64,000 nucleotides of DNA from Halopseudomonas aestusnigri. GTDB lineage: Bacteria; Pseudomonadota; Gammaproteobacteria; Pseudomonadales; Pseudomonadaceae. The translations under genes and the position numbers were made by a program. Numbering within the stretch: the stretch's first letter is position 1; every line of letters begins with the position of its first letter. Location: contig NZ_NBYK01000004.1 in assembly GCF_002197985.1 (NCBI RefSeq), positions 248,001 through 312,000 on the forward strand, given 5' to 3'. The notes under the pieces were generated by a model. It saw only the letters and a list, made by a program, of their open reading frames with translations, was not told the DNA's origin and did not search any database. Positions 1 through 64,000 of the stretch are shown one piece after another.

Positions 1-1
1 A

Positions 2-727
2 CAGAGGCATACCAGCCTGCGTCCACCCCCGGCCGAACGGATCAAGCACTATGACGCGCTGTGGCAGCAGCAAGAGTACGCCCGGCTGTTGCACAACCTC
101 GAAAACAGCTTGCGCAAAGCGCCGTTCTGGCTCGACGGGCACTATCTGGCCGCTCGCTGTTGCCACGCCATGGACGATGCCAACGCGGCTTCGGTCATAC
201 AGGCCCATACCCGGTCGCTTGTGCAGCGCCTCCCCGGCCTGGAATGTCTGTGCTTTGACGATGGCAGCCCTTTTGCCAGCCAGGCCACCCAACACTGGCT
301 TCAGCCCCCCGCGGATGCACAGCAGCAGAGCCAGCCAGATAACGCTACGGAGGGCGACACCGCCGCACCGCTGCGCTCCTCAGTCCCGGCTGATACGGCC
401 ATGCCGGCAGGCCATACCGACGAGCGCCAGCGCGCGCTGTCACGGCTGCAATGGGCCCGCCGACTGCTGGCCAACGCCCGACACCGGGAGGCAGAGGCCA
501 TGCTGGAGCCGCAACTGGCGCAGCTGCAGCAAAGTATGCCGCTTGCCATCTGGGACAAGCAGCTACTCAGCGAGACCCTCCAGCTGTTGCACCAGAGCCT
601 TGCCCCACGGCGCGACAGCACCAGTCAAGAACGCTGCCAGGCGCTGCAGCAACAGCTGCACTGGCTGAGTTTCCAAGATCCCCTTGAGCAGGCCACCCGG
701 CCTGAACCGCATGGAGAAGCTCTATGA
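2..727 (+). CDS. tssA: Type VI secretion protein TssA (5' end outside window)
   Basis: The frame is open from the first bases of the window, so the N-terminal ImpA domain lies upstream and only about 241 C-terminal residues are visible. The segment with APFWLDGHYLA followed by an alanine-rich helical stretch is typical of the VasJ-type C-terminal domain of TssA proteins. TssA caps or primes the growing T6SS tail in the cytoplasm and works with the baseplate and sheath. The gene overlaps tssB by an ATGA junction, which supports co-transcription and translational coupling with the six tss genes that follow. Identity rests on this domain and the context. The exact TssA subclass cannot be judged without the N-terminus. 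Confidence 0.85.
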   Translation, partial: QRHTSLRPPPAERIKHYDALWQQQEYARLLHNLENSLRKAPFWLDGHYLAARCCHAMDDANAASVIQAHTRSLVQRLPGLECLCFDDGSPFASQATQHWLQPPADAQQQSQPDNATEGDTAAPLRSSVPADTAMPAGHTDERQRALSRLQWARRLLANARHREAEAMLEPQLAQLQQSMPLAIWDKQLLSETLQLLHQSLAPRRDSTSQERCQALQQQLHWLSFQDPLEQATRPEPHGEAL

Positions 728-1218
728 CAAAAGACACCACGGTCGCCCCGCGCGAGCGCATCAACGTGACCTTCACCCCAAACACCGGTGACCAGCAACA
801 GGAGATTGAACTGCCGCTGAAGCTGATGGTGCTGGGCGACTTCACCCAGCGCAGGGACGAGCGCAGCATTGAGCAGCGCAAGCCCATCGCAATCGACAAA
901 AACAGCTTCGAGGATGTGCTGGCCAAACAGGATCTGCGCCTGACCTTCAATGTTCCCAATCGATTGCAGGAGGAGGACGCCGACAGCGAGTTGCCGGTCG
1001 AACTCGACATCCGCTCGATGTCCGACTTCAACCCGGCCAGCGTGGTCGAACAGGTCCCGGAACTGCGTCAACTGATGGAGCTACGCGAAGCCCTGGTCGC
1101 CCTCAAGGGGCCGCTGGGCAACACACCGGCCTTCCGCCAGGCAATTGAAGCGCTGCTGCGCGACGACCAGTCACGTGAACAGATCCTGACCGAACTCGGC
1201 CTCCCTCCGACCCCGTGA
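724..1218 (+). CDS. tssB: Type VI secretion contractile sheath small subunit TssB (VipA/ImpB)
   Basis: At 164 residues this has the normal length for TssB. The N-terminal stretch RINVTFTP followed by ELPLKLMVLGDFT is the family signature. TssB pairs with TssC to build the cytoplasmic contractile sheath around the Hcp tube, and it carries the helix recognised by ClpV after contraction. The start ATG overlaps the tssA stop codon and is preceded by GGAG at 713-716. Its stop codon lies just before tssC. The adjacent tssC and tssH genes make the assignment secure. Confidence 0.96.
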   Translation: MTKDTTVAPRERINVTFTPNTGDQQQEIELPLKLMVLGDFTQRRDERSIEQRKPIAIDKNSFEDVLAKQDLRLTFNVPNRLQEEDADSELPVELDIRSMSDFNPASVVEQVPELRQLMELREALVALKGPLGNTPAFRQAIEALLRDDQSREQILTELGLPPTP

Positions 1219-1241
1219 CGCACCCTACAGGAGCCCTCTCC

Positions 1242-2717
1242 ATGCAAAGCCAATCCACCGCTCGGGCAAACAAACCGTTGACCAACGGCAGTCTGCTCGA
1301 CCGCGTTATCGCCGAAACCCAGCTGACCCGGGAGGACGAATCCTATGCGATCGCCCGCCGGGGCGTGGGCGCCTTCATCAGCGAACTGCTGAAACCCCAC
1401 AACCGCCAGGAGCCAGTCAAGAAGGCAATGGTCGACCGGATGATCGCAGAGATCGACAGCAAGCTGAGCCGTCAGGTTGACGCCATCTTGCACCATCCCG
1501 ACTTTCAGCAGCTGGAATCGGCCTGGCGCGGCCTGAAGCTGCTGGTTGCACGCACCGACTTTCGGGAGAACATCCGCATCGAGCTGATCAATGCCTCCAG
1601 AGATGATCTGCTGGAGGACTTTGAAGACAGCCCGGAGCTTGTGCAGTCCGGTCTTTACAAACACGTATACACGGCCGAGTACGGCCAGTTTGGTGGGCAG
1701 CCGGTCGGCGCCATGATCGCCAACTACCAGTTTGGTCCGGGTACGCAGGATATTCGCCTGCTGCAACAGGTGGCCGGCGTGGCCGCCATGGCACACGCCC
1801 CGTTCATCGCAGCAGCTGGCCCCGCCTTCTTCGGACTCAAGAGCTTCCACGGCCTGCCCGACCTGAAAGACATGCAGGACCATTTCGAGGGCCCGCTGTT
1901 CAGCAAGTGGCAGGGGTTCAGGGAGAGCGAGGATGCACGCTATGTCGGTCTGACGCTGCCCCGTTTCCTGCTGCGCACACCCTACGATCCTGAAGATAAC
2001 CCGGTCCGCAGTTTTGCCTACCGCGAAACCGTCAGCGACAGCCATGAGGACTACCTTTGGGGCAACGCTGCATTCGCCTTCGCCAGCCGCCTGACCGACA
2101 GTTTCGCCCGCTATCGCTGGTGCCCCAACATCATCGGCCCGCAGAGCGGTGGCGCCGTTGATGATTTGCCATTGCATCATTTCTCCAGCATGGGCGAGAT
2201 CGAAACCAAGATCCCCACCGAAGTACTGGTCTCGGACCGTCGAGAATACGAGCTGGCAGAAGCCGGTTTTATTGCCCTGACCATGCGCAAGGGCAGCGAC
2301 AATGCGGCGTTCTTCTCCGCAAACTCGGCACAGAAACCCCGCTACTTCGGCAACAGCGCCGAGGGCAAGGCAACCGAACTCAACTTCAGGCTGGGTACGC
2401 AACTGCCCTACCTGTTCATCATCAACCGCCTGGCCCACTATCTGAAAGTGCTGCAACGCGAGCAGATCGGCGCCTGGAAAGAGCGCACCGACCTGGAGTT
2501 GGAACTGAACCGCTGGATTCGCCAGTACGTTGCAGACCAGGACAACCCGAGCGCAGAGGTGCGCGGGCGCCGGCCACTGCGGGCAGCCTCCATCGGCGTC
2601 GAGGATGTTGCCGGCCAGCCGGGCTGGTATCGGGTCAGTCTCAGCGTTCGCCCTCACTTCAAGTACATGGGCGCTGACTTCACGCTGTCGCTGGTCGGCA
2701 AGCTGGATCGCGAATGA
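1242..2717 (+). CDS. tssC: Type VI secretion contractile sheath large subunit TssC (VipB/ImpC)
   Basis: This is the large sheath protein, 491 residues from the start chosen here. Family landmarks include FGGQPVGAMIANYQF near the middle and LTMRKGSDNAAFF before the C-terminal domain. I chose ATG 1242 because AGGAG sits at 1229-1233, eight bases upstream. A longer in-frame GTG at 1215, overlapping the tssB stop, would add nine residues but lacks a good ribosome-binding site. TssC forms the sheath with TssB and contracts to drive the Hcp/VgrG spear. The stop codon overlaps the tssE start (ATGATGA). Confidence 0.96.
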   Translation: MQSQSTARANKPLTNGSLLDRVIAETQLTREDESYAIARRGVGAFISELLKPHNRQEPVKKAMVDRMIAEIDSKLSRQVDAILHHPDFQQLESAWRGLKLLVARTDFRENIRIELINASRDDLLEDFEDSPELVQSGLYKHVYTAEYGQFGGQPVGAMIANYQFGPGTQDIRLLQQVAGVAAMAHAPFIAAAGPAFFGLKSFHGLPDLKDMQDHFEGPLFSKWQGFRESEDARYVGLTLPRFLLRTPYDPEDNPVRSFAYRETVSDSHEDYLWGNAAFAFASRLTDSFARYRWCPNIIGPQSGGAVDDLPLHHFSSMGEIETKIPTEVLVSDRREYELAEAGFIALTMRKGSDNAAFFSANSAQKPRYFGNSAEGKATELNFRLGTQLPYLFIINRLAHYLKVLQREQIGAWKERTDLELELNRWIRQYVADQDNPSAEVRGRRPLRAASIGVEDVAGQPGWYRVSLSVRPHFKYMGADFTLSLVGKLDRE

Positions 2718-3154
2718 TGACAAGGCCCGGATACGGCTCCTTGCTGGAGCGCCTCAGCGGCAGCGACCGGTCCCGCTCCGGTCTGCCAGGCGCCGAGGCC
2801 GCCAGTGCCTCGGTGATGGCCCAGCTGGCGCGCATGCTCAGCACCCGCGCCGGCAGCGTACAGATGCTGCCCGACTACGGCCTACCCGAACTGAACGATA
2901 TGCGACTGACGCTGCATGACACCCGGCAGCAGGCACGCGCGGCGATAGAGCGCTTCATCAGCCGCTACGAGCCGCGTCTGCGCGAGGTGCGGGTCAGCTG
3001 TCAGCATGATGCTAGTGACCCGCTGCGCCTGGCCTTCATCATCAACGCCCGGCTCAACTTGCCGGAGCTGCGGCAGCCAGTCACCTTCAGTGTGCAACTC
3101 GACGGCCAGGGCAAGGCTGCAGTGACCCTGCAGCGAGACGACTCCGACATCTGA
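2714..3154 (+). CDS. tssE: Type VI secretion baseplate protein TssE (gp25-like)
   Basis: This 146-residue protein matches the gp25/lysozyme-like TssE family in length and position. It starts with a YGSLLERL motif, and a conserved C-terminal part includes RLAFIINARL. TssE is a small baseplate wedge protein that contacts the first sheath ring and the TssF/TssG heterotrimer. The start codon overlaps the stop of tssC, and tssF follows after only seven bases, so it is part of the same operon. A second methionine follows the first directly, so the start could be one codon later. Confidence 0.93.
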   Translation: MMTRPGYGSLLERLSGSDRSRSGLPGAEAASASVMAQLARMLSTRAGSVQMLPDYGLPELNDMRLTLHDTRQQARAAIERFISRYEPRLREVRVSCQHDASDPLRLAFIINARLNLPELRQPVTFSVQLDGQGKAAVTLQRDDSDI

Positions 3155-3161
3155 ATCCACC

Positions 3162-4937
3162 ATGACCTTCAATCACTACTTTCAGAGCGAGTTGAGTGCC
3201 CTGCGTGAGCAGGGCCGGCGGTTTGCCGAACATCACCCCGCGCTGGCGCCCTACCTCGCCGGCACCAGCACCGACCCGGATGTAGAGCGGCTGCTTGAGG
3301 GCGTTGCCTTTCTTACCGGGCGCCTGAGGCAAAAACTCGATGACGAGTTGCCCGAACTGACCCACTCGCTTATGCATCTGCTTTGGCCAAACTGCCTGCG
3401 CCCCATGCCGGCACTGGCCATGCTGCAGTTCGAACCGTTGCAACGACCGCTCAAGGCACTACCCATTGCACGCGGCACCGGGGTGGAGTCACGCCCTGTC
3501 GACGGTATTCGGTGCCGCTTTCGCACAACCAGTGCGGCGACCTTGCTGCCCGTCGAACTGGCAGGCTGCCGTTACCAGAGCCATGCTACCGGCGCACGCT
3601 TGACCCTGACACTGCAGATGACCTGCGAAGGCAGCCTGACAGACCTCGATCTGCGCCGACTGCGCTTGCACCTGAGCGGCAATGCCTATTCAAGCCGTCA
3701 GCTGTACCTGCACCTGTGCCGCCATCTGGACGCCATTACCCTGCAGCCGCTCGATGCAGCAGGGCAACCGCTGACTCAACAACCATCACTCACCCTGCCC
3801 GCCGACCACCTGCAGCCCTGCGGTTTTGCGACTGAGGAAACCCTGCTGCCGAATACCGATCAGGGGTTCAGCGGCTATCGGCACCTGCAGGACTACTTTG
3901 CCTTCGCCGAGAAGTTTCTGTTTGTCGAGCTGACCGGCCTTGAGCGCGAGGTCACGCCGGACAAACCACTAATGCAGCAGGCACGCGGGCTGCGCATCGA
4001 ATTTGACCTGCACCATCCGGACTGCCGCCAACTGACGCCAGACACCGATATGGTGAAGCTTTACTGCACACCTGTCGTCAACCTGTTCAGCCACGACGCC
4101 AGTCCGGTCAGACTCGATGGCCGACAGGATCGTTACCTGCTGCGCCCTGCGGGCCTTGCACCAGCCCAGTGCGGCGTCTTTTCGGTCAATCGGGTAACCG
4201 GCTGGAAGCCGGGCGGCATGGGTTACCGGACCTACGTTCCGTTCGAATCCTTCGAGCATGACCATACACTCGCAGGCCCCGATGCATCGCCGCACTACAG
4301 CTTGCGACAACTGCCGGCTCTGGATGGCGAACACCTGGAAACCCACCTGTGCTTCGGTCTCCAGCAGCAGGATCAGCAGGAAACCCTGTCCATTGAGCTG
4401 ACCTGCACCAATCAGCAGTGGCCTGGCAAGCTGGCCCAGGGCGACATCTGCCATCCCTGCGAGGGCACGCCCGAGTTTGTGCAATTTCGCAATATCGGGC
4501 GCATCACCCCAAGCTATGCGCCGGCGCTGCACCACCAGGGGTTGTGGCAGTTGATCAGCAGCATGGCGCTCAACTACCAGACGCTGGAGAACATCAGTGC
4601 CCTGCGCGAAGCACTCAGCTGTCACGACCTGCCAAGGCACTGCGACCAGAACGCAGCCAGGGTCAGCGAGCGCCGTCTGAACGCACTGCGCTCGGTGCGG
4701 CACCGTCAGACCGACCGTCTGTTTCGAGGGCTGCCGATACGCGGCGTGCAGTCGGAACTGGAGGTTGACGCAGAGGGCTGTAACGGCTCCGGGGAGCTCT
4801 TTCTGTTTGGCTCGGTGTTAAACGAATTTTTCGCGCAGCATGCCGGCATCAACACGTTTCACGCCCTCTCCATCATCAGCTTGCAGGGAGAACGCTACCA
4901 ATGGGTACCGCGTCTGGGTCACCAGCCCCTGTTCTGA
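3162..4937 (+). CDS. tssF: Type VI secretion baseplate protein TssF (ImpG/VasA)
   Basis: This 591-residue protein has the usual length of TssF and the characteristic N-terminus FNHYFQSELSALREQGRRFA followed by HPALAPYLA and DPDVERLLEG. The end, LNEFFAQHAGINTFH then GERYQW, is also typical of the family. TssF makes the core of the T6SS baseplate wedge with TssG. The gene begins seven bases after tssE and overlaps tssG by 37 bases, which suggests translational coupling between the two wedge partners. Confidence 0.96.
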   Translation: MTFNHYFQSELSALREQGRRFAEHHPALAPYLAGTSTDPDVERLLEGVAFLTGRLRQKLDDELPELTHSLMHLLWPNCLRPMPALAMLQFEPLQRPLKALPIARGTGVESRPVDGIRCRFRTTSAATLLPVELAGCRYQSHATGARLTLTLQMTCEGSLTDLDLRRLRLHLSGNAYSSRQLYLHLCRHLDAITLQPLDAAGQPLTQQPSLTLPADHLQPCGFATEETLLPNTDQGFSGYRHLQDYFAFAEKFLFVELTGLEREVTPDKPLMQQARGLRIEFDLHHPDCRQLTPDTDMVKLYCTPVVNLFSHDASPVRLDGRQDRYLLRPAGLAPAQCGVFSVNRVTGWKPGGMGYRTYVPFESFEHDHTLAGPDASPHYSLRQLPALDGEHLETHLCFGLQQQDQQETLSIELTCTNQQWPGKLAQGDICHPCEGTPEFVQFRNIGRITPSYAPALHHQGLWQLISSMALNYQTLENISALREALSCHDLPRHCDQNAARVSERRLNALRSVRHRQTDRLFRGLPIRGVQSELEVDAEGCNGSGELFLFGSVLNEFFAQHAGINTFHALSIISLQGERYQWVPRLGHQPLF

Positions 4938-5923
4938 TTCGCCTGCAACGGGACATCCAGCATTACAGCCTGTATCAGGCACTGCTATGCCTGCTGGATC
5001 AACTGCAGCAGAGCTATCCCGGCGAGACGCCGGAAGCACACTACCGACGTGTCCGTTTTTGTGCCAACCCGGGATTGGGGTTCGCTGCAAGGGACATCGA
5101 ACAACTGCAGATTGAACACGACGAGCGCGGTCTGCATTTCGTCCTGCAGCTGAATCTGATCGCCCTCAGCGGTGCCAGTTCACCCCTGCCTGCCCACCAG
5201 GTTGAGCTGGCGCTGGGTGATGATCCGGGCTGCGGCAACGTCAGGGCCCTGTTCGACCTGTGCAATAACCGTCTGCAACGGCTGCTGTTGCCGATCTGGC
5301 AGAAGTATCGCTACTACAGCCGCTTTCGCAGCGGCGCCAGCGACCGGTTGTCCAGCAACCTGCTGGCTCTGGCCGGCTTGCACAATACGCCCGAGAGCGG
5401 CCCCCTGCAGGCCCACCGTCTGCTGCCCTGCCTGGGGCTGATCAGCGGCAAGGCCCAGTCGGCCGACAGTATCGCGGCGGTGCTGCGTCACTACTTCCGC
5501 TCTCCCTCAATCACACTGGAACAATGCCTGCCCAGACAGGTTTCCATCCCGGACGAGCAACGTTCGGCGCTCGGCCGCAACAACAGCACTCTCGGTCATG
5601 AGCTGGTTCTGGGCAGCCATATCATGTCCATCGCCGGTGCATTTCGAGTGCATCTGACGCAGCTCGACTGGAACGACTTCCACCGATTCCTGCCACCCGG
5701 ACAGGATCACCAGACGCTGCACAACCTGCTCGCCTTTCTGCTGCGCACGCCGCTGCAGTACGACCTGCGACTGCAGCTGCAGGCCAGCGAAGTGCGGGCC
5801 CTGCACCTGGGCAGCCGCAACACCTGCCGACTCGGCTGGACAACCTGGCTGGGCAGCCCGGCCGGCGATCCCGTCATTCTTCTCTGTTCCACGACCAAGG
5901 ACGGTCTGCATGATTGCAATTGA
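4901..5923 (+). CDS. tssG: Type VI secretion baseplate protein TssG (ImpH/VasB)
   Basis: At 340 residues this is normal for TssG. Family features include VRFCANPGLGF near residue 55, LFDLCNNRLQRLLLPIW KYR in the middle, and a C-terminus with FLRTPLQYDLRLQL followed by LGWTTWLGS. It forms the baseplate wedge with TssF and TssE. The start lies inside the end of tssF and is preceded by GGAG about ten bases upstream. The last 14 bases overlap tssH. No odd features. Confidence 0.95.
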   Translation: MGTASGSPAPVLIRLQRDIQHYSLYQALLCLLDQLQQSYPGETPEAHYRRVRFCANPGLGFAARDIEQLQIEHDERGLHFVLQLNLIALSGASSPLPAHQVELALGDDPGCGNVRALFDLCNNRLQRLLLPIWQKYRYYSRFRSGASDRLSSNLLALAGLHNTPESGPLQAHRLLPCLGLISGKAQSADSIAAVLRHYFRSPSITLEQCLPRQVSIPDEQRSALGRNNSTLGHELVLGSHIMSIAGAFRVHLTQLDWNDFHRFLPPGQDHQTLHNLLAFLLRTPLQYDLRLQLQASEVRALHLGSRNTCRLGWTTWLGSPAGDPVILLCSTTKDGLHDCN

Positions 5924-8417
5924 TATTCACCAACTTGTCAGCCTGCTCGATAGCGAGGTACACAGCGCCCTTGAGCGCGCCGCCGAGCACTGTCTGCAAC
6001 GCGGCGGCGCCAACGTGGAGCCGGAAGACCTCATCCGGGCCCTGCTGCAACACCGCGGCAGCCTGCTGCATCAGGTGCTTGCTGTCAGCGAGATTGACGC
6101 CGATGCACTGTTATCCAGCTGCCATCTACCAACCCAACACCAGCAGAGCGGCCGCAACCCGAGCTTGTCCAGCACGCTGGTCAACTGGCTGCAACAGGCA
6201 CTACTGGTCGCCACCACCGAGCTGCATCAGCAACGAATAAACCTGCACGCACTGCTGCTTGGCTGGCTGCGCAACCCTTTGCTGCACCCTGATCCCCTGG
6301 CTCCGCTCAGCATTGATCAACTGCAGCAGTTGGCCAACGCGGACGACACCAGCCTTCAGACCGACACATCGCTGCTCAAGTCCTACACCCACGACCTGAC
6401 AGAGCAGGCGGAGGAAGGCGCTCTGGACCCGGTGCTTGGGCGCGAGCGCGAGATCAGGCAGCTGGTCGACATCCTCTGCCGACGCCGCAAAAGCAACCCG
6501 ATCATCATCGGCGATGCCGGGGTTGGCAAAAGTGCACTGGTCGAGGGGCTGGCACAACGGCTCGTCGCCGGCGGTGTCCCGGAAGCACTGCGCGGCTGGC
6601 GGCTGCTCAGTCTTGATCTCGGCCTTCTGCAGGCAGGGGCCGGTATGCGTGGGGAGCTGGAACGACGCCTGCAAGGCATACTGGCGGGCGCTGCCGACCC
6701 TGATAACCGGGTCATTTTGTTCATCGATGAAGCTCATACGCTGATCGGCCATGGTGGTGATGCCGGTACTGCCGATACCGCCAACCTGCTAAAACCTGCC
6801 CTGGCACGCGGCACGCTCAGGGCGATCGCCGCCACCACCTGGAGCGAGTATCGGCGTCATATCGAAAAGGACCCGGCTCTTGCACGCCGCTTCCAGCCCT
6901 TGCAACTGCGCGAGCCCAGCCCATCCGAGGCGATAAGCCTGCTGCGCGGACTGGTGCCTCGCTATGCCGAAAGCCACGGACTGCATGTGCGAGACGAGGC
7001 GGTTGTGGCGGCGGTCGAGCTGGCAGCTCGCTATCTGGCAGACCGCCAATTGCCTGACAAAGCCCTGGATCTGCTCGATACCGCCTGCGCGAGAACGCGG
7101 GTAAACCTTGCAGCCGTGCCCGCTGCGCTGGACCGCCTGCAGGCACAACAGGCTGACCAGGCACGCCAGCGCGAATCGATTGAGCGCGACCGACAGCTAG
7201 GACTGCCAACCGACCCCGCCCTGCTTGAACATCTGAACCAGCAACATCAGGCCGGCGGCGATACCCTGCAAAATCTGCAGCAGCAGTGGACCGCGCAGCG
7301 GGAGCTGGCGCTGCAACTGGTCAGTTTGCGTCATCAGCGCGAGGCGCCGCATGCCGAACTGCGCCAGGCGCTGCAAGACCTGCAACAGGCGCCGCAGCCC
7401 CGACTGGTCTGCGCCGAGGTAGATCGCAATGCGATTGTCGAAGTGGTGCATGAGTGGACAGGCATTCCGACCGCACAACTGAGCGGACACTACCACGAGC
7501 GCATCGCCCGTTTCGGGGAACGCCTGCACGAGCGGCTGCATGGTCAGCCCGAGGCGGTAGAGCAACTGAATCGCAGCCTGCGTGCCAGCGCACTGGGCCT
7601 GTCCCGCCCGGACCGTCCTGCCGGCGTATTTCTGCTCACCGGTCCGAGCGGCGTTGGCAAGACGGCAACCGCGGAGGCCATTGCCGACCTGCTGTATGGC
7701 GGAGACGCGTTTCTTACTGTGATCAACATGGGTGAGTATCAGGAGCGCCATAGCCTGGCCCGGCTGATCGGCGCTCCGCCCGGCTACGTGGGCTACGGTG
7801 AAGGCGGCCAATTGACCGAAGCGGTACGTCGCCGCCCTTACTCGGTGATCCTGCTGGACGAGGTCGAGAAGGCCGATCCACAGTTGCTCAATCTGTTCTA
7901 TCAGATCTTCGACAAGGGCATCGCGAATGACGGAGAGGGGCGCGAAATCGACTTTCGCAACACGCTGATTCTGCTTACATCCAATCTTGGCAGTGAGCAC
8001 ATTGAACGACTCTGTCGCAACGCTGCACGCCCCACCCCTGAGCAACTGGTCGAAGCCATCCACCCCCATCTGAACGCGCATTTCAAACCGGCGCTACTCG
8101 CCCGCATGCGTGTTTTGCCGTACTACCCGCTTGCAGCGCAAAGTCTGCAATCCATCGCCAGTCAGCGCCTTCGTGCGCTGCAGCAGCGTATGCAGGCGCG
8201 TGCGATTGGATGCCGGCTGGATCCCCGGCTGCCTTCACTGATTGCCGAGGCGTGCAGCAATACGGGTGGTGCTCGCCATATTGAGCGCTGGCTTGAAGAG
8301 CGTCTGATAAGCCCCATCGCAGATAGGCTGCTGCAGAGCGACGAGCCGAACCACTGCGCACTGAACCTGTACGCCCGGGTTGACAATGAGGGAGAGGTGA
8401 CCTGTGAGCTCGCGTGA
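5910..8417 (+). CDS. tssH: Type VI secretion AAA+ ATPase TssH (ClpV)
   Basis: This 835-residue Clp/Hsp100 ATPase disassembles contracted TssBC sheaths in the cytoplasm. It has an N-terminal Clp repeat domain (about residues 1-150) and a first AAA module with Walker A GDAGVGKS at about 201 and Walker B ILFIDEAHT. A middle coiled-coil region covers about 400-480. The second AAA module has Walker A GPSGVGKT at about 578 and Walker B VILLDEVEKAD, followed by the GYVGYGEGGQLTEAVRR pore segment typical of ClpV. It overlaps tssG at its start and the sigma-54 activator at its end. The tss context separates it from housekeeping ClpB. Confidence 0.96.
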   Translation: MIAIDIHQLVSLLDSEVHSALERAAEHCLQRGGANVEPEDLIRALLQHRGSLLHQVLAVSEIDADALLSSCHLPTQHQQSGRNPSLSSTLVNWLQQALLVATTELHQQRINLHALLLGWLRNPLLHPDPLAPLSIDQLQQLANADDTSLQTDTSLLKSYTHDLTEQAEEGALDPVLGREREIRQLVDILCRRRKSNPIIIGDAGVGKSALVEGLAQRLVAGGVPEALRGWRLLSLDLGLLQAGAGMRGELERRLQGILAGAADPDNRVILFIDEAHTLIGHGGDAGTADTANLLKPALARGTLRAIAATTWSEYRRHIEKDPALARRFQPLQLREPSPSEAISLLRGLVPRYAESHGLHVRDEAVVAAVELAARYLADRQLPDKALDLLDTACARTRVNLAAVPAALDRLQAQQADQARQRESIERDRQLGLPTDPALLEHLNQQHQAGGDTLQNLQQQWTAQRELALQLVSLRHQREAPHAELRQALQDLQQAPQPRLVCAEVDRNAIVEVVHEWTGIPTAQLSGHYHERIARFGERLHERLHGQPEAVEQLNRSLRASALGLSRPDRPAGVFLLTGPSGVGKTATAEAIADLLYGGDAFLTVINMGEYQERHSLARLIGAPPGYVGYGEGGQLTEAVRRRPYSVILLDEVEKADPQLLNLFYQIFDKGIANDGEGREIDFRNTLILLTSNLGSEHIERLCRNAARPTPEQLVEAIHPHLNAHFKPALLARMRVLPYYPLAAQSLQSIASQRLRALQQRMQARAIGCRLDPRLPSLIAEACSNTGGARHIERWLEERLISPIADRLLQSDEPNHCALNLYARVDNEGEVTCELA

Positions 8418-9951
8418 AATGCTGCCGTTCAACGCGGCAGCTGCCGTACCCGATGCGGCAAACCTACTGACCGGACTGAGCGCGCTCGTGCAGTGCCAGA
8501 ACTCCGCCGAACTGCAGCAAAAGCTGGTCGGATGGCTCGCGGAGCTGGGCAACTGCGCACTGGTTCAGCTGTATCTGCTCGACGCCAGCCATAGCCGGCT
8601 GCCGCTGTGTTGCCAGTGGCTGGACGGCCAGCTCGGTGGAGAGCACGGCGAGGATGGCCTGACGGCACCGTTGCTTGCCTACAGCCTGAGCCAGAACACC
8701 CCGCTGCAACTGGACGAACTGGATCGCAGCCTGCATGCAACCCCCTTCCTGCCGGCAAGTTCAGCTGCCTGGCGCAGCCTGCTGTGTCAGCCCATTCTGG
8801 ATCGCAGACAGCAAGTGGGCGGGCTGCTGGTGCTGGCCAGCCGGGCACGGGGTCTCGGCAGAGCACTGACGTTGCCGCTGGACATGGTCGGCAATATTGC
8901 GTTGGCGCAACTGCACGCAATGCAACAGGCCGAGCTGGCGCTGCAGGCACCCGATCTGCCACTGCCCGAGCCGGCAACAGCCAGCAAGCTCGGCAGTTTC
9001 GGGCTGATCGGTGAGAGCCCCGCCATGCAGCAGGTCTACCGACTGATCAGCAAGGTACTGCACAACCCCGTCACGGTGCTGCTCGGCGGCGAGACCGGTA
9101 CCGGCAAGGAGCTGGTCGCCCGCGCCATCCACGATTACGGCTCACGCCGCAGCCAGCCCTTTATTGCTCAAAACTGCAGCGCGCTGCCCGAGCAGCTGCT
9201 GGAAAGCGAACTGTTCGGCTACCGCAAGGGGGCCTTCACCGGCGCCGACCAGGACCGGGAAGGGCTGTTCGACGCGGCCAATGGCGGGACCTTGTTTCTG
9301 GACGAAATCGGCGACATGCCGCTGGCCCTGCAAGCCAAGCTGCTGCGGGTGCTGCAGGAGGGCGAGGTGCGACCGCTTGGCAGCAACCAGAGCCATCGTG
9401 TCGACGTCCGCATCGTCGCCGCCACCCACCAGGATCTGTTCAGTCAGGTCGAGCAGGGAGGGTTTCGTGAGGACCTTTACTACCGCTTGAGCCACTTCCC
9501 GATCAGCCTGCCGCCGCTGCGCGAGCGCGGCAGCGATATCCGACAGCTTGCCCTGCAGTTTACCCAAGAGACCTGTACCTTCCTGCAGCGCTCGCACTGC
9601 CGCTGGTCAGACACCGCCCTGGCATACCTCGCGACTCAGCGTTTCCCTGGCAATGTGCGTGAACTCAAGGGACTGATCGCCCGGGCTCTTTTGCTGTGCG
9701 ACGGTAACCTGCTGCTGCCAGAGCACCTGGACCTGCCCAATACGCCAACCCAGGCTCACCGCCTGACGCTGCGCGAACAACTGGAGGCGGTAGAGCGCAA
9801 CCTGCTCAACGAAGCCCTGCAACAGCACAACGGCAATCAGACCCTGACCGCCCGGATGCTGGGTTTGCCCAGGCGGACCCTGCTCTACCGCATGCAGCGG
9901 CTCGGCATAGCGCTGCGGTCACGATCACAGGCTCAATGCCTACCAAAATAG
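8404..9951 (+). CDS. Sigma-54-dependent activator of the type VI cluster (VasH/Sfa-like)
   Basis: This 515-residue enhancer-binding protein has three parts: an N-terminal GAF-like sensor region (about 20-180), a AAA+ domain with Walker A GETGTGKE at about residue 230 and the sigma-54 contact loop GAFTGA at about 276, and a C-terminal Fis-type helix-turn-helix ([21 protein letters not shown]). The start is GTG 8404 with GGAG nine bases upstream; an ATG five codons later is possible. It overlaps tssH by 14 bases, so it is co-expressed with the secretion genes. VasH-type proteins activate T6SS (often hcp) promoters. Target promoters are not in this window. Confidence 0.92.
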
Positions 9952-10010
9952 TATTGCGCCGCGGGTGTATTCAACGTCTCATGGCCCCTGGACCTCGCCA
10001 TGGAGTAACC

Positions 10011-10856
10011 ATGCAACTGCCCAAGGCAACCCTGCTGACCGCGCTCGCCATGCTGGCTTTTGCCGGCAATTCGGTGCTGTGCCGGCTGGCGCTGGACACA
10101 ACCGCCATCGACCCGGCCAGTTTCACCAGTCTGCGACTGATCTCCGGAGCCACTGTGCTGTGGCTGCTGGTAACGCTACGCGGCGGCGGCGCCTTCAGCC
10201 ACGGCAGCTGGCCGTCTGCGCTAGCGCTGTTTGCCTATGCCGCAGGTTTTTCCTGGGCGTATATCCACCTCGATGCAGGTATGGGCGCGCTGCTGCTGTT
10301 TGCGGCGGTGCAGGTCACCATGATTGGCACGGGAATTGTGCGCGGTGAGCGGCTGACGCTGCCGCAGCAGGCGGGTATGACGCTGGCGCTCCTGGGCCTC
10401 ATTGCCCTGCTGCTGCCGGGTTCCAGCGCCCCGCCCTTGCCAGCCGCGCTGAGCATGCTGGCGGCGGGCATTGCCTGGGGCATTTACTCGCTGCGCGGGC
10501 GCGGTGCCAGCAACCCTACCGCGGTGACTGCGGGCAACTTTCTGCGCGCGGCACCGCTGGCAATTCTCCTCAGCCTGGCGCTGCTGCAGAGCCAGAGTCT
10601 GGACAGCCAGGGGGTGCTCTATGCGCTGGCCTCCGGCGCTGTCACCTCGGGGCTGGGCTACGCTATCTGGTACGCCGCACTGCCGCATCTGCGCGCCAGC
10701 GTCGCGGCAACGGTGCAGCTGAGTGTGCCGGTCATTACCACGCTCGGCGGCGCGCTATTGCTGGCCGAACCGCTGACCCTGCGGCTGCTGCTCGCTTCGG
10801 CCATGATCCTCGGCGGTATCGCGCTGGTGTTGCGCAAACCGGTGGCCAAAGGCTGA
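10011..10856 (+). CDS. EamA/DMT-family membrane transporter
   Basis: This 281-residue protein has about ten hydrophobic segments arranged as two EamA repeats, the layout of drug/metabolite transporter superfamily exporters. The first repeat starts with LAMLAFAGNSVLCRLAL and the second around SMLAAGIAWGIYSLRGRGA. I chose ATG 10011 because GGAG lies at 10002-10005; an in-frame upstream ATG at 9936 would overlap the preceding gene and add 25 residues lacking a membrane-helix pattern. The substrate cannot be inferred. It stands between the T6SS cluster and cti with no evident functional link to either. Confidence 0.88.
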   Translation: MQLPKATLLTALAMLAFAGNSVLCRLALDTTAIDPASFTSLRLISGATVLWLLVTLRGGGAFSHGSWPSALALFAYAAGFSWAYIHLDAGMGALLLFAAVQVTMIGTGIVRGERLTLPQQAGMTLALLGLIALLLPGSSAPPLPAALSMLAAGIAWGIYSLRGRGASNPTAVTAGNFLRAAPLAILLSLALLQSQSLDSQGVLYALASGAVTSGLGYAIWYAALPHLRASVAATVQLSVPVITTLGGALLLAEPLTLRLLLASAMILGGIALVLRKPVAKG

Positions 10857-10959
10857 ACTTAGGGCATGGCCGTCGTCACAATGCCTGGCATAGAACGTAC
10901 TGCCTGATGCAAGATGGGCAACCGCCCCGCCCTGTCGCCTGCCTCTGAGGAAGGATTCC

Positions 10960-13353
10960 ATGCAACTACTGTCCCGCCGTGCGACCTGGCGCATCGCATC
11001 CGTTACCCTGCTGCTGACCGTCCTGGTTATCGCCTGCAGCGCCGTTCAGACCTACCCGCACGCCGAACCGGTGGTGGCGACGCATCAGAGTTTCGACTAT
11101 CAGCGCGACATCAGGCCGATTCTGGAAACCAGGTGCATGGCCTGTCACGGCTGCTACGACGCCCCCTGCCAGCTCAAGCTGACCAGCGCCGAGGGCATTG
11201 AACGCGGTGCGTCCAAGAAGCAGGTCTACGACGGCACGCGAATTGACGACGCCGAGCCAACTCGACTGGGTATTGATGCCGACAGCACCGAAGCCTGGCG
11301 GCAAAAGGGGTTTTTCTCGGTGTTGCATGACGCCAACGCCGGCGCAGCGCAGCAACTCGACGGCTCTCTGCTTTACCGCATGATCGAGCTGGGCCACCGC
11401 AATCCGTTCCCGGCCGACAGCACACTGCCGGAAGCAATCAAGATCGGCACCAAACACACCTTCAGTTGCCCTTCCCCGGGCACCTTTGACGACTACGCCG
11501 AAGAGAACCCGCACGGCGGAATGCCCTATGCCACCAGCGGCCTGAGCGATCAGGAATTTGCCACCCTCAGTCGCTGGATCAGTGAAGGCGCGGTCACTGC
11601 GCCACAGCCCTGGAACCCATCGGCACAGGAGCAGGCAAGCATCGAGCGCTGGGAAACCTTCTTCAACCAGCAGGGTGCCCGAGAGCAACTGGTCTCACGC
11701 TACCTGTTCGAGCACCTGTTTATCGCCCATCTGCACTTCCCCGACATCGCCGGCAGCAGCTTCTATGAACTGGTGCGCTCCGCAACGCCGCCAGGCCAGC
11801 CAGCCGAGCCACTGGCCACAGTGCGCCCCAATGACGATCCGGGCCAACCGTTCTACTACCGCTTGCGCCCGCTGCGCGAAACGCTGGTCGAAAAGACCCA
11901 CATCACCTATGCCCTGGATGCTCAGCGCATGGATCGCTGGCAGGAACTGTTCCTGCAGAACGACTGGGCCGTTGCCACCCCGCCCGGTTACGCCTACGCA
12001 GAACGCTCCAACCCGTTTATCACCTTTACCGCCATTCCGGCCAGGGCGCGCTATCAGTTCATGCTCGATTCGGCGGAGTACTTCGTTCGCTCCTTTATTC
12101 GCGGCCCGGTGTGCCGCGGCCAGATCGCTACCGATGTCATTCGCGACCAGTTCTGGACCGTGTTCGAAGATCCGCAGCAAGAGGCCTACGTCAATGATCC
12201 GCTCTATCGCAGCCTGACCACGCCACTGCTCGGCCTGCCCGGGCAGGACAGCGATCTCTCCGCGCTGGGTGCGGCGTGGCTGGAGTACAGCAGCAAACGC
12301 AATCAGTATCTGATGCTGCGGCACGACTATTATGCCGAGCGCAAACCCGCCGGGGCCGATATGGCCGAGATCTGGGACGGCGACGGCCACAACCGGGACG
12401 CGCTGCTGACCATCTTCCGCCACCACGACAGCGCATCGGTGCGCCGAGGGCTATGGGGCCAGGTGCCGGAGACCATTTGGGTCATGGACTACCCGCTGCT
12501 TGAGCGGACCTACTATGAGCTGGTCGTCAACTTCAACGTGTTCGGCAGCCTGTCGCACCAGGCTCAGACCCGGCTGTATTTTGACCTGATTCGCAATGGC
12601 GCCGAACACAATTTCCTGCGTTTTGTCCCGGCGCAGGCCCGCAAGGCCCTCTACGAACAGTGGTATCAGGGCCATGCGCTGCTCAAGGACCGCATTGCCT
12701 ACGCCGATGTCAGCCTCGATACCCCGGTCGCCATCCGCTACACAGAGGAAGATACCCGCAGCAACCCCGCTGTCATGGCAGCCTTCACCCGACAACTGAT
12801 GGCCCGTGCAGATGCGGTAGACAGCGGCCCGGACACCCTGAACCGTTGCCCGCAGAACACCTGTCAACGTCCGGAGCTGAGCGACCAGCAGCGCCACATC
12901 GATCAGCTCCTGCGCCCGCTCGGGCAGGGCACCGCTGCCAGCGTTCCGGTCATTGCACTGCTGCCGGAGATCAGTTTCCTGCGTATCCATGAGGGCAAGC
13001 AGCGCTGGGTATACACCCTTGTCCACAACCGCGCCCACAGCAACGTCGCCTTCATGTTCGGTGAAGACGCCCGTCTGCAGCCGGAACGTGACACGCTCAC
13101 AGTGATGCGCGGCACGCTCGGCAGCTATCCCAACTTCAGCTTCGACATTCCCCTGCAGCAACTGCCGGATTTTGTCGCCGCCTTACGTGCCACACGCGAC
13201 GAAGCGGGGCTTGGCGCGGTCGCCGCCCGCTGGGGTGTGCGTCGTACCAGCCCCAGCTTCTGGGACATCATTGCGGACTTCCGGCGCTATGTTGAGGAAA
13301 CCGATCCGTCCCAGGCAGGTCTATTCGACATCAATCGCTACCAGAACCTGTAA
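10960..13353 (+). CDS. cti: Fatty acid cis/trans isomerase (Cti)
   Basis: This 797-residue periplasmic haem protein converts cis-unsaturated membrane fatty acids to trans forms as a rapid response to solvents, heat or salt in Pseudomonas and Vibrio. A hydrophobic N-terminus ends in VIAC with Cys26, which could serve as a lipobox. A cytochrome c type haem site CMACH follows at residues 59-63, then the family stretch GCYDAPCQLKLTS and ASKKQVYDGTR. SD-like AGGAA lies about ten bases before the ATG. It is a single-gene unit followed by a short hairpin. Family identity is firm; lipoprotein processing is only a possibility. Confidence 0.94.
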   Translation: MQLLSRRATWRIASVTLLLTVLVIACSAVQTYPHAEPVVATHQSFDYQRDIRPILETRCMACHGCYDAPCQLKLTSAEGIERGASKKQVYDGTRIDDAEPTRLGIDADSTEAWRQKGFFSVLHDANAGAAQQLDGSLLYRMIELGHRNPFPADSTLPEAIKIGTKHTFSCPSPGTFDDYAEENPHGGMPYATSGLSDQEFATLSRWISEGAVTAPQPWNPSAQEQASIERWETFFNQQGAREQLVSRYLFEHLFIAHLHFPDIAGSSFYELVRSATPPGQPAEPLATVRPNDDPGQPFYYRLRPLRETLVEKTHITYALDAQRMDRWQELFLQNDWAVATPPGYAYAERSNPFITFTAIPARARYQFMLDSAEYFVRSFIRGPVCRGQIATDVIRDQFWTVFEDPQQEAYVNDPLYRSLTTPLLGLPGQDSDLSALGAAWLEYSSKRNQYLMLRHDYYAERKPAGADMAEIWDGDGHNRDALLTIFRHHDSASVRRGLWGQVPETIWVMDYPLLERTYYELVVNFNVFGSLSHQAQTRLYFDLIRNGAEHNFLRFVPAQARKALYEQWYQGHALLKDRIAYADVSLDTPVAIRYTEEDTRSNPAVMAAFTRQLMARADAVDSGPDTLNRCPQNTCQRPELSDQQRHIDQLLRPLGQGTAASVPVIALLPEISFLRIHEGKQRWVYTLVHNRAHSNVAFMFGEDARLQPERDTLTVMRGTLGSYPNFSFDIPLQQLPDFVAALRATRDEAGLGAVAARWGVRRTSPSFWDIIADFRRYVEETDPSQAGLFDINRYQNL

Positions 13354-13366
13354 ACCCGACATTCCA

Positions 13367-13384
13367 CGCAGCCCCACGGCTGCG
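13367..13384. terminator. Short hairpin after cti
   Basis: CGCAGCC and GGCTGCG form a perfect 7-bp stem around a four-base loop, 14 bases after the cti stop codon. There is no following T tract, so it is at best a weak or factor-assisted transcript end. Confidence 0.4.
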
Positions 13385-13469
13385 AGGATGCGGACAACCG
13401 CAAAAACGGGTTTACACTGAGAACATGGCCGCTCGATGGACAATACGGCACTATCAAAGAGGACTTACC

Positions 13470-14597
13470 ATGCTGCTTTCCCCCTCACGATTGCTGCTGG
13501 CTGCAGCCTTCGGCAGCCTGCTGGCGGGCTGCGCCCATAACGCCGCCCCGGAAACCGACAGCACGCCCGCCACCACGACTGACCAGCAAGTGGTGCCACA
13601 GACCAGGCAGGTGAACGGAGCAATAAGCTACCGCGAGCGTATTGCCCTGCCACCGGGCAGCGTCGCCCACGTCCGGCTGCTGGATGTGTCCCGCGCCGAC
13701 GCCCCGGCCACCGTGCTGGCGGAGCAGAAGACCACGCTGATCGGCATGTCGGTTCCGGTGCCGTTCGAGCTCAAGGTGGAACCCCGCATGTTTCTGCCGC
13801 AGGCGACCTACACCGTGTCCGGCCAGATTCGCGGGACCGACGCAAAGCTGCTGTGGACTACCGACACCCACTACCCGATTGACCTCAGTCAGGCGATCAA
13901 CGACCTGGGCACCCTGATGATGATCAAAGTCAGCGGGCAGGTAGCGGAAGACGCCGAGGTGATTGACGCCGGCTCCCTGCTGCCGCTGCAGGCACGGGGT
14001 AACGAGCCCGGCTGGATGCTGACGATCGACAGCGAGCGGATGCGTCTGACCCGTCAGGACAGCAGCGCCGCCCAGCTTACACCGACGCCGACGGCAACCC
14101 GTCAGGGCGACACCATACGCCTTGATGCCGGAACGACACATCAGATGGTTGTCGAGCTAACCCCGGCGCTGTGCCACGACAGCATGACCGGCATGCCATA
14201 CCCCTACCGGGTTCGGGTTCAGCGCGAAGCGACAGAGCTGACCGGCTGCGGCGGTGCGCCGGAAGCCCTGCTGACCAAACACACCTGGAAAGTGCAGCAT
14301 ATCGATGACAAGGCAGTGCAAAGCGACACCCCGGTAACCCTCAGCTTCACCGCGGACGGACGTATGGGTGGTCAGGGTGCCTGCAACGCCTTTTCCTCCG
14401 GCTATCAATTAACCGGAGAGAACCTCACCACCAGCGCGATTGCAGCCACCCAGAAAGCCTGCATGGATGAGCTGATGGCTCAGGATCAGGCGTTGTTCGA
14501 CGTGTTGCAGCAGCTGTCGCGCTTCGATATCGATGCACAGGGCCAACTTCTTCTGATCGCGGCAGATGGCCGCAAGATCGTCGCAGAAGCCCTATAA
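13470..14597 (+). CDS. Three-domain envelope lipoprotein (YbaY-like, COG3650-like, META/HslJ)
   Basis: This 375-residue protein has a clear lipoprotein signal: [10 protein letters not shown] then LLAGC with Cys21. It appears to contain three parts. A YbaY/YscW-type beta domain covers about 45-145 ([20 protein letters not shown]). A middle region at about 165-275 with NEPGW and two conserved cysteines resembles COG3650. A C-terminal META/HslJ domain follows, with [14 protein letters not shown] and [18 protein letters not shown] 13470 has AGAGGA at 13458-13463; an upstream in-frame ATG (13425) would bury the signal peptide. HslJ-type domains are linked to novobiocin resistance or heat-shock response, but the role here is unknown. 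Confidence 0.85.
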
Positions 14598-14698
14598 CAT
14601 CAGCTGCAGCATGGACAGTCAGGCCGCTATCGGGCATTATGCCGGCGCCAATGACCCTGTACTCCGCAGGGTCAATCCCGTCATACCGAGGTACCCGC

Positions 14699-15040
14699 AT
14701 GAGTGATCTGCCCCAATGCCCTGCCTGTCAGTCCCCCTACACCTACCAGGACGGTTTGATGTTCATCTGCCCGGAATGCGCCCATGAATGGTCGGCAGAG
14801 ACAGCAGACGCGCAAGCCTCCAACGACTCAGGTATCAGGGATGCAAACGGCAATCCGCTGCAGGACGGCGACACAGTGACCGTTATCAAGGACCTCAAGG
14901 TCAAGGGCTCATCGCTGGTAGTCAAGGTCGGCACCAAGGTCAAGAATATTCGCCTGGTCGATGGTGATCACGACATCGCCTGCAAGATCGACGGTATCGG
15001 CGCGATGAACCTCAAGTCAGAGTTCGTCAAAAAGGTCTGA
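14699..15040 (+). CDS. yjdM: Zinc-ribbon PhnA/YjdM family protein
   Basis: This 113-residue protein has an N-terminal zinc ribbon made of CPAC and CPEC pairs within the first 30 residues. The compact C-terminal PhnA domain includes [15 protein letters not shown] and ends in SEFVKKV. The length matches the YjdM/PhnA family. I chose ATG 14699 because CGAGG lies eight bases upstream; an in-frame ATG at 14639 would add 20 residues before the ribbon. Despite the old PhnA name, E. coli YjdM is not an established phosphonate enzyme. No phosphonate genes are nearby, so the function stays open. It converges with the next gene, six bases apart. Confidence 0.9.
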
Positions 15041-15046
15041 GGCCAG

Positions 15047-16048
15047 TCAGCGGCGAAAGCATACGTACTGACGTAACGGGCTTTCGCCGCGCCAGACAAA
15101 CCCTTCCCAGTAATAGTGCATGAACGAAATCAGCAGGATTGCGATCCCGATGAAGGCATGCTGCTGATAGCTGTTAAGAAACCAGGCAATCAGGATCGAC
15201 GCTGCAGGCAGCACCACGAACGGCGTCATACCGGCCGATGGCAGCCAGCGATACAGCCAGCCTGCTGACGTTCTCACCTGCCGGTTGCGGTCATGGGTGA
15301 TGTAAACGCTGAATGCCGTCAGGTCATGTATCAGGCGCGGCATCAGGATCACCAGCAAGGTGTACCCCAACTGATTGATCATCAGTGCACTGACCAGCAG
15401 CGCACCATTGGCCCAGATAAACCAGCACCCGAGGCGCCCTTCGCAAGCCCCCGCCAACCGCCAGGTCAACAGCAGCAAGATCACACAAAGGGCACCAGCC
15501 AACCCGGCCAGCAACGCATAGACATCCGTGCCGGCGACCCGAAAATGCCCCAGATACTGCCCCCCATAAACGTTCAGATAGATCGCCAGACCCGCGGCGA
15601 CGGCTACCCACTTCCACAAACGAAACAGGCGTCCTGGTCTGCGCCCGCTCAGCACAAGGGCAATGCCCAGCTGCTGCGACAGCACATGCAAGACGGTAAA
15701 GCCGGCAAAGAACACAAACAGCAACTGATAGCTCAGCGGTTGCGGCCCATACCATCCGACCAGACAGATCAGCAGAAATGCCAGCAATGCCGGCAGCAGT
15801 TGCCGACGGTAATGCCGCAGGTAAGTGCGATCCGACAGCGTCAGTGCGCTGGCGATGATATGCGGCAGGCCGAACAGCAACGCCCACAGTGCCCAGTCAT
15901 CGGGGTCGTCCGGCAGCAGGTTGTGCAGCAGTGCTCGCTGCAACACCAGCGCATCGAACGCGATGACGGCAAACGAAAGCGGGATAACCGCATAGAGCGC
16001 CAACAGCCAGCGCCCATCAACGTAATGGAAAGACAGATCGGATTGCAC
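15047..16048 (-). CDS. Polytopic membrane protein with conserved-looking histidines, function unknown
   Basis: I do not recognise this 333-residue protein. It has roughly eight to ten hydrophobic segments across its length. Histidines sit at or near membrane-helix ends in motif-like settings: LPHIIAS (His63), TVLHVLSQQ (His121), RLIHDLTAF (His241), ITHDRNR (His252) and FMHYYWEGF (His301). Such spacing is seen in membrane enzymes or carriers that bind haem or metal, but that is inference. Gene neighbours (yjdM convergent, a DUF3429 protein upstream on the same strand) give no pathway clue. Confidence 0.8.
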   Translation of the reverse strand: MQSDLSFHYVDGRWLLALYAVIPLSFAVIAFDALVLQRALLHNLLPDDPDDWALWALLFGLPHIIASALTLSDRTYLRHYRRQLLPALLAFLLICLVGWYGPQPLSYQLLFVFFAGFTVLHVLSQQLGIALVLSGRRPGRLFRLWKWVAVAAGLAIYLNVYGGQYLGHFRVAGTDVYALLAGLAGALCVILLLLTWRLAGACEGRLGCWFIWANGALLVSALMINQLGYTLLVILMPRLIHDLTAFSVYITHDRNRQVRTSAGWLYRWLPSAGMTPFVVLPAASILIAWFLNSYQQHAFIGIAILLISFMHYYWEGFVWRGESPLRQYVCFRR

Positions 16049-16126
16049 GGCAGGCCCGCATGAACAAGTGTGCGACCTACTTGATCACACCCTGCCCTGC
16101 GCGCCCATCACCCGAAACAGTGAACC

Positions 16127-16591
16127 TCAGCCCACCACCAGCGTTGCCAGCCAGGCAACCAGCAGCGAACAGACCACGATAATCGTCAGCGGCTTGCGCA
16201 GCGCCGGGTACCAGACTGGCGCGACCCCGTGATTGACCGCCCAGATGTCGGCAAAATACAACGCTGCAAAGGCGACCAGAATGACCGGCAGCCCGAGGAC
16301 GTTAGGCAATGCCAAGGCTACCCAGCCGAGCAGCGGCGGGATAACCGAAAGCCCCAGCTGAACAGGAGCCTTGTCGCTGTTCTCCTCGGCGCGCATCGCC
16401 AGGCCCCAGTGAATGGCGCCCATGAACGCCAGAATGATCGCGGCATAGGCCAGCAGCTCCTCGAGCACCCTGTCGCGCCAGGCCTCGGGTGTGAGCCAAA
16501 GGCCCAATGCCCCGGTTACAAAGGGAATGAGCCCCGCCAGACCAAGCCCTAACGCCAGACGAGGGGGACGCGTTGCGCCAAATGGATGCAT
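16127..16591 (-). CDS. DUF3429 family inner membrane protein
   Basis: This small 154-residue membrane protein has about five hydrophobic segments. The family pattern includes LGLAGLIPFVTGAL near the N-terminus, AIILAFMGAIHWGLAM in the middle and PVWYPALRKPLT before the last helix, as in DUF3429 proteins of Pseudomonas and relatives. GGAG lies five bases before the ATG. No function is established for the family. It lies downstream of tgpA on the same strand with a short gap, so read-through from that operon is possible. Confidence 0.8.
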   Translation of the reverse strand: MHPFGATRPPRLALGLGLAGLIPFVTGALGLWLTPEAWRDRVLEELLAYAAIILAFMGAIHWGLAMRAEENSDKAPVQLGLSVIPPLLGWVALALPNVLGLPVILVAFAALYFADIWAVNHGVAPVWYPALRKPLTIIVVCSLLVAWLATLVVG

Positions 16592-16632
16592 GCAAACTCC
16601 GCTGCCAACTATGCCGGGATAGGCCCAATCGA

Positions 16633-18642
16633 TTATAAGAGTCGACGCTTGACTGGCAAGCCCGCCGAACGCCGCCGTGGCAGATTACGCACCAACCGCT
16701 TGAGGTGCGCGCGCAGCAGCGCCGCATCAGCGTTACCACCCGCATACTGCTGGGCAACGAAGCAGTCAAAAAACGCTGCCAGCAGGTCAGCCTGCGAGGG
16801 CAGTGCGCACCCAATACGCTGCTGCCAGTCCCGCGGCCCCTCCCCGGCCTGCGCGCCAAGGCCAAGCGGGCGCAGACGCCGATCAAGCTGCTGCCAGGCG
16901 CGTTGCGCCGGTGTGCCGGTACGCCGGGCGGGCCGCAGCCAGAAAAACGCCTGCACTGCCATCAGGGTAAACACCAGCGCCAGCACAATCACACCGATCC
17001 GCTGCCAGTCGGCAGTGCCAAGCCAGTGTCGGAACAGGGCCAGCTGCTCCTCCGAGCGAAAATTCAGCACCCGCCGCTGCCACTGATAGTTCAGATCATC
17101 CCAGCTAAGGCGCAGGCTGTTGAGCCAACTGACACCGCGGTAGCGCGCTCCTGACAGCGGCGCCTCGGCGAGGAAGCTGCCTTCCTCGCGCATGGCCTCT
17201 TCCAGTCCGCGCTCGATGCGCGTGGGAGCAACCTGAAAGGTCGGATCAAAGGCGGTCCACCCGGTTCCCGGCAGCCACGCCTCAACCCAGGCATGGGCAT
17301 CAAACTGATGTACGAGTAAATATCCACCCCTGGGATTCAGCTCGCCGCCCTGATAGCCAGTGACGATACGAGCCGGAATCCCGGCCGCACGCAGAACGAA
17401 TGCCATGGCACCGGCGTAGTGCTCACAGAAACCACGACGGGAATCGAAGAGGAACTCGTCATTGGCATGCTGGCCAAGCGGCGACGGCTGCAGCGTGTAA
17501 TAGAACGGCTGCTCGGAAAAATGCGCCAGCACCGCCTGGATCAGTTGCGCATCACTGCCATACTCGGCACGCAGCTGTCGGGCCCAGGCACGGGCACGCG
17601 GGTCACCGCTGGGCGGCAGTTGCAGCTCACGGCGACGCTCACTGACCGAGAGCCCTTCCGGTTGCAGCAGGGCATCGCTATGGGCCGTGGCCGTGTACGC
17701 GAAGGTACCACTGAGCGGCCGCAAGGCGCGCAAGGTGTCATCGGCCAGCCGGTTGACCTGGGGCGTACTGCTGACGCTCCCGCTTAAGCTATACAGCCAG
17801 TTGCGACCGCTGGGCTCGGCAACCACCTGATAAACGAGCGCAGCGCCTGCCGTATCTGGGGGTGGCGCGGTACGTTGTTCCAGACGCTGATCGTAGGACC
17901 AGGTGCGCCCATCAAAGCGACTGAGGGTCATTGCCCGCCAATAAAGCGTCGATGCCGACGGCACCTGTCCGTCGAACTCAACCCGAAAGGCCAGCTCCGG
18001 CGACTGCGCCAGATTGGCGATGTCCGCCGGCGCCATACTCTCGGACAGGCCGGTGCGGGCGCTGCTGCCGGGTACATTGACCGACCACAGCGGTGCCAGC
18101 CGGGGAAAGAACAGAAACAGCACCAGCATCAACGGCAGCGCCTGCATCACCATCACGCCGGCCCGGCGCAAGGCGGCTGCCGGGTCGTTACGCGCGGGAC
18201 TTTGCTGCAGACCGACCAGAGCAGCCACCAGGATAAGCGTGCAGAATCCCTGGTAGAGGGCCAGCGGAATGCCCTGATCAAACAGAAACGCGGTCGCGAC
18301 AATGAAGAAGCCGAGGTAAATCACCACCAGCGCGTCACGCGGGCTGCGCATTTCCAGCAGCTTGAGCATGAACAGCAGGAGCAGCACCATCACGGTGGCA
18401 TCCAGCCCGATCAGCGTACCCTGGGAGACATACACCGCCAGCCCGATCAACAGCAGCCCGCCTACGCGCAGCAAACGCCCGGGATAGCCCCAGCGCATAC
18501 GCTGAATCTGCACCCGCCAAAGTGCACAACCCAGCCAGAGCACCGCGATCCACCAGGGCAGGCGGGGCAAATGCGGCACCAGTACAACCAGTTGGGCAAT
18601 CAACAGCCAGGCAAGACTGTTACGCGGAATCAGCGCGGTCAT
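16633..18642 (-). CDS. tgpA: Membrane-bound periplasmic transglutaminase TgpA (DUF3488 plus transglutaminase core)
   Basis: This 669-residue protein begins with about six hydrophobic segments (DUF3488). A periplasmic transglutaminase-like domain follows, with the catalytic Cys in GFCEHYAGAM at about residue 405 and the His/Asp part in DAHAWVEAWLPGTGW and DPTF. A further membrane helix and a cytoplasmic tail come last. TgpA is reported as essential in P. aeruginosa, where it also lies behind a moxR and a DUF58 gene. I chose ATG 18642 because it overlaps the stop of the upstream gene (ATGA). The longer open frame extends far into that gene. Confidence 0.93.
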   Translation of the reverse strand: MTALIPRNSLAWLLIAQLVVLVPHLPRLPWWIAVLWLGCALWRVQIQRMRWGYPGRLLRVGGLLLIGLAVYVSQGTLIGLDATVMVLLLLFMLKLLEMRSPRDALVVIYLGFFIVATAFLFDQGIPLALYQGFCTLILVAALVGLQQSPARNDPAAALRRAGVMVMQALPLMLVLFLFFPRLAPLWSVNVPGSSARTGLSESMAPADIANLAQSPELAFRVEFDGQVPSASTLYWRAMTLSRFDGRTWSYDQRLEQRTAPPPDTAGAALVYQVVAEPSGRNWLYSLSGSVSSTPQVNRLADDTLRALRPLSGTFAYTATAHSDALLQPEGLSVSERRRELQLPPSGDPRARAWARQLRAEYGSDAQLIQAVLAHFSEQPFYYTLQPSPLGQHANDEFLFDSRRGFCEHYAGAMAFVLRAAGIPARIVTGYQGGELNPRGGYLLVHQFDAHAWVEAWLPGTGWTAFDPTFQVAPTRIERGLEEAMREEGSFLAEAPLSGARYRGVSWLNSLRLSWDDLNYQWQRRVLNFRSEEQLALFRHWLGTADWQRIGVIVLALVFTLMAVQAFFWLRPARRTGTPAQRAWQQLDRRLRPLGLGAQAGEGPRDWQQRIGCALPSQADLLAAFFDCFVAQQYAGGNADAALLRAHLKRLVRNLPRRRSAGLPVKRRLL

Positions 18643-19613
18643 CGCTGCGGCTCCAGACCATACAGCGCCAACGCTCGCAGGCACTGCTCGCGATGCGCAG
18701 GGCCTAGCGCCGGCTCGATACGCTGGCCCGGCAGGCTCAGTCCGTAGGCGCGGCGAGCGTTCTCCAGCGCCAGCACCCAACCGGTCATTACCCCAAGCCG
18801 CTCCTCCAGATCACGCCCGACCGCGCTGGTCAGGTCAAGCCACAGGCTCTGCTGCTGCGGCTCGGCGAATATCTTGCTGTGCAGGCCCTGGCCGCGCGAC
18901 CAGGCGCGCCAATCGAGACGCCTGCGCGAATCACCCGGCTGATAGGCGCGCAGCCCCTGAAAATCGTCCACCCCTTCGACCAGCGCCTGATCCTGATCGT
19001 GCTCCGAGCCCTCCGGCGCACTGCCGCGCGGCAACGGGCGGCTGACCGGTCTGGGGTAGACCAGCACCTGCCAGTCCAGATCGACCAGACTCCAGGCCTG
19101 AAACCAGCCAAGCGGAAAACGCGTCTCGACCCTCAGCCGCTCAAGTATTAACCAGCCACGATGATTGGTCGGGTAATACAGGGTCAGTGCCTGCTCGCCG
19201 CCGGCGGGCACATCAACCGTATGCAAGCCAGCCTGCGGCCAGCTCAGACGCAGTGCCTGATGTTCCCGCCGCGAGCTGCTGAGCACCAGGCCCAGCGGGG
19301 CCTGCTCCCCCGCAAACACCGGCCTGCCACCGGTTGCCCTGAGCTGCACCCCGGCCAGATTGCGGTAAGTATGATGCAGGGCCACCCAGAACAGGCTGAG
19401 CAGCGTGAAGGTCAGGCCATATACCAGGCTGTTCTGGTAGTTGATGGCGCCTACCAGCATGATCGCCAGCAGCAATAGAAAGCCAGCGCCAGCTTTGCTC
19501 GGGATAATGAAAATACGCCGGTGATCGAGCCGAATCTGCTGCGCCGGCGGTATGCGGCGGCGCAACCAGCCACGGTGCCACTGGCGCAGGCGCTCACGTA
19601 TTGCTTCGCTCAC
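18639..19613 (-). CDS. DUF58 domain protein
   Basis: This 324-residue protein has two hydrophobic helices near residues 40-80 (GAGFLLLLAIMLVGAINYQNSL) and a cytoplasmic DUF58 domain with GSEHDQDQALVEGVDDFQGLRAYQPGDSRRRLDWRAWSR, the family hallmark. DUF58 proteins are encoded between MoxR ATPases and transglutaminase or VWA proteins and are thought to act with the MoxR chaperone in membrane-linked assembly. The gene overlaps moxR upstream and tgpA downstream by four bases each, so the three genes form one operon. Confidence 0.92.
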   Translation of the reverse strand: MSEAIRERLRQWHRGWLRRRIPPAQQIRLDHRRIFIIPSKAGAGFLLLLAIMLVGAINYQNSLVYGLTFTLLSLFWVALHHTYRNLAGVQLRATGGRPVFAGEQAPLGLVLSSSRREHQALRLSWPQAGLHTVDVPAGGEQALTLYYPTNHRGWLILERLRVETRFPLGWFQAWSLVDLDWQVLVYPRPVSRPLPRGSAPEGSEHDQDQALVEGVDDFQGLRAYQPGDSRRRLDWRAWSRGQGLHSKIFAEPQQQSLWLDLTSAVGRDLEERLGVMTGWVLALENARRAYGLSLPGQRIEPALGPAHREQCLRALALYGLEPQR

Positions 19614-20527
19614 ACCGGCGACACCTCGCTCAGCAACCAGCGCGCCAGGCTGTCGCCGCCATGCCCGGCCGGATCGTGGGTGGCGCGCAGACGATGGCTG
19701 ACCACCGCAGGCAATACCGCCTGCACATCTTCGGGGATGACGTAATTGCGCTGTTCCAGCAGTGCCCAGGCACGGGCTGCGGCCAGCAGGCCCAAACTGG
19801 CCCTTGGTGACAAGCCCCAGGCGCAGGCGTCACTGTTGCGGGTGTGATTGACCAGCCGCAGGATGTAGTCGATCAGCGCATCGCTGGCGGTAACCTGCGG
19901 CACCAGCGCCTGAAGTGCACAGAGCTGCTCACGGCCGAGCACGGTTCTGATGGCGTCCAGGCGGACCCGGCGTGCATCGCCCTGCAGCAGGCTCTTCTCG
20001 GCCGCCTCGCTGGGGTAACCGAGCGACAGACGCATCAGAAACCGATCCAACTGCGACTCGGGCAGCGCGAAGGTGCCGGACTGGGAAACCGGGTTCTGGG
20101 TGGCGATCACGAAAAACGGATCGGGCAGCGGGCGGGTCGCCCCGTCAACCGTCACCTGGCCTTCCTCCATTGCTTCAAGCAAGGCGCTCTGGCTCTTCGG
20201 GGTCGCACGGTTGATCTCGTCGGCCAGCACCAGCTCGGCAAAGATGGGCCCGGGATGAAACACAAACTGGGCGGTATTGCGGTCAAATACCGAGGTGCCG
20301 AGGATGTCACCGGGCAGCAGGTCACTGGTGAACTGAATACGCTGGTAACTCATGCCCAGTACCCGGGCCAGCGCCTGCGACAGCGTCGTCTTGCCCATGC
20401 CGGGCAGATCCTCGATCAGCAGATGCCCCTTGGCCAGAATGCAGGCCAGCGCCAGCTTGATCGCCTGGGATTTGCCCAGCAGCACCTCACCTATGGCGTC
20501 CTGCGCCGCACTCAACACATCCTTCAT
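19610..20527 (-). CDS. MoxR family AAA+ ATPase
   Basis: This 305-residue AAA+ ATPase of the MoxR group has Walker A GMGKTTLSQALA at about residue 39, Walker B ELVLADEINRATPKSQSALLEAMEEGQV and sensor 1 FFVIATQNP. MoxR proteins act as chaperone-like ATPases for metal-cofactor or membrane-complex assembly, usually together with a DUF58 protein as here. It is the first gene of the moxR-DUF58-tgpA operon, with AGAGG seven bases upstream of the ATG. The specific client is not known. Confidence 0.93.
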   Translation of the reverse strand: MKDVLSAAQDAIGEVLLGKSQAIKLALACILAKGHLLIEDLPGMGKTTLSQALARVLGMSYQRIQFTSDLLPGDILGTSVFDRNTAQFVFHPGPIFAELVLADEINRATPKSQSALLEAMEEGQVTVDGATRPLPDPFFVIATQNPVSQSGTFALPESQLDRFLMRLSLGYPSEAAEKSLLQGDARRVRLDAIRTVLGREQLCALQALVPQVTASDALIDYILRLVNHTRNSDACAWGLSPRASLGLLAAARAWALLEQRNYVIPEDVQAVLPAVVSHRLRATHDPAGHGGDSLARWLLSEVSPV

Positions 20528-20645
20528 GCTTACCTCTTCTCCGGGCTACCATGCCATGGTAGGTGCAAGCGCTGTTACGCGAAAGCCAAATGCAATAGCT
20601 TGTAACAGCCTGCACATCACCCATCAGGAAATCCGAGGGGGTTGA

Positions 20646-21557
20646 ATGTCACTGTTTCGCACGATGGTCCTGCTGCTGACAAGCCTGCTGGGCGGCTGCT
20701 CGGCGCTGGCCCCGGTCAATTGGCTGGTGCCTGAAAACGGCTACAAAACCCTCACCGATCTGCCCTACGGTGACTTGCCACGCCAGCGGCTCGACGTATA
20801 CCTGCCGACGGACCTGAAAGCCAACGCCCCGGTGGTGGTGTTCTATTACGGCGGCAGCTGGCGCAACGGCGAACGCGCCGATTACCGGTTTGTCGGCCAG
20901 GCGTTGGCCAGTCGCGGCATTATCACCGTGATCCCGGACTACCGGCTGTATCCCGAGGTCCGCTATCCCGATTTTTTGCGCGACAGCGCCAAGGCACTGG
21001 CCTGGACCCAGGCCAACCGCAGCAACTGGCAAAGCCCAGCCGGTCCGCTGTTCGTCATGGGCCACAGTGCCGGCGCCTACAACGCCGCCATGCTCGCGCT
21101 AGATCCGCGCTGGCTGGCACAGGAACAACTTGCCCCCGAGGTGCTCAGTGGCTGGATCGGTCTCGCCGGGCCCTATGACTTTCTGCCGATCATCAACCCC
21201 AATGTGCAGCCGGTTTTCTATCACCCGCAAACGCCGGTCGACTCCCAGCCGCTGGTCCACGCCAGTGCCGCCAGCCCGCCGGCCCTGCTGCTTGCCGGAG
21301 CCGATGACAGCCTGGTTGACCCGCAGCGCAACACCCGGCAACTCGCCGAGGCCCTGAGCAACTATCAGGTTGCCACGCAAAGCGCGATTCTGAGCGACAT
21401 GGGGCACATCAAAATTCTGCTCACACTGGCAGCGCCCTTTCAGGACCGGGCTCCGATGATTGAGCAGATCACCGGCTTCATAAGTAGGCACGGCACGCGG
21501 GACGGCGGGCAGCAAGTCAGCACGGATCCGGCTGTCGCCTCAGCCCGAACCAACTAG
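20646..21557 (+). CDS. Alpha/beta hydrolase lipoprotein (carboxylesterase-like)
   Basis: This 303-residue protein starts with a lipoprotein signal (LTSLLGGC, Cys18). The hydrolase fold has YYGGSWRNGER as oxyanion region, VMGHSAGAYNAAML with nucleophile Ser near residue 139, the acidic residue in GADDSLVDP, and His in DMGHIKILL. The arrangement resembles the BD-FAE/esterase-lipase group. GAGGGGG precedes the ATG. It is divergent from moxR and convergent with the urease operon, a monocistronic unit. The substrate is unknown; an ester in the periplasm is likely. Confidence 0.87.
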   Translation: MSLFRTMVLLLTSLLGGCSALAPVNWLVPENGYKTLTDLPYGDLPRQRLDVYLPTDLKANAPVVVFYYGGSWRNGERADYRFVGQALASRGIITVIPDYRLYPEVRYPDFLRDSAKALAWTQANRSNWQSPAGPLFVMGHSAGAYNAAMLALDPRWLAQEQLAPEVLSGWIGLAGPYDFLPIINPNVQPVFYHPQTPVDSQPLVHASAASPPALLLAGADDSLVDPQRNTRQLAEALSNYQVATQSAILSDMGHIKILLTLAAPFQDRAPMIEQITGFISRHGTRDGGQQVSTDPAVASARTN

Positions 21558-21675
21558 GAAAGAACGGCACAAGCAAGGGAAGTCAGGGCAACGCCGTCAA
21601 CCGGACAAACCGAAAAATCCGAGAAGGCCGGGCGATGCTGGAAGGAAAGGGAACGAAGAGGTTAAGCGCAGAGAC

Positions 21676-21708
21676 GCGGTACCGGCGGGTCAACGCCGCC
21701 GGTACCGC
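21676..21708. terminator. 13-bp perfect hairpin between the esterase and ureJ
   Basis: GCGGTACCGGCGG pairs with CCGCCGGTACCGC around a seven-base loop, seven bases past the ureJ stop codon. It is symmetric and sits between convergent genes. There is no T tract in either direction. It may mark a transcript end, stabilise the urease mRNA 3' end or block read-through. Confidence 0.55.
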
Positions 21709-21714
21709 AGCCGA

Positions 21715-22302
21715 TTACATGCCGACGGCCATACCGACGCCAGCCAGACTGATCAGGGCGCCCAGGCTGCCCATCACGACGCGCGCGGCCTTGCGCTCCT
21801 GCAGCCACAGGCCGCCAAACAGACCGGCTGCGTGCAGTGCCGCGGTAGCGACCGCGAAGCCCAGCGCGTAGCTCAGCGCACCTGCAGCAGCAGGCATTTC
21901 AGCACCGTGGGCGTAGCCGTGGAACAGCGAGAAGCCAGCCACCAGCAGCGCCACCGGCGCAGTCTGGCCACGCTGCACAACAACCAGCAGCGCGCCCAGT
22001 ACGATGACCGACCCGACGATGCCCAGTTCAACGCCCGGCAGGTGAACACCGGCCATCGCCAACGCCCCGCCAACCAGCATCACGGCAACGAACAGCAGCG
22101 GCAGCAGCCAGCGGGCAGCACCGCCCAGCTTGGCGCCGCACAGACCAACAGCCACCATCGCCAGCAGGTGATCCATGCCCATCAACGGGTGCGTGATCCC
22201 GGCGGCCAGTCCCGAGACATCATGGCCGGGGTGCGCCTGTGCCAGTCCAGGCAGCAGGGCAAGAGTGGCAATCAAGCCAAGGCGTTTGTTCAACAGTGTC
22301 AT
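21715..22302 (-). CDS. ureJ: HupE/UreJ family nickel permease-like protein
   Basis: This 195-residue membrane protein starts with a cleavable signal ending in GLAQA followed by HPGHD. The HupE/UreJ core follows, with GITHPLMGMDHLLAMVAVGL and the metal-site-like HGYAHGAEMP. About six hydrophobic segments follow the signal. HupE/UreJ proteins bring nickel to urease or hydrogenase accessory systems. The start at 22302 gives a canonical signal peptide; the longer open frame runs into ureG. As last gene of the urease operon it starts one base after the ureG stop. The nickel role is family knowledge, not shown by sequence. Confidence 0.9.
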   Translation of the reverse strand: MTLLNKRLGLIATLALLPGLAQAHPGHDVSGLAAGITHPLMGMDHLLAMVAVGLCGAKLGGAARWLLPLLFVAVMLVGGALAMAGVHLPGVELGIVGSVIVLGALLVVVQRGQTAPVALLVAGFSLFHGYAHGAEMPAAAGALSYALGFAVATAALHAAGLFGGLWLQERKAARVVMGSLGALISLAGVGMAVGM

Positions 22303-22303
22303 G

Positions 22304-22948
22304 TCAGGCTCCTTGTTGCTGTGCAGTGTCCGGCAGAGCCTTGAGCATGCCCTGACGTACGATAAATTCGATGATCTGGTCCACGCCCTGACCACTCTTG
22401 AGATTCGAGAACACGAACGGACGCTCGCCGCGCATCTTCTTGGCGTCACGGTCCATCACATCCAGATCGGCACCAACCAGCGGGGCCAGGTCGGTCTTGT
22501 TGATGATCAGCAGGTCGGAACGGGTGATGCCCGGGCCGCCCTTGCGCGGAATCTTGTCGCCGGCAGACACGTCGATCACGTAGAGGGTCAGATCAGACAG
22601 TTCGGGGCTGAAGGTCGCAGCCAGGTTGTCACCACCGCTCTCCACCAGCACCAGTTCCATGTCCGGGAAGCGTTCCTGCAATTCGGCCACCGCCGCCAGA
22701 TTCATGGAGGCGTCTTCACGAATCGCGGTGTGCGGGCAGCCGCCGGTTTCTACCCCGAGAATGCGGTCTTCCGGCAGCGCCTGATGGCGCAGCAGAAAAT
22801 CGGCGTCTTCGCGGGTGTAGATGTCGTTGGTAATCACGCCCAGGTTGTAGTGCGGATACAGGCGCTCGCAAAGGGTGCGAACCAGCGCGGTCTTGCCGGA
22901 CCCGACCGGTCCGCCGATGCCTACCCGCAGTGCAGGTCTGGAAGTCAT
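22304..22948 (-). CDS. ureG: Urease accessory GTPase UreG
   Basis: This 214-residue SIMIBI-class GTPase has P-loop [11 protein letters not shown] at residues 13-23 and a switch region with [17 protein letters not shown], containing the Cys-Pro-His nickel-binding motif. [15 protein letters not shown] and the [13 protein letters not shown] guanine-specificity motif follow. UreG carries nickel and hydrolyses GTP during activation of apo-urease with UreD and UreF. Length and motifs are all typical. It lies 13 bases after ureF. Confidence 0.97.
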
Positions 22949-22961
22949 GTGTCAGTGCTCC

Positions 22962-23657
22962 TTAAGATCGAAACAATCGGGTGTATTGATGTTCATGGCG
23001 GGCGCTGGCAAAGGCCAGGCCCGGTAATCCTGCGCCGAGATCATCGGCGGACAGTGTGGCGGCGGTATCCACCACCGCAGGCAAATCGGGCAGCATGCGA
23101 TCCAGCAACCGCTGGGCGTCGGTCTGCCCGAGCGGAATCAATTTGGTTGCGGCGCCGGTTTGGTTCTCCAGCCAGCTCCAGAGCGCGCCCAGTGCCAGCG
23201 CACGAGCGCCGGTCTGCCAGTGCTGCCCGGCCATCGCCAATGCGGTCATCAGCGCAATCGGCTCGCCCTGCGGCCATTCCATCGCCGCAGGCACCGCCAG
23301 CGATTTGAGCAGACGCAGCAGCGCCCCGCCCTGCTGGCTGTCTTCAAGGTACAACTCTGCCGTTTCCCGATTGGCCAACAACCAGTCGTTCCAGGAAAAC
23401 AGCGCGCCTTCATCATCACGCTCCAGCGCATCGTACTGGCGCAGCAGCAACGGAATATCCAGCTTCGCCAGCGAGTGACCAAGCAAACCGCCCAGCCAGT
23501 GGGCGGCACTGTCGATGTCACTCACCCAGTTCTGCTCGATGGCGTACTCCAGCCCTTGCGAGTAGGCGTAGGCACCAATCGGCAGCGCCGGGCTGGCCAG
23601 CTGCAGCACGCGCAACAGGGCCAGGTCAGCGACCGGGCTCACCTCAGCCATGGGCAT
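22962..23657 (-). CDS. ureF: Urease accessory protein UreF
   Basis: This all-helical 231-residue protein carries the UreF signature near the N-terminus (LLQLASPALPIGAYAYSQGLE) and a C-terminal DAQRLLDRMLPDLPAVVDTA region. UreF joins UreD on the urease apoenzyme and recruits the UreG dimer. The gene overlaps the end of ureE by 14 bases, which supports translational coupling within the operon. Confidence 0.95.
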   Translation of the reverse strand: MPMAEVSPVADLALLRVLQLASPALPIGAYAYSQGLEYAIEQNWVSDIDSAAHWLGGLLGHSLAKLDIPLLLRQYDALERDDEGALFSWNDWLLANRETAELYLEDSQQGGALLRLLKSLAVPAAMEWPQGEPIALMTALAMAGQHWQTGARALALGALWSWLENQTGAATKLIPLGQTDAQRLLDRMLPDLPAVVDTAATLSADDLGAGLPGLAFASARHEHQYTRLFRS

Positions 23658-24129
23658 GCCCAGCGAGGCGCAGCAGCGGCGCGGCCGGCGTGGCTACGCT
23701 GTGACTGTGGTTGTGATACGCGCCCTTCTCCGGGTTGAACGGCGCGGTGATCTGCTCGACCTCCAGCCCGAAGCCCACCAGCATGGCGTCCAGCACGTGA
23801 TCGCACTGGTAGCGCAGCTCGGTCGCATGCACCTCCAGCGCCACGTGGCGGTTGCCCATGTGATACGCAGCGCGGGCCAGTTTCAGGGTGTCGTCACAGA
23901 CCACGCGCGAGAGTTTTTCCGGTGCGGCGGCAATCATCAGCACGCTGCCATCGAGGCACTGCAGACGATCGCCCTGCGCCAGCACGCGACCACGTGGCAG
24001 AAACAAACCGACTTCGTCGCCGGCAACCGTCTTGGCACGCAGACGGCTGCGGGTGCGCAGCTCGTAGGTCAGTTCCAGTACGTGGTCATGGGGGCCGGAC
24101 TCTTCCAGCCAGGCATGACATTCCAGCAT
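23644..24129 (-). CDS. ureE: Urease accessory nickel metallochaperone UreE
   Basis: This 161-residue protein has the N-terminal peptide-binding domain with RTRSRLRAKTVAGDEVGLFLPRG and the C-terminal metal-binding domain with GNRHVALEV and the YQCDHVLDAML region. It ends in a short histidine-bearing tail (HNHSHS and GHAHG) that could bind extra nickel. UreE passes nickel to UreG. I chose ATG 24129 (MLECHAW); the longer frame reads into ureC. It follows ureC by ten bases. Confidence 0.94.
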   Translation of the reverse strand: MLECHAWLEESGPHDHVLELTYELRTRSRLRAKTVAGDEVGLFLPRGRVLAQGDRLQCLDGSVLMIAAAPEKLSRVVCDDTLKLARAAYHMGNRHVALEVHATELRYQCDHVLDAMLVGFGLEVEQITAPFNPEKGAYHNHSHSVATPAAPLLRLAGHAHG

Positions 24130-24139
24130 CGTGCTCTCC

Positions 24140-25840
24140 TTAAAACAGGTAGTAACGCTGCGCCAACGGCAGCTCATCAGCAGGCTCGCAGAGCAGCTCA
24201 ACGCCGTCGGCCTTGACCACATAGGTCTGCGGATCGACGCTGATGTCCGGCTGATAATCGTTCAGTTTCATGTCGGCCTTGCTGATATTGCGTGTATTGC
24301 GCACGGCCTCGAGACGACGCTTCAGGCCCAGCTTTTCCGCCACGCCAGCATCAATCGCCGCCTGCGAGACGAAGGTCAGACAGGTGGTGTCCATGCCCCG
24401 GCCGAAGGCGCCAAACATCGGCCGGTAATGCACCGGCTGTGGCGTCGGGATGGAGGCATTCGGATCACCCATAGGCGCCGCTGCAATGGCCCCGCCCTTG
24501 AGAATCAGGCTCGGCTTGGCGCCGAAGAAGGCAGGCTTCCACAGCACCAGATCCGCCAGCTTGCCGACTTCAATCGAGCCGACCACATGACCGACGCCCA
24601 TGGTGATGGCCGGGTTGATGGTGTACTTGGCGATGTAGCGTTTGACCCGCGCGTTATCGGACCAATCATCGTCGCCTTCCAGCGGGCCACGCTGGACTTT
24701 CATCTTGTGCGCGGTTTGCCAGGTGCGAGTGATCACCTCGCCGACCCGGCCCATGGCCTGGGAGTCGGAGGAGATCATGCAGAAGGCGCCCAGGTCATGC
24801 AGGATGTCTTCAGCGGCAATGGTTTCGCGGCGAATGCGCGAGTCGGCGAAGGCCACGTCTTCAGCAATGGCCGGATCAAGGTGGTGGCAGACCATCAGCA
24901 TGTCGAGGTGCTCATCGACCGTGTTGATGGTGTAGGGCCGCGTCGGGTTGGTCGAGGACGGCAGCACGTTGGATTCGCCGCAGGCCTTGATGATGTCCGG
25001 CGCATGGCCACCACCAGCGCCTTCGGTGTGGTAGGTGTGAATCACCCGGCCGTTGATGGCCGCCAGGGTGTCTTCAACAAAGCCGGATTCGTTCAGGGTA
25101 TCGGTGTGGATAGCCACCTGCACGTCGAAGGCATCGGCCACGCTCAGGCAGCAGTCGATCGCCGCTGGAGTGGTGCCCCAGTCTTCGTGCAGTTTCATGC
25201 CCATGGCACCGGCCTGAATCTGCTCTTCCAGCGGGTCCGGCAGACTGGCGTTGCCCTTGCCGAGAAAACCCAGATTCATCGGGAAGCATTCGGCCGACTG
25301 CAGCATCTTGCCGATATGCCAGGCACCCGGCGTACAGGTCGTCGCGTTGGTGCCGGTGGCCGGGCCGGTGCCGCCACCGATCATGGTGGTGACGCCCGAC
25401 ATCAGCGCCTCATCAATCTGCTGCGGGCAGATAAAGTGAATGTGCGCGTCGATACCGCCGGCGGTAAGGATCATGCCCTCACCGGCAATCACCTCGGTGC
25501 TCGGGCCGACGATGATGTCGATGCCGGGCTGAATGTCCGGGTTTCCGGCCTTGCCGATCGCCTGGATGTTGCCATCCTTGATCGCCACGTCGGCCTTGAT
25601 GATGCCCCACCAATCAACGATCAATGCGTTGGTGATGACCGTATCCGGCGTCTCGGCGCGGGTGCGCTGGCTCTGGCCCATGCCATCACGGATGACCTTG
25701 CCGCCACCGAATTTCACTTCTTCGCCGTAGCGGGTCAGGTCCTTCTCGACACTGATCCACAGCTCGGTATCACCGAGGCGAACGCGGTCGCCGGTGGTTG
25801 GGCCGTACATTTCCGCATAGGCCTGTCTGCTGATTTCCAT
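24140..25840 (-). CDS. ureC: Urease alpha subunit UreC (catalytic)
   Basis: The 566-residue catalytic subunit hydrolyses urea to ammonia and carbamate at a dinuclear nickel site. All active-site residues can be seen: His133 and His135 (AHIHF), the carbamylated Lys216 ([12 protein letters not shown]), His245 (AIHTD), His271 (HTYH), Cys318 and His319 in the flap (MVCHHLDP) and Asp359 (ISSDSQAMG). The length is standard. It follows ureB by about 21 bases. Nothing suggests inactivation. Confidence 0.98.
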
Positions 25841-25861
25841 TGTTCGCTTCTCCCAATCTGC

Positions 25862-26167
25862 TCAGAGACTGCCCATGACGTCGCCACGGAAGCCATAGAC
25901 CTTGCGCTCACCTGCCAGCGCTACCAGTTCTACCTCGCGGCTCTGCCCCGGCTCAAAGCGCACCGCGGTGCCGGCGGCGATATTGAGACGAAAACCGCGC
26001 GCCGCATCGCGATCAAACTGCAGCGCCGGGTTGGTCTCGGCAAAGTGGTAATGGGAGCCGACCTGCACCGGACGATCACCGCTGTTGGCAACGCTGATCA
26101 CCAGTGTTTCGCGTCCTTCGTTCAGTTGCAGCACGCCGGGGCGGGTCTGCACTTCTCCTGGAATCAT
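25862..26167 (-). CDS. ureB: Urease beta subunit UreB
   Basis: This 101-residue structural subunit starts MIPGEVQ and has [26 protein letters not shown], the family signature, then [17 protein letters not shown] and a C-terminal GxxxVYGFRG. Separate ureA and ureB genes are the usual proteobacterial three-subunit layout. It lies nine bases downstream of ureA. Confidence 0.97.
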
Positions 26168-26176
26168 GATGGGCTC

Positions 26177-26479
26177 CTACGGAATCGGGTTATGAACGGT
26201 GACCAGCTTGGTGCCGTCCGGGAAGGTGGCTTCGATCTGCACCTCGGCCAGCAGCTCCGGCACACCGGGCATGACCTGCTCGCGGGTCAGCAGCGTGCGG
26301 CCATAACTCATCATCTCGGCTACGCTGCGACCATCGCGCGCGCCTTCCATGATGGCGGCGCTGATATAGGCCATCGACTCGGGGTAATTCAGCTTTACGC
26401 CACGGGCCAGCCGGCGCTCCGCCAGCAGCGCGGCGGTAAACAGCAGCAGCTTGTCTTTCTCGCGGGGGGTCAGCTCCAT
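26177..26479 (-). CDS. ureA: Urease gamma subunit UreA
   Basis: This 100-residue subunit begins [23 protein letters not shown] and includes the signature [23 protein letters not shown] plus [24 protein letters not shown] near the C-terminus. It assembles with UreB and UreC into the urease trimer. It lies 15 bases after ureD and shares its promoter. Confidence 0.97.
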
Positions 26480-26494
26480 GAAGAGGGCTCCATC

Positions 26495-27352
26495 TCAAGT
26501 GTTCCAGATACGTGGTGCACAGGGTTCACGCCCGTTGATCAACGGACGCAGCTGCCGCCACAGACGAATAAAGGTATTGCGCGCATGCTCGGCATGCAGG
26601 CCAAGATAACGCCCAATCAGCAGCCCGTTGCGCAGGGTCAGCGCCAGCTCCGGGCAATCGGTCACGCTGTCACGCAGATCATCCATCTGCTGACGGTCCA
26701 GCTGCACGGTCGCCAGCCAGGTACCACTGACGCCGCAGCCGCCAAGGCCCCAGCGTGCTTCCAGCAGCGGGTCACCACCGACAAACTGATTGCGCTCGAT
26801 ATAGATCGGACGGCCATCGCGCCAGACATCCAGCCGCTGGTCTACCTGACCATAGCTGAAGCCCTCTCCCGCTGCAGGGCGGCCCAGACAGAGCAGATCC
26901 CAGGCCACGCAGCGAGCGTCCACGGCCAGATCGATGCGGGTGATCATGCGAGCGTGGCAGCCCTCAAAGGCGATGGTGTCCTGCGGCAGGTATTCAAGGC
27001 TGCTGCCGGAGGCAAGGGAAAAACGGTTGTGCTGCACCTGCAGCGTGCCGTTGTCGCGAGCGCGGTAAAACTTGCCGGAGGATGGCGTAGTCAGGACAGC
27101 ACAAGCGTTCTCCTGCATGTCGGCCTGCAGACGCAGATTGTCGCCACTCACCAGCCCACCCGGCGGATGCAGAATGTACAGATGCGGGCAATCCACCCCT
27201 TCCGGGGTAAACGGACGCTGCACGCGCAGCGGGCCGCGATGACTGGTATGGGCAAGTTGTGTACGCGCACCGGAACGCACAAAGCCCAGCCGCAAACCGG
27301 CCTGCCAGTTCAAAGCGCTGTCATGCTGCTCCAGGTGCCAGGCGTGTGTCAT
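26495..27352 (-). CDS. ureD: Urease accessory protein UreD
   Basis: This 285-residue protein has the UreD landmarks RGPLRVQRPFTPEG, CPHLYILHPPGGLVSGDNL and TTPSSGKFYR. It binds apo-urease and bridges it to UreF/UreG during nickel insertion. It is the first gene of the ureDABCEFGJ operon, transcribed on the minus strand, with the sigma-54 promoter about 37-52 bases upstream of the ATG. The ribosome-binding site is weak (GGGAACGAG), perhaps limiting the scaffold protein relative to the structural subunits. Confidence 0.95.
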   Translation of the reverse strand: MTHAWHLEQHDSALNWQAGLRLGFVRSGARTQLAHTSHRGPLRVQRPFTPEGVDCPHLYILHPPGGLVSGDNLRLQADMQENACAVLTTPSSGKFYRARDNGTLQVQHNRFSLASGSSLEYLPQDTIAFEGCHARMITRIDLAVDARCVAWDLLCLGRPAAGEGFSYGQVDQRLDVWRDGRPIYIERNQFVGGDPLLEARWGLGGCGVSGTWLATVQLDRQQMDDLRDSVTDCPELALTLRNGLLIGRYLGLHAEHARNTFIRLWRQLRPLINGREPCAPRIWNT

Positions 27353-27388
27353 GCGTGCTCGTTCCCAATCAATAATCCCGATTTACAG

Positions 27389-27404
27389 AGCAAGTGCCAT
27401 GCCA
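27389..27404 (-). promoter_or_regulatory. Sigma-54 promoter of the urease operon
   Basis: Read on the minus strand the site is TGGCATGGCACTTGCT. The -24 GG and -12 GC are separated by exactly ten bases, and both the TGGCA and TTGC elements match the RpoN consensus. Transcription would start near 27378, giving a leader of about 25 bases before ureD. Its position and strand fit only the urease operon. Confidence 0.85.
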
Positions 27405-27496
27405 CATAAGGAGTCCCGGGTTCCGGGGGACGCACGAGGACAGCGCAGCCATCAGCGCACCAATATAGCTCACTGACCATTTGGACAGCTTTTACA

Positions 27497-27513
27497 TGCA
27501 CCATGATGAAGCA
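27497..27513 (-). promoter_or_regulatory. Candidate NtrC enhancer site upstream of the urease promoter
   Basis: TGCACC, five bases, then GAAGCA matches the NtrC dyad TGCACC-N5-GGTGCA in ten of twelve positions. It lies about 120 bases upstream of the predicted start, a usual distance for an enhancer. A much weaker dyad begins at the GCACC near 27457. NtrC control of urease is known in other proteobacteria; binding here is inferred. Confidence 0.6.
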
Positions 27514-27640
27514 CAATTGGAAACACTCACCGCCTTGCAACTGCGCGCCAATCTGGTAGGGTCGACAGGTCGGCGTCCTGTCGACGTTTTCCCTTACCTC
27601 ATTTTTACCCAACTCTGATCAAGGAGTAGTGCCGTTCGCC

Positions 27641-28048
27641 ATGAACAAATCCCCTGCAATCGTCCTGACCCGTCTGGATGTTCAACGCCTGGAAAAGGTA
27701 ATGGCCGATATACCGGCCCCGCTGGAAATGCTCGAAGCGCTGGAGGACGAACTGCTGCGCGCACGTGTCATCAGCCACAAGCAGATCCCCAAGGACGTGG
27801 TTACGATGAACTCGACGGTGCGTTTCATTGACGAGGCCAGCGATCGGGAGTTTGTGCTGACGCTGGTCTACCCGGATCAGGCGGGCCGTCCCGGCACCAT
27901 TTCCGTACTGGCACCGGTCGGCATGGCATTGATCGGGCTGAAGGTCGGCCAGAGCATCAATTGGCAGGGCCCGGCCGGGCGGCCCCTGCGCCTGAAGATC
28001 ATCGATGTGCTCTATCAGCCGGAAGCCAACGGTGACTTCCACCTCTGA
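27641..28048 (+). CDS. rnk: Regulator of nucleoside diphosphate kinase (Rnk, GreA/B-like)
   Basis: This 135-residue protein has an N-terminal helical hairpin and a C-terminal GreA/GreB-like FKBP-fold domain (FVLTLVYPDQA, GTISVLAPVGMALIGLKVGQSI). Rnk binds RNA polymerase and was found as a suppressor affecting NDK levels and alginate in P. aeruginosa. The start is uncertain: AAGGAG at 27621-27626 is 14 bases from ATG 27641 and only two bases from an in-frame GTG at 27629. I prefer the ATG. It is divergent from the urease operon. Confidence 0.9.
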   Translation: MNKSPAIVLTRLDVQRLEKVMADIPAPLEMLEALEDELLRARVISHKQIPKDVVTMNSTVRFIDEASDREFVLTLVYPDQAGRPGTISVLAPVGMALIGLKVGQSINWQGPAGRPLRLKIIDVLYQPEANGDFHL

Positions 28049-28051
28049 GTG

Positions 28052-28072
28052 ATTGCCCCTGACCGGGGCAAT
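28052..28072. terminator. Hairpin between rnk and rmuC
   Basis: ATTGCCCC and GGGGCAAT form a perfect 8-bp stem with a five-base loop, three bases after the rnk stop codon and just beyond the rmuC stop on the other strand. It lacks a T tract. It may serve both convergent genes. Confidence 0.45.
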
Positions 28073-28080
28073 GCACCGTA

Positions 28081-29655
28081 TCAGGGCGTTTCTTCGCTGC
28101 GTTCATGGGACAACTCGAGCGCAGCGCGATCGGTCCACTCTTCACTGAGTTCCGCCTTGACCGAGACGCCCAGTTCCTTGAACTCATTGACCTGCTTGAC
28201 CAGGTTGCCGCGTCCGTCGACCAGCTGGTCCCGGGCCTTGCGATAGGCCTGCGAGGCCTTGTCCAGACTGCTTTCAATGCCGTCCATGCTGGACAGAAAG
28301 GTGCGCAGCTTGTCGTGGATCTTGCCGGCGCGGTCGGCCAGCTCCGCAGTGTGCCGGTTCTGGTCTTCAAAGCGCCACAACTGACGCACGATATTCAGAC
28401 TGGTCAGCAACGTGGTCGGGGTTGCCACCAGCACATTCTGCTCAATCGCCTTCTGGAACAGGCTCTCATCCGCCTTTAGTGCCTCAACAAAGGCTGACTC
28501 GATAGGGATGAACATAAACACCATCTCCGGCGCATTCAGCCCCGGCAGCTCAAAGTAGTTGCGATCCGACAGCTCACGAATACGGTCGCTGACCGACTGC
28601 ACGTGCTCGCTCAGGGCAATGCGCCGTTCGGCCTCGTCCTCACTGTTGATATAACGGGTGTAGGCGTTGAGCGACACCTTGGCATCGATGATCAGGTGCT
28701 TGTCCTGCGGCAGATACACCAGCACGTCCGGGCGCTGGCGCTTGCCCTCGGCGTTGTTGATACTGACCTCGCGCTGAAAGTCCTTGCCGGCGCGCAGCCC
28801 GGAGCGTTCCAGCACGTTCTCGAGAATCAGCTCACCCCAGTTGCCCTGAGTCTTTTTCTGGCCGCGCAGCGCGGTGCTGAGATCATGCGCTTCCTGGGTA
28901 ATCTGACGGTTCAGCTCCTTGAGATGATTGAGCTCTGCCGCCAGGGTGGCCTGCTGCTGGGTGTCCTTGTGGTGGATATCCTCGACCTTGGCGCGGAACT
29001 GGTCGATCTGCTCACGGAAGGGTTTCAGCAGCGCATCCAGTGACTGCTGACTGGTCTGGGAAAAGGCCTGCCCCTTGGCTTCGAAGATCTTGCCCGCCAG
29101 CTGCTCGAATTCCATCTTCAGCTGCTCACGGCTGTCCTTGAGCAGTTGCTGTTGCTCGGCAAAGTGCTGCTGCCGTTGTTCCAACGAGCTTTCCAGGGTC
29201 GAGTGACGAACCTTCAGATCTTCATACTCACCCTGCACCGCATCCAAACGGCTCTGCAGGCGCTGACGCTCGGCACGCAGCTCCTCCAGCTGGCGTCCCT
29301 GCTCTGTGCCCAGCGTTTGTGCACGCTCAGCCTGAAGTTGCCATTGCTGCTGCTGGGCCTGCTGTTCGCTGAGCCTTGATTGCAGGATCTGCTGTTGCGC
29401 ACGCAACTCGGCCAGCGACTCCTGAAGGTGATCGATGCGGGTCAGCTGGGCAGCGCGCTCACTGCCCTGCTGATGCAGCTCCAACTGGGCCTGCTGCGCG
29501 GTAATCTGCGCCTCCCCAAGCTGCGCCTGCACCTCGGCAAGCTGCTCCTGCAGCGCGCTGCTGCGGCGCATCAACAGCCAGGCAGTGAGCCCCCAGCCAG
29601 CCAGCAATGCGAGGGAAAGCACAGGTAACAACAGAGTCAGATCAAGCGCGGGCAT
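28081..29655 (-). CDS. rmuC: DNA recombination protein RmuC
   Basis: This 524-residue protein has an N-terminal membrane anchor (LLLPVLSLALLAGWGLTAWLLM), a long glutamine-rich coiled coil (about 30-200) and the RmuC nuclease-like domain. Conserved parts of that domain include GNWGELILENVLERSGL, DVLVYLPQDKHLIIDAKVSLNAY and ATPTTLLTSLNIVRQLWRFE. RmuC limits inversions at short inverted repeats in E. coli and is predicted to be a nuclease of the restriction-enzyme fold. It is monocistronic. Nothing unusual in sequence. Confidence 0.94.
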   Translation of the reverse strand: MPALDLTLLLPVLSLALLAGWGLTAWLLMRRSSALQEQLAEVQAQLGEAQITAQQAQLELHQQGSERAAQLTRIDHLQESLAELRAQQQILQSRLSEQQAQQQQWQLQAERAQTLGTEQGRQLEELRAERQRLQSRLDAVQGEYEDLKVRHSTLESSLEQRQQHFAEQQQLLKDSREQLKMEFEQLAGKIFEAKGQAFSQTSQQSLDALLKPFREQIDQFRAKVEDIHHKDTQQQATLAAELNHLKELNRQITQEAHDLSTALRGQKKTQGNWGELILENVLERSGLRAGKDFQREVSINNAEGKRQRPDVLVYLPQDKHLIIDAKVSLNAYTRYINSEDEAERRIALSEHVQSVSDRIRELSDRNYFELPGLNAPEMVFMFIPIESAFVEALKADESLFQKAIEQNVLVATPTTLLTSLNIVRQLWRFEDQNRHTAELADRAGKIHDKLRTFLSSMDGIESSLDKASQAYRKARDQLVDGRGNLVKQVNEFKELGVSVKAELSEEWTDRAALELSHERSEETP

Positions 29656-29712
29656 GCAATTCTCCTTTAACTGCCGCCATTATCCCTGCGCGCGCACTGG
29701 AATGTAACCGCC

Positions 29713-31185
29713 TTAGCGGCTACGCAGCGACCCCAGCAGCCCGCGCACAATCTGTCGACCAAGCTGAGTGCCGATGGAACGCATGGCGCTGCGGCCAAAC
29801 GACGTGATCATGTCCGTCACTTCATCGGCCATGCTTTTTTCACGCCGGCTGCGCGTGGTGCCCTGCTTGCGCGTTTCCGGCTTTTCTTCTGACAGCGAAC
29901 GCGCGGCCTGCTGTTGCAGCAATTCATAGGCAGACTCGCGATCAACCGGCTCGTCGTACACTCCCTTGAGCGGTGAGGCGACGAGCATGGCCGCGCGCTC
30001 GGCGTCCGTAATCGGCCCCATCTGGCTGTCCGGCGGTCGCACCCAGATCTGCTGCACGATGGCCGGCGAGCCTTTTTCATCCAGCACGGAGACCAGCGCC
30101 TCACCCACGCCCAGAGCGGTGATCACGGCTTCGGTATCCAGATCCGGGTTAGTGCGGAAAGTCTGGGCCGCAGCACGGACTGCTTTCTGGTCTCGCGGAG
30201 TAAACGCGCGCAGCGCGTGCTGCACCCGGTTGCCTAGCTGCGCCAGCACGGTATCCGCCAGATCCAGCGGGCTCTGGGTTACAAAATACACACCCACCCC
30301 CTTGGAGCGGATCAGCCGCACGACCTGTTCAATCCGATCCAGCAGCGCCTTGGGGGTGTCATTAAACAGCAGGTGCGCCTCATCGAAGAACAGCACAAAC
30401 CGGGGCTTGTCGGCATCACCAACCTCCGGCAGTTGCTCAAACAGCTCGGACAGCAGCCACAGAAGGACACAGGCATAGCCGAGCGGGCTCTCTCGATACA
30501 GGCGCTCGGCATGCAGGATATTGACCACGCCCTGACCGTGCTCGTCGACCTGGAGAAAGTCATCCAGCGAGACGGCCGGCTCGCCAAACAAAGGCTCCCC
30601 GCCCTGCTGTTCCAGACGCAGCAACGAGCGCTGGATAGCGCCGACGCTGGCCGGTGAAATATTGCCGTAACGCGGCCCCAGTTCGGCACGGTGCTCGTGG
30701 ACATGATTAAGCATCGCTCGCAAGTCTTTCATGTCGAGCAACAGCCAGCCCTGATCATCAGCGACCCGAAACAGAATATCGATGATGCCGCTCTGGGTTT
30801 CATTCAGCCCCAACAACCGCGACAGCAGTTGCGGGCCAAGCTCGGAAATCGTAAGGCGCAGCGGATGCCCCTTCTCGCCATACACATCCCAAAACACCAC
30901 CGGCGCAGCCTTTGGCTCCAGCGCCTCAATACCTACACGCAGGGCGCGCTGCTGCAGCTTTTCCGATACCACACCCGGTTTCGCGATGCCCGAGAAGTCG
31001 CCCTTGATATCGGGCACCAGCACCGGGACACCCAGTTGCGAAAAGGCCTGCGCCAACACCTGCAGCGTAATGGTCTTTCCGGTGCCGGTCGCGCCCGCAA
31101 TCAACCCGTGACGATTGGCCATGCGCGGCTCAATCGCCACGCCGCCAGCCTGATTGCCACCTATCAGCAGCGGGGAAATAGTCAT
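29713..31185 (-). CDS. HerA/FtsK-like ATPase, DUF853 family (YjgR)
   Basis: This 490-residue P-loop ATPase has Walker A GATGTGKT at residues 31-38 and Walker B RFVLFFDEAHLLFND, with KGVGVYFVTQSPLDLADTVLAQLGNRVQHALRAF, the DUF853/HerA C-terminal signature. The C-terminal tail is basic. I chose ATG 31185 because AGGAGAGG lies just upstream; a longer frame adds 36 residues before the natural N-terminus MTISPLLIGG. Related HerA proteins move DNA, but the DUF853 branch has no settled role. Confidence 0.9.
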   Translation of the reverse strand: MTISPLLIGGNQAGGVAIEPRMANRHGLIAGATGTGKTITLQVLAQAFSQLGVPVLVPDIKGDFSGIAKPGVVSEKLQQRALRVGIEALEPKAAPVVFWDVYGEKGHPLRLTISELGPQLLSRLLGLNETQSGIIDILFRVADDQGWLLLDMKDLRAMLNHVHEHRAELGPRYGNISPASVGAIQRSLLRLEQQGGEPLFGEPAVSLDDFLQVDEHGQGVVNILHAERLYRESPLGYACVLLWLLSELFEQLPEVGDADKPRFVLFFDEAHLLFNDTPKALLDRIEQVVRLIRSKGVGVYFVTQSPLDLADTVLAQLGNRVQHALRAFTPRDQKAVRAAAQTFRTNPDLDTEAVITALGVGEALVSVLDEKGSPAIVQQIWVRPPDSQMGPITDAERAAMLVASPLKGVYDEPVDRESAYELLQQQAARSLSEEKPETRKQGTTRSRREKSMADEVTDMITSFGRSAMRSIGTQLGRQIVRGLLGSLRSR

Positions 31186-31301
31186 CAGCCTCTCTCCTGG
31201 TAACCGGGACGGACGCCCCGCAGGCATTATGAACCAGGTCGCCAGCGACGCAAGCTGACCTACCCGTTGCTGGCCGAACGCACCTCGCTCCACGCCCCAT
31301 C

Positions 31302-31320
31302 ACCCCCCATTAGGGGGGGT
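31302..31320. promoter_or_regulatory. C/G palindrome, candidate operator for the DUF1302-DUF1329 operon
   Basis: ACCCCCC, four bases ATTA plus one G, then GGGGGGT form a near-perfect dyad. Its last G (31319) lies 23 bases before TACATT (31343-31348), a plausible -10 box, and the DUF1302 start codon lies at 31432. The same CCCCC-N4-GGGGG dyad occurs at 40750-40764 in matching geometry. Confidence 0.55.
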
Positions 31321-31431
31321 ATAAACACGAAACCTATCGGACTACATTGAGATCCTGCGGCAGAACGGCGTCCCGTCACTGCTGCGAGCCTGGGATCCTC
31401 AATAACAACAAGCGCCCGGCGCGAGGACAAC

Positions 31432-33231
31432 ATGAAGAACATAACAACAAGAACGTTTCTGACCTGCAGCCTCAAACCCATGGTTGTCGCCATCGCAATG
31501 GCTTCCGCACTGCCTGCGCATGCGGTGCGATTCGACATCGGTGAAATCGAAGGCCAATTCGACTCCAGCATTTCCATAGGCTCCAGCTGGGCAACCGCCA
31601 GCCCGGACAAGGACCTGATCTGGGCCAACAACGGTGGCAACGCCAACGCCGCCAACACCGACGACAATCGCCTGAACTTCGACAAGGGCGATGCCTTCTC
31701 GACCATTTTCAAAGGCATCCACGACCTGTCATTGCAATACGGCAGCACCGGCGTCTTCCTGCGCGGCAAATACTGGTACGACTTCGAGCTTAAGGACGGG
31801 CACCAGGATCTGTACGACATCGACGATGACAATCGCAAGACCGCAGCCCAGGCCTCCGGCGTACAGCTGCTCGATGCGTTCCTCTACCACAACTACGCCA
31901 TTGGCGACATGCCTGGCTCGGTCCGCATCGGCAGGCAGGTGGTGAGCTGGGGTGAAAGTACCTTCATTCAGAATGGCATCAACAGCATCAACCCGATCGA
32001 CGCGGCCGCCTTCCGTCGACCCGGCGCGGAGATCAAGGAAGGCCTTATTCCGGTCAACATGCTCTACCTGTCCCAGAGCCTGACTGAAAATCTCGGGATG
32101 GAAGCCTTCTACCAGTTGGAGTGGGATCAGACGGTCATCGACAACTGCGGTACCTTCTTCGCGCCGAGCGATACCCTGGCTGACGGTTGCTACCAGGTCG
32201 GCGTTGGGGGAAGCCAAAACGGTGCCAACGGCGATCCAACCTTTGTCTATGTACCGCGCGCCGGCGACGTAGACGCCAGGGACGACGGACAATTTGGCGT
32301 ATCGTTCCGCTACTACGCCGAGCAGCTGAATCAGACCGAGTTCGGCCTGTACTTCATGAACATTCACAGCCGCCTGCCAACCTATAACACTATCGCAGCT
32401 GGCGGCCAGACGGTCATTGGTGCAGAGCCCAATTCCCAGACCGGGCAAGTTGACGTGGCCCTGTTGGGTAATTATTTCCTCGCCTACCCGGAGGACATCC
32501 GGATCTACGGTGTCAGCTTCCAGACCAACGTTGGCGGTACTGCGCTGTCCGGCGAGCTCAGCTACCGACCAAACCAGCCAGTCCAGATCAGCTCCAACGA
32601 TCTGACCGGTGCAGCCCTCGGTAATGCCGTTACGCCGCTGAACACCAGTGGCCAAGTGCCCGGAGCTGTTCTCGGCGTAGCCATTCCCCCCGGCACCATC
32701 ATTCAGGGCTACAAGCGCTTGCCGGTCACCCAGGCGCAGGTTACGGCGGTCCGTATCTTTGACAACATCCTCGGCGCACGCAGCATGACCGTCATTGGCG
32801 AGGTTGGTTACAACCATGTCAGCGGCATCAAGAAAGGCCTGGATGAACTGCGCTACGGCCGTGACTCACTATATGGCTCCGGGCCGTTGCCATTTGGAGC
32901 GTGCGAGGGCGCACTTAACACAGCCAACCCGTCCGACTGTACCTACGACGGCTTCTACACCAGCAGCTCCTGGGGCTATCGCGCACTGGTCAACATGGAA
33001 TACGAAGGCTTCGCGGGGGTGGCACTCAAGCCCAGCTTCGCGTTTTCACACGATGTTGACGGCACCGGTCCGAACTTTGTTGAGGGCTCCATGGCCGCCA
33101 GCGTCGGCCTGACCGGGGTGTACAACAACAAGTACAACGCCAGCATCAACTACACCAACTTCTTCGGTGGCGACTATAACCCGAACACTGACCGCGACTT
33201 CGTGGCTCTAAGCGTCGGCGTTAACTTCTAA
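31432..33231 (+). CDS. DUF1302 family outer membrane protein
   Basis: This 599-residue protein has a signal peptide (MKNITTRTFL to ASALPAHA) followed by a beta-strand-rich, aromatic and glycine-rich body that fits an outer membrane barrel. Family features are VRFDIGEIEGQFDSSISIGSSWATA at the mature N-terminus and GRQVVSWGESTFIQNGINSINPID in the first third. The C-terminus ends in a phenylalanine (VALSVGVNF), typical of barrels. The gene is followed 18 bases later by DUF1329, its usual partner. Both families occur near hydrophobic-compound or lipid metabolism genes, but no exact role is known. Confidence 0.9.
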   Translation: MKNITTRTFLTCSLKPMVVAIAMASALPAHAVRFDIGEIEGQFDSSISIGSSWATASPDKDLIWANNGGNANAANTDDNRLNFDKGDAFSTIFKGIHDLSLQYGSTGVFLRGKYWYDFELKDGHQDLYDIDDDNRKTAAQASGVQLLDAFLYHNYAIGDMPGSVRIGRQVVSWGESTFIQNGINSINPIDAAAFRRPGAEIKEGLIPVNMLYLSQSLTENLGMEAFYQLEWDQTVIDNCGTFFAPSDTLADGCYQVGVGGSQNGANGDPTFVYVPRAGDVDARDDGQFGVSFRYYAEQLNQTEFGLYFMNIHSRLPTYNTIAAGGQTVIGAEPNSQTGQVDVALLGNYFLAYPEDIRIYGVSFQTNVGGTALSGELSYRPNQPVQISSNDLTGAALGNAVTPLNTSGQVPGAVLGVAIPPGTIIQGYKRLPVTQAQVTAVRIFDNILGARSMTVIGEVGYNHVSGIKKGLDELRYGRDSLYGSGPLPFGACEGALNTANPSDCTYDGFYTSSSWGYRALVNMEYEGFAGVALKPSFAFSHDVDGTGPNFVEGSMAASVGLTGVYNNKYNASINYTNFFGGDYNPNTDRDFVALSVGVNF

Positions 33232-33249
33232 TAAGAAACGGAGCAAGCG

Positions 33250-34623
33250 ATGAAACAGATTCACAAACGATCCCTGCAGATACTCGGCGGCGCCATGCTC
33301 AGCGCCTTGGCGCTGTCTGTCAGCGCAGCCGTCTCTCCGGAAGAGGCTGCCAAGCTGCAAACCACCCTGACCCCGATGGGCGCCGAACGTGCCGGCAACG
33401 CTAGTGGCACCATTCCCGCCTGGACCGGCGGCATGGCAACCGATGCGGCGCCGGTCGACGCCGACGGCTTTTTTGGTGACCCCTTCGCTGGCGAGCAGCC
33501 GCAATACACCATCACTGCGGCGAACATGGATCAGTATGCGGACATGCTGACCGAAGGCCAGAAGGCCATGCTCAGACGCTACCCCGATACCTATCGCATG
33601 CGGGTCTTCCAGACCAACCGCAGCGCTACCGTGCCGCAAGAGGTGTTTGACGCGGTCGCCCGCAACGCCGTCAATACACAACTGGCCGAGGGCGGAAACG
33701 GCCTGGAAAACTTCGACACGGCCTATCCTTTCCCGATTCCGCAAAACGGTGTTGAGGTTATCTGGAACCACATCACCCGCTATCGCGGTGGCAGCTTTAC
33801 CCGCGTTATCGCGCAGGCAACCCCGCAGGCCAATGGCTCGAACACCATGGTGATTCTGCAGGACGCATTCAGCTTTGCGACTGCGCTGACCGATTACGGC
33901 CCGAAGATCTCCGATAACCTGATGTTCTACTTCACCCAGCGCATCCTGTCGCCCTCACGCCTGGCCGGTGACGTGCTGCTGGTGCACGAGAACATCAACC
34001 AGTTCAAGGAGCCGCGCGCCGCATGGATCTACAACGCCGGCCAACGTCGCGTTCGTCGCGCGCCTCAGGTGGCTTACGACGGCCCGGCCTTCAGTGCAGA
34101 TGGCACCCGGGTCTCCGATAACTACGACCTGTATAACGGCTCACCAGACCGTTACGACTGGAAACTGGTTGGCAAGCGTGAACTGCTGATCCCGTACAAC
34201 AACTTCGCTCTTGCCTCACGCGAGTTGAAGTACGATGACATCATCCAGGCGGGCCATATCAACCAGGATCTGGTGCGCTACGAAGTGCACCGCGTCTGGG
34301 AAGTGGAAGCCACCCTCAAGGAAGGCCAGCGTCACGTCTACGCCAAGCGCCACTTCTTTATCGACGAGGATAACTGGCAAGCTGGCGCTATCGACCACTA
34401 CGATGGCCGCGGGGGATTGTGGCGCGTAGCAGAAGCGATGGCCCTGCAACGCTTCGATCTGAAAATCCCCGGATACGCTCTGGAAACGCTGTACGATCTG
34501 CAGAACGGACGCTACATGGCGCTGGGCATGACCAACGAAGAACGCAAGAACTACGACTTCAGCTTCAAGGCGTCGTCTGCCGACTTCACTCCCAACGCAC
34601 TGCGCGCCTCGGGTATCCGCTGA
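33250..34623 (+). CDS. DUF1329 family envelope protein (LolA-like fold family)
   Basis: This 457-residue protein has a signal peptide (to ALSVSA) and the DUF1329 hallmark AKLQTTLTPMGAERAGNASGTIPAWTGG just after it. LMFYFTQRILSPSRLAGDVLLVHE and GDCxxA-like aromatic stretches follow later. The family is predicted to share the lipoprotein-carrier (LolA/LolB) fold and is nearly always paired with DUF1302, as here. GGAG precedes the ATG. A joint job in moving a hydrophobic molecule between membranes is plausible, but this is inference. Confidence 0.9.
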   Translation: MKQIHKRSLQILGGAMLSALALSVSAAVSPEEAAKLQTTLTPMGAERAGNASGTIPAWTGGMATDAAPVDADGFFGDPFAGEQPQYTITAANMDQYADMLTEGQKAMLRRYPDTYRMRVFQTNRSATVPQEVFDAVARNAVNTQLAEGGNGLENFDTAYPFPIPQNGVEVIWNHITRYRGGSFTRVIAQATPQANGSNTMVILQDAFSFATALTDYGPKISDNLMFYFTQRILSPSRLAGDVLLVHENINQFKEPRAAWIYNAGQRRVRRAPQVAYDGPAFSADGTRVSDNYDLYNGSPDRYDWKLVGKRELLIPYNNFALASRELKYDDIIQAGHINQDLVRYEVHRVWEVEATLKEGQRHVYAKRHFFIDEDNWQAGAIDHYDGRGGLWRVAEAMALQRFDLKIPGYALETLYDLQNGRYMALGMTNEERKNYDFSFKASSADFTPNALRASGIR

Positions 34624-34636
34624 TACCCACCCTCTC

Positions 34637-34670
34637 CCCCTGTCGTTTCCGCTGCTCCGGGCGACAGGGG
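34637..34670. terminator. Hairpin downstream of the DUF1329 gene
   Basis: CCCCTGTCG pairs with CGACAGGGG around a 16-base loop, 14 bases after the stop codon. The stem is strong but no T tract follows, so its terminator strength is uncertain. Confidence 0.5.
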
Positions 34671-34683
34671 CCTCCTCTCGGAG

Positions 34684-34838
34684 CTGCAAGCCGCCAGTTT
34701 CAAGCGGCAAGCTGACCATCTCCACCACACCGCTCCTGCTGCCAGCCACCGCTGCCGGCTTTTTGCTTTTGCTTTTGCTTTTGCTTTTACTTGCAGCTTG
34801 CAGCTTGCAGCTTGCAGCTTGCAGCTTGCCGCTTGGGT
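34684..34838. repeat. Inverted CTTGNNG heptamer array (element 1) with GCTTTT repeats
   Basis: The left arm holds four tandem heptamers of the inverted type (ctgcaag, ccgccag, tttcaag, cggcaag) at 34684-34711. The right arm holds five perfect CTTGCAG heptamers at 34790-34824 followed by a diverged CTTGCCG. Between them are four GCTTTT hexamers (34765-34788). The arms are mutually complementary, so a long imperfect hairpin can form. It sits just past the 3' end of the MalT-like regulator gene. Confidence 0.85.
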
Positions 34839-34854
34839 TTATAGCTTGTGGCCG

Positions 34855-37560
34855 CTACGCCTGCTGCACCATCACCGCAGCCTGGGCGCGATTGTCGACC
34901 TTGAGTTTGGCGAAGATGTTCTTCATGTGTGACTTGATCGTCTCGGGTGTGACGTTGAGATCACGCGCTATCTGCTTGTTCGACTTGCCTTCGGCCACCA
35001 ACTGAATAACCTGCCGCTCCTTGACGGTCAGCGTCAGCAACGCACCGCTTCCACCGCCTTCCTCCTCCGGCGTATCCAGCCCAAGCATGTCGGCAAGCTG
35101 AAGCTGCAGATCAGGCGGGCAGTAACGCGCGAACAAAGCGCCAATATCATGCCCGGGCAGGTCGCCAAGCAGACTTACCATTCCTGTGTCCCTGACAATA
35201 CCAACGACCGACTCCAGCAGCGCAGCGGCACTGGCGACACCGCGCTCGCGGCTCAACAGCACGCCAGTAACGATGCCCAGTTCAACGTAATACATCCAGA
35301 TCTCGCTGGTGCGCATTTGCTGCAGCATCGCCAGCGCCTCATCAAGCACTGCGGAATCACAACGTTCCAGATCCAGTGCCAGCCAAAGGCGGGACAATAA
35401 TGCAAAGTAGGCTCGATCAACCCATTGATCGGGCCAATCGAGCCGCGCAAGTTGCTGCAGCATGGCACTGCAGACATTGGCCTCACGCGGCTTGCGCTCA
35501 ATCAGGTGCAGTCTGACCCGCTCCAGCAGCGCACGCGCCTGCAGCCTGGGCCAGCGACGCTCCAATGCCAGCGACTCAAGCTCATCCAGCACCCGCCGAG
35601 CCTGGGCAAAACGCGACTGATGAGCCAGCAGCCGAACCTGCGTCATGCAGGCAAATGCGGTGCATTCGATAAAGCTGCCGGTCTTGATGTAAGGCAACGC
35701 CTCCTGCAGCTTTATGTCTGCTTCTGCATACTCTGCGCGCAGGTAATGACCGAAGGCTCCCAACCCCTTGGGCAATGCCGTCAATACCGGATTGGGCCGA
35801 CGCAAATCCGGGGCGAACAACTCGTCGGCCTGTTCCAGCAGTCCGTCCAGCGTCGCCATGCCCTGAACGATGCGTCCTTGATAGAACTCACTCAGGGCAT
35901 ACAGCGATTTGCGGTAGCACTCATGCAGGAAGTAGCCACCATTTCCCTGCTGCAGCAGTTGGGTCGGTGGCAATGCGTATAACTGGTCCCAGCGGCAGGC
36001 GCGCATGTGCGCGCCACAGAGGATATTGAGCAACACGTTGCGAGCCCACGGGCTGCCAAGGCCTGACCTGATGCAGGCATCGGCAACCGGCGCCGCCAGT
36101 CCATAGCGATCGTCGAGCGCCCAGAGCATGGCCTTGATCGCTTGTACTTCCCAATGCAGCGCCGCCGCGTCCTCTCCCGGCTCAAGCTGCTGAATCTCTG
36201 CCTCCAGCTCCTCGGCAATACGCATGGCCGACGCGTATTCCAGCGCCAGCCCCATGGCCCACGCACGGGTTACCTTGAGTGCCAGCGAGCTGTTACCCGA
36301 CTGCATCTTCCAGCGTTTTTCCATCAGTACCAGGGTGCTGAAGTCACCCTGTTCCATCAGGGTGGTAGCACATTCCTGAATCCATTCTCGCAGTTGCTCC
36401 ACATCACCGCTCAACATCCCAAGCTGGATCGCATCAAACCAGAGCTGGCGCTCGGCGAACCATCGGGCTGCGCCAAGCAGGAACTGCCGCGCCGCAACGT
36501 CATCCCGGGCCAGACAGGCGCTGCGCAGATGCTCGCGAAATAACGGGTGCAGGCTGAACCAGCTGTCCTGCTCGTCCAGCACATTGAGGAATAATTGACG
36601 TCGCCGCAAAAGCTGCAGGAGCGCCTCTGCCGCAGAGTCGCCCAGCAGGCTGCGCAGCAACGGCAGGCTGAACTTCTCCAGCAGCCCAACCGAGCAGAGC
36701 GCTCGACAGGTATCGACATCCAGCTGGCCCAGCAACTCGTCAAACAGATTGCTGATACTGCGTGGCATGTGTCGCCCGGCAACCGGTGGCGGTGCAAGCA
36801 GGTAAGCGCGCAAAGCCGCGATCCAGCCATCAGAGGCCTGCTGGATGCTGCACAGGTCGCCGCCCTGTTCCGGCTGCAGCCCGCCCTTGCGCAGCAGGTC
36901 GCGGGTTTCATCAGCGTCGAACCGCAGCAGCGCCACGTCGATATCCAGTCGATCATCGGCGTAACAATGCTCGACAATCGCCTCCGGCAAATCCTTGCGG
37001 CCGATGAATACCAGATGAACATGCTCGGGAGCCCGCTGAACCAGAAAACGCAGCGCCTCAATCAGCACGTCATCGCCAATGCAGTGGTAATCATCGAAAA
37101 AGATCGTAAGCGGCTGCGCACTCTGCTCCAGGTCGGCGAGCAACAGGCTTGCCAGTGACTGCGCACTGCCTGCCGACGGGCTCACGGCCCGCGCAAGGCA
37201 GCTGCAGGCAACCGAAGGAAGCACATGATTGATGGCAGCACAAAGGTAATACAACAGACGGTGGGCGTTGTTGTCATCGGCATCCAGCGACAACCAGGCA
37301 ACACCCTGACCCAAACTGGAGAGACGCTCGGCCCAAATGCCGGCGAGCGTGGTTTTCCCGTACCCCGGTGGCGCTTCGACAATGGCGACGCGACGCTCGG
37401 TCAGTCGCTCGGCAAGCTGCTCAAGACGTGGACGAGGAAGAACGCCTCGGCCACGACGCGGTGGGGTGATTTTGGTCGTCAGCAACACCGGTAGATCGTT
37501 GCCCCCGTCCTGCCCGGGGGAGGATTGCGGAGCAATCCATTCCACGCGATTCCTGTTCAT
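34855..37560 (-). CDS. MalT-like (LAL) LuxR-family transcriptional regulator
   Basis: This 901-residue protein has the large ATP-binding LuxR architecture. An N-terminal NTPase has Walker A EAPPGYGKTTLAGIW near residue 60 and FFDDYHCIGDD as Walker B. A long helical TPR-like sensor region covers about 350-800. A C-terminal LuxR helix-turn-helix has LTVKERQVIQLVAEGKSNKQIARDL. MalT and AlkS are the model relatives and activate transcription after binding an inducer. The gene is on the same strand as, and 207 bases downstream of, the quinoprotein gene, and faces the DUF1302/1329 operon tail to tail. It is the obvious candidate regulator for this neighbourhood. Confidence 0.92.
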   Translation of the reverse strand: MNRNRVEWIAPQSSPGQDGGNDLPVLLTTKITPPRRGRGVLPRPRLEQLAERLTERRVAIVEAPPGYGKTTLAGIWAERLSSLGQGVAWLSLDADDNNAHRLLYYLCAAINHVLPSVACSCLARAVSPSAGSAQSLASLLLADLEQSAQPLTIFFDDYHCIGDDVLIEALRFLVQRAPEHVHLVFIGRKDLPEAIVEHCYADDRLDIDVALLRFDADETRDLLRKGGLQPEQGGDLCSIQQASDGWIAALRAYLLAPPPVAGRHMPRSISNLFDELLGQLDVDTCRALCSVGLLEKFSLPLLRSLLGDSAAEALLQLLRRRQLFLNVLDEQDSWFSLHPLFREHLRSACLARDDVAARQFLLGAARWFAERQLWFDAIQLGMLSGDVEQLREWIQECATTLMEQGDFSTLVLMEKRWKMQSGNSSLALKVTRAWAMGLALEYASAMRIAEELEAEIQQLEPGEDAAALHWEVQAIKAMLWALDDRYGLAAPVADACIRSGLGSPWARNVLLNILCGAHMRACRWDQLYALPPTQLLQQGNGGYFLHECYRKSLYALSEFYQGRIVQGMATLDGLLEQADELFAPDLRRPNPVLTALPKGLGAFGHYLRAEYAEADIKLQEALPYIKTGSFIECTAFACMTQVRLLAHQSRFAQARRVLDELESLALERRWPRLQARALLERVRLHLIERKPREANVCSAMLQQLARLDWPDQWVDRAYFALLSRLWLALDLERCDSAVLDEALAMLQQMRTSEIWMYYVELGIVTGVLLSRERGVASAAALLESVVGIVRDTGMVSLLGDLPGHDIGALFARYCPPDLQLQLADMLGLDTPEEEGGGSGALLTLTVKERQVIQLVAEGKSNKQIARDLNVTPETIKSHMKNIFAKLKVDNRAQAAVMVQQA

Positions 37561-37767
37561 GAATTCGATCCATGCCGAGCACGGGCTGCCTGCGACAGCC
37601 TCTTTTTGTTATTCCACTACCTACCCTAGCAGAGCGGCAGCACAGCGCACGGCAACAGCGCCAAGAGAAGGGGTGACCGCCATTGCCGGCCACCCCATCA
37701 TACGAACGGCACTGTTTAGAGTAAATACTCAATCAGCATCACCAGTCACAGACTGAACGCCAACAGC

Positions 37768-39840
37768 TCACTCGGTTTCGACCTGAGTGGTGGACAAGGC
37801 ACTCTCGTATTCACGCTGCATGACGTACAGCTTGATCTGGCGGGCCTGCTCTGCTGACAGGCTGTCCGCAAACGAGGCCATACCCTTGCCGCTGAACGCA
37901 CCCTGCAAAACGATGGCTTCCCAGGCCTCGCGAACGGCGTCGGAAGAATGACGCAGATCCGGGATGACGCCGCCGCCAACTGCTCCAGCGCCGTGACAGA
38001 CCATGCAGTAAGTGGCATACAGGTCTGCCCCTGCGCTGATGTCAGTGGCGGCAGCGACCACCGGCTGCGGGACCCGATCGACCTGCTGCTGCAGCGGTGC
38101 CGGCGACAACGCGGCCTTGCCACCCAGCTTGAACACCAGCATGCGACTGACGTTCTGCGTGCCGACAGCAACGGCTGCATCGCCACCAAACAGCGCCGCA
38201 GCGCCGCCCCATCCTGCCATCAGGGCAATGTACTGTTCGCCGTTGTGACGATAGGTCATGGGCGCGGCAATGACGCCGGTCTGTGTAGAAAATTGCCAAA
38301 GCGGCTGCCCCGCGTCCGCACTGTAGGCCTCAAGTTGACCTGCCGAGGTACCCTGAAAAACCAGATTACCTGCGGTCACCAGAGTGCCACCGTTCCAATG
38401 GTTGGGCCGCTCCACCCGCCAGGCTGGTGCCTGCTTGACCGGGTCCCAGGCAATCAGGGCACCGGTTGCATACTCGCGCGGAAGCCCCCGGTTTTCCAGG
38501 CCGGCTCCGGTGTTGAAGGCATTACGTACAACGAAGTTTCCGCCCTCGTTGGCATAGGTCGCAGGTATCTCCTGATAGGGCAGATACACCAGTCCGGTGA
38601 GCGGGCTATAGGACATCGAATGCCAGTTGTGTGCGCCGAAAGGGCTTGGCCAGATCAGTGCCGGCTCGGTTTCGTAACGCGCATTTGGCGCCTCGACAGG
38701 ACGCCCGGTTGCCATGTCAATACGCTCTGCCCAGGTCACCTTGCCGAACTTCTCGGCAGACAGCAGCTCTCCGGTCGCCCGGTCAAGCACATAGAAAAAG
38801 CCGTTCTTCGGGGCCTGCATGATGACCTGACGCGGCTTGCCGTCGATCTCCAACTCGGCAAGGGTCAATTGCTGGGTTGCGGTATAGTCCCAGCTATCCC
38901 CCGGGGTAGTCTGATAGTGCCATACCAGCTCGCCTGTCTCGGGGCGCAGGGCCAGGATGGATGACAGATACAGATTGTCGCCGCCGCCAGGGCTGCGAAC
39001 CTCGCGATTCCACGGAGAGCCATTGCCGGTACCCACATACAACAGATTCAATGCCGGATCATAGGCCATGCTGTCCCAGGCGGTGCCGCCGCCACCGAGA
39101 TCCCAGCGGGTTCTCTCGCTCCAGGTCGGCAGCGCCTTTTCCAGCGCAGGCGAGGCTTGCGGCCCCTGGGCCGGGTCTGCCGGTACGGTGTAGAAACGCC
39201 AGCGCATTTCACCGGTCGCCGCATCATAGGCCGAGAAATAGCCGCGCACACCAAACTCGGCGCCACCGTTGCCGATCAGGACCATATCCTTGAGTACACG
39301 GGGCGCGCCGGTAATGGTGTAGGGCTTCTCCCTGTCGACTGTTTCCCGGGTCCAGACCGGCTTACCGGTTTTGGCGTCCAACGCAATCAGCCTGCCGTCG
39401 AGCGTACCGACGTATACCTTGCCCTTCCACAGTGCGACGCCGCGATTGACCGCGTCACAGCATGCCTGCCGCCCCCGTGCACGGTCTACGCCCGGATCAT
39501 AGCTCCACAGAATGCTGCCGGTCTCGGCATCCACCGCCATTACTCGACTCCAGGAGAGCGACGTGTACAGCACGCCATCGTGATACAGCGGTGTCGCTTC
39601 CAGCCCGCGGGTATTGTCCAGATCAATGGACCACGCCAGCCCAAGCTGATCAACATTGCCGGTGTTGATCTGCTGCAGCGGGCTGAAGCGCTGCTGCGAC
39701 CAGGTCCGATCATAGCTCAACCACTCGCTGCCATCGGTTTCTACCGTCAGCATCGCGGCGTTATCCACTGTAACCGCCGGTGCGGCAGTCGCCAGCACAC
39801 ATAATGACGCCACCAGGGGAAAGGCAATCAACTTCTTCAT
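37768..39840 (-). CDS. PQQ-dependent quinohaemoprotein alcohol dehydrogenase (type II)
   Basis: This 690-residue periplasmic enzyme has a signal peptide (to ATAAPA) and an eight-bladed propeller with repeated tryptophan-docking motifs. The vicinal disulfide Cys127-Cys128 in RQACCDAVNRG is typical of PQQ alcohol dehydrogenases. A C-terminal cytochrome c domain has haem site CMVCH at about residues 612-616. It would oxidise an alcohol and pass electrons through its own haem to the respiratory chain. I chose ATG 39840 because GAAGAG is eight bases upstream. The alpha/beta hydrolase gene ends 53 bases upstream and probably shares the transcript. PQQ synthesis genes are not in this window; the substrate is unknown. 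Confidence 0.92.
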   Translation of the reverse strand: MKKLIAFPLVASLCVLATAAPAVTVDNAAMLTVETDGSEWLSYDRTWSQQRFSPLQQINTGNVDQLGLAWSIDLDNTRGLEATPLYHDGVLYTSLSWSRVMAVDAETGSILWSYDPGVDRARGRQACCDAVNRGVALWKGKVYVGTLDGRLIALDAKTGKPVWTRETVDREKPYTITGAPRVLKDMVLIGNGGAEFGVRGYFSAYDAATGEMRWRFYTVPADPAQGPQASPALEKALPTWSERTRWDLGGGGTAWDSMAYDPALNLLYVGTGNGSPWNREVRSPGGGDNLYLSSILALRPETGELVWHYQTTPGDSWDYTATQQLTLAELEIDGKPRQVIMQAPKNGFFYVLDRATGELLSAEKFGKVTWAERIDMATGRPVEAPNARYETEPALIWPSPFGAHNWHSMSYSPLTGLVYLPYQEIPATYANEGGNFVVRNAFNTGAGLENRGLPREYATGALIAWDPVKQAPAWRVERPNHWNGGTLVTAGNLVFQGTSAGQLEAYSADAGQPLWQFSTQTGVIAAPMTYRHNGEQYIALMAGWGGAAALFGGDAAVAVGTQNVSRMLVFKLGGKAALSPAPLQQQVDRVPQPVVAAATDISAGADLYATYCMVCHGAGAVGGGVIPDLRHSSDAVREAWEAIVLQGAFSGKGMASFADSLSAEQARQIKLYVMQREYESALSTTQVETE

Positions 39841-39893
39841 GGGCATGACTCTTCTGTTGTCGTTATTGTTGTCGTAGATCTGTTTATTGACGT

Positions 39894-40688
39894 TCAGACG
39901 GCATCGGCAGCGAACTGGCGAATCGCATCGGCAACCTGTGCCGGCTGCTCCAGCGCCAGCGAGTGACCGGCCGCCGAAATCACCCTGCACTGCCCGCGCC
40001 CACTGCGTTCGACTATCTGCTCGGATAGCGCCGTGCTGTAGGCATGGTCTTCAGCGCCAGCCAGGACCAGTAGCGGCACACGCAGGCCGGCAAGTTCATC
40101 GAGTACGGAGGCGCGATGGATGACCTCCCTGGCAGCCACGCCGATATCCGGCCCCAACTTGCGCATATGCGTACGCCACCGGGCGCACAGCGCCGCGTGC
40201 TCGGGGCTGCGCAGGGTCTGATCCCCGAACATGATGTACATCAGGGTATCGACCTGATCGGCTGCACCTTCGGCAGCCAGCTGATTGACCAGCGGTTCGA
40301 ACTCGGCCAGTTGATGCTCCCGATCGGCGCTGCTGCCCATCACTATGCACCCCGCCAGACGTTCCGGATAACGGGCAGCAAGGCGCAGCACAACGAAGCC
40401 CCCCATGGAGTTGCCTGCAACGTAACAGGGCGCAAGGTCAAGAAGATCGATGAGAGCTGCCACATCCTCGGTGAGCGAATCCATGTCGAGCGACCCGCCG
40501 CGACTACTCAAACCCTGACCACGGTGATCGTAAGCAATGATCTCGAAATACGGGTGCAGCAACTCGATCAGCGGCTCAAACATCCGCCAGTCAAAAAACA
40601 GCGAATGGCTCAGAACCAGAACCGGCTTGCCCGGCTGGGGGAAGCGCTCGAAGTGCAGACGAACGTTATTTACCGTCAGGTAAGCCAT
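39894..40688 (-). CDS. Alpha/beta hydrolase, cytoplasmic
   Basis: This 264-residue single-domain hydrolase has the triad visible: nucleophile Ser94 in AGNSMGGFV, acid in LAGAEDHAYS, and His in SAAGHSLALE. The N-terminal YDHRGQGLSSRGG resembles 3-oxoadipate enol-lactonase and related esterases. There is no signal peptide. It is the first gene of a two-gene operon with the quinoprotein dehydrogenase, which suggests it cleaves an ester or lactone related to the dehydrogenase substrate. The CCCCC-N4-GGGGG palindrome is 62 bases upstream of the start codon. Confidence 0.88.
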   Translation of the reverse strand: MAYLTVNNVRLHFERFPQPGKPVLVLSHSLFFDWRMFEPLIELLHPYFEIIAYDHRGQGLSSRGGSLDMDSLTEDVAALIDLLDLAPCYVAGNSMGGFVVLRLAARYPERLAGCIVMGSSADREHQLAEFEPLVNQLAAEGAADQVDTLMYIMFGDQTLRSPEHAALCARWRTHMRKLGPDIGVAAREVIHRASVLDELAGLRVPLLVLAGAEDHAYSTALSEQIVERSGRGQCRVISAAGHSLALEQPAQVADAIRQFAADAV

Positions 40689-40749
40689 GAACAGACCCCG
40701 CGTTGAATGTCGGAGCCTGATGCTAGGGTCAGGAACCCTGCAGGTTCAG

Positions 40750-40764
40750 CCCCCCTGTTGGGGG
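40750..40764. promoter_or_regulatory. C/G palindrome, candidate operator for the hydrolase-quinoprotein operon
   Basis: CCCCCC, TGTT, GGGGG forms a dyad like the one at 31302-31320. Read on the minus strand it is followed after 24 bases by TAGCAT (40725-40720), a plausible -10 box, and then by the hydrolase start codon at 40688. The distance equals that at the DUF1302 promoter within one base. Confidence 0.55.
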
Positions 40765-40800
40765 ATATGGGGAGGATGAATGGATGGCTACAGCGGCTAG

Positions 40801-41014
40801 CCGCAAGCCACAAGCTTCAAGCAAAAACAAGCTGGAAGCCAGGAGTTTGCGTTTGTGGTTGAGGAAAGAGCAAGACCTTACCGCCTGTTGCGCGGCAGAC
40901 CCTGACTTGCAGCTCGGGCAGCACCCGATGGAAGCCAAGCTGCCACACCAAACCCAGGCTTCTGGCTTCTGGCTTGAAGCTTGCGGCTTGCGGCTTGTGG
41001 CTTGTGGCTTGTGG
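40801..41014. repeat. Inverted CTTGNNG heptamer array (element 2)
   Basis: The left arm has inverted heptamers ccgcaag, ccacaag, cttcaag (40801-40821) and then a ctggaag unit. The right arm has eight phased heptamers at 40959-41014: two cttctgg, cttgaag, two cttgcgg, three cttgtgg. The arms can pair into a long imperfect hairpin. This is the same architecture and heptamer as element 1 at 34684-34838. Confidence 0.85.
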
Positions 41015-41024
41015 CTTTCAGGTC

Positions 41025-41054
41025 AAAAAAACGCGCCCCGAAGGGCGCGCTTTT
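41025..41054 (-). terminator. Rho-independent terminator of nrdJa-nrdJb
   Basis: CGCGCCC and GGGCGCG form a 7-bp GC stem with a four-base loop. On the minus strand it is followed by seven T residues (41031-41025). It starts 23 bases after the nrdJb stop codon. A shorter T run on the other side may give weak bidirectional action. Confidence 0.88.
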
Positions 41055-41076
41055 CAGACACTGCGAGCGGGTTTGA

Positions 41077-41775
41077 TCAACCGCACTTGCTGTCGCCGCA
41101 GGCCAGGCAGGTCAGGCAGCCGTCCATCTGGATCGCGGCCTTGGTGTGGCACTTGCCGCACATCTGCGAACCTTCAGGATAGGCGTTGGCGCTGTCGTCG
41201 CAGTCGGCTTCGGTCTGCGCCTGGGGCTTGAGATTGGCGAACTCGGCGCGCTTCTGCTCAAGGTACGCCTGCTGGTGATCATCCATCTCGTCCTTGATCA
41301 TGCCGATGCGCTTGAGGTGCTGGTCCAGCACGTCGCCGATTTCAGCGACAAGCGAGGGGCTCCAGCGGCCACCGCGCTTCATATAACCACCCTTGGGGTC
41401 AAACACGCTGCGCAATTCTTCAACCAGGAAGGTGCAGTCACCACCCTTGCGGAACACAGCAGAGATAATCAGCGTCAGGGCTGAAATCCACTGATAGTGT
41501 TCCATGTTCTTCGAGTTGATGAAGATTTCGAAGGGACGACGACTCTCGTGGTCGCTGCCGGAGTTGAGCACGACGTCATTGATGGTGACATAGATCGCGT
41601 GCTCCGAGGTCGGAGTCTTGATCTTGTAGGTCGAGCCCTCAAGAAACTCGGGGCGCTTGAGCTTCTCGTGCATTTCCTCGATCGCCGGAGCAGCCTTGGC
41701 TTCCGGGGCCTTGGCCGGTTCATCGGGTTTGACTACAGCATAGTCGACAATCTTGCTGTTAATCTTCAGTGCCAT
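41077..41775 (-). CDS. nrdJb: Class II ribonucleotide reductase C-terminal subunit NrdJb
   Basis: This 232-residue protein corresponds to the C-terminal part of adenosylcobalamin-dependent ribonucleotide reductase, encoded separately as in P. aeruginosa. It carries the STYKIKTPTSEHAIYVTINDV segment and a cysteine-rich C-terminus, CGKC followed by CLTCLACGDSKCG, which binds zinc and supplies the thiols that re-reduce the active site. ATG 41775 is supported by GAGGAAG about ten bases upstream. It starts 82 bases after the nrdJa stop and is transcribed with it. Confidence 0.93.
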   Translation of the reverse strand: MALKINSKIVDYAVVKPDEPAKAPEAKAAPAIEEMHEKLKRPEFLEGSTYKIKTPTSEHAIYVTINDVVLNSGSDHESRRPFEIFINSKNMEHYQWISALTLIISAVFRKGGDCTFLVEELRSVFDPKGGYMKRGGRWSPSLVAEIGDVLDQHLKRIGMIKDEMDDHQQAYLEQKRAEFANLKPQAQTEADCDDSANAYPEGSQMCGKCHTKAAIQMDGCLTCLACGDSKCG

Positions 41776-41857
41776 GTCTTTCACTTCCTCGCCACGCCTG
41801 GGCGCGGCCGGTTCATCAGGTTTGCGAACTACCGGGTGCCGCCGCAGCGGCACGGGT

Positions 41858-44011
41858 TCAGAATTTGCCGTAGTAGCCTTCTTTCAGGGCGTCATACAGG
41901 TTGGCGGCGGTGTGCAGCTCGCCATCATACTCGATCTCGTCGCCACCCTTGGCTTCGATGAAGGTGCCATCGTCCAGCTTGAAGCGGTAGGTGGTGTTGG
42001 CCAGATCCTGTTCCTTGACCAGTACGCCCTGGAATGCTTCCGGGTTGAAACGGAAGGTCGTGCAACCCTTCAGCCCCTTGTGGAAGGCGTACATGTAGAT
42101 GTCCTTGAAGGACTCATACGGGTAGTCGGTCGGCACGTTCGCCGTCTTGGAGATCGACGAGTCAATCCACTTCTGGGCCGCGGCCTGGACGTCAACGTGC
42201 TGAGTCGGGGACACGTCATCAGCGGCGATGAAGTACTCCGGCAGGTTGCGCGACTCGGCGTCCATGCTCGGCAGCGCATCAGCATTGATGAAATGACGGT
42301 ACGCCAGCAGTTCAAAGCTGAACACGTCAACTTTCTCTTTCGACTTCTTGCCTTCGCGGATCACATTGCGGAAATAGTGGTGCGCGAAGCTCGGCTCGAT
42401 ACCGTTGGAAGCATTATTGGCCAGCGACAGCGAGATAGTACCGGTCGGTGCGATAGAGCTGTGGTGAGTAAAGCGCGAACCTTTCTCGGCCAGTGCAGCG
42501 GCCAGCTCGGCATCTTCGCCTGCCACCTGCTGCATATAGCGGCTGTACTTGGCCCACAGCACCTTGCCAGCGACCTTGTCACCAGCCTTGATACCGTCAG
42601 CAACCATTTCCGGACGCTTGGCCAGCATCGCCTCGGTCACCACAAACTCTTCGTCCATGATCGGCGCGGCGCCCTTTTCTTCTGCCAGCGCCAGACCGGT
42701 ACGCCAGCCCTGCATGGCCATCTCGCGGGACACCTGCTCGGTGAACTCGAGGGAGGCGGCCTCACCGTATTTCATGCGCAGCATGGTCATGGCCGAGCCA
42801 AGGCCCAGGAAGCCCATACCGTGACGGCGCTTGCGGTAGATCTCGTTGCGCTGCTGCTCCAGCGGCAGGCCGTTGATCTCGACCACGTTGTCCAGCATAC
42901 GGGTGAAGATGTCGACAACGCGACGGTACTCGTCCCAGTCAAACCGGGCCTTTTCAGTGAACGGATCACGAACGAACAGCGTCAGGTTGATCGAACCCAG
43001 CAGGCAGGCGCCATAGGGCGGCAGCGGCTGTTCACCACAGGGGTTGGTTGCGCGAATCTCCTCGCAGAACCAGTTGTTGTTCATCTCGTTGACACGGTCA
43101 ATCAGGATGAAGCCAGGCTCGGCGAAGTCGTAGGTGGAACTCATGATCATGTCCCAGATACGACGCGCTTTCATGGTGCGGAAGATACGGCAGGCAACCA
43201 GGCCATCCGCGCGGCTGACATAGCGCTCGTTGCTCGGCCACTCGCGCCAGATCACCTGTTCCGCATCGTTGACGTCAACGCCATCGGCTTCCATCTCGGC
43301 CTGATTCAGCGGGAACGCCAGCTGCCAGTCGGCATCGGCCTCAACCGCCTTCATGAACTCTTCAGTGATCAGCAATGACAGGTTGAACTGGCGCAGACGG
43401 CCGCCTTCACGCTTGGCGCGAATAAAGTCCATCACGTCCGGATGACCGACATCGAATGTCGCCATCTGGGCTCCACGACGGCCACCGGCAGAGGATACGG
43501 TGAAGCACATCTTGTCGTAGATATCCATAAACGACAGCGGGCCGGAGGTATAGGCACCGGCGCCGGAGACGTAGGCGCCCTTCGGCCGCAGGGTGGAGAA
43601 CTCGTAACCGATACCGCAACCGGCCTTGAGAGTCAGACCGGCTTCGTGCAGCTTGGCGAGAATGTCATCCATCGAATCGCCGATGGTCGCCGACACGGTG
43701 CAGTTGATCGTCGAGGTCGCCGGTTTGTGCTCAAGTGCCCCGGCGTTGGAGGTAATACGGCCAGCCGGAATCGCGCCGTGACGCAGTGCCCAAAGAAACT
43801 TTTCGTACCACTCCTCGCGCAGCTCCGGTGCTTCCACCTCGGACAGGGCACGAGCGACACGCTGAAACGTCTCGTCAACCGACTTGTCGATGGCCTTGCC
43901 ATCCTTGGTCTTGAGGCGGTATTTGGTATCCCAAATGTCTTCTGACGCGGGCTGCAAAGGGATGCTGGTCACCACATTATGCAGGCGCTGCACCTTGGCT
44001 GTTTGACTCAT
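41858..44011 (-). CDS. nrdJa: Class II (B12-dependent) ribonucleotide reductase large part NrdJa
   Basis: This 717-residue protein makes the catalytic barrel of the oxygen-independent, adenosylcobalamin-dependent ribonucleotide reductase. Landmarks include GRITSNAGA, NCTVSATIGDSMDDI, the active-site loop ATNPCGEQPLPPYGACLLGSINL and APTGTISL. It reduces ribonucleotides for DNA synthesis and works with NrdJb, which supplies the C-terminal cysteines. AGGAGA precedes the ATG. The promoter carries two NrdR-like boxes. The split is a lineage trait, not a frameshift, since each part has its own start and ribosome-binding site. Confidence 0.95.
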   Translation of the reverse strand: MSQTAKVQRLHNVVTSIPLQPASEDIWDTKYRLKTKDGKAIDKSVDETFQRVARALSEVEAPELREEWYEKFLWALRHGAIPAGRITSNAGALEHKPATSTINCTVSATIGDSMDDILAKLHEAGLTLKAGCGIGYEFSTLRPKGAYVSGAGAYTSGPLSFMDIYDKMCFTVSSAGGRRGAQMATFDVGHPDVMDFIRAKREGGRLRQFNLSLLITEEFMKAVEADADWQLAFPLNQAEMEADGVDVNDAEQVIWREWPSNERYVSRADGLVACRIFRTMKARRIWDMIMSSTYDFAEPGFILIDRVNEMNNNWFCEEIRATNPCGEQPLPPYGACLLGSINLTLFVRDPFTEKARFDWDEYRRVVDIFTRMLDNVVEINGLPLEQQRNEIYRKRRHGMGFLGLGSAMTMLRMKYGEAASLEFTEQVSREMAMQGWRTGLALAEEKGAAPIMDEEFVVTEAMLAKRPEMVADGIKAGDKVAGKVLWAKYSRYMQQVAGEDAELAAALAEKGSRFTHHSSIAPTGTISLSLANNASNGIEPSFAHHYFRNVIREGKKSKEKVDVFSFELLAYRHFINADALPSMDAESRNLPEYFIAADDVSPTQHVDVQAAAQKWIDSSISKTANVPTDYPYESFKDIYMYAFHKGLKGCTTFRFNPEAFQGVLVKEQDLANTTYRFKLDDGTFIEAKGGDEIEYDGELHTAANLYDALKEGYYGKF

Positions 44012-44095
44012 TTCTGTCTCCTGAAAACGCGACCTGAACCACCATCTAGGGCTTGACGCAAAGGCTTTTGACCTGTACGCATCCCGGCCGACAAA

Positions 44096-44111
44096 ACACT
44101 ATTTGTTGTGC
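44096..44111 (-). promoter_or_regulatory. NrdR box 1, at the nrdJa transcription start
   Basis: ACACTATTTGTTGTGC matches the NrdR consensus ACACWATATATWGTGT at 13 of 16 positions. It lies just downstream of the predicted -10 box, at about +4 to +19, where a repressor would block initiation. Confidence 0.7.
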
Positions 44112-44121
44112 ATTCCGGGCA

Positions 44122-44150
44122 ATGCTAGACCCACATATGGTAAATATCAA
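44122..44150 (-). promoter_or_regulatory. Sigma-70 promoter of nrdJa-nrdJb
   Basis: On the minus strand TTGATA (44150-44145) and TAGCAT (44127-44122) are 17 bases apart. The predicted start near 44115 leaves a leader of roughly 100 bases. The two NrdR-like boxes flank this promoter. Confidence 0.6.
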
Positions 44151-44160
44151 CATCAAAAAA

Positions 44161-44176
44161 ACACGCTTTTTTGTGT
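44161..44176 (-). promoter_or_regulatory. NrdR-like box 2, upstream of the nrdJa promoter
   Basis: ACACGCTTTTTTGTGT has both perfect outer half-sites ACAC and GTGT in a 16-base frame, with a T-rich rather than alternating centre (12 of 16). Its centre is 65 bases from box 1, close to six helical turns, so both would lie on the same DNA face. Confidence 0.5.
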
Positions 44177-44266
44177 TTTCCGGGTTGACAATCAGGCAGA
44201 GCGTTAACAACAGGAGAGTGCTGTCCCGGCGTGCCCTGTACTGGCACGCCGGCGCATATCGCGCAC

Positions 44267-44848
44267 CTAATCGGCGCCGTCTATCGGAAAGAAGCCGCCA
44301 CCACTCCAGACGCCGATTCGCTGTACACCTGCGACTTCGGCCTCGACCGCCAGGTCGGCCAATTCGTAGAACACCGTGCGACTTACCAGTGCGTCCAGAT
44401 TGGCGCGAACCCTGATATAGGGGGACGGCTCTCCGGATTGCGGATCAAGCTCAACGCGCAATGGATGCTCGTCATCAAGCGGGACCTCATCCTCGAGGCT
44501 GGTATGAAACAGCAGTTGCTGCTGCTCACCCTCGCCACTGACAGACAGGCGGACGGCGATAAAGGGCGCGTCGTCGACCTGGATCGCCCAGCGCTCCACC
44601 GGCGTTACCAGGTAGTAGCGCGCGTCTTGGTCAAGCCTGAGGATGGTTGAGAACAGCTGCGCCAGCGCCAGGCGCCGGATCGGTTCACCCTCGTGATACC
44701 AGGTGCCGTCACGGGCGATACGCATATCCATCTCGCCACTGAGCGGCGGATTCCACAAATGCACGGGCGCAGGCTCACGGCGCTGCAACTCTCCGCGCTG
44801 CGGCAGACTATTGAGCAGCGACTGCGGCGGCGGTGCACGATCGGACAT
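44267..44848 (-). CDS. DUF1285 domain protein
   Basis: This 193-residue cytoplasmic protein has the DUF1285 pattern PVHLWNPPLSGEMDMRIARDGTWYHEGEPIRRLALAQLFSTIL with a C-terminal RANLDALVSRTVFYEL. No enzymatic motif is visible and the family has no proven function. ATG 44848 has AGGAGGAAAGATG-type spacing (AGGAGGAA upstream). It is the last of three minus-strand genes with the lipoprotein and radical SAM genes. Confidence 0.85.
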   Translation of the reverse strand: MSDRAPPPQSLLNSLPQRGELQRREPAPVHLWNPPLSGEMDMRIARDGTWYHEGEPIRRLALAQLFSTILRLDQDARYYLVTPVERWAIQVDDAPFIAVRLSVSGEGEQQQLLFHTSLEDEVPLDDEHPLRVELDPQSGEPSPYIRVRANLDALVSRTVFYELADLAVEAEVAGVQRIGVWSGGGFFPIDGAD

Positions 44849-44870
44849 CTTTCCTCCTGACCGGACGCCC

Positions 44871-45467
44871 TCAGCGTCCCAGCAGTTGACCGGTATAATC
44901 CTGCAGCGGCGGGCGCAGCAGGTCTTCGGGCGAGGCCTTGTAAAACTGCAGGAAGCCACCGCGTGTCTCGATACGGGCAAAATCGACCAGGTGGCGGGTG
45001 CCGACCTCCAGCAGCATCAGTTGCAGCACGCCCCGATCCAGCCCGAGATCACCCCTCTGGCCGGACTCTTCCCACTCTTCGATACTGCCCACGGCATCAT
45101 CTGCTGCGGCAAACCGTGTGTAGAGCAGGTAGTCGTATCCGAAACTGCGAGCCTCGGCCAGCGCCTCCTCCAGCCCCAGCGGCTGCTGGGCACGGCGCAC
45201 AACAGGAAAGACTTCGACGGCTGCGGCAAATGCTTCCTCGGCAACCACATTGGGACGGGCATAGGGATTGCCGACGGGCAAGAAATGCCCCTGGGCAATA
45301 TAGAGTTTGGAGTCGGATTGAATAACCCAGGTGCTGCTGCGCTTGATGCGGTAATGGTTGAGCACGCCGGCATCACCCAGATAGTAGCCGGCCTGATCCT
45401 GCAGATCGGAGGGCTTCATGCAGCCCGACAGTAGCAACACTGCCAACAGCATCAATGCGTAGCGCAT
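44871..45467 (-). CDS. DUF4823 family lipoprotein
   Basis: This 198-residue lipoprotein has signal MRYALMLLAVLLLSGC (Cys16). The body, with a STWVIQSDSKLYIAQG segment and LEEALAEARSFGYDYLLYTRF, matches DUF4823 as I recall it. The start is fixed by AGGAG nine bases upstream and by the canonical signal. It is eight bases downstream of the radical SAM gene and 22 bases upstream of the DUF1285 gene, so co-transcription is likely. Function unknown. Confidence 0.82.
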   Translation of the reverse strand: MRYALMLLAVLLLSGCMKPSDLQDQAGYYLGDAGVLNHYRIKRSSTWVIQSDSKLYIAQGHFLPVGNPYARPNVVAEEAFAAAVEVFPVVRRAQQPLGLEEALAEARSFGYDYLLYTRFAAADDAVGSIEEWEESGQRGDLGLDRGVLQLMLLEVGTRHLVDFARIETRGGFLQFYKASPEDLLRPPLQDYTGQLLGR

Positions 45468-45475
45468 AGCATCTC

Positions 45476-46375
45476 CTAGAGTCCGCGCATCCATTCTGGA
45501 CGCAGGCCCGCCTGATCAGGCCGACTGATGGCGTGATCGATCTGCGCCAGCAACCGGTCCTTGTCCTGCCCCAGCTCGCCCTTCAAGACCAGGGCATTGG
45601 ATGCATGGTCGCTGCGAAACGTGCTGTTGTCCAGCGCCAGCTCGGCAACGAACTGGCGCAGCTCGGAGAACAGTTGCTGCTGATTCAACTCGACAAAATC
45701 CGGATAACGCTCACGGAATCGCTCCATCCCCTGGGGGAAACTGACGACCAGCGTCGACACGAACTCCGGCTGGGTCTGGTTCAGCAATTGGGCGGAGTTC
45801 AGCGCGTGCTGCTTGCTAAGCGACAGACCGCCTAGGCCATTGAGGATCATCACCGAACGCTTCAAGCCAGCTTCCCCCGCCTTGATCAAGGCATCGGCTG
45901 TCGAAGCGGCTGTCTCGCCCTTGTTAACCCGCTCAAGCACCTCGTCATCGCCTGACTCGGCACCGACATACAGCATCGCCAGGCCGGCCTCACGCAACTC
46001 TTTCAGCTCTTCAACCGATTTGCGCTTGAGATTGCGCGGCAGGCAGTACGAGGTCACCCGCTCGACGCTCGGGATGTGCTCGGCAATGGCTTCGAGAATC
46101 CGCAGCAAACGATGGGTCGGCAGGACCATCGCATCCCCGTCGGCGAGAAAAATGCGATTCACAATATAGCGCTCGCCAACCCGGCGAATCTCGTCCAGCA
46201 CTTCGGCCTCGTCGCGAGCACGAAACTTCTTCTGCGGCGCCGTGTACATTTCACAGAACGTGCACTTGTTCCACGAACAGCCGTTGGTCACCGGCAAAAT
46301 CAGCGAATGCGCCTCACTCGGCGGGCGGAAAACCGGCTCGATATAACTGACCGGAAACGCCTCTTGCATAGCCAT
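45476..46375 (-). CDS. Radical SAM protein with CX4CX2C cluster motif
   Basis: This 299-residue radical SAM enzyme is of the Elp3/MiaB-like fold group. Its iron-sulphur cysteines are Cys33, Cys38 and Cys41 (NGCSWNKCTFCEMY), giving CX4CX2C rather than the usual CX3CX2C. GDAMVLPTHRLLRIL and YVGAESGDDEVLERVNKG follow as typical SAM-binding strands. ATG 46375 is preceded by AGAGGAGAGG. The reaction is unknown. It is the first gene of a three-gene minus-strand unit with DUF4823 and DUF1285 genes. Confidence 0.87.
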   Translation of the reverse strand: MAMQEAFPVSYIEPVFRPPSEAHSLILPVTNGCSWNKCTFCEMYTAPQKKFRARDEAEVLDEIRRVGERYIVNRIFLADGDAMVLPTHRLLRILEAIAEHIPSVERVTSYCLPRNLKRKSVEELKELREAGLAMLYVGAESGDDEVLERVNKGETAASTADALIKAGEAGLKRSVMILNGLGGLSLSKQHALNSAQLLNQTQPEFVSTLVVSFPQGMERFRERYPDFVELNQQQLFSELRQFVAELALDNSTFRSDHASNALVLKGELGQDKDRLLAQIDHAISRPDQAGLRPEWMRGL

Positions 46376-46583
46376 GCCCCTCTCCTCTGTACCCGGCCCT
46401 GAGCCGCACAAAACCGCACATCATAGCCAGTCTGACTGGCGAAGCAAACCACCCGGACGTGTTTAGCTCTGCGTGACAGAGTTCACATATAGTTTCTACG
46501 CATACGCATAACTCGCATTCGCCCTGAGGCAGGATCACTTTCAGCATATGCCTCAATCTTTTAAACAGTACAGGACAACAATA

Positions 46584-48242
46584 ATGAGTACTGCTCGCCT
46601 GACGCCAACCACGGCATCAACACTCAAGCTGCTTTCCGTCGCCGTCGCGGCCCTCACGCTTTCCGCCTGCCTGTCAGGTGGCGGCGGTGGCCGTGCCGAC
46701 GGCCCCAACCCCCTGGCGATTGAAACCAGCGAGGGTAAAGTCGTCGGTATCAGCAACGACGGCATCCGCGTCTTCCGCGGCATTCCCTACGCCGCACCGC
46801 CGGTTGGCGACCTGCGCCTCGCCCCGCCGCAGCCACCCGCCAGCAGAAGTGAAACACTCAGACTGAGCGAAGAGTTCGGCAACAGCTGCCCGCAGTCCGA
46901 TCTGACCACTGGCCAGCAGGTAGGCAACGAGGACTGCCTGTACCTGAACGTTTATGCGCCCGCTGAAGCGGAGGATCTGCCGGTAATGGTCTGGATCCAT
47001 GGTGGCGCCTTCGTGTTTGGTAACGGCGGCGGTGAGTACGACCCGACGCGCCTGGTCGAACAGGACGTTATCGTCGTGACACTCAATTACCGCCTTGGCA
47101 ATCTCGGTTTTCTGGCCCACCCTGCCCTGGAGTCCGATGCCGGCAACTTTGCCCTGATGGACCAGCAGCTCGCGCTGGCCTGGGTCAAGGAAAACATCGC
47201 TGCCTTTGGCGGTGATCCGGCCAATGTCACAATCTTCGGCGAGTCCGCCGGTGGCCATAGCGTGATGAGCCACATTGTCTCGCCCCGGGCTGAAGAGGCA
47301 GATCTGTTCCAGCGCGCCATTGTCCAGAGCGGCTCCTACGCGCCCTTCCAGATGCCCAAGGCAACAGCGCAGTTCCTCGGCACATCGGTAGCCAATGGTC
47401 TCGGCTGCACCGACCCGGAGACCGCTGCAAGCTGCCTGCGCTCCCTGCCGGTATCCGCGTTCCTGGCGGCCCAGGGCTCGCAGTCAATCCCGGTTGTGGA
47501 TCCGGACGACGACCTGCTACCCAAGTCCATCCAGCAGGCACTGGCCGACGGCGACTTCAACAGCTCGCTCGATATCATGATCGGCAGCAACCAGAACGAG
47601 GGCACCCTGTTCGTCGCGCTGGATGAAGTAGGAGGCGATCCTATTGATGACGAGGCGGAATACCGTGAGCGCGTTGCCGAGTTCTTCCAGCCCTACCAGG
47701 CGAGCATCCCCTTCGACGACGACCAGATCGCCACTGATTATCTGGACTTTGTTGACGGTGCGGCAAAACCCTTCGAGGCAGCCCTGTCCGGAATCTGGAC
47801 CGACTTCATGTTCGCCTGCAACGCCTACTCGCAGGCCAGCACCTTTGCCGGCGCCAGCATGAATACCTTCCAGTACTGGTTCCGCGACGAGGACGCCCCC
47901 TGGACCCTGGTGCCGCCATTTGCAGTGAGCTTCCCGCTGGGCGCCACCCACGCTGGGGAAATCCCCTACGTACTCTACCCACAGGCCATCATGGAGCAGC
48001 GCTATACCGGCGATCCGGATGACCTGAACAGTCTGGCCGGCGAGATGGTCGACTACTGGACTCAATTCGCCAAAACCGGCGATCCCAACACCACCGACGG
48101 GGTCGCAGCAGCCTGGCAGCAGGCGGCAACCGGGAACCTGTTGACGCTGGACGTACCCAACGCAAGCAACGCAAATACGCTTGGCTTCCTGGGCTATCAC
48201 CACTGCAGCTACTGGGCTGACCCGCCGCTGGTATTGCCCTGA
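46584..48242 (+). CDS. Secreted carboxylesterase type B lipoprotein
   Basis: This 552-residue type B carboxylesterase has the lipoprotein-like signal LSVAVAALTLSACLSGGGGG. The body has FRGIPYAAPPVGDLRLAPP, EDCLYLNVYAP, MVWIHGGAFVFGNG as oxyanion hole and the nucleophile elbow TIFGESAGGHSVM. Later parts include the Glu region and a His near GATHAGEIPYVL. ATG 46584 has AGGA eight bases upstream; a longer frame starts at 46548. It should hydrolyse esters in the envelope. Its last 34 bases overlap the end of the convergent amidohydrolase gene. Confidence 0.9.
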   Translation: MSTARLTPTTASTLKLLSVAVAALTLSACLSGGGGGRADGPNPLAIETSEGKVVGISNDGIRVFRGIPYAAPPVGDLRLAPPQPPASRSETLRLSEEFGNSCPQSDLTTGQQVGNEDCLYLNVYAPAEAEDLPVMVWIHGGAFVFGNGGGEYDPTRLVEQDVIVVTLNYRLGNLGFLAHPALESDAGNFALMDQQLALAWVKENIAAFGGDPANVTIFGESAGGHSVMSHIVSPRAEEADLFQRAIVQSGSYAPFQMPKATAQFLGTSVANGLGCTDPETAASCLRSLPVSAFLAAQGSQSIPVVDPDDDLLPKSIQQALADGDFNSSLDIMIGSNQNEGTLFVALDEVGGDPIDDEAEYRERVAEFFQPYQASIPFDDDQIATDYLDFVDGAAKPFEAALSGIWTDFMFACNAYSQASTFAGASMNTFQYWFRDEDAPWTLVPPFAVSFPLGATHAGEIPYVLYPQAIMEQRYTGDPDDLNSLAGEMVDYWTQFAKTGDPNTTDGVAAAWQQAATGNLLTLDVPNASNANTLGFLGYHHCSYWADPPLVLP

Positions 48243-49291
48243 TCGACCAGATCGGCCTCGCCCTGCGGGGCCGATCGCCACTCGGCGCTCGGCAAGATAG
48301 CGAGAAAGTTATCCCGTGCAACCCCACGCGCTACCGTTTCCGGTAACGCATCAAGAAACGGCTCAAACCCGCGCATATATTTTCCGATACTGCCGAACTG
48401 CCCCACCACATCCGAGCCGAGCATAAAGCGCTCGGGGAAATCCTCGACCAGCGCAACCCAGTCAGGGTCAGGCTTGCCTTCCGAGTCAAGAAGATAGGGC
48501 TCGCGCAGCGTCCAGGACAGATCAATATACAGATTCGGGTAGGCGGTCAGCAGCCGTCGCAACGTCGGCAATAAAAACGGCAATTGTGTCTGATGGCGAT
48601 GAATTTCCATGCTGGTGCCGGCATGCGCCCAGATAAAGCGTACCCGCGGATGGTTGCGCAGCGGCTCTTCCATTTCGGCCAGATAGAGCGGATTACGCTC
48701 ACGCTGCGAGGTGATATTGCTGTGCACCAGCACCGGCAGATCGTACTCCGCGGCCAGCGCATAGACCCGGTGCATGGCCTCGCTGTTGGCCCGCGGCGGT
48801 TCACCATGGATCAGCGCAGTCAGATCGTCGTGCCGGGTAAATACCTCGCCTATTCCCTGCCAAAAGCCGGGATACAGCTCGAGCATGCGACGGATGTGAG
48901 CATCTGCGTTCTTGTCGTTCGGATTGAAGCCGGATAGAAAGGGATGAAACCGCCGACGCTGTTCCGCCGGCATCGACGCAATCGCATCAGCAACCAGCAC
49001 ATCGGTTGCACTGAACCAGTAGGCGCCGCCATCGTCACCAGCGTAATAGCGCGGGCGCTTGGGCTCATTCTCGTGCCATTGCTTGGCGACAGGCACACCA
49101 CTGATCATGGCATGATCGACACCGGCGGCGTCCATCGCCTGAATAAGCGCGTCCACCCCTTCTGACTCCTGAAAGAAATCAACGTAATGCAGGTGAGCGT
49201 CGGTGTATCGATAGTCCCGCGCTTGGGCGGGGTTGCCTGCCAACGTGCCCAGCATGAGCACGCCCACAGCAAGTATGCGAAAGATGGGCAA
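48209..49291 (-). CDS. Exported amidohydrolase (COG2159-like)
   Basis: This 360-residue metal-dependent amidohydrolase has an N-terminal export signal (PIFRILAVGVLMLGTLAGNPAQA) followed by the metal motif DAHLHYVDF. Later elements are VLVHSNITSQ, FIWAHAGTSMEIH and FMLGSDVVGQFG. I chose TTG 49291 because AGGAG sits about seven bases upstream and it gives a clean signal peptide; a longer TTG start at 49336 has no ribosome-binding site. The TetR gene lies immediately upstream on the same strand. Substrate unknown. Confidence 0.83.
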   Translation of the reverse strand: MPIFRILAVGVLMLGTLAGNPAQARDYRYTDAHLHYVDFFQESEGVDALIQAMDAAGVDHAMISGVPVAKQWHENEPKRPRYYAGDDGGAYWFSATDVLVADAIASMPAEQRRRFHPFLSGFNPNDKNADAHIRRMLELYPGFWQGIGEVFTRHDDLTALIHGEPPRANSEAMHRVYALAAEYDLPVLVHSNITSQRERNPLYLAEMEEPLRNHPRVRFIWAHAGTSMEIHRHQTQLPFLLPTLRRLLTAYPNLYIDLSWTLREPYLLDSEGKPDPDWVALVEDFPERFMLGSDVVGQFGSIGKYMRGFEPFLDALPETVARGVARDNFLAILPSAEWRSAPQGEADLVDQGNTSGGSAQ

Positions 49292-49362
49292 GGTCTGACT
49301 CCTGACATGGCTGCCCAGTTTGAGACTGCCGGTCAAATCAGGAGTTCAGCACCAGGCTCGGG

Positions 49363-50001
49363 CTAGGCTTCCTCGCCGTCCTTGCGGCGTTTGAATCGAT
49401 TGCCCATTCGCACGCCTACATCCATCAAAAACTGCATGTAACCCTCCTGATCCTTGATCACGTCCTGCCAGAACGGCGAGTGGTACATGGCCATCGCGCC
49501 GTGCACCAGCGCCCATGCTGCACAGTAATGGAAGTAGGCAGGAACATCCTCCAGCTTGCCATCATCGATACGGGACTGAATCACACCGGTGATGTGATTG
49601 AAATTGGAGGTCCGGATCTTGTGCAATTCTTCGACCATGGCCGGCAACTGGTTCGACTTGACCACCTTTTCTTCCAGCCGGTCAAACAACCGATAGCGCT
49701 CGGGGTCGCTCATGCGAAACGCGAAGTACTCCCGCGAGAGGGCCGCCTTGTCGCGCTCGATGGACTCCGAATGCAGCAAATCAGCCAGATCTCGCTCATA
49801 GTCGAGCATCAACCGCAGATAAATCTCTGCCTTGGACTTGAAATGCTTGTAGATGGTCCCTTTGCCGATGCCGACCTCGTCTGCGATCATCTCGACGGTT
49901 ACACTGTCTTCACCCTGCTCAAGGAACAGGCGCAGCGCGCTATCGAGAATTTCCTGCTCACGACGACGAAATTCGCGAACTTTACGTGACTCTTTCTGCA
50001 T
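49363..50001 (-). CDS. TetR family transcriptional regulator
   Basis: This 212-residue regulator has an N-terminal TetR helix-turn-helix (ILDSALRLFLEQGEDSVTVEMIADEVGIGKGTIYKHF). The helical ligand domain is unlike well-known members. I chose ATG 50001 (MQKESRKVREFRRREQEIL) because homologues I recall begin there; an ATG at 50037 would add 12 residues. It precedes the exported amidohydrolase by 71 bases on the same strand. In P. aeruginosa a very similar TetR gene lies a gene or so from rgsA-tatD, so it is probably part of the conserved neighbourhood. Confidence 0.88.
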   Translation of the reverse strand: MQKESRKVREFRRREQEILDSALRLFLEQGEDSVTVEMIADEVGIGKGTIYKHFKSKAEIYLRLMLDYERDLADLLHSESIERDKAALSREYFAFRMSDPERYRLFDRLEEKVVKSNQLPAMVEELHKIRTSNFNHITGVIQSRIDDGKLEDVPAYFHYCAAWALVHGAMAMYHSPFWQDVIKDQEGYMQFLMDVGVRMGNRFKRRKDGEEA

Positions 50002-50189
50002 CAAGGTACCCGGATTCAAATTGGCAAAGTGCCCCATTATGCCAAGTTGATGACTCGCTGCCCAGATTTGCTTACAAGCTGACTATCCGGTTCAAATGTG
50101 TCTAAATATGGGGAAAAAGGCCCGTTAAGGCATCACCGCGCGTGCCAGTCCGATCTTTGGCCAAAATGGCACCACACATGAGGCTCGAC

Positions 50190-51353
50190 ATGGATCTCAA
50201 CCAGCAATGGCAGCATGAATTCCCGCAGGATCCGAAACTCTGCTACCTGAATCATGCCGCGGTGGCTCCCTGGCCGAAGCGGGCAGCGGACGCCGTCAGC
50301 GCCTTCGCCCGCGAAAACCTGCATCAAGGTGCGCGCGACTATCCGCGCTGGAGCCGGACCGAAAAACACCTGCGCGAGCAACTTAAAGCCCTGCTTAATG
50401 CCCCCGCTGCCAGCGATATCGCACTGGTCAAGAACACCTCCGAGGCCCTGTCCTTTGTCGCCCAGGGATTATCCTGGGCACCCGGCGATGAAGTTCTGAT
50501 CAGCGATCAGGAGTTCCCCTCAAACCGCATTCCCTGGGAGGCATTGGCAGACCAGGGCGTTCAGGTTTGCAGCGTGGCTCTGGGCAACCAGCCGGAACAG
50601 GCGCTGATCAACGCGATGACGTCGCGCACCCGCCTGCTGAGCATCAGCTCCGTGCAATACGGCAGCGGACTGCGCATGGACCTCCAACGCCTTGGTCAAG
50701 CCTGCCGCAAACGCGGCGTCCTGTTCTGCGTGGACGCCATACAGACCCTTGGCGCGCAGCCACTGGATGTCCAGACGATTGACTGCGATTTTGCCATGGC
50801 CGACGGCCACAAATGGCTACTCGGCCCGGAAGGCCTTGGCGTGTTCTATTGCCACGGTCGACTACGGGATCAACTGAAGCTGACCCAGCACGGCTGGCAT
50901 ATGGTTGAGGCGATGGGCGATTATGATCGCTGCGACTGGCAGCCGGCCTGCTCGGCGCGGCGATTCGAGGCCGGCAGCCCAAACACCTTGGCTCAACAAG
51001 CTCTGTCAGCCAGCCTGTCGCTGCTGCTTGAGATCGGCATGGATACCGTCGCTGCCGAACTCGACCGCCGCATCTGCCTGCTTGCCAGCTTGCTGGAGGC
51101 GATCCCGGGCGTGCGCATACTCAGCAATCTGAGCAACGAACGACGGTCGGGCATTCTGACGTTTTCAGTCGAGGGCGTTGCGCTAAAAGAGCTGCATCGC
51201 CAGTTAATGGATCAGGGCGTGATCTGCGCGCTGCGCGGCGGTGGTATTCGCTGGTCACCCCATTTCTACACCAGCAGCGCTTGCCTGCGGCGGGCGGTCG
51301 AACAGCTGGAAGCACTGATTGCCTCGCAAAGAGATAACAACACTTCACGATAA
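50190..51353 (+). CDS. Class V aminotransferase family PLP enzyme
   Basis: This 387-residue fold-type I PLP enzyme has the Schiff-base lysine in MADGHKWLLGPEGLG. The cofactor Asp/Gln segment is CVDAIQTLGAQPLDV and the N-terminal CYLNHAAVAPWP is typical of the NifS/isopenicillin-epimerase/kynureninase-like branch. ATG 50190 is preceded by TGAGG six bases upstream; several in-frame starts lie before it. Class V enzymes include desulphurases, lyases and aminotransferases; no cysteine-loop context supports a desulphurase. Monocistronic. Confidence 0.85.
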   Translation: MDLNQQWQHEFPQDPKLCYLNHAAVAPWPKRAADAVSAFARENLHQGARDYPRWSRTEKHLREQLKALLNAPAASDIALVKNTSEALSFVAQGLSWAPGDEVLISDQEFPSNRIPWEALADQGVQVCSVALGNQPEQALINAMTSRTRLLSISSVQYGSGLRMDLQRLGQACRKRGVLFCVDAIQTLGAQPLDVQTIDCDFAMADGHKWLLGPEGLGVFYCHGRLRDQLKLTQHGWHMVEAMGDYDRCDWQPACSARRFEAGSPNTLAQQALSASLSLLLEIGMDTVAAELDRRICLLASLLEAIPGVRILSNLSNERRSGILTFSVEGVALKELHRQLMDQGVICALRGGGIRWSPHFYTSSACLRRAVEQLEALIASQRDNNTSR

Positions 51354-51423
51354 AATACGCAGAGCGTATTCCAAATCAGTTTATAAACGCGGGAAATGAA
51401 GCTGGAAAGCAGGGCAATTTCGA

Positions 51424-51430
51424 CAATACT
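51424..51430 (+). promoter_or_regulatory. -10 box of the candidate rgsA gene
   Basis: CAATACT, with C at -13, resembles the extended -10 element preferred by RpoS (CTATACT). RgsA is known to depend on RpoS. It would start transcription near 51437. Confidence 0.5.
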
Positions 51431-51436
51431 GAAGTT

Positions 51437-51552
51437 ATCAGGAACGACATACCCCCCAAGTGTTGCTCCTGTGCTGGCAGGCACTGCCCTGCCTCTGTAT
51501 CACTCCTAATGGTCTTAACCCGAATTCCTCCCCCAGAATTCGGGTTTTTTTT
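51437..51552 (+). ncRNA. rgsA: Small regulatory RNA RgsA (P16)
   Basis: The gap between the aminotransferase gene and tatD contains a 116-base unit with its own -10 box and a strong terminator and no open frame. In P. aeruginosa the Hfq-bound, RpoS-dependent RNA RgsA lies at exactly this place, next to tatD-pilZ-holB. The body contains a GGCAGG/CCTGCC hairpin (around 51476-51494) followed by an unpaired TCACTCCTAATGG segment before the terminator. Identity rests on synteny, size and architecture. The 5' end is approximate. Confidence 0.75.
51517..51552 (+). terminator. Rho-independent terminator of rgsA
   Basis: AACCCGAATTC and GAATTCGGGTT form a perfect 11-bp stem around CTCCCCCA, followed by eight T residues. 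The T tract is on the plus strand only, which sets the direction of the small RNA. Confidence 0.92.
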
Positions 51553-51561
51553 GCCTCGAAA

Positions 51562-52341
51562 TCAGCTTTGCGTCAGAGGAAACAACCGATGGAAGTTATC
51601 GGTAGTTTGCTCACGGAAATGTTCCAGGGCCTCACCGCGCAACTCGGCCAGAAATGCCGCCACTTCACAGACAAACTGTGGTTCGTTCGACTTTCCGCGA
51701 TGGGGAACCGGCGCCAGATAGGGTGAATCGGTCTCAACCAGCAAGCGGTCAGCAGGAACCTGACGCGCCACCTCCCGCAATGCGTCGGCATTTCGAAAGG
51801 TCACAATGCCCGACAGCGAAATGTAATAGCCCATATCCAGCGCTGCCCGGGCCATCTCCCAGTCTTCGGTAAAGCAATGCAGCACACCGGCATTGGCAAG
51901 GTCTGCCTCGCGCAGCATCTCCAGCGTATCCTGGCGTGCCGCGCGGGTATGAATCACCACCGGCTTACCCGTCTGCTTCGCCGCCTCGAGATGAATGGCG
52001 AAGGACGCTTTCTGCTGCTCGGCCAACTCGGGCTGGTAGTGATAGTCGAGCCCGGTTTCGCCGATGGCTACGGTGCGTGGGTGCTGCAGTCGCTCGAGTA
52101 GCCAGACCAGATCGGTCGCCTTGCCATCCTTGAGATCGAGCGGATGAATACCGACACTGCAGAACACATCTGCATGGCTGTCGGCCAGTTGCTGAACCGT
52201 AGCTGCGTTGCCGGCATCGACCCCGATACAGAGAAACTTGCCGACACCGCGACCGCGAGCGGCATCCAGCAACGCATCAAGGGAGCCGTTGTAGGGCGTT
52301 AAATCAAGACGATCCAGATGACAGTGCGAATCAATAAGCAT
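51562..52341 (-). CDS. tatD: TatD family metal-dependent deoxyribonuclease
   Basis: This 259-residue TIM-barrel hydrolase has the metal motif IDSHCHLDRLDL at the N-terminus, GETGLDYHY (catalytic Glu), VVIHTRAA, GVLHCFT and VETDSPYLAPVPHRGKSNEP. TatD nucleases act in DNA repair or degradation; a role in Tat transport is excluded for E. coli TatD. It lies five bases after pilZ on the same strand and is the last gene of the pabC-mltG-tmk-holB-pilZ-tatD series. Confidence 0.94.
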   Translation of the reverse strand: MLIDSHCHLDRLDLTPYNGSLDALLDAARGRGVGKFLCIGVDAGNAATVQQLADSHADVFCSVGIHPLDLKDGKATDLVWLLERLQHPRTVAIGETGLDYHYQPELAEQQKASFAIHLEAAKQTGKPVVIHTRAARQDTLEMLREADLANAGVLHCFTEDWEMARAALDMGYYISLSGIVTFRNADALREVARQVPADRLLVETDSPYLAPVPHRGKSNEPQFVCEVAAFLAELRGEALEHFREQTTDNFHRLFPLTQS

Positions 52342-52346
52342 GAAGA

Positions 52347-52703
52347 CTACATGGTGTGGGTCGGCCGATCCGATTGCAGTGCACCGGCCAGATAGGTTTC
52401 GATTTTGCTGCGCGCGGTATTGTCCTGATCACTGAACTGGACACCGATACCTGCCGCGCGATTGCCCTGGGCACCCTTCGGGGTTACCCAGATCACCTTG
52501 CCGGCAACCGGAATCTTCTCCGGCTCGTCCATCAGGTTCAGCAGCATGAACACCTCGTCACCGAGGCGGTAATTCTTGTTGGTCGGAATGAACAGCCCGC
52601 CATGTTTGACGAACGGCATATAGGCCGCATAAAGCACCGACTTGTCCTTGATCGTCAGCGACAGAATACCGTTGCGAGGCCCCGGAGCCGTGGGATTAGT
52701 CAT
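52347..52703 (-). CDS. pilZ: Type IV pilus protein PilZ
   Basis: This 118-residue PilZ domain protein has GILSLTIKDKSVLYAAYMPFVKHGGLFIPTNKNYRLGDEVFMLLNL and the C-terminal PTHTM seen in the founding PilZ. It lacks the RxxxR and DxSxxG residues needed for c-di-GMP binding, as PilZ of P. aeruginosa does. That protein works with FimX and PilB in pilus assembly. Neighbours holB and tatD match the conserved locus. Confidence 0.93.
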   Translation of the reverse strand: MTNPTAPGPRNGILSLTIKDKSVLYAAYMPFVKHGGLFIPTNKNYRLGDEVFMLLNLMDEPEKIPVAGKVIWVTPKGAQGNRAAGIGVQFSDQDNTARSKIETYLAGALQSDRPTHTM

Positions 52704-52739
52704 TGATCATTCCTTTCACTCAACGCGATGGCCGCCAGA

Positions 52740-55411
<2,672 letters not shown>

Positions 55412-55415
<4 letters not shown>

Positions 55416-56242
55416 AGATAAACCTGTTCAGCCAGGGATTGCAGCAGCCGGGTTTCGCCCCCGACCTGCCAGACCTGATCGTCCAGCCTTACAACCGGCC
55501 AGACCCCTATCAAACTATTGCAGCAAAATACCTCATCCGCCTGGTACAACGCATCACGACTGAGCCGCGCCACACGTGCCGGCTGCCTTCGCTCGGCCAG
55601 CTGGGCGAGAAGGTATTCGCGCATCACCCCCTGCACACCACAGCGGCCGAGATCTGGCGTAACCCATTGCCCTGCCACACGCGCGAACAGATTGCTCATG
55701 GTGCATTCGACCACCGCTCCCTGCTGATCGCACACCAGACCCTCGGCGAATGCCGGATCCTGCCATTCGCTGCGCGCCAGCACCTGCTCCAGCCGATTGA
55801 GATGCTTTATGCCCGCCAGCAGCGGCTGATCGGCCAACCGTGTTGTACAGGCGAACAGATGTACGCCATCACGCCGGTCAGACGGATACAGAGGCAAGGG
55901 GGAAATCGATATTATCCGCGACGGCGTTGCGTCAGCCGGCATGGCATAGCCACGCTGACCGGTGCCGCGGGACAGTATCAGCTTGACCACCCCGTCGCCG
56001 ACAATGGCTGCTGCGTTATTCAGCTCGGCGGCAATCAAATCCGCCTCAAAGGGTATCCGCAGCGCGGCACAACCTCGCTGCAGACGGGCCAGATGCAGCG
56101 CCTGCAACGGCAGTGTACCGCGACAGGCACGCAGGGTTTCGAACAAACCATCACCGTAGGCAAGGCCGCGATCAGTGACAGGCAGGTTATCAGCAACCCG
56201 CCCGTTTACCCATGTCGTCGCCACTGGTGTGGGCTGGCTCAT
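55412..56242 (-). CDS. pabC: Aminodeoxychorismate lyase PabC
   Basis: This 276-residue class IV PLP enzyme has [26 protein letters not shown] at the N-terminus, [12 protein letters not shown] with the PLP lysine, and [14 protein letters not shown] near the C-terminus. It makes p-aminobenzoate from aminodeoxychorismate for folate synthesis. Its position between fabF and mltG is conserved in Pseudomonas and E. coli. It overlaps both neighbours by four bases. Confidence 0.95.
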
Positions 56243-57480
56243 TCGCAGCGACGAAATACCAGGCTGCCGTTGGTACCGCCAAAACCGAAGGAGTTGGACA
56301 GCGTGACCTCAATCTTGCGCTGCTGCGCCTGGTGCGCAACATAGTTCAGATCACACCCCTCGTCCGGGTTATCCAGGTTAATGGTTGGCGGCGCCACCTG
56401 ATCACGCAGTGCAAGGACACTGAATACCGCCTCTACCGCGCCGGCAGCGCCCAGCAGGTGTCCTGTCATCGACTTGGTCGAGCTGATGGCCAGATCACGG
56501 GCATGGGAGCCAAACACAGACTTGACCGCACAGGTTTCGGCAATGTCACCAGCCGGAGTCGAGGTGCCATGGGCGTTGATATAGTCAACATCCTCCGGGT
56601 TCAGACCGGCATCCCTGAGTGCATTGACCATGCACTTGGCACCGCCACGGCCGTCTTCCGGCGGCGCGGTCATGTGATAGGCGTCACCACTCATGCCGAA
56701 GCCGACCAGCTCGGCATAAATGCGTGCACCGCGAGCCTTGGCGTGTTCATACTCTTCCAGCACCATGGCCCCGGCGCCGTCGGACAGTACGAAGCCGTCC
56801 CGTTCACGATCCCAGGGGCGGCTCGCGCCCTGCGGGTCATCGTTGCGAGTCGACATGGCACGAGCCGCGGCAAAACCGCCCAGCCCCAGACCGGTAGTCG
56901 CCATCTCGGAACCACCAGCCACCATGACATCGGCTTCGCCATAGGCAATGTTGCGCGCAGCCATACCGATGCTGTGCGTGCCTGTCGTGCAGGCCGTGGT
57001 CAGGGCGTAGTTCGGCCCCTGCAACCCATACTGAATAGACAAATAACCGGCGACCATGTTGATGATCGAACCCGGAACGAAGAACGGAGAAATACGACGC
57101 GGACCGCTGTTAAGCAACTGCTCGCAGTTCTTTTCGATGTTGGTCAGACCACCAATACCGGACCCCATGACCACACCAATGCGGTCGCGATTCTCGTCGG
57201 TGACTTCGAGACCCGAGTCCTGAAGCGACTGAATACAGGCCGCCAGACCGTATTGAATAAACAGGTCCAGCTTTCGCGCTTCCTTGGCCGCCATGTACAG
57301 CTCGACGTCAAAGTCGCGAACCGAGCCGCCGATGCGGGTTGAGAACGCACTGACATCCATATGCTCGATCGGACCGATACCGCTCTTGCCCGCCAGGGCC
57401 GCCTGCCAACTGCTCTCAACCGAATTACCCAGCGGCGATAGCATACCCAGACCAGTTACAACAACGCGTCTGCGCGACAC
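56239..57480 (-). CDS. fabF: 3-oxoacyl-ACP synthase II FabF
   Basis: This 413-residue condensing enzyme of fatty acid elongation has the catalytic triad Cys in [12 protein letters not shown], His in [11 protein letters not shown] and His in [19 protein letters not shown] 57480 is chosen because AAGGAG lies seven bases upstream and [18 protein letters not shown] is the normal N-terminus. It follows acpP on the same strand, separated by a terminator, so it probably has its own promoter in the 130-base gap. Confidence 0.96.
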
Positions 57481-57615
57481 GGCACACTCCTTATTCAACT
57501 CGTGAAAACCGCTACAGGCCCGCGAGCCTGCGCAAAATCGCCCTATTGTCCGTGCAAATGCCGCCTGCGGCAACACGAACCGCGGCACAACCGACAGGTG
57601 CAAATATTCGGATGC

Positions 57616-57655
57616 AAAAAAGCCGCAGCCTGGAAACCAGTACTGCGGCTTTTTT
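57616..57655 (-). terminator. Rho-independent terminator after acpP
   Basis: AGCCGCAG and CTGCGGCT form an 8-bp stem with flanking A and T runs on both sides (five or six each). It lies 24 bases after the acpP stop codon, minus strand. It would separate abundant acpP transcripts from fabF. Confidence 0.88.
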
Positions 57656-57678
57656 CGTCCTGCAAGCAGGCTACGTGA

Positions 57679-57915
57679 TTACTTCTGGTGAGCGTTCACG
57701 TAGTCGATAGCTTCCTGAACGGTGGTGATCTTCTCGGCTTCTTCATCCGGAATCTCGGTCTCGAATTCTTCTTCGAGAGCCATCACCAGCTCCACGGTGT
57801 CCAGGGAGTCAGCGCCAAGATCTTCAACAAAAGAAGCACTGTTGGTTACTTCTTCTTCTTTGACACCGAGCTGCTCGGCAACGATTTTCTTGACGCGTTC
57901 TTCGATGGTACTCAT
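57679..57915 (-). CDS. acpP: Acyl carrier protein AcpP
   Basis: This 78-residue acidic carrier has the phosphopantetheine site Ser37 in [10 protein letters not shown] and the standard four-helix sequence. It shuttles acyl chains for FabD, FabG, FabF and PlsX, all encoded around it. It has its own promoter and terminator. The ribosome-binding AGGAG lies 12 bases from the ATG within TAGGAGTGA, which is complementary to a segment of the candidate RgsA RNA. Confidence 0.98.
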
Positions 57916-57965
57916 ACCTTGTTCTCACTCCTATTTGCAGTTCCGAGAAGCCGGACTGCGGGTAG

Positions 57966-57993
57966 TTTATAGAAACAATTCTCTTGGTTTCAA
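57966..57993 (-). promoter_or_regulatory. Sigma-70 promoter of acpP
   Basis: On the minus strand TTGAAA (57993-57988) and TATAAA (57971-57966) are 16 bases apart. Transcription would start near 57959, leaving a leader of about 45 bases before acpP. Confidence 0.7.
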
Positions 57994-58088
57994 GCGCGAA
58001 TCGTCTCTGACGCAAAGAGGTCAAAGCCTGCGGCTTCCACCCAATGAAACTCAAGCCAATATCGACCCCGGTCGATACCGGCAGTGAA

Positions 58089-58829
58089 TTACATGTACAT
58101 GCCACCGTTGACCGGCAGTGTAGCACCGGTGATGTAGCCAGCATTTTCGCTCGCCAGGAACGCAACAGCGGCAGCAATTTCCTCTGCCTGCCCCAGACGA
58201 CCGAGCGGAATTTGCTCCAGCATGACCGAACGCTGGCTGTCATTAAGCGCACGCGTCATGTCGGTGTCAATAAAGCCAGGTGCTACCGCGTTCACAGTAA
58301 TGGCTCGCGAACCGACTTCTCGCGCCAGCGCGCGGGTAAAACCTTCCATACCCGCCTTGGCCGCAGCGTAGTTCGACTGACCGGCGTTACCCATGCAGCC
58401 GACCACGGAACTGATGTTGATGATACGCCCCCAGCGGCCCTTGGTCATGCCCCGCAGGACTGCCTTGGACAAACGGTAGACCGAGCTGAGATTGGTGCCG
58501 ATCACATCATCCCACTCTTCATCTTTCATGCGCATCAGCAGATTATCGGCGGTGATACCTGCATTATTGACCAGGATGGCCGGCGCACCGTAGGCCTCGG
58601 TAATGGCCGACAAAACAGCACTGACAGACTCGGCATCACGCACATCCAGCTTCATGCCGGTACCCTTGTAGCCCGCCTCTGCCAGCTTGTCAGCGATCGC
58701 CTGGGCGCCCGCATCGCTGGTAGCCGTGCCGACGACCACTGCACCCTGAGCGGCCAGCGCGTGCGCAATTGCCTGACCAATCCCTCTGCTGGCACCGGTA
58801 ACCAGTGCAACCTTTCCTTCCAGACTCAT
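58089..58829 (-). CDS. fabG: 3-oxoacyl-ACP reductase FabG
   Basis: This 246-residue NADPH-dependent short-chain reductase has the cofactor motif VTGASRGIGQAIA, the NNAG motif (LVNNAGITADNLL), catalytic Ser in NISSVVG, and Tyr/Lys in SNYAAAKAGMEG. ATG 58829 is preceded by AGGAGCAGGG. It follows fabD by ten bases in the yceD-rpmF-plsX-fabD-fabG operon. Confidence 0.97.
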   Translation of the reverse strand: MSLEGKVALVTGASRGIGQAIAHALAAQGAVVVGTATSDAGAQAIADKLAEAGYKGTGMKLDVRDAESVSAVLSAITEAYGAPAILVNNAGITADNLLMRMKDEEWDDVIGTNLSSVYRLSKAVLRGMTKGRWGRIINISSVVGCMGNAGQSNYAAAKAGMEGFTRALAREVGSRAITVNAVAPGFIDTDMTRALNDSQRSVMLEQIPLGRLGQAEEIAAAVAFLASENAGYITGATLPVNGGMYM

Positions 58830-58839
58830 GCCCTGCTCC

Positions 58840-59778
58840 TCAAGCAAACTGCGCGCGGAACGCATCAAAACCCGCCACGCTTTCCAGACTGTGGTTGTTG
58901 ACACCTTTGGCGCAACGCTTGTTCAGACCACCCAACACCTTGCCCGGTCCACACTCGACCAGATCGGTTACGCCCTGCTCGGCCATGTAAACAACCGACT
59001 CTACCCAGCGAACCGGACTGTACAGCTGCTCGACCAGCAACTGACGCAGCGCGGTCACATCCGACGCCGGACGCGCAGTAACGTTCTGCACCAGGGTAAT
59101 CTCCGGCGCGCGCCAGCTCAGCGCCGCAAAGTCCTCAGCCAACTGCTCGGCAGCCGGCTGCATCAGCGCGCAATGCGACGGCACGCTGACCGGCAGCGGC
59201 AGCGCACGCTTGGCACCAGCCGCCTTGCAGCCATCAATCGCCCGAGCGACGGCGTCGACCTGCCCGGCAATCACAACCTGACCCGGCGCATTGAAATTGA
59301 CCGCACTGACTACCTCACCCTGAGATGCCGCAGCGCAGATATCAATGATCTGCTGATCTTCCAGCCCCAGAATAGCAGCCATGCTGCCCTGCCCTTCGGG
59401 CACGGCCTGCTGCATCAGCTGGCCGCGACGTTCAACCAGACGCACCGCATCGGCAAAATCAAGCACATTGGCCGCAACCAGCGCCGAATATTCACCCAGA
59501 CTGTGCCCGGCAACAAAGCCAGGACGCACGCCGGATTCGGCACACCAGAGTCGCCACAGGGCAACAGACGCAGTCAGAATCGCAGGCTGGGTGCGATCAG
59601 TGCGATTCAGATCCGCTTCGGGACCGTTCTGGCTCAGCGCCCAGAGATCGTAACCCAGAGCACTGGATGCTTCGGCAAACGTCTCAGTGATAATCGCGTG
59701 CTGCTGGGCCAGTTCGCCCAGCATGCCGACGGACTGGGAGCCCTGACCGGGAAAGACAAAGCCAAGGGTGTTAGTCAT
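58840..59778 (-). CDS. fabD: Malonyl-CoA:ACP transacylase FabD
   Basis: This 312-residue enzyme has FVFPGQGSQSVGML at the N-terminus, the nucleophile Ser93 in GHSLGEYSALV, the arginine region VRLVERRGQLMQQAVPEG and PVSVPSHCALM with the catalytic His. It loads malonyl groups onto AcpP. The gap from plsX is 86 bases. Confidence 0.97.
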   Translation of the reverse strand: MTNTLGFVFPGQGSQSVGMLGELAQQHAIITETFAEASSALGYDLWALSQNGPEADLNRTDRTQPAILTASVALWRLWCAESGVRPGFVAGHSLGEYSALVAANVLDFADAVRLVERRGQLMQQAVPEGQGSMAAILGLEDQQIIDICAAASQGEVVSAVNFNAPGQVVIAGQVDAVARAIDGCKAAGAKRALPLPVSVPSHCALMQPAAEQLAEDFAALSWRAPEITLVQNVTARPASDVTALRQLLVEQLYSPVRWVESVVYMAEQGVTDLVECGPGKVLGGLNKRCAKGVNNHSLESVAGFDAFRAQFA

Positions 59779-59864
59779 AACATCATCCTGTTATCAAAAG
59801 ATTGCAGAGAGTCTAGACACCTGCGTGTGACATCGGAATTTGGATGCCGGCAATGCGCCCGGGG

Positions 59865-60884
59865 TCACAGCACGGCCCCGCATTCACGCACCCGACCGGC
59901 AATACGCTCCGGCAAGCGGGCCTGACACGCCTTGAACGTATGCCCTATGGCAGCCAGAATCGCCTCCTCATCTGCCGAACCGTGGCTTTTCATCACCACG
60001 CCGCGCAGACCAAGCAGGCTAGCCCCGTTATAGCGTGCCGGGTCGTGGCGTTCGCGCGTGCGCCGGGTGACATCCAGCACCAGCGGTGCCAGCCAACGCA
60101 GCAACCAGCTATCCGCCACCGCACTGCGCAGCTCCGCCTGCAGGTAGCCCGCTACCCCTTCACTGGCTTTCAGCAGCACATTACCGACAAAGCCATCACA
60201 GACCACTACGTCCGCCTCCCCCCGAAACAGGCCATCACCCTCGACCGAACCAACATAATTGATCGCCGGGCAGACCTGCAGCAACGCGGCCGCCTGACGT
60301 ACCTGGCGATTGCCCTTATGGGTCTCGCTGCCGATATTCAGTAGTCCGACCCGCGGCGCCGGGTTACCGCTCAGCTCAGCGGCCGCGGCAGCGCCCATGA
60401 TCGCAAACTCGACCAACTGTTCGGCCGGGCAATCCACGTTCGCGCCCAGATCAAGGACATGACACAGGCGCCCCGATACCGGCAACGCGGCCATGATTGC
60501 GGGCCGACGAATACCCTCAAGGGTGCCCAGCACCGCACGCGCCAGCACCATCAGCGCACCGGTATTGCCAGCACTCAGGCAGCCATCAACCTGCCCGTCT
60601 CGGACCAGCTCAAGAGCAACACGCATGGAGGCATCGCGCTTACCGCGCAGCACGCTGGCAGGCGGATCATCAGCGAGAATCTGTTCACGGGCAGGACGAA
60701 ATGACAGACGATCAGAAGCAACAACAGCATCACTCAGCAGCGGTTCGACAATGTCGGCGGCACCAACCAGAGTAATATGCAGGGAGGGGTACAGCGAGAG
60801 ACTGCGCAGCGCAGCAGGGACAATGCAGCGGGGACCGCGGTCCCCGCCCATCACATCAATCGCAATGCGGATTGACGTGGACAA
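59865..60884 (-). CDS. plsX: Phosphate acyltransferase PlsX
   Basis: This 339-residue enzyme has IAIDVMGGDRGPR at the N-terminus, then SAGNTGALMVLA and NIGSETHKGN, with VCDGFVGNVLLKASEG toward the C-terminus. It converts acyl-ACP to acyl-phosphate for phospholipid synthesis. It begins three bases after the rpmF stop codon. Confidence 0.96.
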   Translation of the reverse strand: MSTSIRIAIDVMGGDRGPRCIVPAALRSLSLYPSLHITLVGAADIVEPLLSDAVVASDRLSFRPAREQILADDPPASVLRGKRDASMRVALELVRDGQVDGCLSAGNTGALMVLARAVLGTLEGIRRPAIMAALPVSGRLCHVLDLGANVDCPAEQLVEFAIMGAAAAAELSGNPAPRVGLLNIGSETHKGNRQVRQAAALLQVCPAINYVGSVEGDGLFRGEADVVVCDGFVGNVLLKASEGVAGYLQAELRSAVADSWLLRWLAPLVLDVTRRTRERHDPARYNGASLLGLRGVVMKSHGSADEEAILAAIGHTFKACQARLPERIAGRVRECGAVL

Positions 60885-60887
60885 GAC

Positions 60888-61070
60888 TTATTCGTCGTTG
60901 TCCTTGTTGATCACCTGACGACCACGGTAGAAACCGTCAGGGGAAACGTGGTGGCGCAGGTGGGTTTCACCAGTGGTCTTGTCAACGGACAAGGCGGAGG
61001 CGGACAGGGCATCATGCGAACGACGCATGCCGCGTGCGGAACGGGACTTTTTGTTCTGCTGAACAGCCAT
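60888..61070 (-). CDS. rpmF: Ribosomal protein L32
   Basis: This basic 60-residue protein, [22 protein letters not shown] at its start, is typical of the cysteine-free L32 of Gammaproteobacteria. It lies 19 bases downstream of yceD and just before plsX, the classic order that couples ribosome and lipid synthesis. Confidence 0.97.
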
Positions 61071-61089
61071 GACTAATAAGCTCCTAAGC

Positions 61090-61611
61090 TCAGGTATCGC
61101 GTTTTAATTTGGCCAGCACGCTGAAAGGATTAGGCTTCTCAGACTTTTCCTCCAGCTCCGCCGTCTCAGGGCGATACCCTGGCGGATGCTGACATGTTTG
61201 TTGCGGATGCATCGGAACTGCAGGCAAAGCCAGGAGCAGCTCGTCCTCGATCAGCGCATGCAGATCGAGCGGTTCATCACCCACAATAACCGGTTCATAG
61301 TGACGCGGAAGCTGTTTTGCCGCCTCGTCACTCGTTACAAACCCCACATCACACTCGCTGTCGATCGGCACGACAACCTGCTCAAGACAACGCTGACACA
61401 ACAACGGGGCATCGACCTGATAATGACCATGCATGGTTGCTATGCGCTGCTCGTCCCGGGAAAAGTACAGTTCAACCTGAACTTCTCCAGTCGCGGCCTG
61501 CAACACCGCCGAAAAGCGCTCAAGACTGCTCACCTTCACTACGCCTTTCAGCGTAATTCTGCGGTCAACCAGTCGAGCCGGTTCGATGTGCGGGGGTATG
61601 GTTCCAGACAT
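61090..61611 (-). CDS. yceD: YceD/DUF177 family protein (L32/23S rRNA accumulation factor)
   Basis: This 173-residue protein has a zinc-binding-like CQRC in [37 protein letters not shown] and a C-terminal [10 protein letters not shown]. In bacteria and plants the family supports 23S rRNA accumulation, and it nearly always precedes rpmF. No Shine-Dalgarno sequence is seen before ATG 61611, and the promoter -10 box is only ten bases upstream, so the mRNA should be almost leaderless. Confidence 0.93.
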
Positions 61612-61620
61612 AAGCGCGCA

Positions 61621-61649
61621 ATTCTAGGGGCACAAACCCCGCCTGTCAA
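61621..61649 (-). promoter_or_regulatory. Sigma-70 promoter of yceD-rpmF-plsX-fabD-fabG
   Basis: On the minus strand TTGACA (61649-61644) and TAGAAT (61626-61621) are separated by exactly 17 bases, one mismatch from perfect consensus overall. The expected start near 61614 is only about three bases from the yceD ATG. Confidence 0.85.
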
Positions 61650-61742
61650 AACTATTTAAGCCCTTGGGCATGCCGTTCGGCAGCTCGCACAACAATCATC
61701 CCAGCCGCTACCATAAGCACCTCAACCCAGCGGAGATACAAC

Positions 61743-62321
61743 ATGCAAAAACTGGTTCTTGCTTCCAGCTCACCATACCGCAAGAGCCTGCTTGAACGCC
61801 TTCGACAGCCGTTCGAGTGCGCCTCGCCGGATATCGACGAAACCCCGCAGCCGGGCGAAACCGCCGAGCAACTCACCCAGCGCTTGGCCCGAACCAAAGC
61901 ACAGACACTGCGCAGCCGATTCAGCGATCACCTCATCATCGGCTCGGATCAGGTCCTGCTGCTCGATGGGGAACCCGTCAGCAAGCCAGTGAGCCACGCC
62001 GCCGCAGTCGACCAACTGACCCGCAGCAGCGGCCGCACACTGACCTTTTCAACAGCCCTTTGCGTCCTGAACAGCGCAAACGGTCACGAACAAACCTGCA
62101 TCGAGCCCGTGCACGTCACCTTTCGCGACCTGAACCCCGAGGAGATCGAGCGCTACCTGCAACTTGAGCAACCCTACGACTGCGCTGGCAGCTTCAAGTC
62201 GGAGGGACTCGGCATCACCCTGATTGCACGCATCCAGGGGAATGACCCGACCAGCCTGATCGGACTGCCATTGATCCGCCTGCGCGCCATGCTCGCGAAC
62301 GAAGGCCTCAACCTACCCTGA
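61743..62321 (+). CDS. yceF: Maf-family nucleotide pyrophosphatase, YceF type (7-methyl-GTP)
   Basis: This 192-residue house-cleaning enzyme has LVLASSSPYRKSLLERL, DETPQPGETAEQLTQRLARTKA, the metal/base Asp in IIGSDQVLLLDGE and CAGSFKSEGLGITL. The last motif matches the E. coli YceF subgroup, which acts on m7GTP, rather than the dTTP/UTP YhdE group. It is divergent from yceD, as in many Gammaproteobacteria. Confidence 0.92.
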   Translation: MQKLVLASSSPYRKSLLERLRQPFECASPDIDETPQPGETAEQLTQRLARTKAQTLRSRFSDHLIIGSDQVLLLDGEPVSKPVSHAAAVDQLTRSSGRTLTFSTALCVLNSANGHEQTCIEPVHVTFRDLNPEEIERYLQLEQPYDCAGSFKSEGLGITLIARIQGNDPTSLIGLPLIRLRAMLANEGLNLP

Positions 62322-62323
62322 AC

Positions 62324-63322
62324 TCAGCGCAGCGACGGACCTTGCAACCCGAGGCGCGTCGCCAGCTCCGCTCCGACACTGGCGCCCAGCTGGCGAGTAA
62401 AGCGCTGCAGCGGCGACTCCTGACGGGTGAAATCGACCAGATCCTCAGCACCGATCACATCACGTGCAACGGCAGACGTACTCGCCAAACCATCAACCAG
62501 ACCAAGCTCCAGCGCCTGCTCACCCGACCAGACCAGACCGCTGAACATATCCGGCGTCTCTTTCAGCCGATCTCCACGCCCCTCACGCACACTGCGAATA
62601 AACTGCTCATGGGTGGTGTTCAGCACCTGCTGCCAGAAGGCACGCTCATCGGGCTTTTCCGGCTGAAACGGATCCAGGAACGCCTTGTGCTCGCCGGCGG
62701 TATAGGTACGCCGCTCGACACCCAGCTTATCCATGGTGCCGACAAATCCGAAGCCGGCAGCAGTTACCCCGATCGAACCCACAAGACTGGCCTTATCGGC
62801 ATAGATTTCATCTGCAGCGGAGGCAATGTAATAGGCACCCGAGGCGCCAATATCGGTAATAACCGCATACACCTTCACATCCGGATGCAGCGCGCGCAGC
62901 CGCTTGATTTCGTCATAGACGTAGCCGGACTGCACTGGACTTCCACCGGGACTGTTGATTCGCAGCACAATGCCCTTGGTGTTTTCATCTTCAAACGCCT
63001 CGCGCAAGGCCCCAACCAGGTTGTCGGCACTCGCCTCCTCCTGATCGGCAATCACGCCGCGCACCTCAATAACCGCCGTATGCGGTCCTACCGCCGCAGA
63101 GGATCCCAGCTGCCCAAGGGGCGACAATAGCACCAGCGCCACAAACAGATAGGTAAAGGTCAGCAGCTTGAAGAAAATCCCCCAGCGGCGTGACCGTCGC
63201 TGCTCCTGCAGCGACGCATTCAGCGTGCTCTCCAGCAAAGCCCACGCCTTGGCGTCCTCAACAACGCCCTTGGAGTCAGCCGCAGACACCATTTCACCTT
63301 CAGTCCAGCGATCACGATCCAT
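62324..63322 (-). CDS. sppA: Signal peptide peptidase SppA (36K type)
   Basis: This 332-residue inner membrane protease has one N-terminal helix (FFKLLTFTYLFVALVLLSPLG) and a single S49 domain. The nucleophile Ser lies in DIGASGAYYIASAADEIYADKASLVGSIGV, where the Lys of DKAS completes the dyad. INSPGGSPVQSG is also conserved. It digests cleaved signal peptides. The start ATG overlaps the stop of the upstream HAD gene (TAATG). Confidence 0.94.
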   Translation of the reverse strand: MDRDRWTEGEMVSAADSKGVVEDAKAWALLESTLNASLQEQRRSRRWGIFFKLLTFTYLFVALVLLSPLGQLGSSAAVGPHTAVIEVRGVIADQEEASADNLVGALREAFEDENTKGIVLRINSPGGSPVQSGYVYDEIKRLRALHPDVKVYAVITDIGASGAYYIASAADEIYADKASLVGSIGVTAAGFGFVGTMDKLGVERRTYTAGEHKAFLDPFQPEKPDERAFWQQVLNTTHEQFIRSVREGRGDRLKETPDMFSGLVWSGEQALELGLVDGLASTSAVARDVIGAEDLVDFTRQESPLQRFTRQLGASVGAELATRLGLQGPSLR

Positions 63323-63999
63323 TACAGCCTCTCAGTCAGATTACCTGCCCAATCAGCACGCTGAGCACGCAGCCACAGCGGCAACTCGGCAAATGCATCA
63401 ATACAATGCAAGGGCGCACAGGCCAGCAGCTGCGCCCGCGATTGAGCCCCATAGCTGACAGCGACCGAGCGCATCCCGGCATTATGTGCCATCTCAATAT
63501 CAAAACTGCTGTCGCCAACCATCAGCGAGCGCGCGGCCGAGGTCTCAAGCATATCAACCAACTGGTGCAGCATGGCAGGATCCGGCTTGCTCAACGCCTC
63601 GTCGGCACAGCGCGTTGCATCGAAGTAATCGAGCATATCGTGCTGCTCGAGAATTCGCGCCAGGCCTTTACGCCCCTTGCCTGTGGCCACTGCCAACCTG
63701 AACCCCTGCTCACGCCAGGTATCAAGCGCCTCACGCACACCAGGGAACAATGACACGCTTGCCTGATCATCAGACAGATAGATATCGCGGTAGGCCTCGA
63801 CCACAACGACATGCAGATGAGGCTGCTGCGGAAACAGCCTGGCCGCCGCCTCGGACAGACTCAGACCGATAATCCCGCGCACCGCATCCGAAGCAGGCAC
63901 ATCGAGCCCGACGACTGCCGCTGCGCGCTGCATGACACTGACGATATGACCGACCGAATCAGCCAACGTGCCATCCCAATCAAAAATCAACGTATCAAT
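63322..63999 (-). CDS. HAD-superfamily phosphatase, phosphoglycolate phosphatase-like (5' end outside window)
   Basis: The visible 225 codons encode a HAD hydrolase with motif I IFDWDGTLADS, motif II VATGK, motif III Lys in SKPDPAM and motif IV MVGDSSFDIEMAHNAG. An internal TTG at 63990 could start translation, but the frame stays open to the window edge (ending IDTLIFDWDG) and homologues start a few residues further, so I treat it as partial. It is linked to sppA by a TAATG junction, and in Pseudomonas such a gene lies between rluC and sppA. Confidence 0.9.
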   Translation of the reverse strand: MDTLIFDWDGTLADSVGHIVSVMQRAAAVVGLDVPASDAVRGIIGLSLSEAAARLFPQQPHLHVVVVEAYRDIYLSDDQASVSLFPGVREALDTWREQGFRLAVATGKGRKGLARILEQHDMLDYFDATRCADEALSKPDPAMLHQLVDMLETSAARSLMVGDSSFDIEMAHNAGMRSVAVSYGAQSRAQLLACAPLHCIDAFAELPLWLRAQRADWAGNLTERL

Positions 64000-64000
64000 T

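Follow-up and report, generated by a model that had tools for sequence, protein, structure and literature searches.

The closest described case for the locus analyzed here is AlkS of Pseudomonas putida GPo1, a LuxR/MalT-family alkane activator which, in the portion of the source consulted, uses a 20-bp inverted-repeat operator (PMC8784404). The same portion states that operators of the AlkS type adjoin the -35, that expression is negligible without the operator, and that a site resembling an AlkS operator in front of alkB2 is non-functional (PMC8784404), so that homology alone is no proof of function. The sites of MalT are given, in the excerpt available, as decanucleotides in direct repeat (PMC6099782). 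Two partially available sources concern relatives of the genes under study: PP_0765 and PP_0766 of P. putida are needed for the use of Tween 20 and have been suggested to serve in transport (PMC10866462), and ameB, a DUF1329 gene of Castellaniella, is reported to be essential for growth on monoterpenes (PMC6394551).

Results

Organization of the locus

The window, i.e., the whole stretch of 64,000 nucleotides of Halopseudomonas aestusnigri DNA that was analyzed, contains a LAL regulator gene lying between two operons, each of which is preceded by a C/G dyad. The features are as follows.

31303 to 31319, + strand: dyad 1, proposed LAL operator, C6-ATTA-G7
31343 to 31348, + strand: candidate -10 of the DUF1302 promoter, TACATT, at 30 nt from the first G
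31401 to 31411, + strand: AATAACAACAA in the DUF1302 leader, overlapping AANAANAA matches
31432 to 33231, + strand: DUF1302 protein, 599 aa (Pfam PF06980, E 1e-170)
33250 to 34623, + strand: DUF1329 protein, 457 aa (Pfam PF07044, E 2e-151)
34855 to 37560, - strand: LAL (MalT-like, LuxR-family) regulator, 901 aa, with a Walker A-like motif and a C-terminal GerE HTH
37768 to 39990, - strand: quinohemoprotein (PQQ and cytochrome c) alcohol dehydrogenase, best solved relative 1KV9 (1044 bits)
39894 to 40688, - strand: alpha/beta hydrolase, 264 aa (Pfam PF00561)
40725 to 40720, - strand: candidate -10 of the hydrolase/dehydrogenase promoter, TAGCAT, at 30 nt from the first G
40750 to 40764, - strand: dyad 2, proposed LAL operator, C6-TGTT-G5 on the + strand and C5-AACA-G6 towards the hydrolase

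Dyad 1 is upstream of the DUF1302-DUF1329 pair and dyad 2, read leftward, is upstream of the hydrolase and the PQQ/cytochrome c dehydrogenase. The listed start of the dehydrogenase overlaps the hydrolase gene, so translation may begin further downstream. The DUF1302 protein would, by analogy with PP_0765 and AmeA, form an outer-membrane barrel. The locus is flanked by tandem 7-base repeats, CTTGCAG x6.6 at 34790-34835 just downstream of the LAL gene and, on the other flank, an intergenic GGCTTGT x8.7 at 40957-41017. Adjoining the locus at 41077-44011, a B12-dependent ribonucleotide reductase occurs as two proteins, the main chain and, apart from it, one with a TSCPD domain.

The regulator has a Walker A-like EAPPGYGKTT at residues 62-71 of its 901, an AAA_22 match at residues 55-193 (E 1e-5) that at 26.3 bits is below the cut-off of 27, and a GerE HTH (PF00196) at residues 843-898 (E 1e-20). 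The MalT chain 8bob matches residues 26-411 with an E value of 3e-35. The protein was not assigned as MalT itself because it scores 271 bits against a cut-off of 537 for the NCBIfam MalT equivalog. A PHROGs scan of the regulator returned HTH matches only.

The exact dyad is rare in the window and the genome

An earlier note on this DNA had described near-identical C/G palindromes in the two intergenic regions. Both are present, dyad 2 at the reported 40750-40764, while dyad 1 occupies 31303-31319 and not 31302-31320. The note had also expected such a dyad to be rare by chance and had seen no third copy by eye, which agrees with the count of two exact CCCCC-N4-GGGGG motifs in the window versus 0.08 expected, a count reached by 1 of 100 shuffles. 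With one mismatch tolerated the window is unremarkable, since the 5 matches found, versus 3.72 expected, were equalled by 33 of 100 shuffles.

Across the genome (3.83 Mb, 30 contigs) there are 4 exact copies of CCCCC-N4-GGGGG. The oriented form, CCCCCANNAGGGGG, is matched perfectly at 2 places, namely dyads 1 and 2, and with one mismatch at 8; these scans covered a 4-base center and at most one mismatch. TAnnnT at the proper distance was found at 0 of the 8 one-mismatch matches, and a -10-like hexamer at that distance is likewise absent from the genome's two other exact dyads (L001 and L004). Both of these sit in stop-free frames; the frame at L001 has 150 codons, and the copy at L004 lies at the start of a frame that, judged by eye, resembles ATP synthase epsilon. 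Among exact and one-mismatch oriented dyads, the genome thus shows no site beyond these two that combines the dyad with the -10 spacing, the combination suggested earlier as a check on the regulon.

Dyads and -10 hexamers are kept in Halopseudomonas

The LAL protein was searched in 37 genomes of the genus, of which 16 (own included) hold a homologue with 43-100% identity, the one at the H. oceani locus having 72%. We compared the window's own locus with 15 others, and the second LAL copy of G013 was also fetched. The dyad is present upstream of DUF1302 in 16/16 LAL-bearing loci. At the other end it precedes the hydrolase, or the dehydrogenase itself, in 15/15 loci holding that end. These counts are not independent events because the genomes are related. 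L043 was left out of the dehydrogenase-side count as a contig end cuts the locus. The dyads are present nonetheless where the HerA match is missing (L044-L050) and where the hydrolase match is missing (L041, L042, and L046-L050). At L045:6125-6914 (G035), the hydrolase matches in two pieces with slightly shifted frames and may be broken or mis-sequenced. No dyad was seen at the LAL gene's own start in the Halopseudomonas loci compared.

On the DUF1302 side, mean pairwise identity was 97% for the 14-nt dyad and 87% for the -10, as compared to 40% for the spacer and 31% for the DNA upstream of the dyad. The corresponding values on the dehydrogenase side were 90%, 86%, 34%, and 32%. The sites are thus kept amid poorly conserved DNA. 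Dyads that were not conserved in orthologous promoters would have spoken against the earlier proposal; they are kept in this genus and, in other genera, are found beside a relative of the same LAL.

The -10 boxes are where the earlier note had placed them, with 23 bases (TACATT) and 24 bases (TAGCAT) from the last G to the hexamer. TAnnnT follows 29-30 nt downstream of the dyad's first G at 31/31 genus sites and reads TAGNNTC in 28; the other three are TACATTG (the window's DUF1302 promoter), TAGGATA, and TACATTC. The DUF1302 -10 is TAGAGTC or TAGTGTC in the 15 relatives, and the window's own TACATT deviates from TAGNNTC.

We also looked at the leaders, using stretches that include the first codons. 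A AANAANAA match is present in 16/16 DUF1302 leaders, and in the leaders of the dehydrogenase operon it is present in 7/7 without the hydrolase and 0/8 with it. These runs look like Hfq/Crc sites, and a Crc/Hfq layer of control is conceivable.

A fixed promoter architecture accompanies the dyad

Neither promoter region of the window contains a consensus sigma-70 -35/-10 pair. The dyad, whose flanks are weakly T/A-rich, ends at the expected start of the -35. An inverted repeat of about 20 bp adjoining the -35, as in AlkS-type promoters, is therefore found here, although the window's -35 itself is not recognizable.

The architecture was examined in 25 LAL-cluster loci (the window, L036-L051, L121-L125, and L156-L158), which contain 54 C/G dyads 13 bases or longer. 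In 43 of these a TAnnnT begins 28-31 nt past the first G on one strand, and ten of the 11 that lack it are not exact C5-N4-G5. Among exact cluster dyads, 39/40 have TAnnnT at 28-31 nt, as compared to a chance rate of 3.2% at random positions. The lone exact miss, L158:13525 (G152), lies upstream of a DUF1254/DUF1214 gene. When 42 sites are compared, conservation falls on C5, a center with A in first (35/42) and last (33/42) position, G5-6, and TAGNNTC, and an A stands nine bases after the first G in 33/42; many sites carry six C. The distance from the first G to the -10 is 29 in 28 sites, 30 in 10, 28 in 3, and 31 in 1.

Exact dyads outside the clusters have a different surrounding. TAnnnT was found at 0/17 of them (16 of the 17 non-cluster sites in 12 genus genomes, and one from G246). 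Each of those examined overlaps a stop-free frame of 100 codons or more, which counts for little as evidence in GC-rich DNA. A further 11 distinct non-cluster exact dyads came from four outside genomes (L159 included); 10 are without the hexamer and one, L142, has TAGCATG at 29. The L142 dyad, at a contig end in G182, precedes a gene that shares 52% identity with the second LAL of L124 and 47% with that of L156. Because it precedes a relative of the second LALs, we counted it as a target after the fact. That an unplaced dyad, chosen by its -10 alone, fronts a second LAL gene gives the architecture some predictive power.

The dyad follows one LAL subfamily

Of 398 genomes of the family, 21 gave a LAL match at an E value of 1e-100 or below, namely the 16 of the genus and, at 38-42% identity, G152, G159, G167, G182, and G246; there was also a second copy in G013. 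In a class-level sample of 369 genomes (cut-off 1e-80), the LAL was found in the own genome alone. The six distant LAL loci, whose LALs were measured at 36-40% identity, all carry a dyad. At L121, L122, L123, and L125 it adjoins the LAL gene and points away from it to an acyl-CoA dehydrogenase, and at L051 it points away to an SDR-like gene. Distant dyads are also found at DUF1302 or DUF1329 (L124, L125, L156, and L157), and DUF1254/DUF1214 genes are further targets by position in L156 and L158. Some distant dyads are imperfect: the center is 5 bases long at L123 and at the L125 site on the side of the LAL, and one side has only four C at L051. G167 has 3 exact dyads genome-wide, none of them more than about 17 kb away from the LAL.

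A dyad promoter faces a second LAL gene at L124:14737-17309, L156:10161-12746, and L142:30-1543 (in G159, G167, and G182), which suggests a regulator cascade in these genomes. The listed start of the second LAL of L156 is upstream of the -10, so the true start must be later.

An exact dyad was found in 0/15 paralog stretches (L126-L140), of which 14 have a LAL of 23-28% identity and L139 has DUF1329 only. In 12 of the 16 LAL-bearing genus genomes, a scan gave 41 exact dyads versus 20 for the reversed control; 24 are at the two promoters and 17 elsewhere. The 21 LAL-less genus genomes gave 29 exact dyads versus 35 for the control. The non-promoter background is equal with and without the LAL, at 1.4 exact dyads per genome. 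In the LAL-less genomes the nearest dyad, among the matches listed and as compared by eye, is about 28 kb from a DUF1329 match. The starts of contigs C44 and C51 of G246 have CCCCCGTTCGGGGG every 127 bases, apparently a tandem array and not a LAL promoter.

The helix that we take to be the recognition helix of GerE-type HTHs reads TPETIKSHMK in 18, APETIKSHMK in 3, and TPETVKSYMK in 1 of the 22 dyad-linked LALs. Where readable, the dyad-less paralogs have SLHTVKSHARRIN, SLHTVKTHARRIN, SLSTVKTHINN or STSTIKTHINN. The second LALs of L124 and L156 have a different helix, SLHTVKSHAQRIN.

Discussion

Taken together, the comparison of sequences indicates that the two dyads are real, conserved sites that are very probably bound by the LAL encoded between them. 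The earlier proposal that the two operons form one regulon of this LAL is supported by the kept dyads, the fixed spacing, and the co-occurrence with the LAL subfamily. We consider it highly likely that the dyads are LAL operators and that LAL activates both operons via a -35-less promoter, and we infer both binding and activation from the genomic data. In our working model, an inducer and ATP would bind the LAL protein first, and its GerE-type HTH would then bind the inverted repeat of roughly 18 bp. Because the repeat ends at the would-be -35 start, we propose that LAL brings RNA polymerase, in a class II-like manner, to a promoter that lacks a -35 and has a TAGNNTC-like -10. With the hexamer taken to end at -7, the dyad would be centered near -44. 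The DUF1302-DUF1329 and hydrolase-quinohemoprotein dehydrogenase operons would thereby be switched on together.

The dyad could instead be the site of another regulator, perhaps encoded elsewhere, with the LAL gene a mere neighbor. The assignment to LAL is drawn from comparison, and three clusters have a second LAL-type gene behind the dyad; however, every dyad-bearing cluster has this LAL subfamily across varied targets and genera, the LAL-less genus genomes show background dyads only, and the second LALs of L124 and L156 differ in their helix. We therefore regard this explanation as unlikely. It also seems improbable that LAL binds the dyads as a repressor and is released by the inducer. The position of the site taken alone is compatible with repression, and a LAL repressor, SCO6993, is reported in Streptomyces in the part of the source available (PMC9628970), but a site that ends at the would-be -35, lacks a consensus -35, and keeps a fixed distance to the -10 is what class II activation would lead one to expect, and AlkS, the closest described case, activates according to the text consulted.

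Two further explanations concern the DNA itself. A perfect C/G hairpin is possible, so the dyad might act as a nucleic-acid structure (terminator, attenuator, or hairpin) and not as an operator, which we judge to be very improbable, as the dyad is upstream of the predicted start, and hence outside that transcript, and its distance to the -10 is conserved in a promoter-like manner. Terminator, attenuator, and RNA-element readings were rejected because the single terminator-like call in the two promoter regions is away from the dyads and no Rfam family matches the 10.1-kb stretch at gathering scores. The ordinary one-mismatch count in the window is in keeping with chance C/G runs in a GC-rich genome, but exact copies are rare and the dyad is in every comparable promoter while the flanking DNA is poorly conserved, which leaves this explanation with a negligible probability.

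Because an alcohol dehydrogenase and a hydrolase are present here and acyl-CoA enzymes elsewhere, the substrate of the system would be lipophilic and of alcohol or ester type, the genes of the regulon may handle oily alcohols or esters, and the inducer would be alcohol- or ester-like. In a broader scenario, to which we give an even chance, a portable promoter module, made up of the dyad, a fixed gap, and TAGNNTC, spread through Pseudomonadaceae together with one LAL subfamily, wiring different lipid, alcohol, and CoA genes and even second LALs into a single inducible circuit of which DUF1302/DUF1329 is the shared uptake/export part.

For a LAL with no described target in the literature searched, the analysis predicts an operator, a promoter architecture, and a regulon; that literature, which covered few subscription journals and some sources in part, contained no description of the operator or the regulon. 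The poorly understood DUF1302/DUF1329 pair is linked to acyl-CoA enzymes in other genera and, in Halopseudomonas, to a quinohemoprotein alcohol dehydrogenase together with a hydrolase, which makes substrate and inducer directly testable.

Comparison with known systems

The best solved relative of the target dehydrogenase, 1KV9, is a type II quinohemoprotein alcohol dehydrogenase that we take to be ADH-IIB of P. putida HK5. The literature matches listed contained nothing on the regulation of this enzyme, and an earlier study reportedly dealt with quinoprotein promoters in P. putida HK5. PP_0765/PP_0766 of P. putida and AmeA/AmeB of Castellaniella belong to the same DUF1302/DUF1329 families; they differ in that no LAL regulator or operator is described for them in the portions of text consulted.

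The earlier note had drawn an analogy to MalT. The likeness to MalT of Escherichia coli holds for the kind and size of the regulator, whereas MalT-type direct repeats were rejected as a model because the sites of the window are inverted repeats, in which the dyad resembles AlkS as described in the text available. AlkS differs from the present system in having other target genes and in having sites at its own promoter as well, where none was seen at the LAL gene start in the genus. It shares with this locus, as far as the consulted text describes it, a MalT-related regulator and an inverted-repeat operator beside the -35, the comparison covering the size and position of the operator. Given the inverted repeat beside the -35 here and the direct repeats of MalT, AlkS is the closer model.
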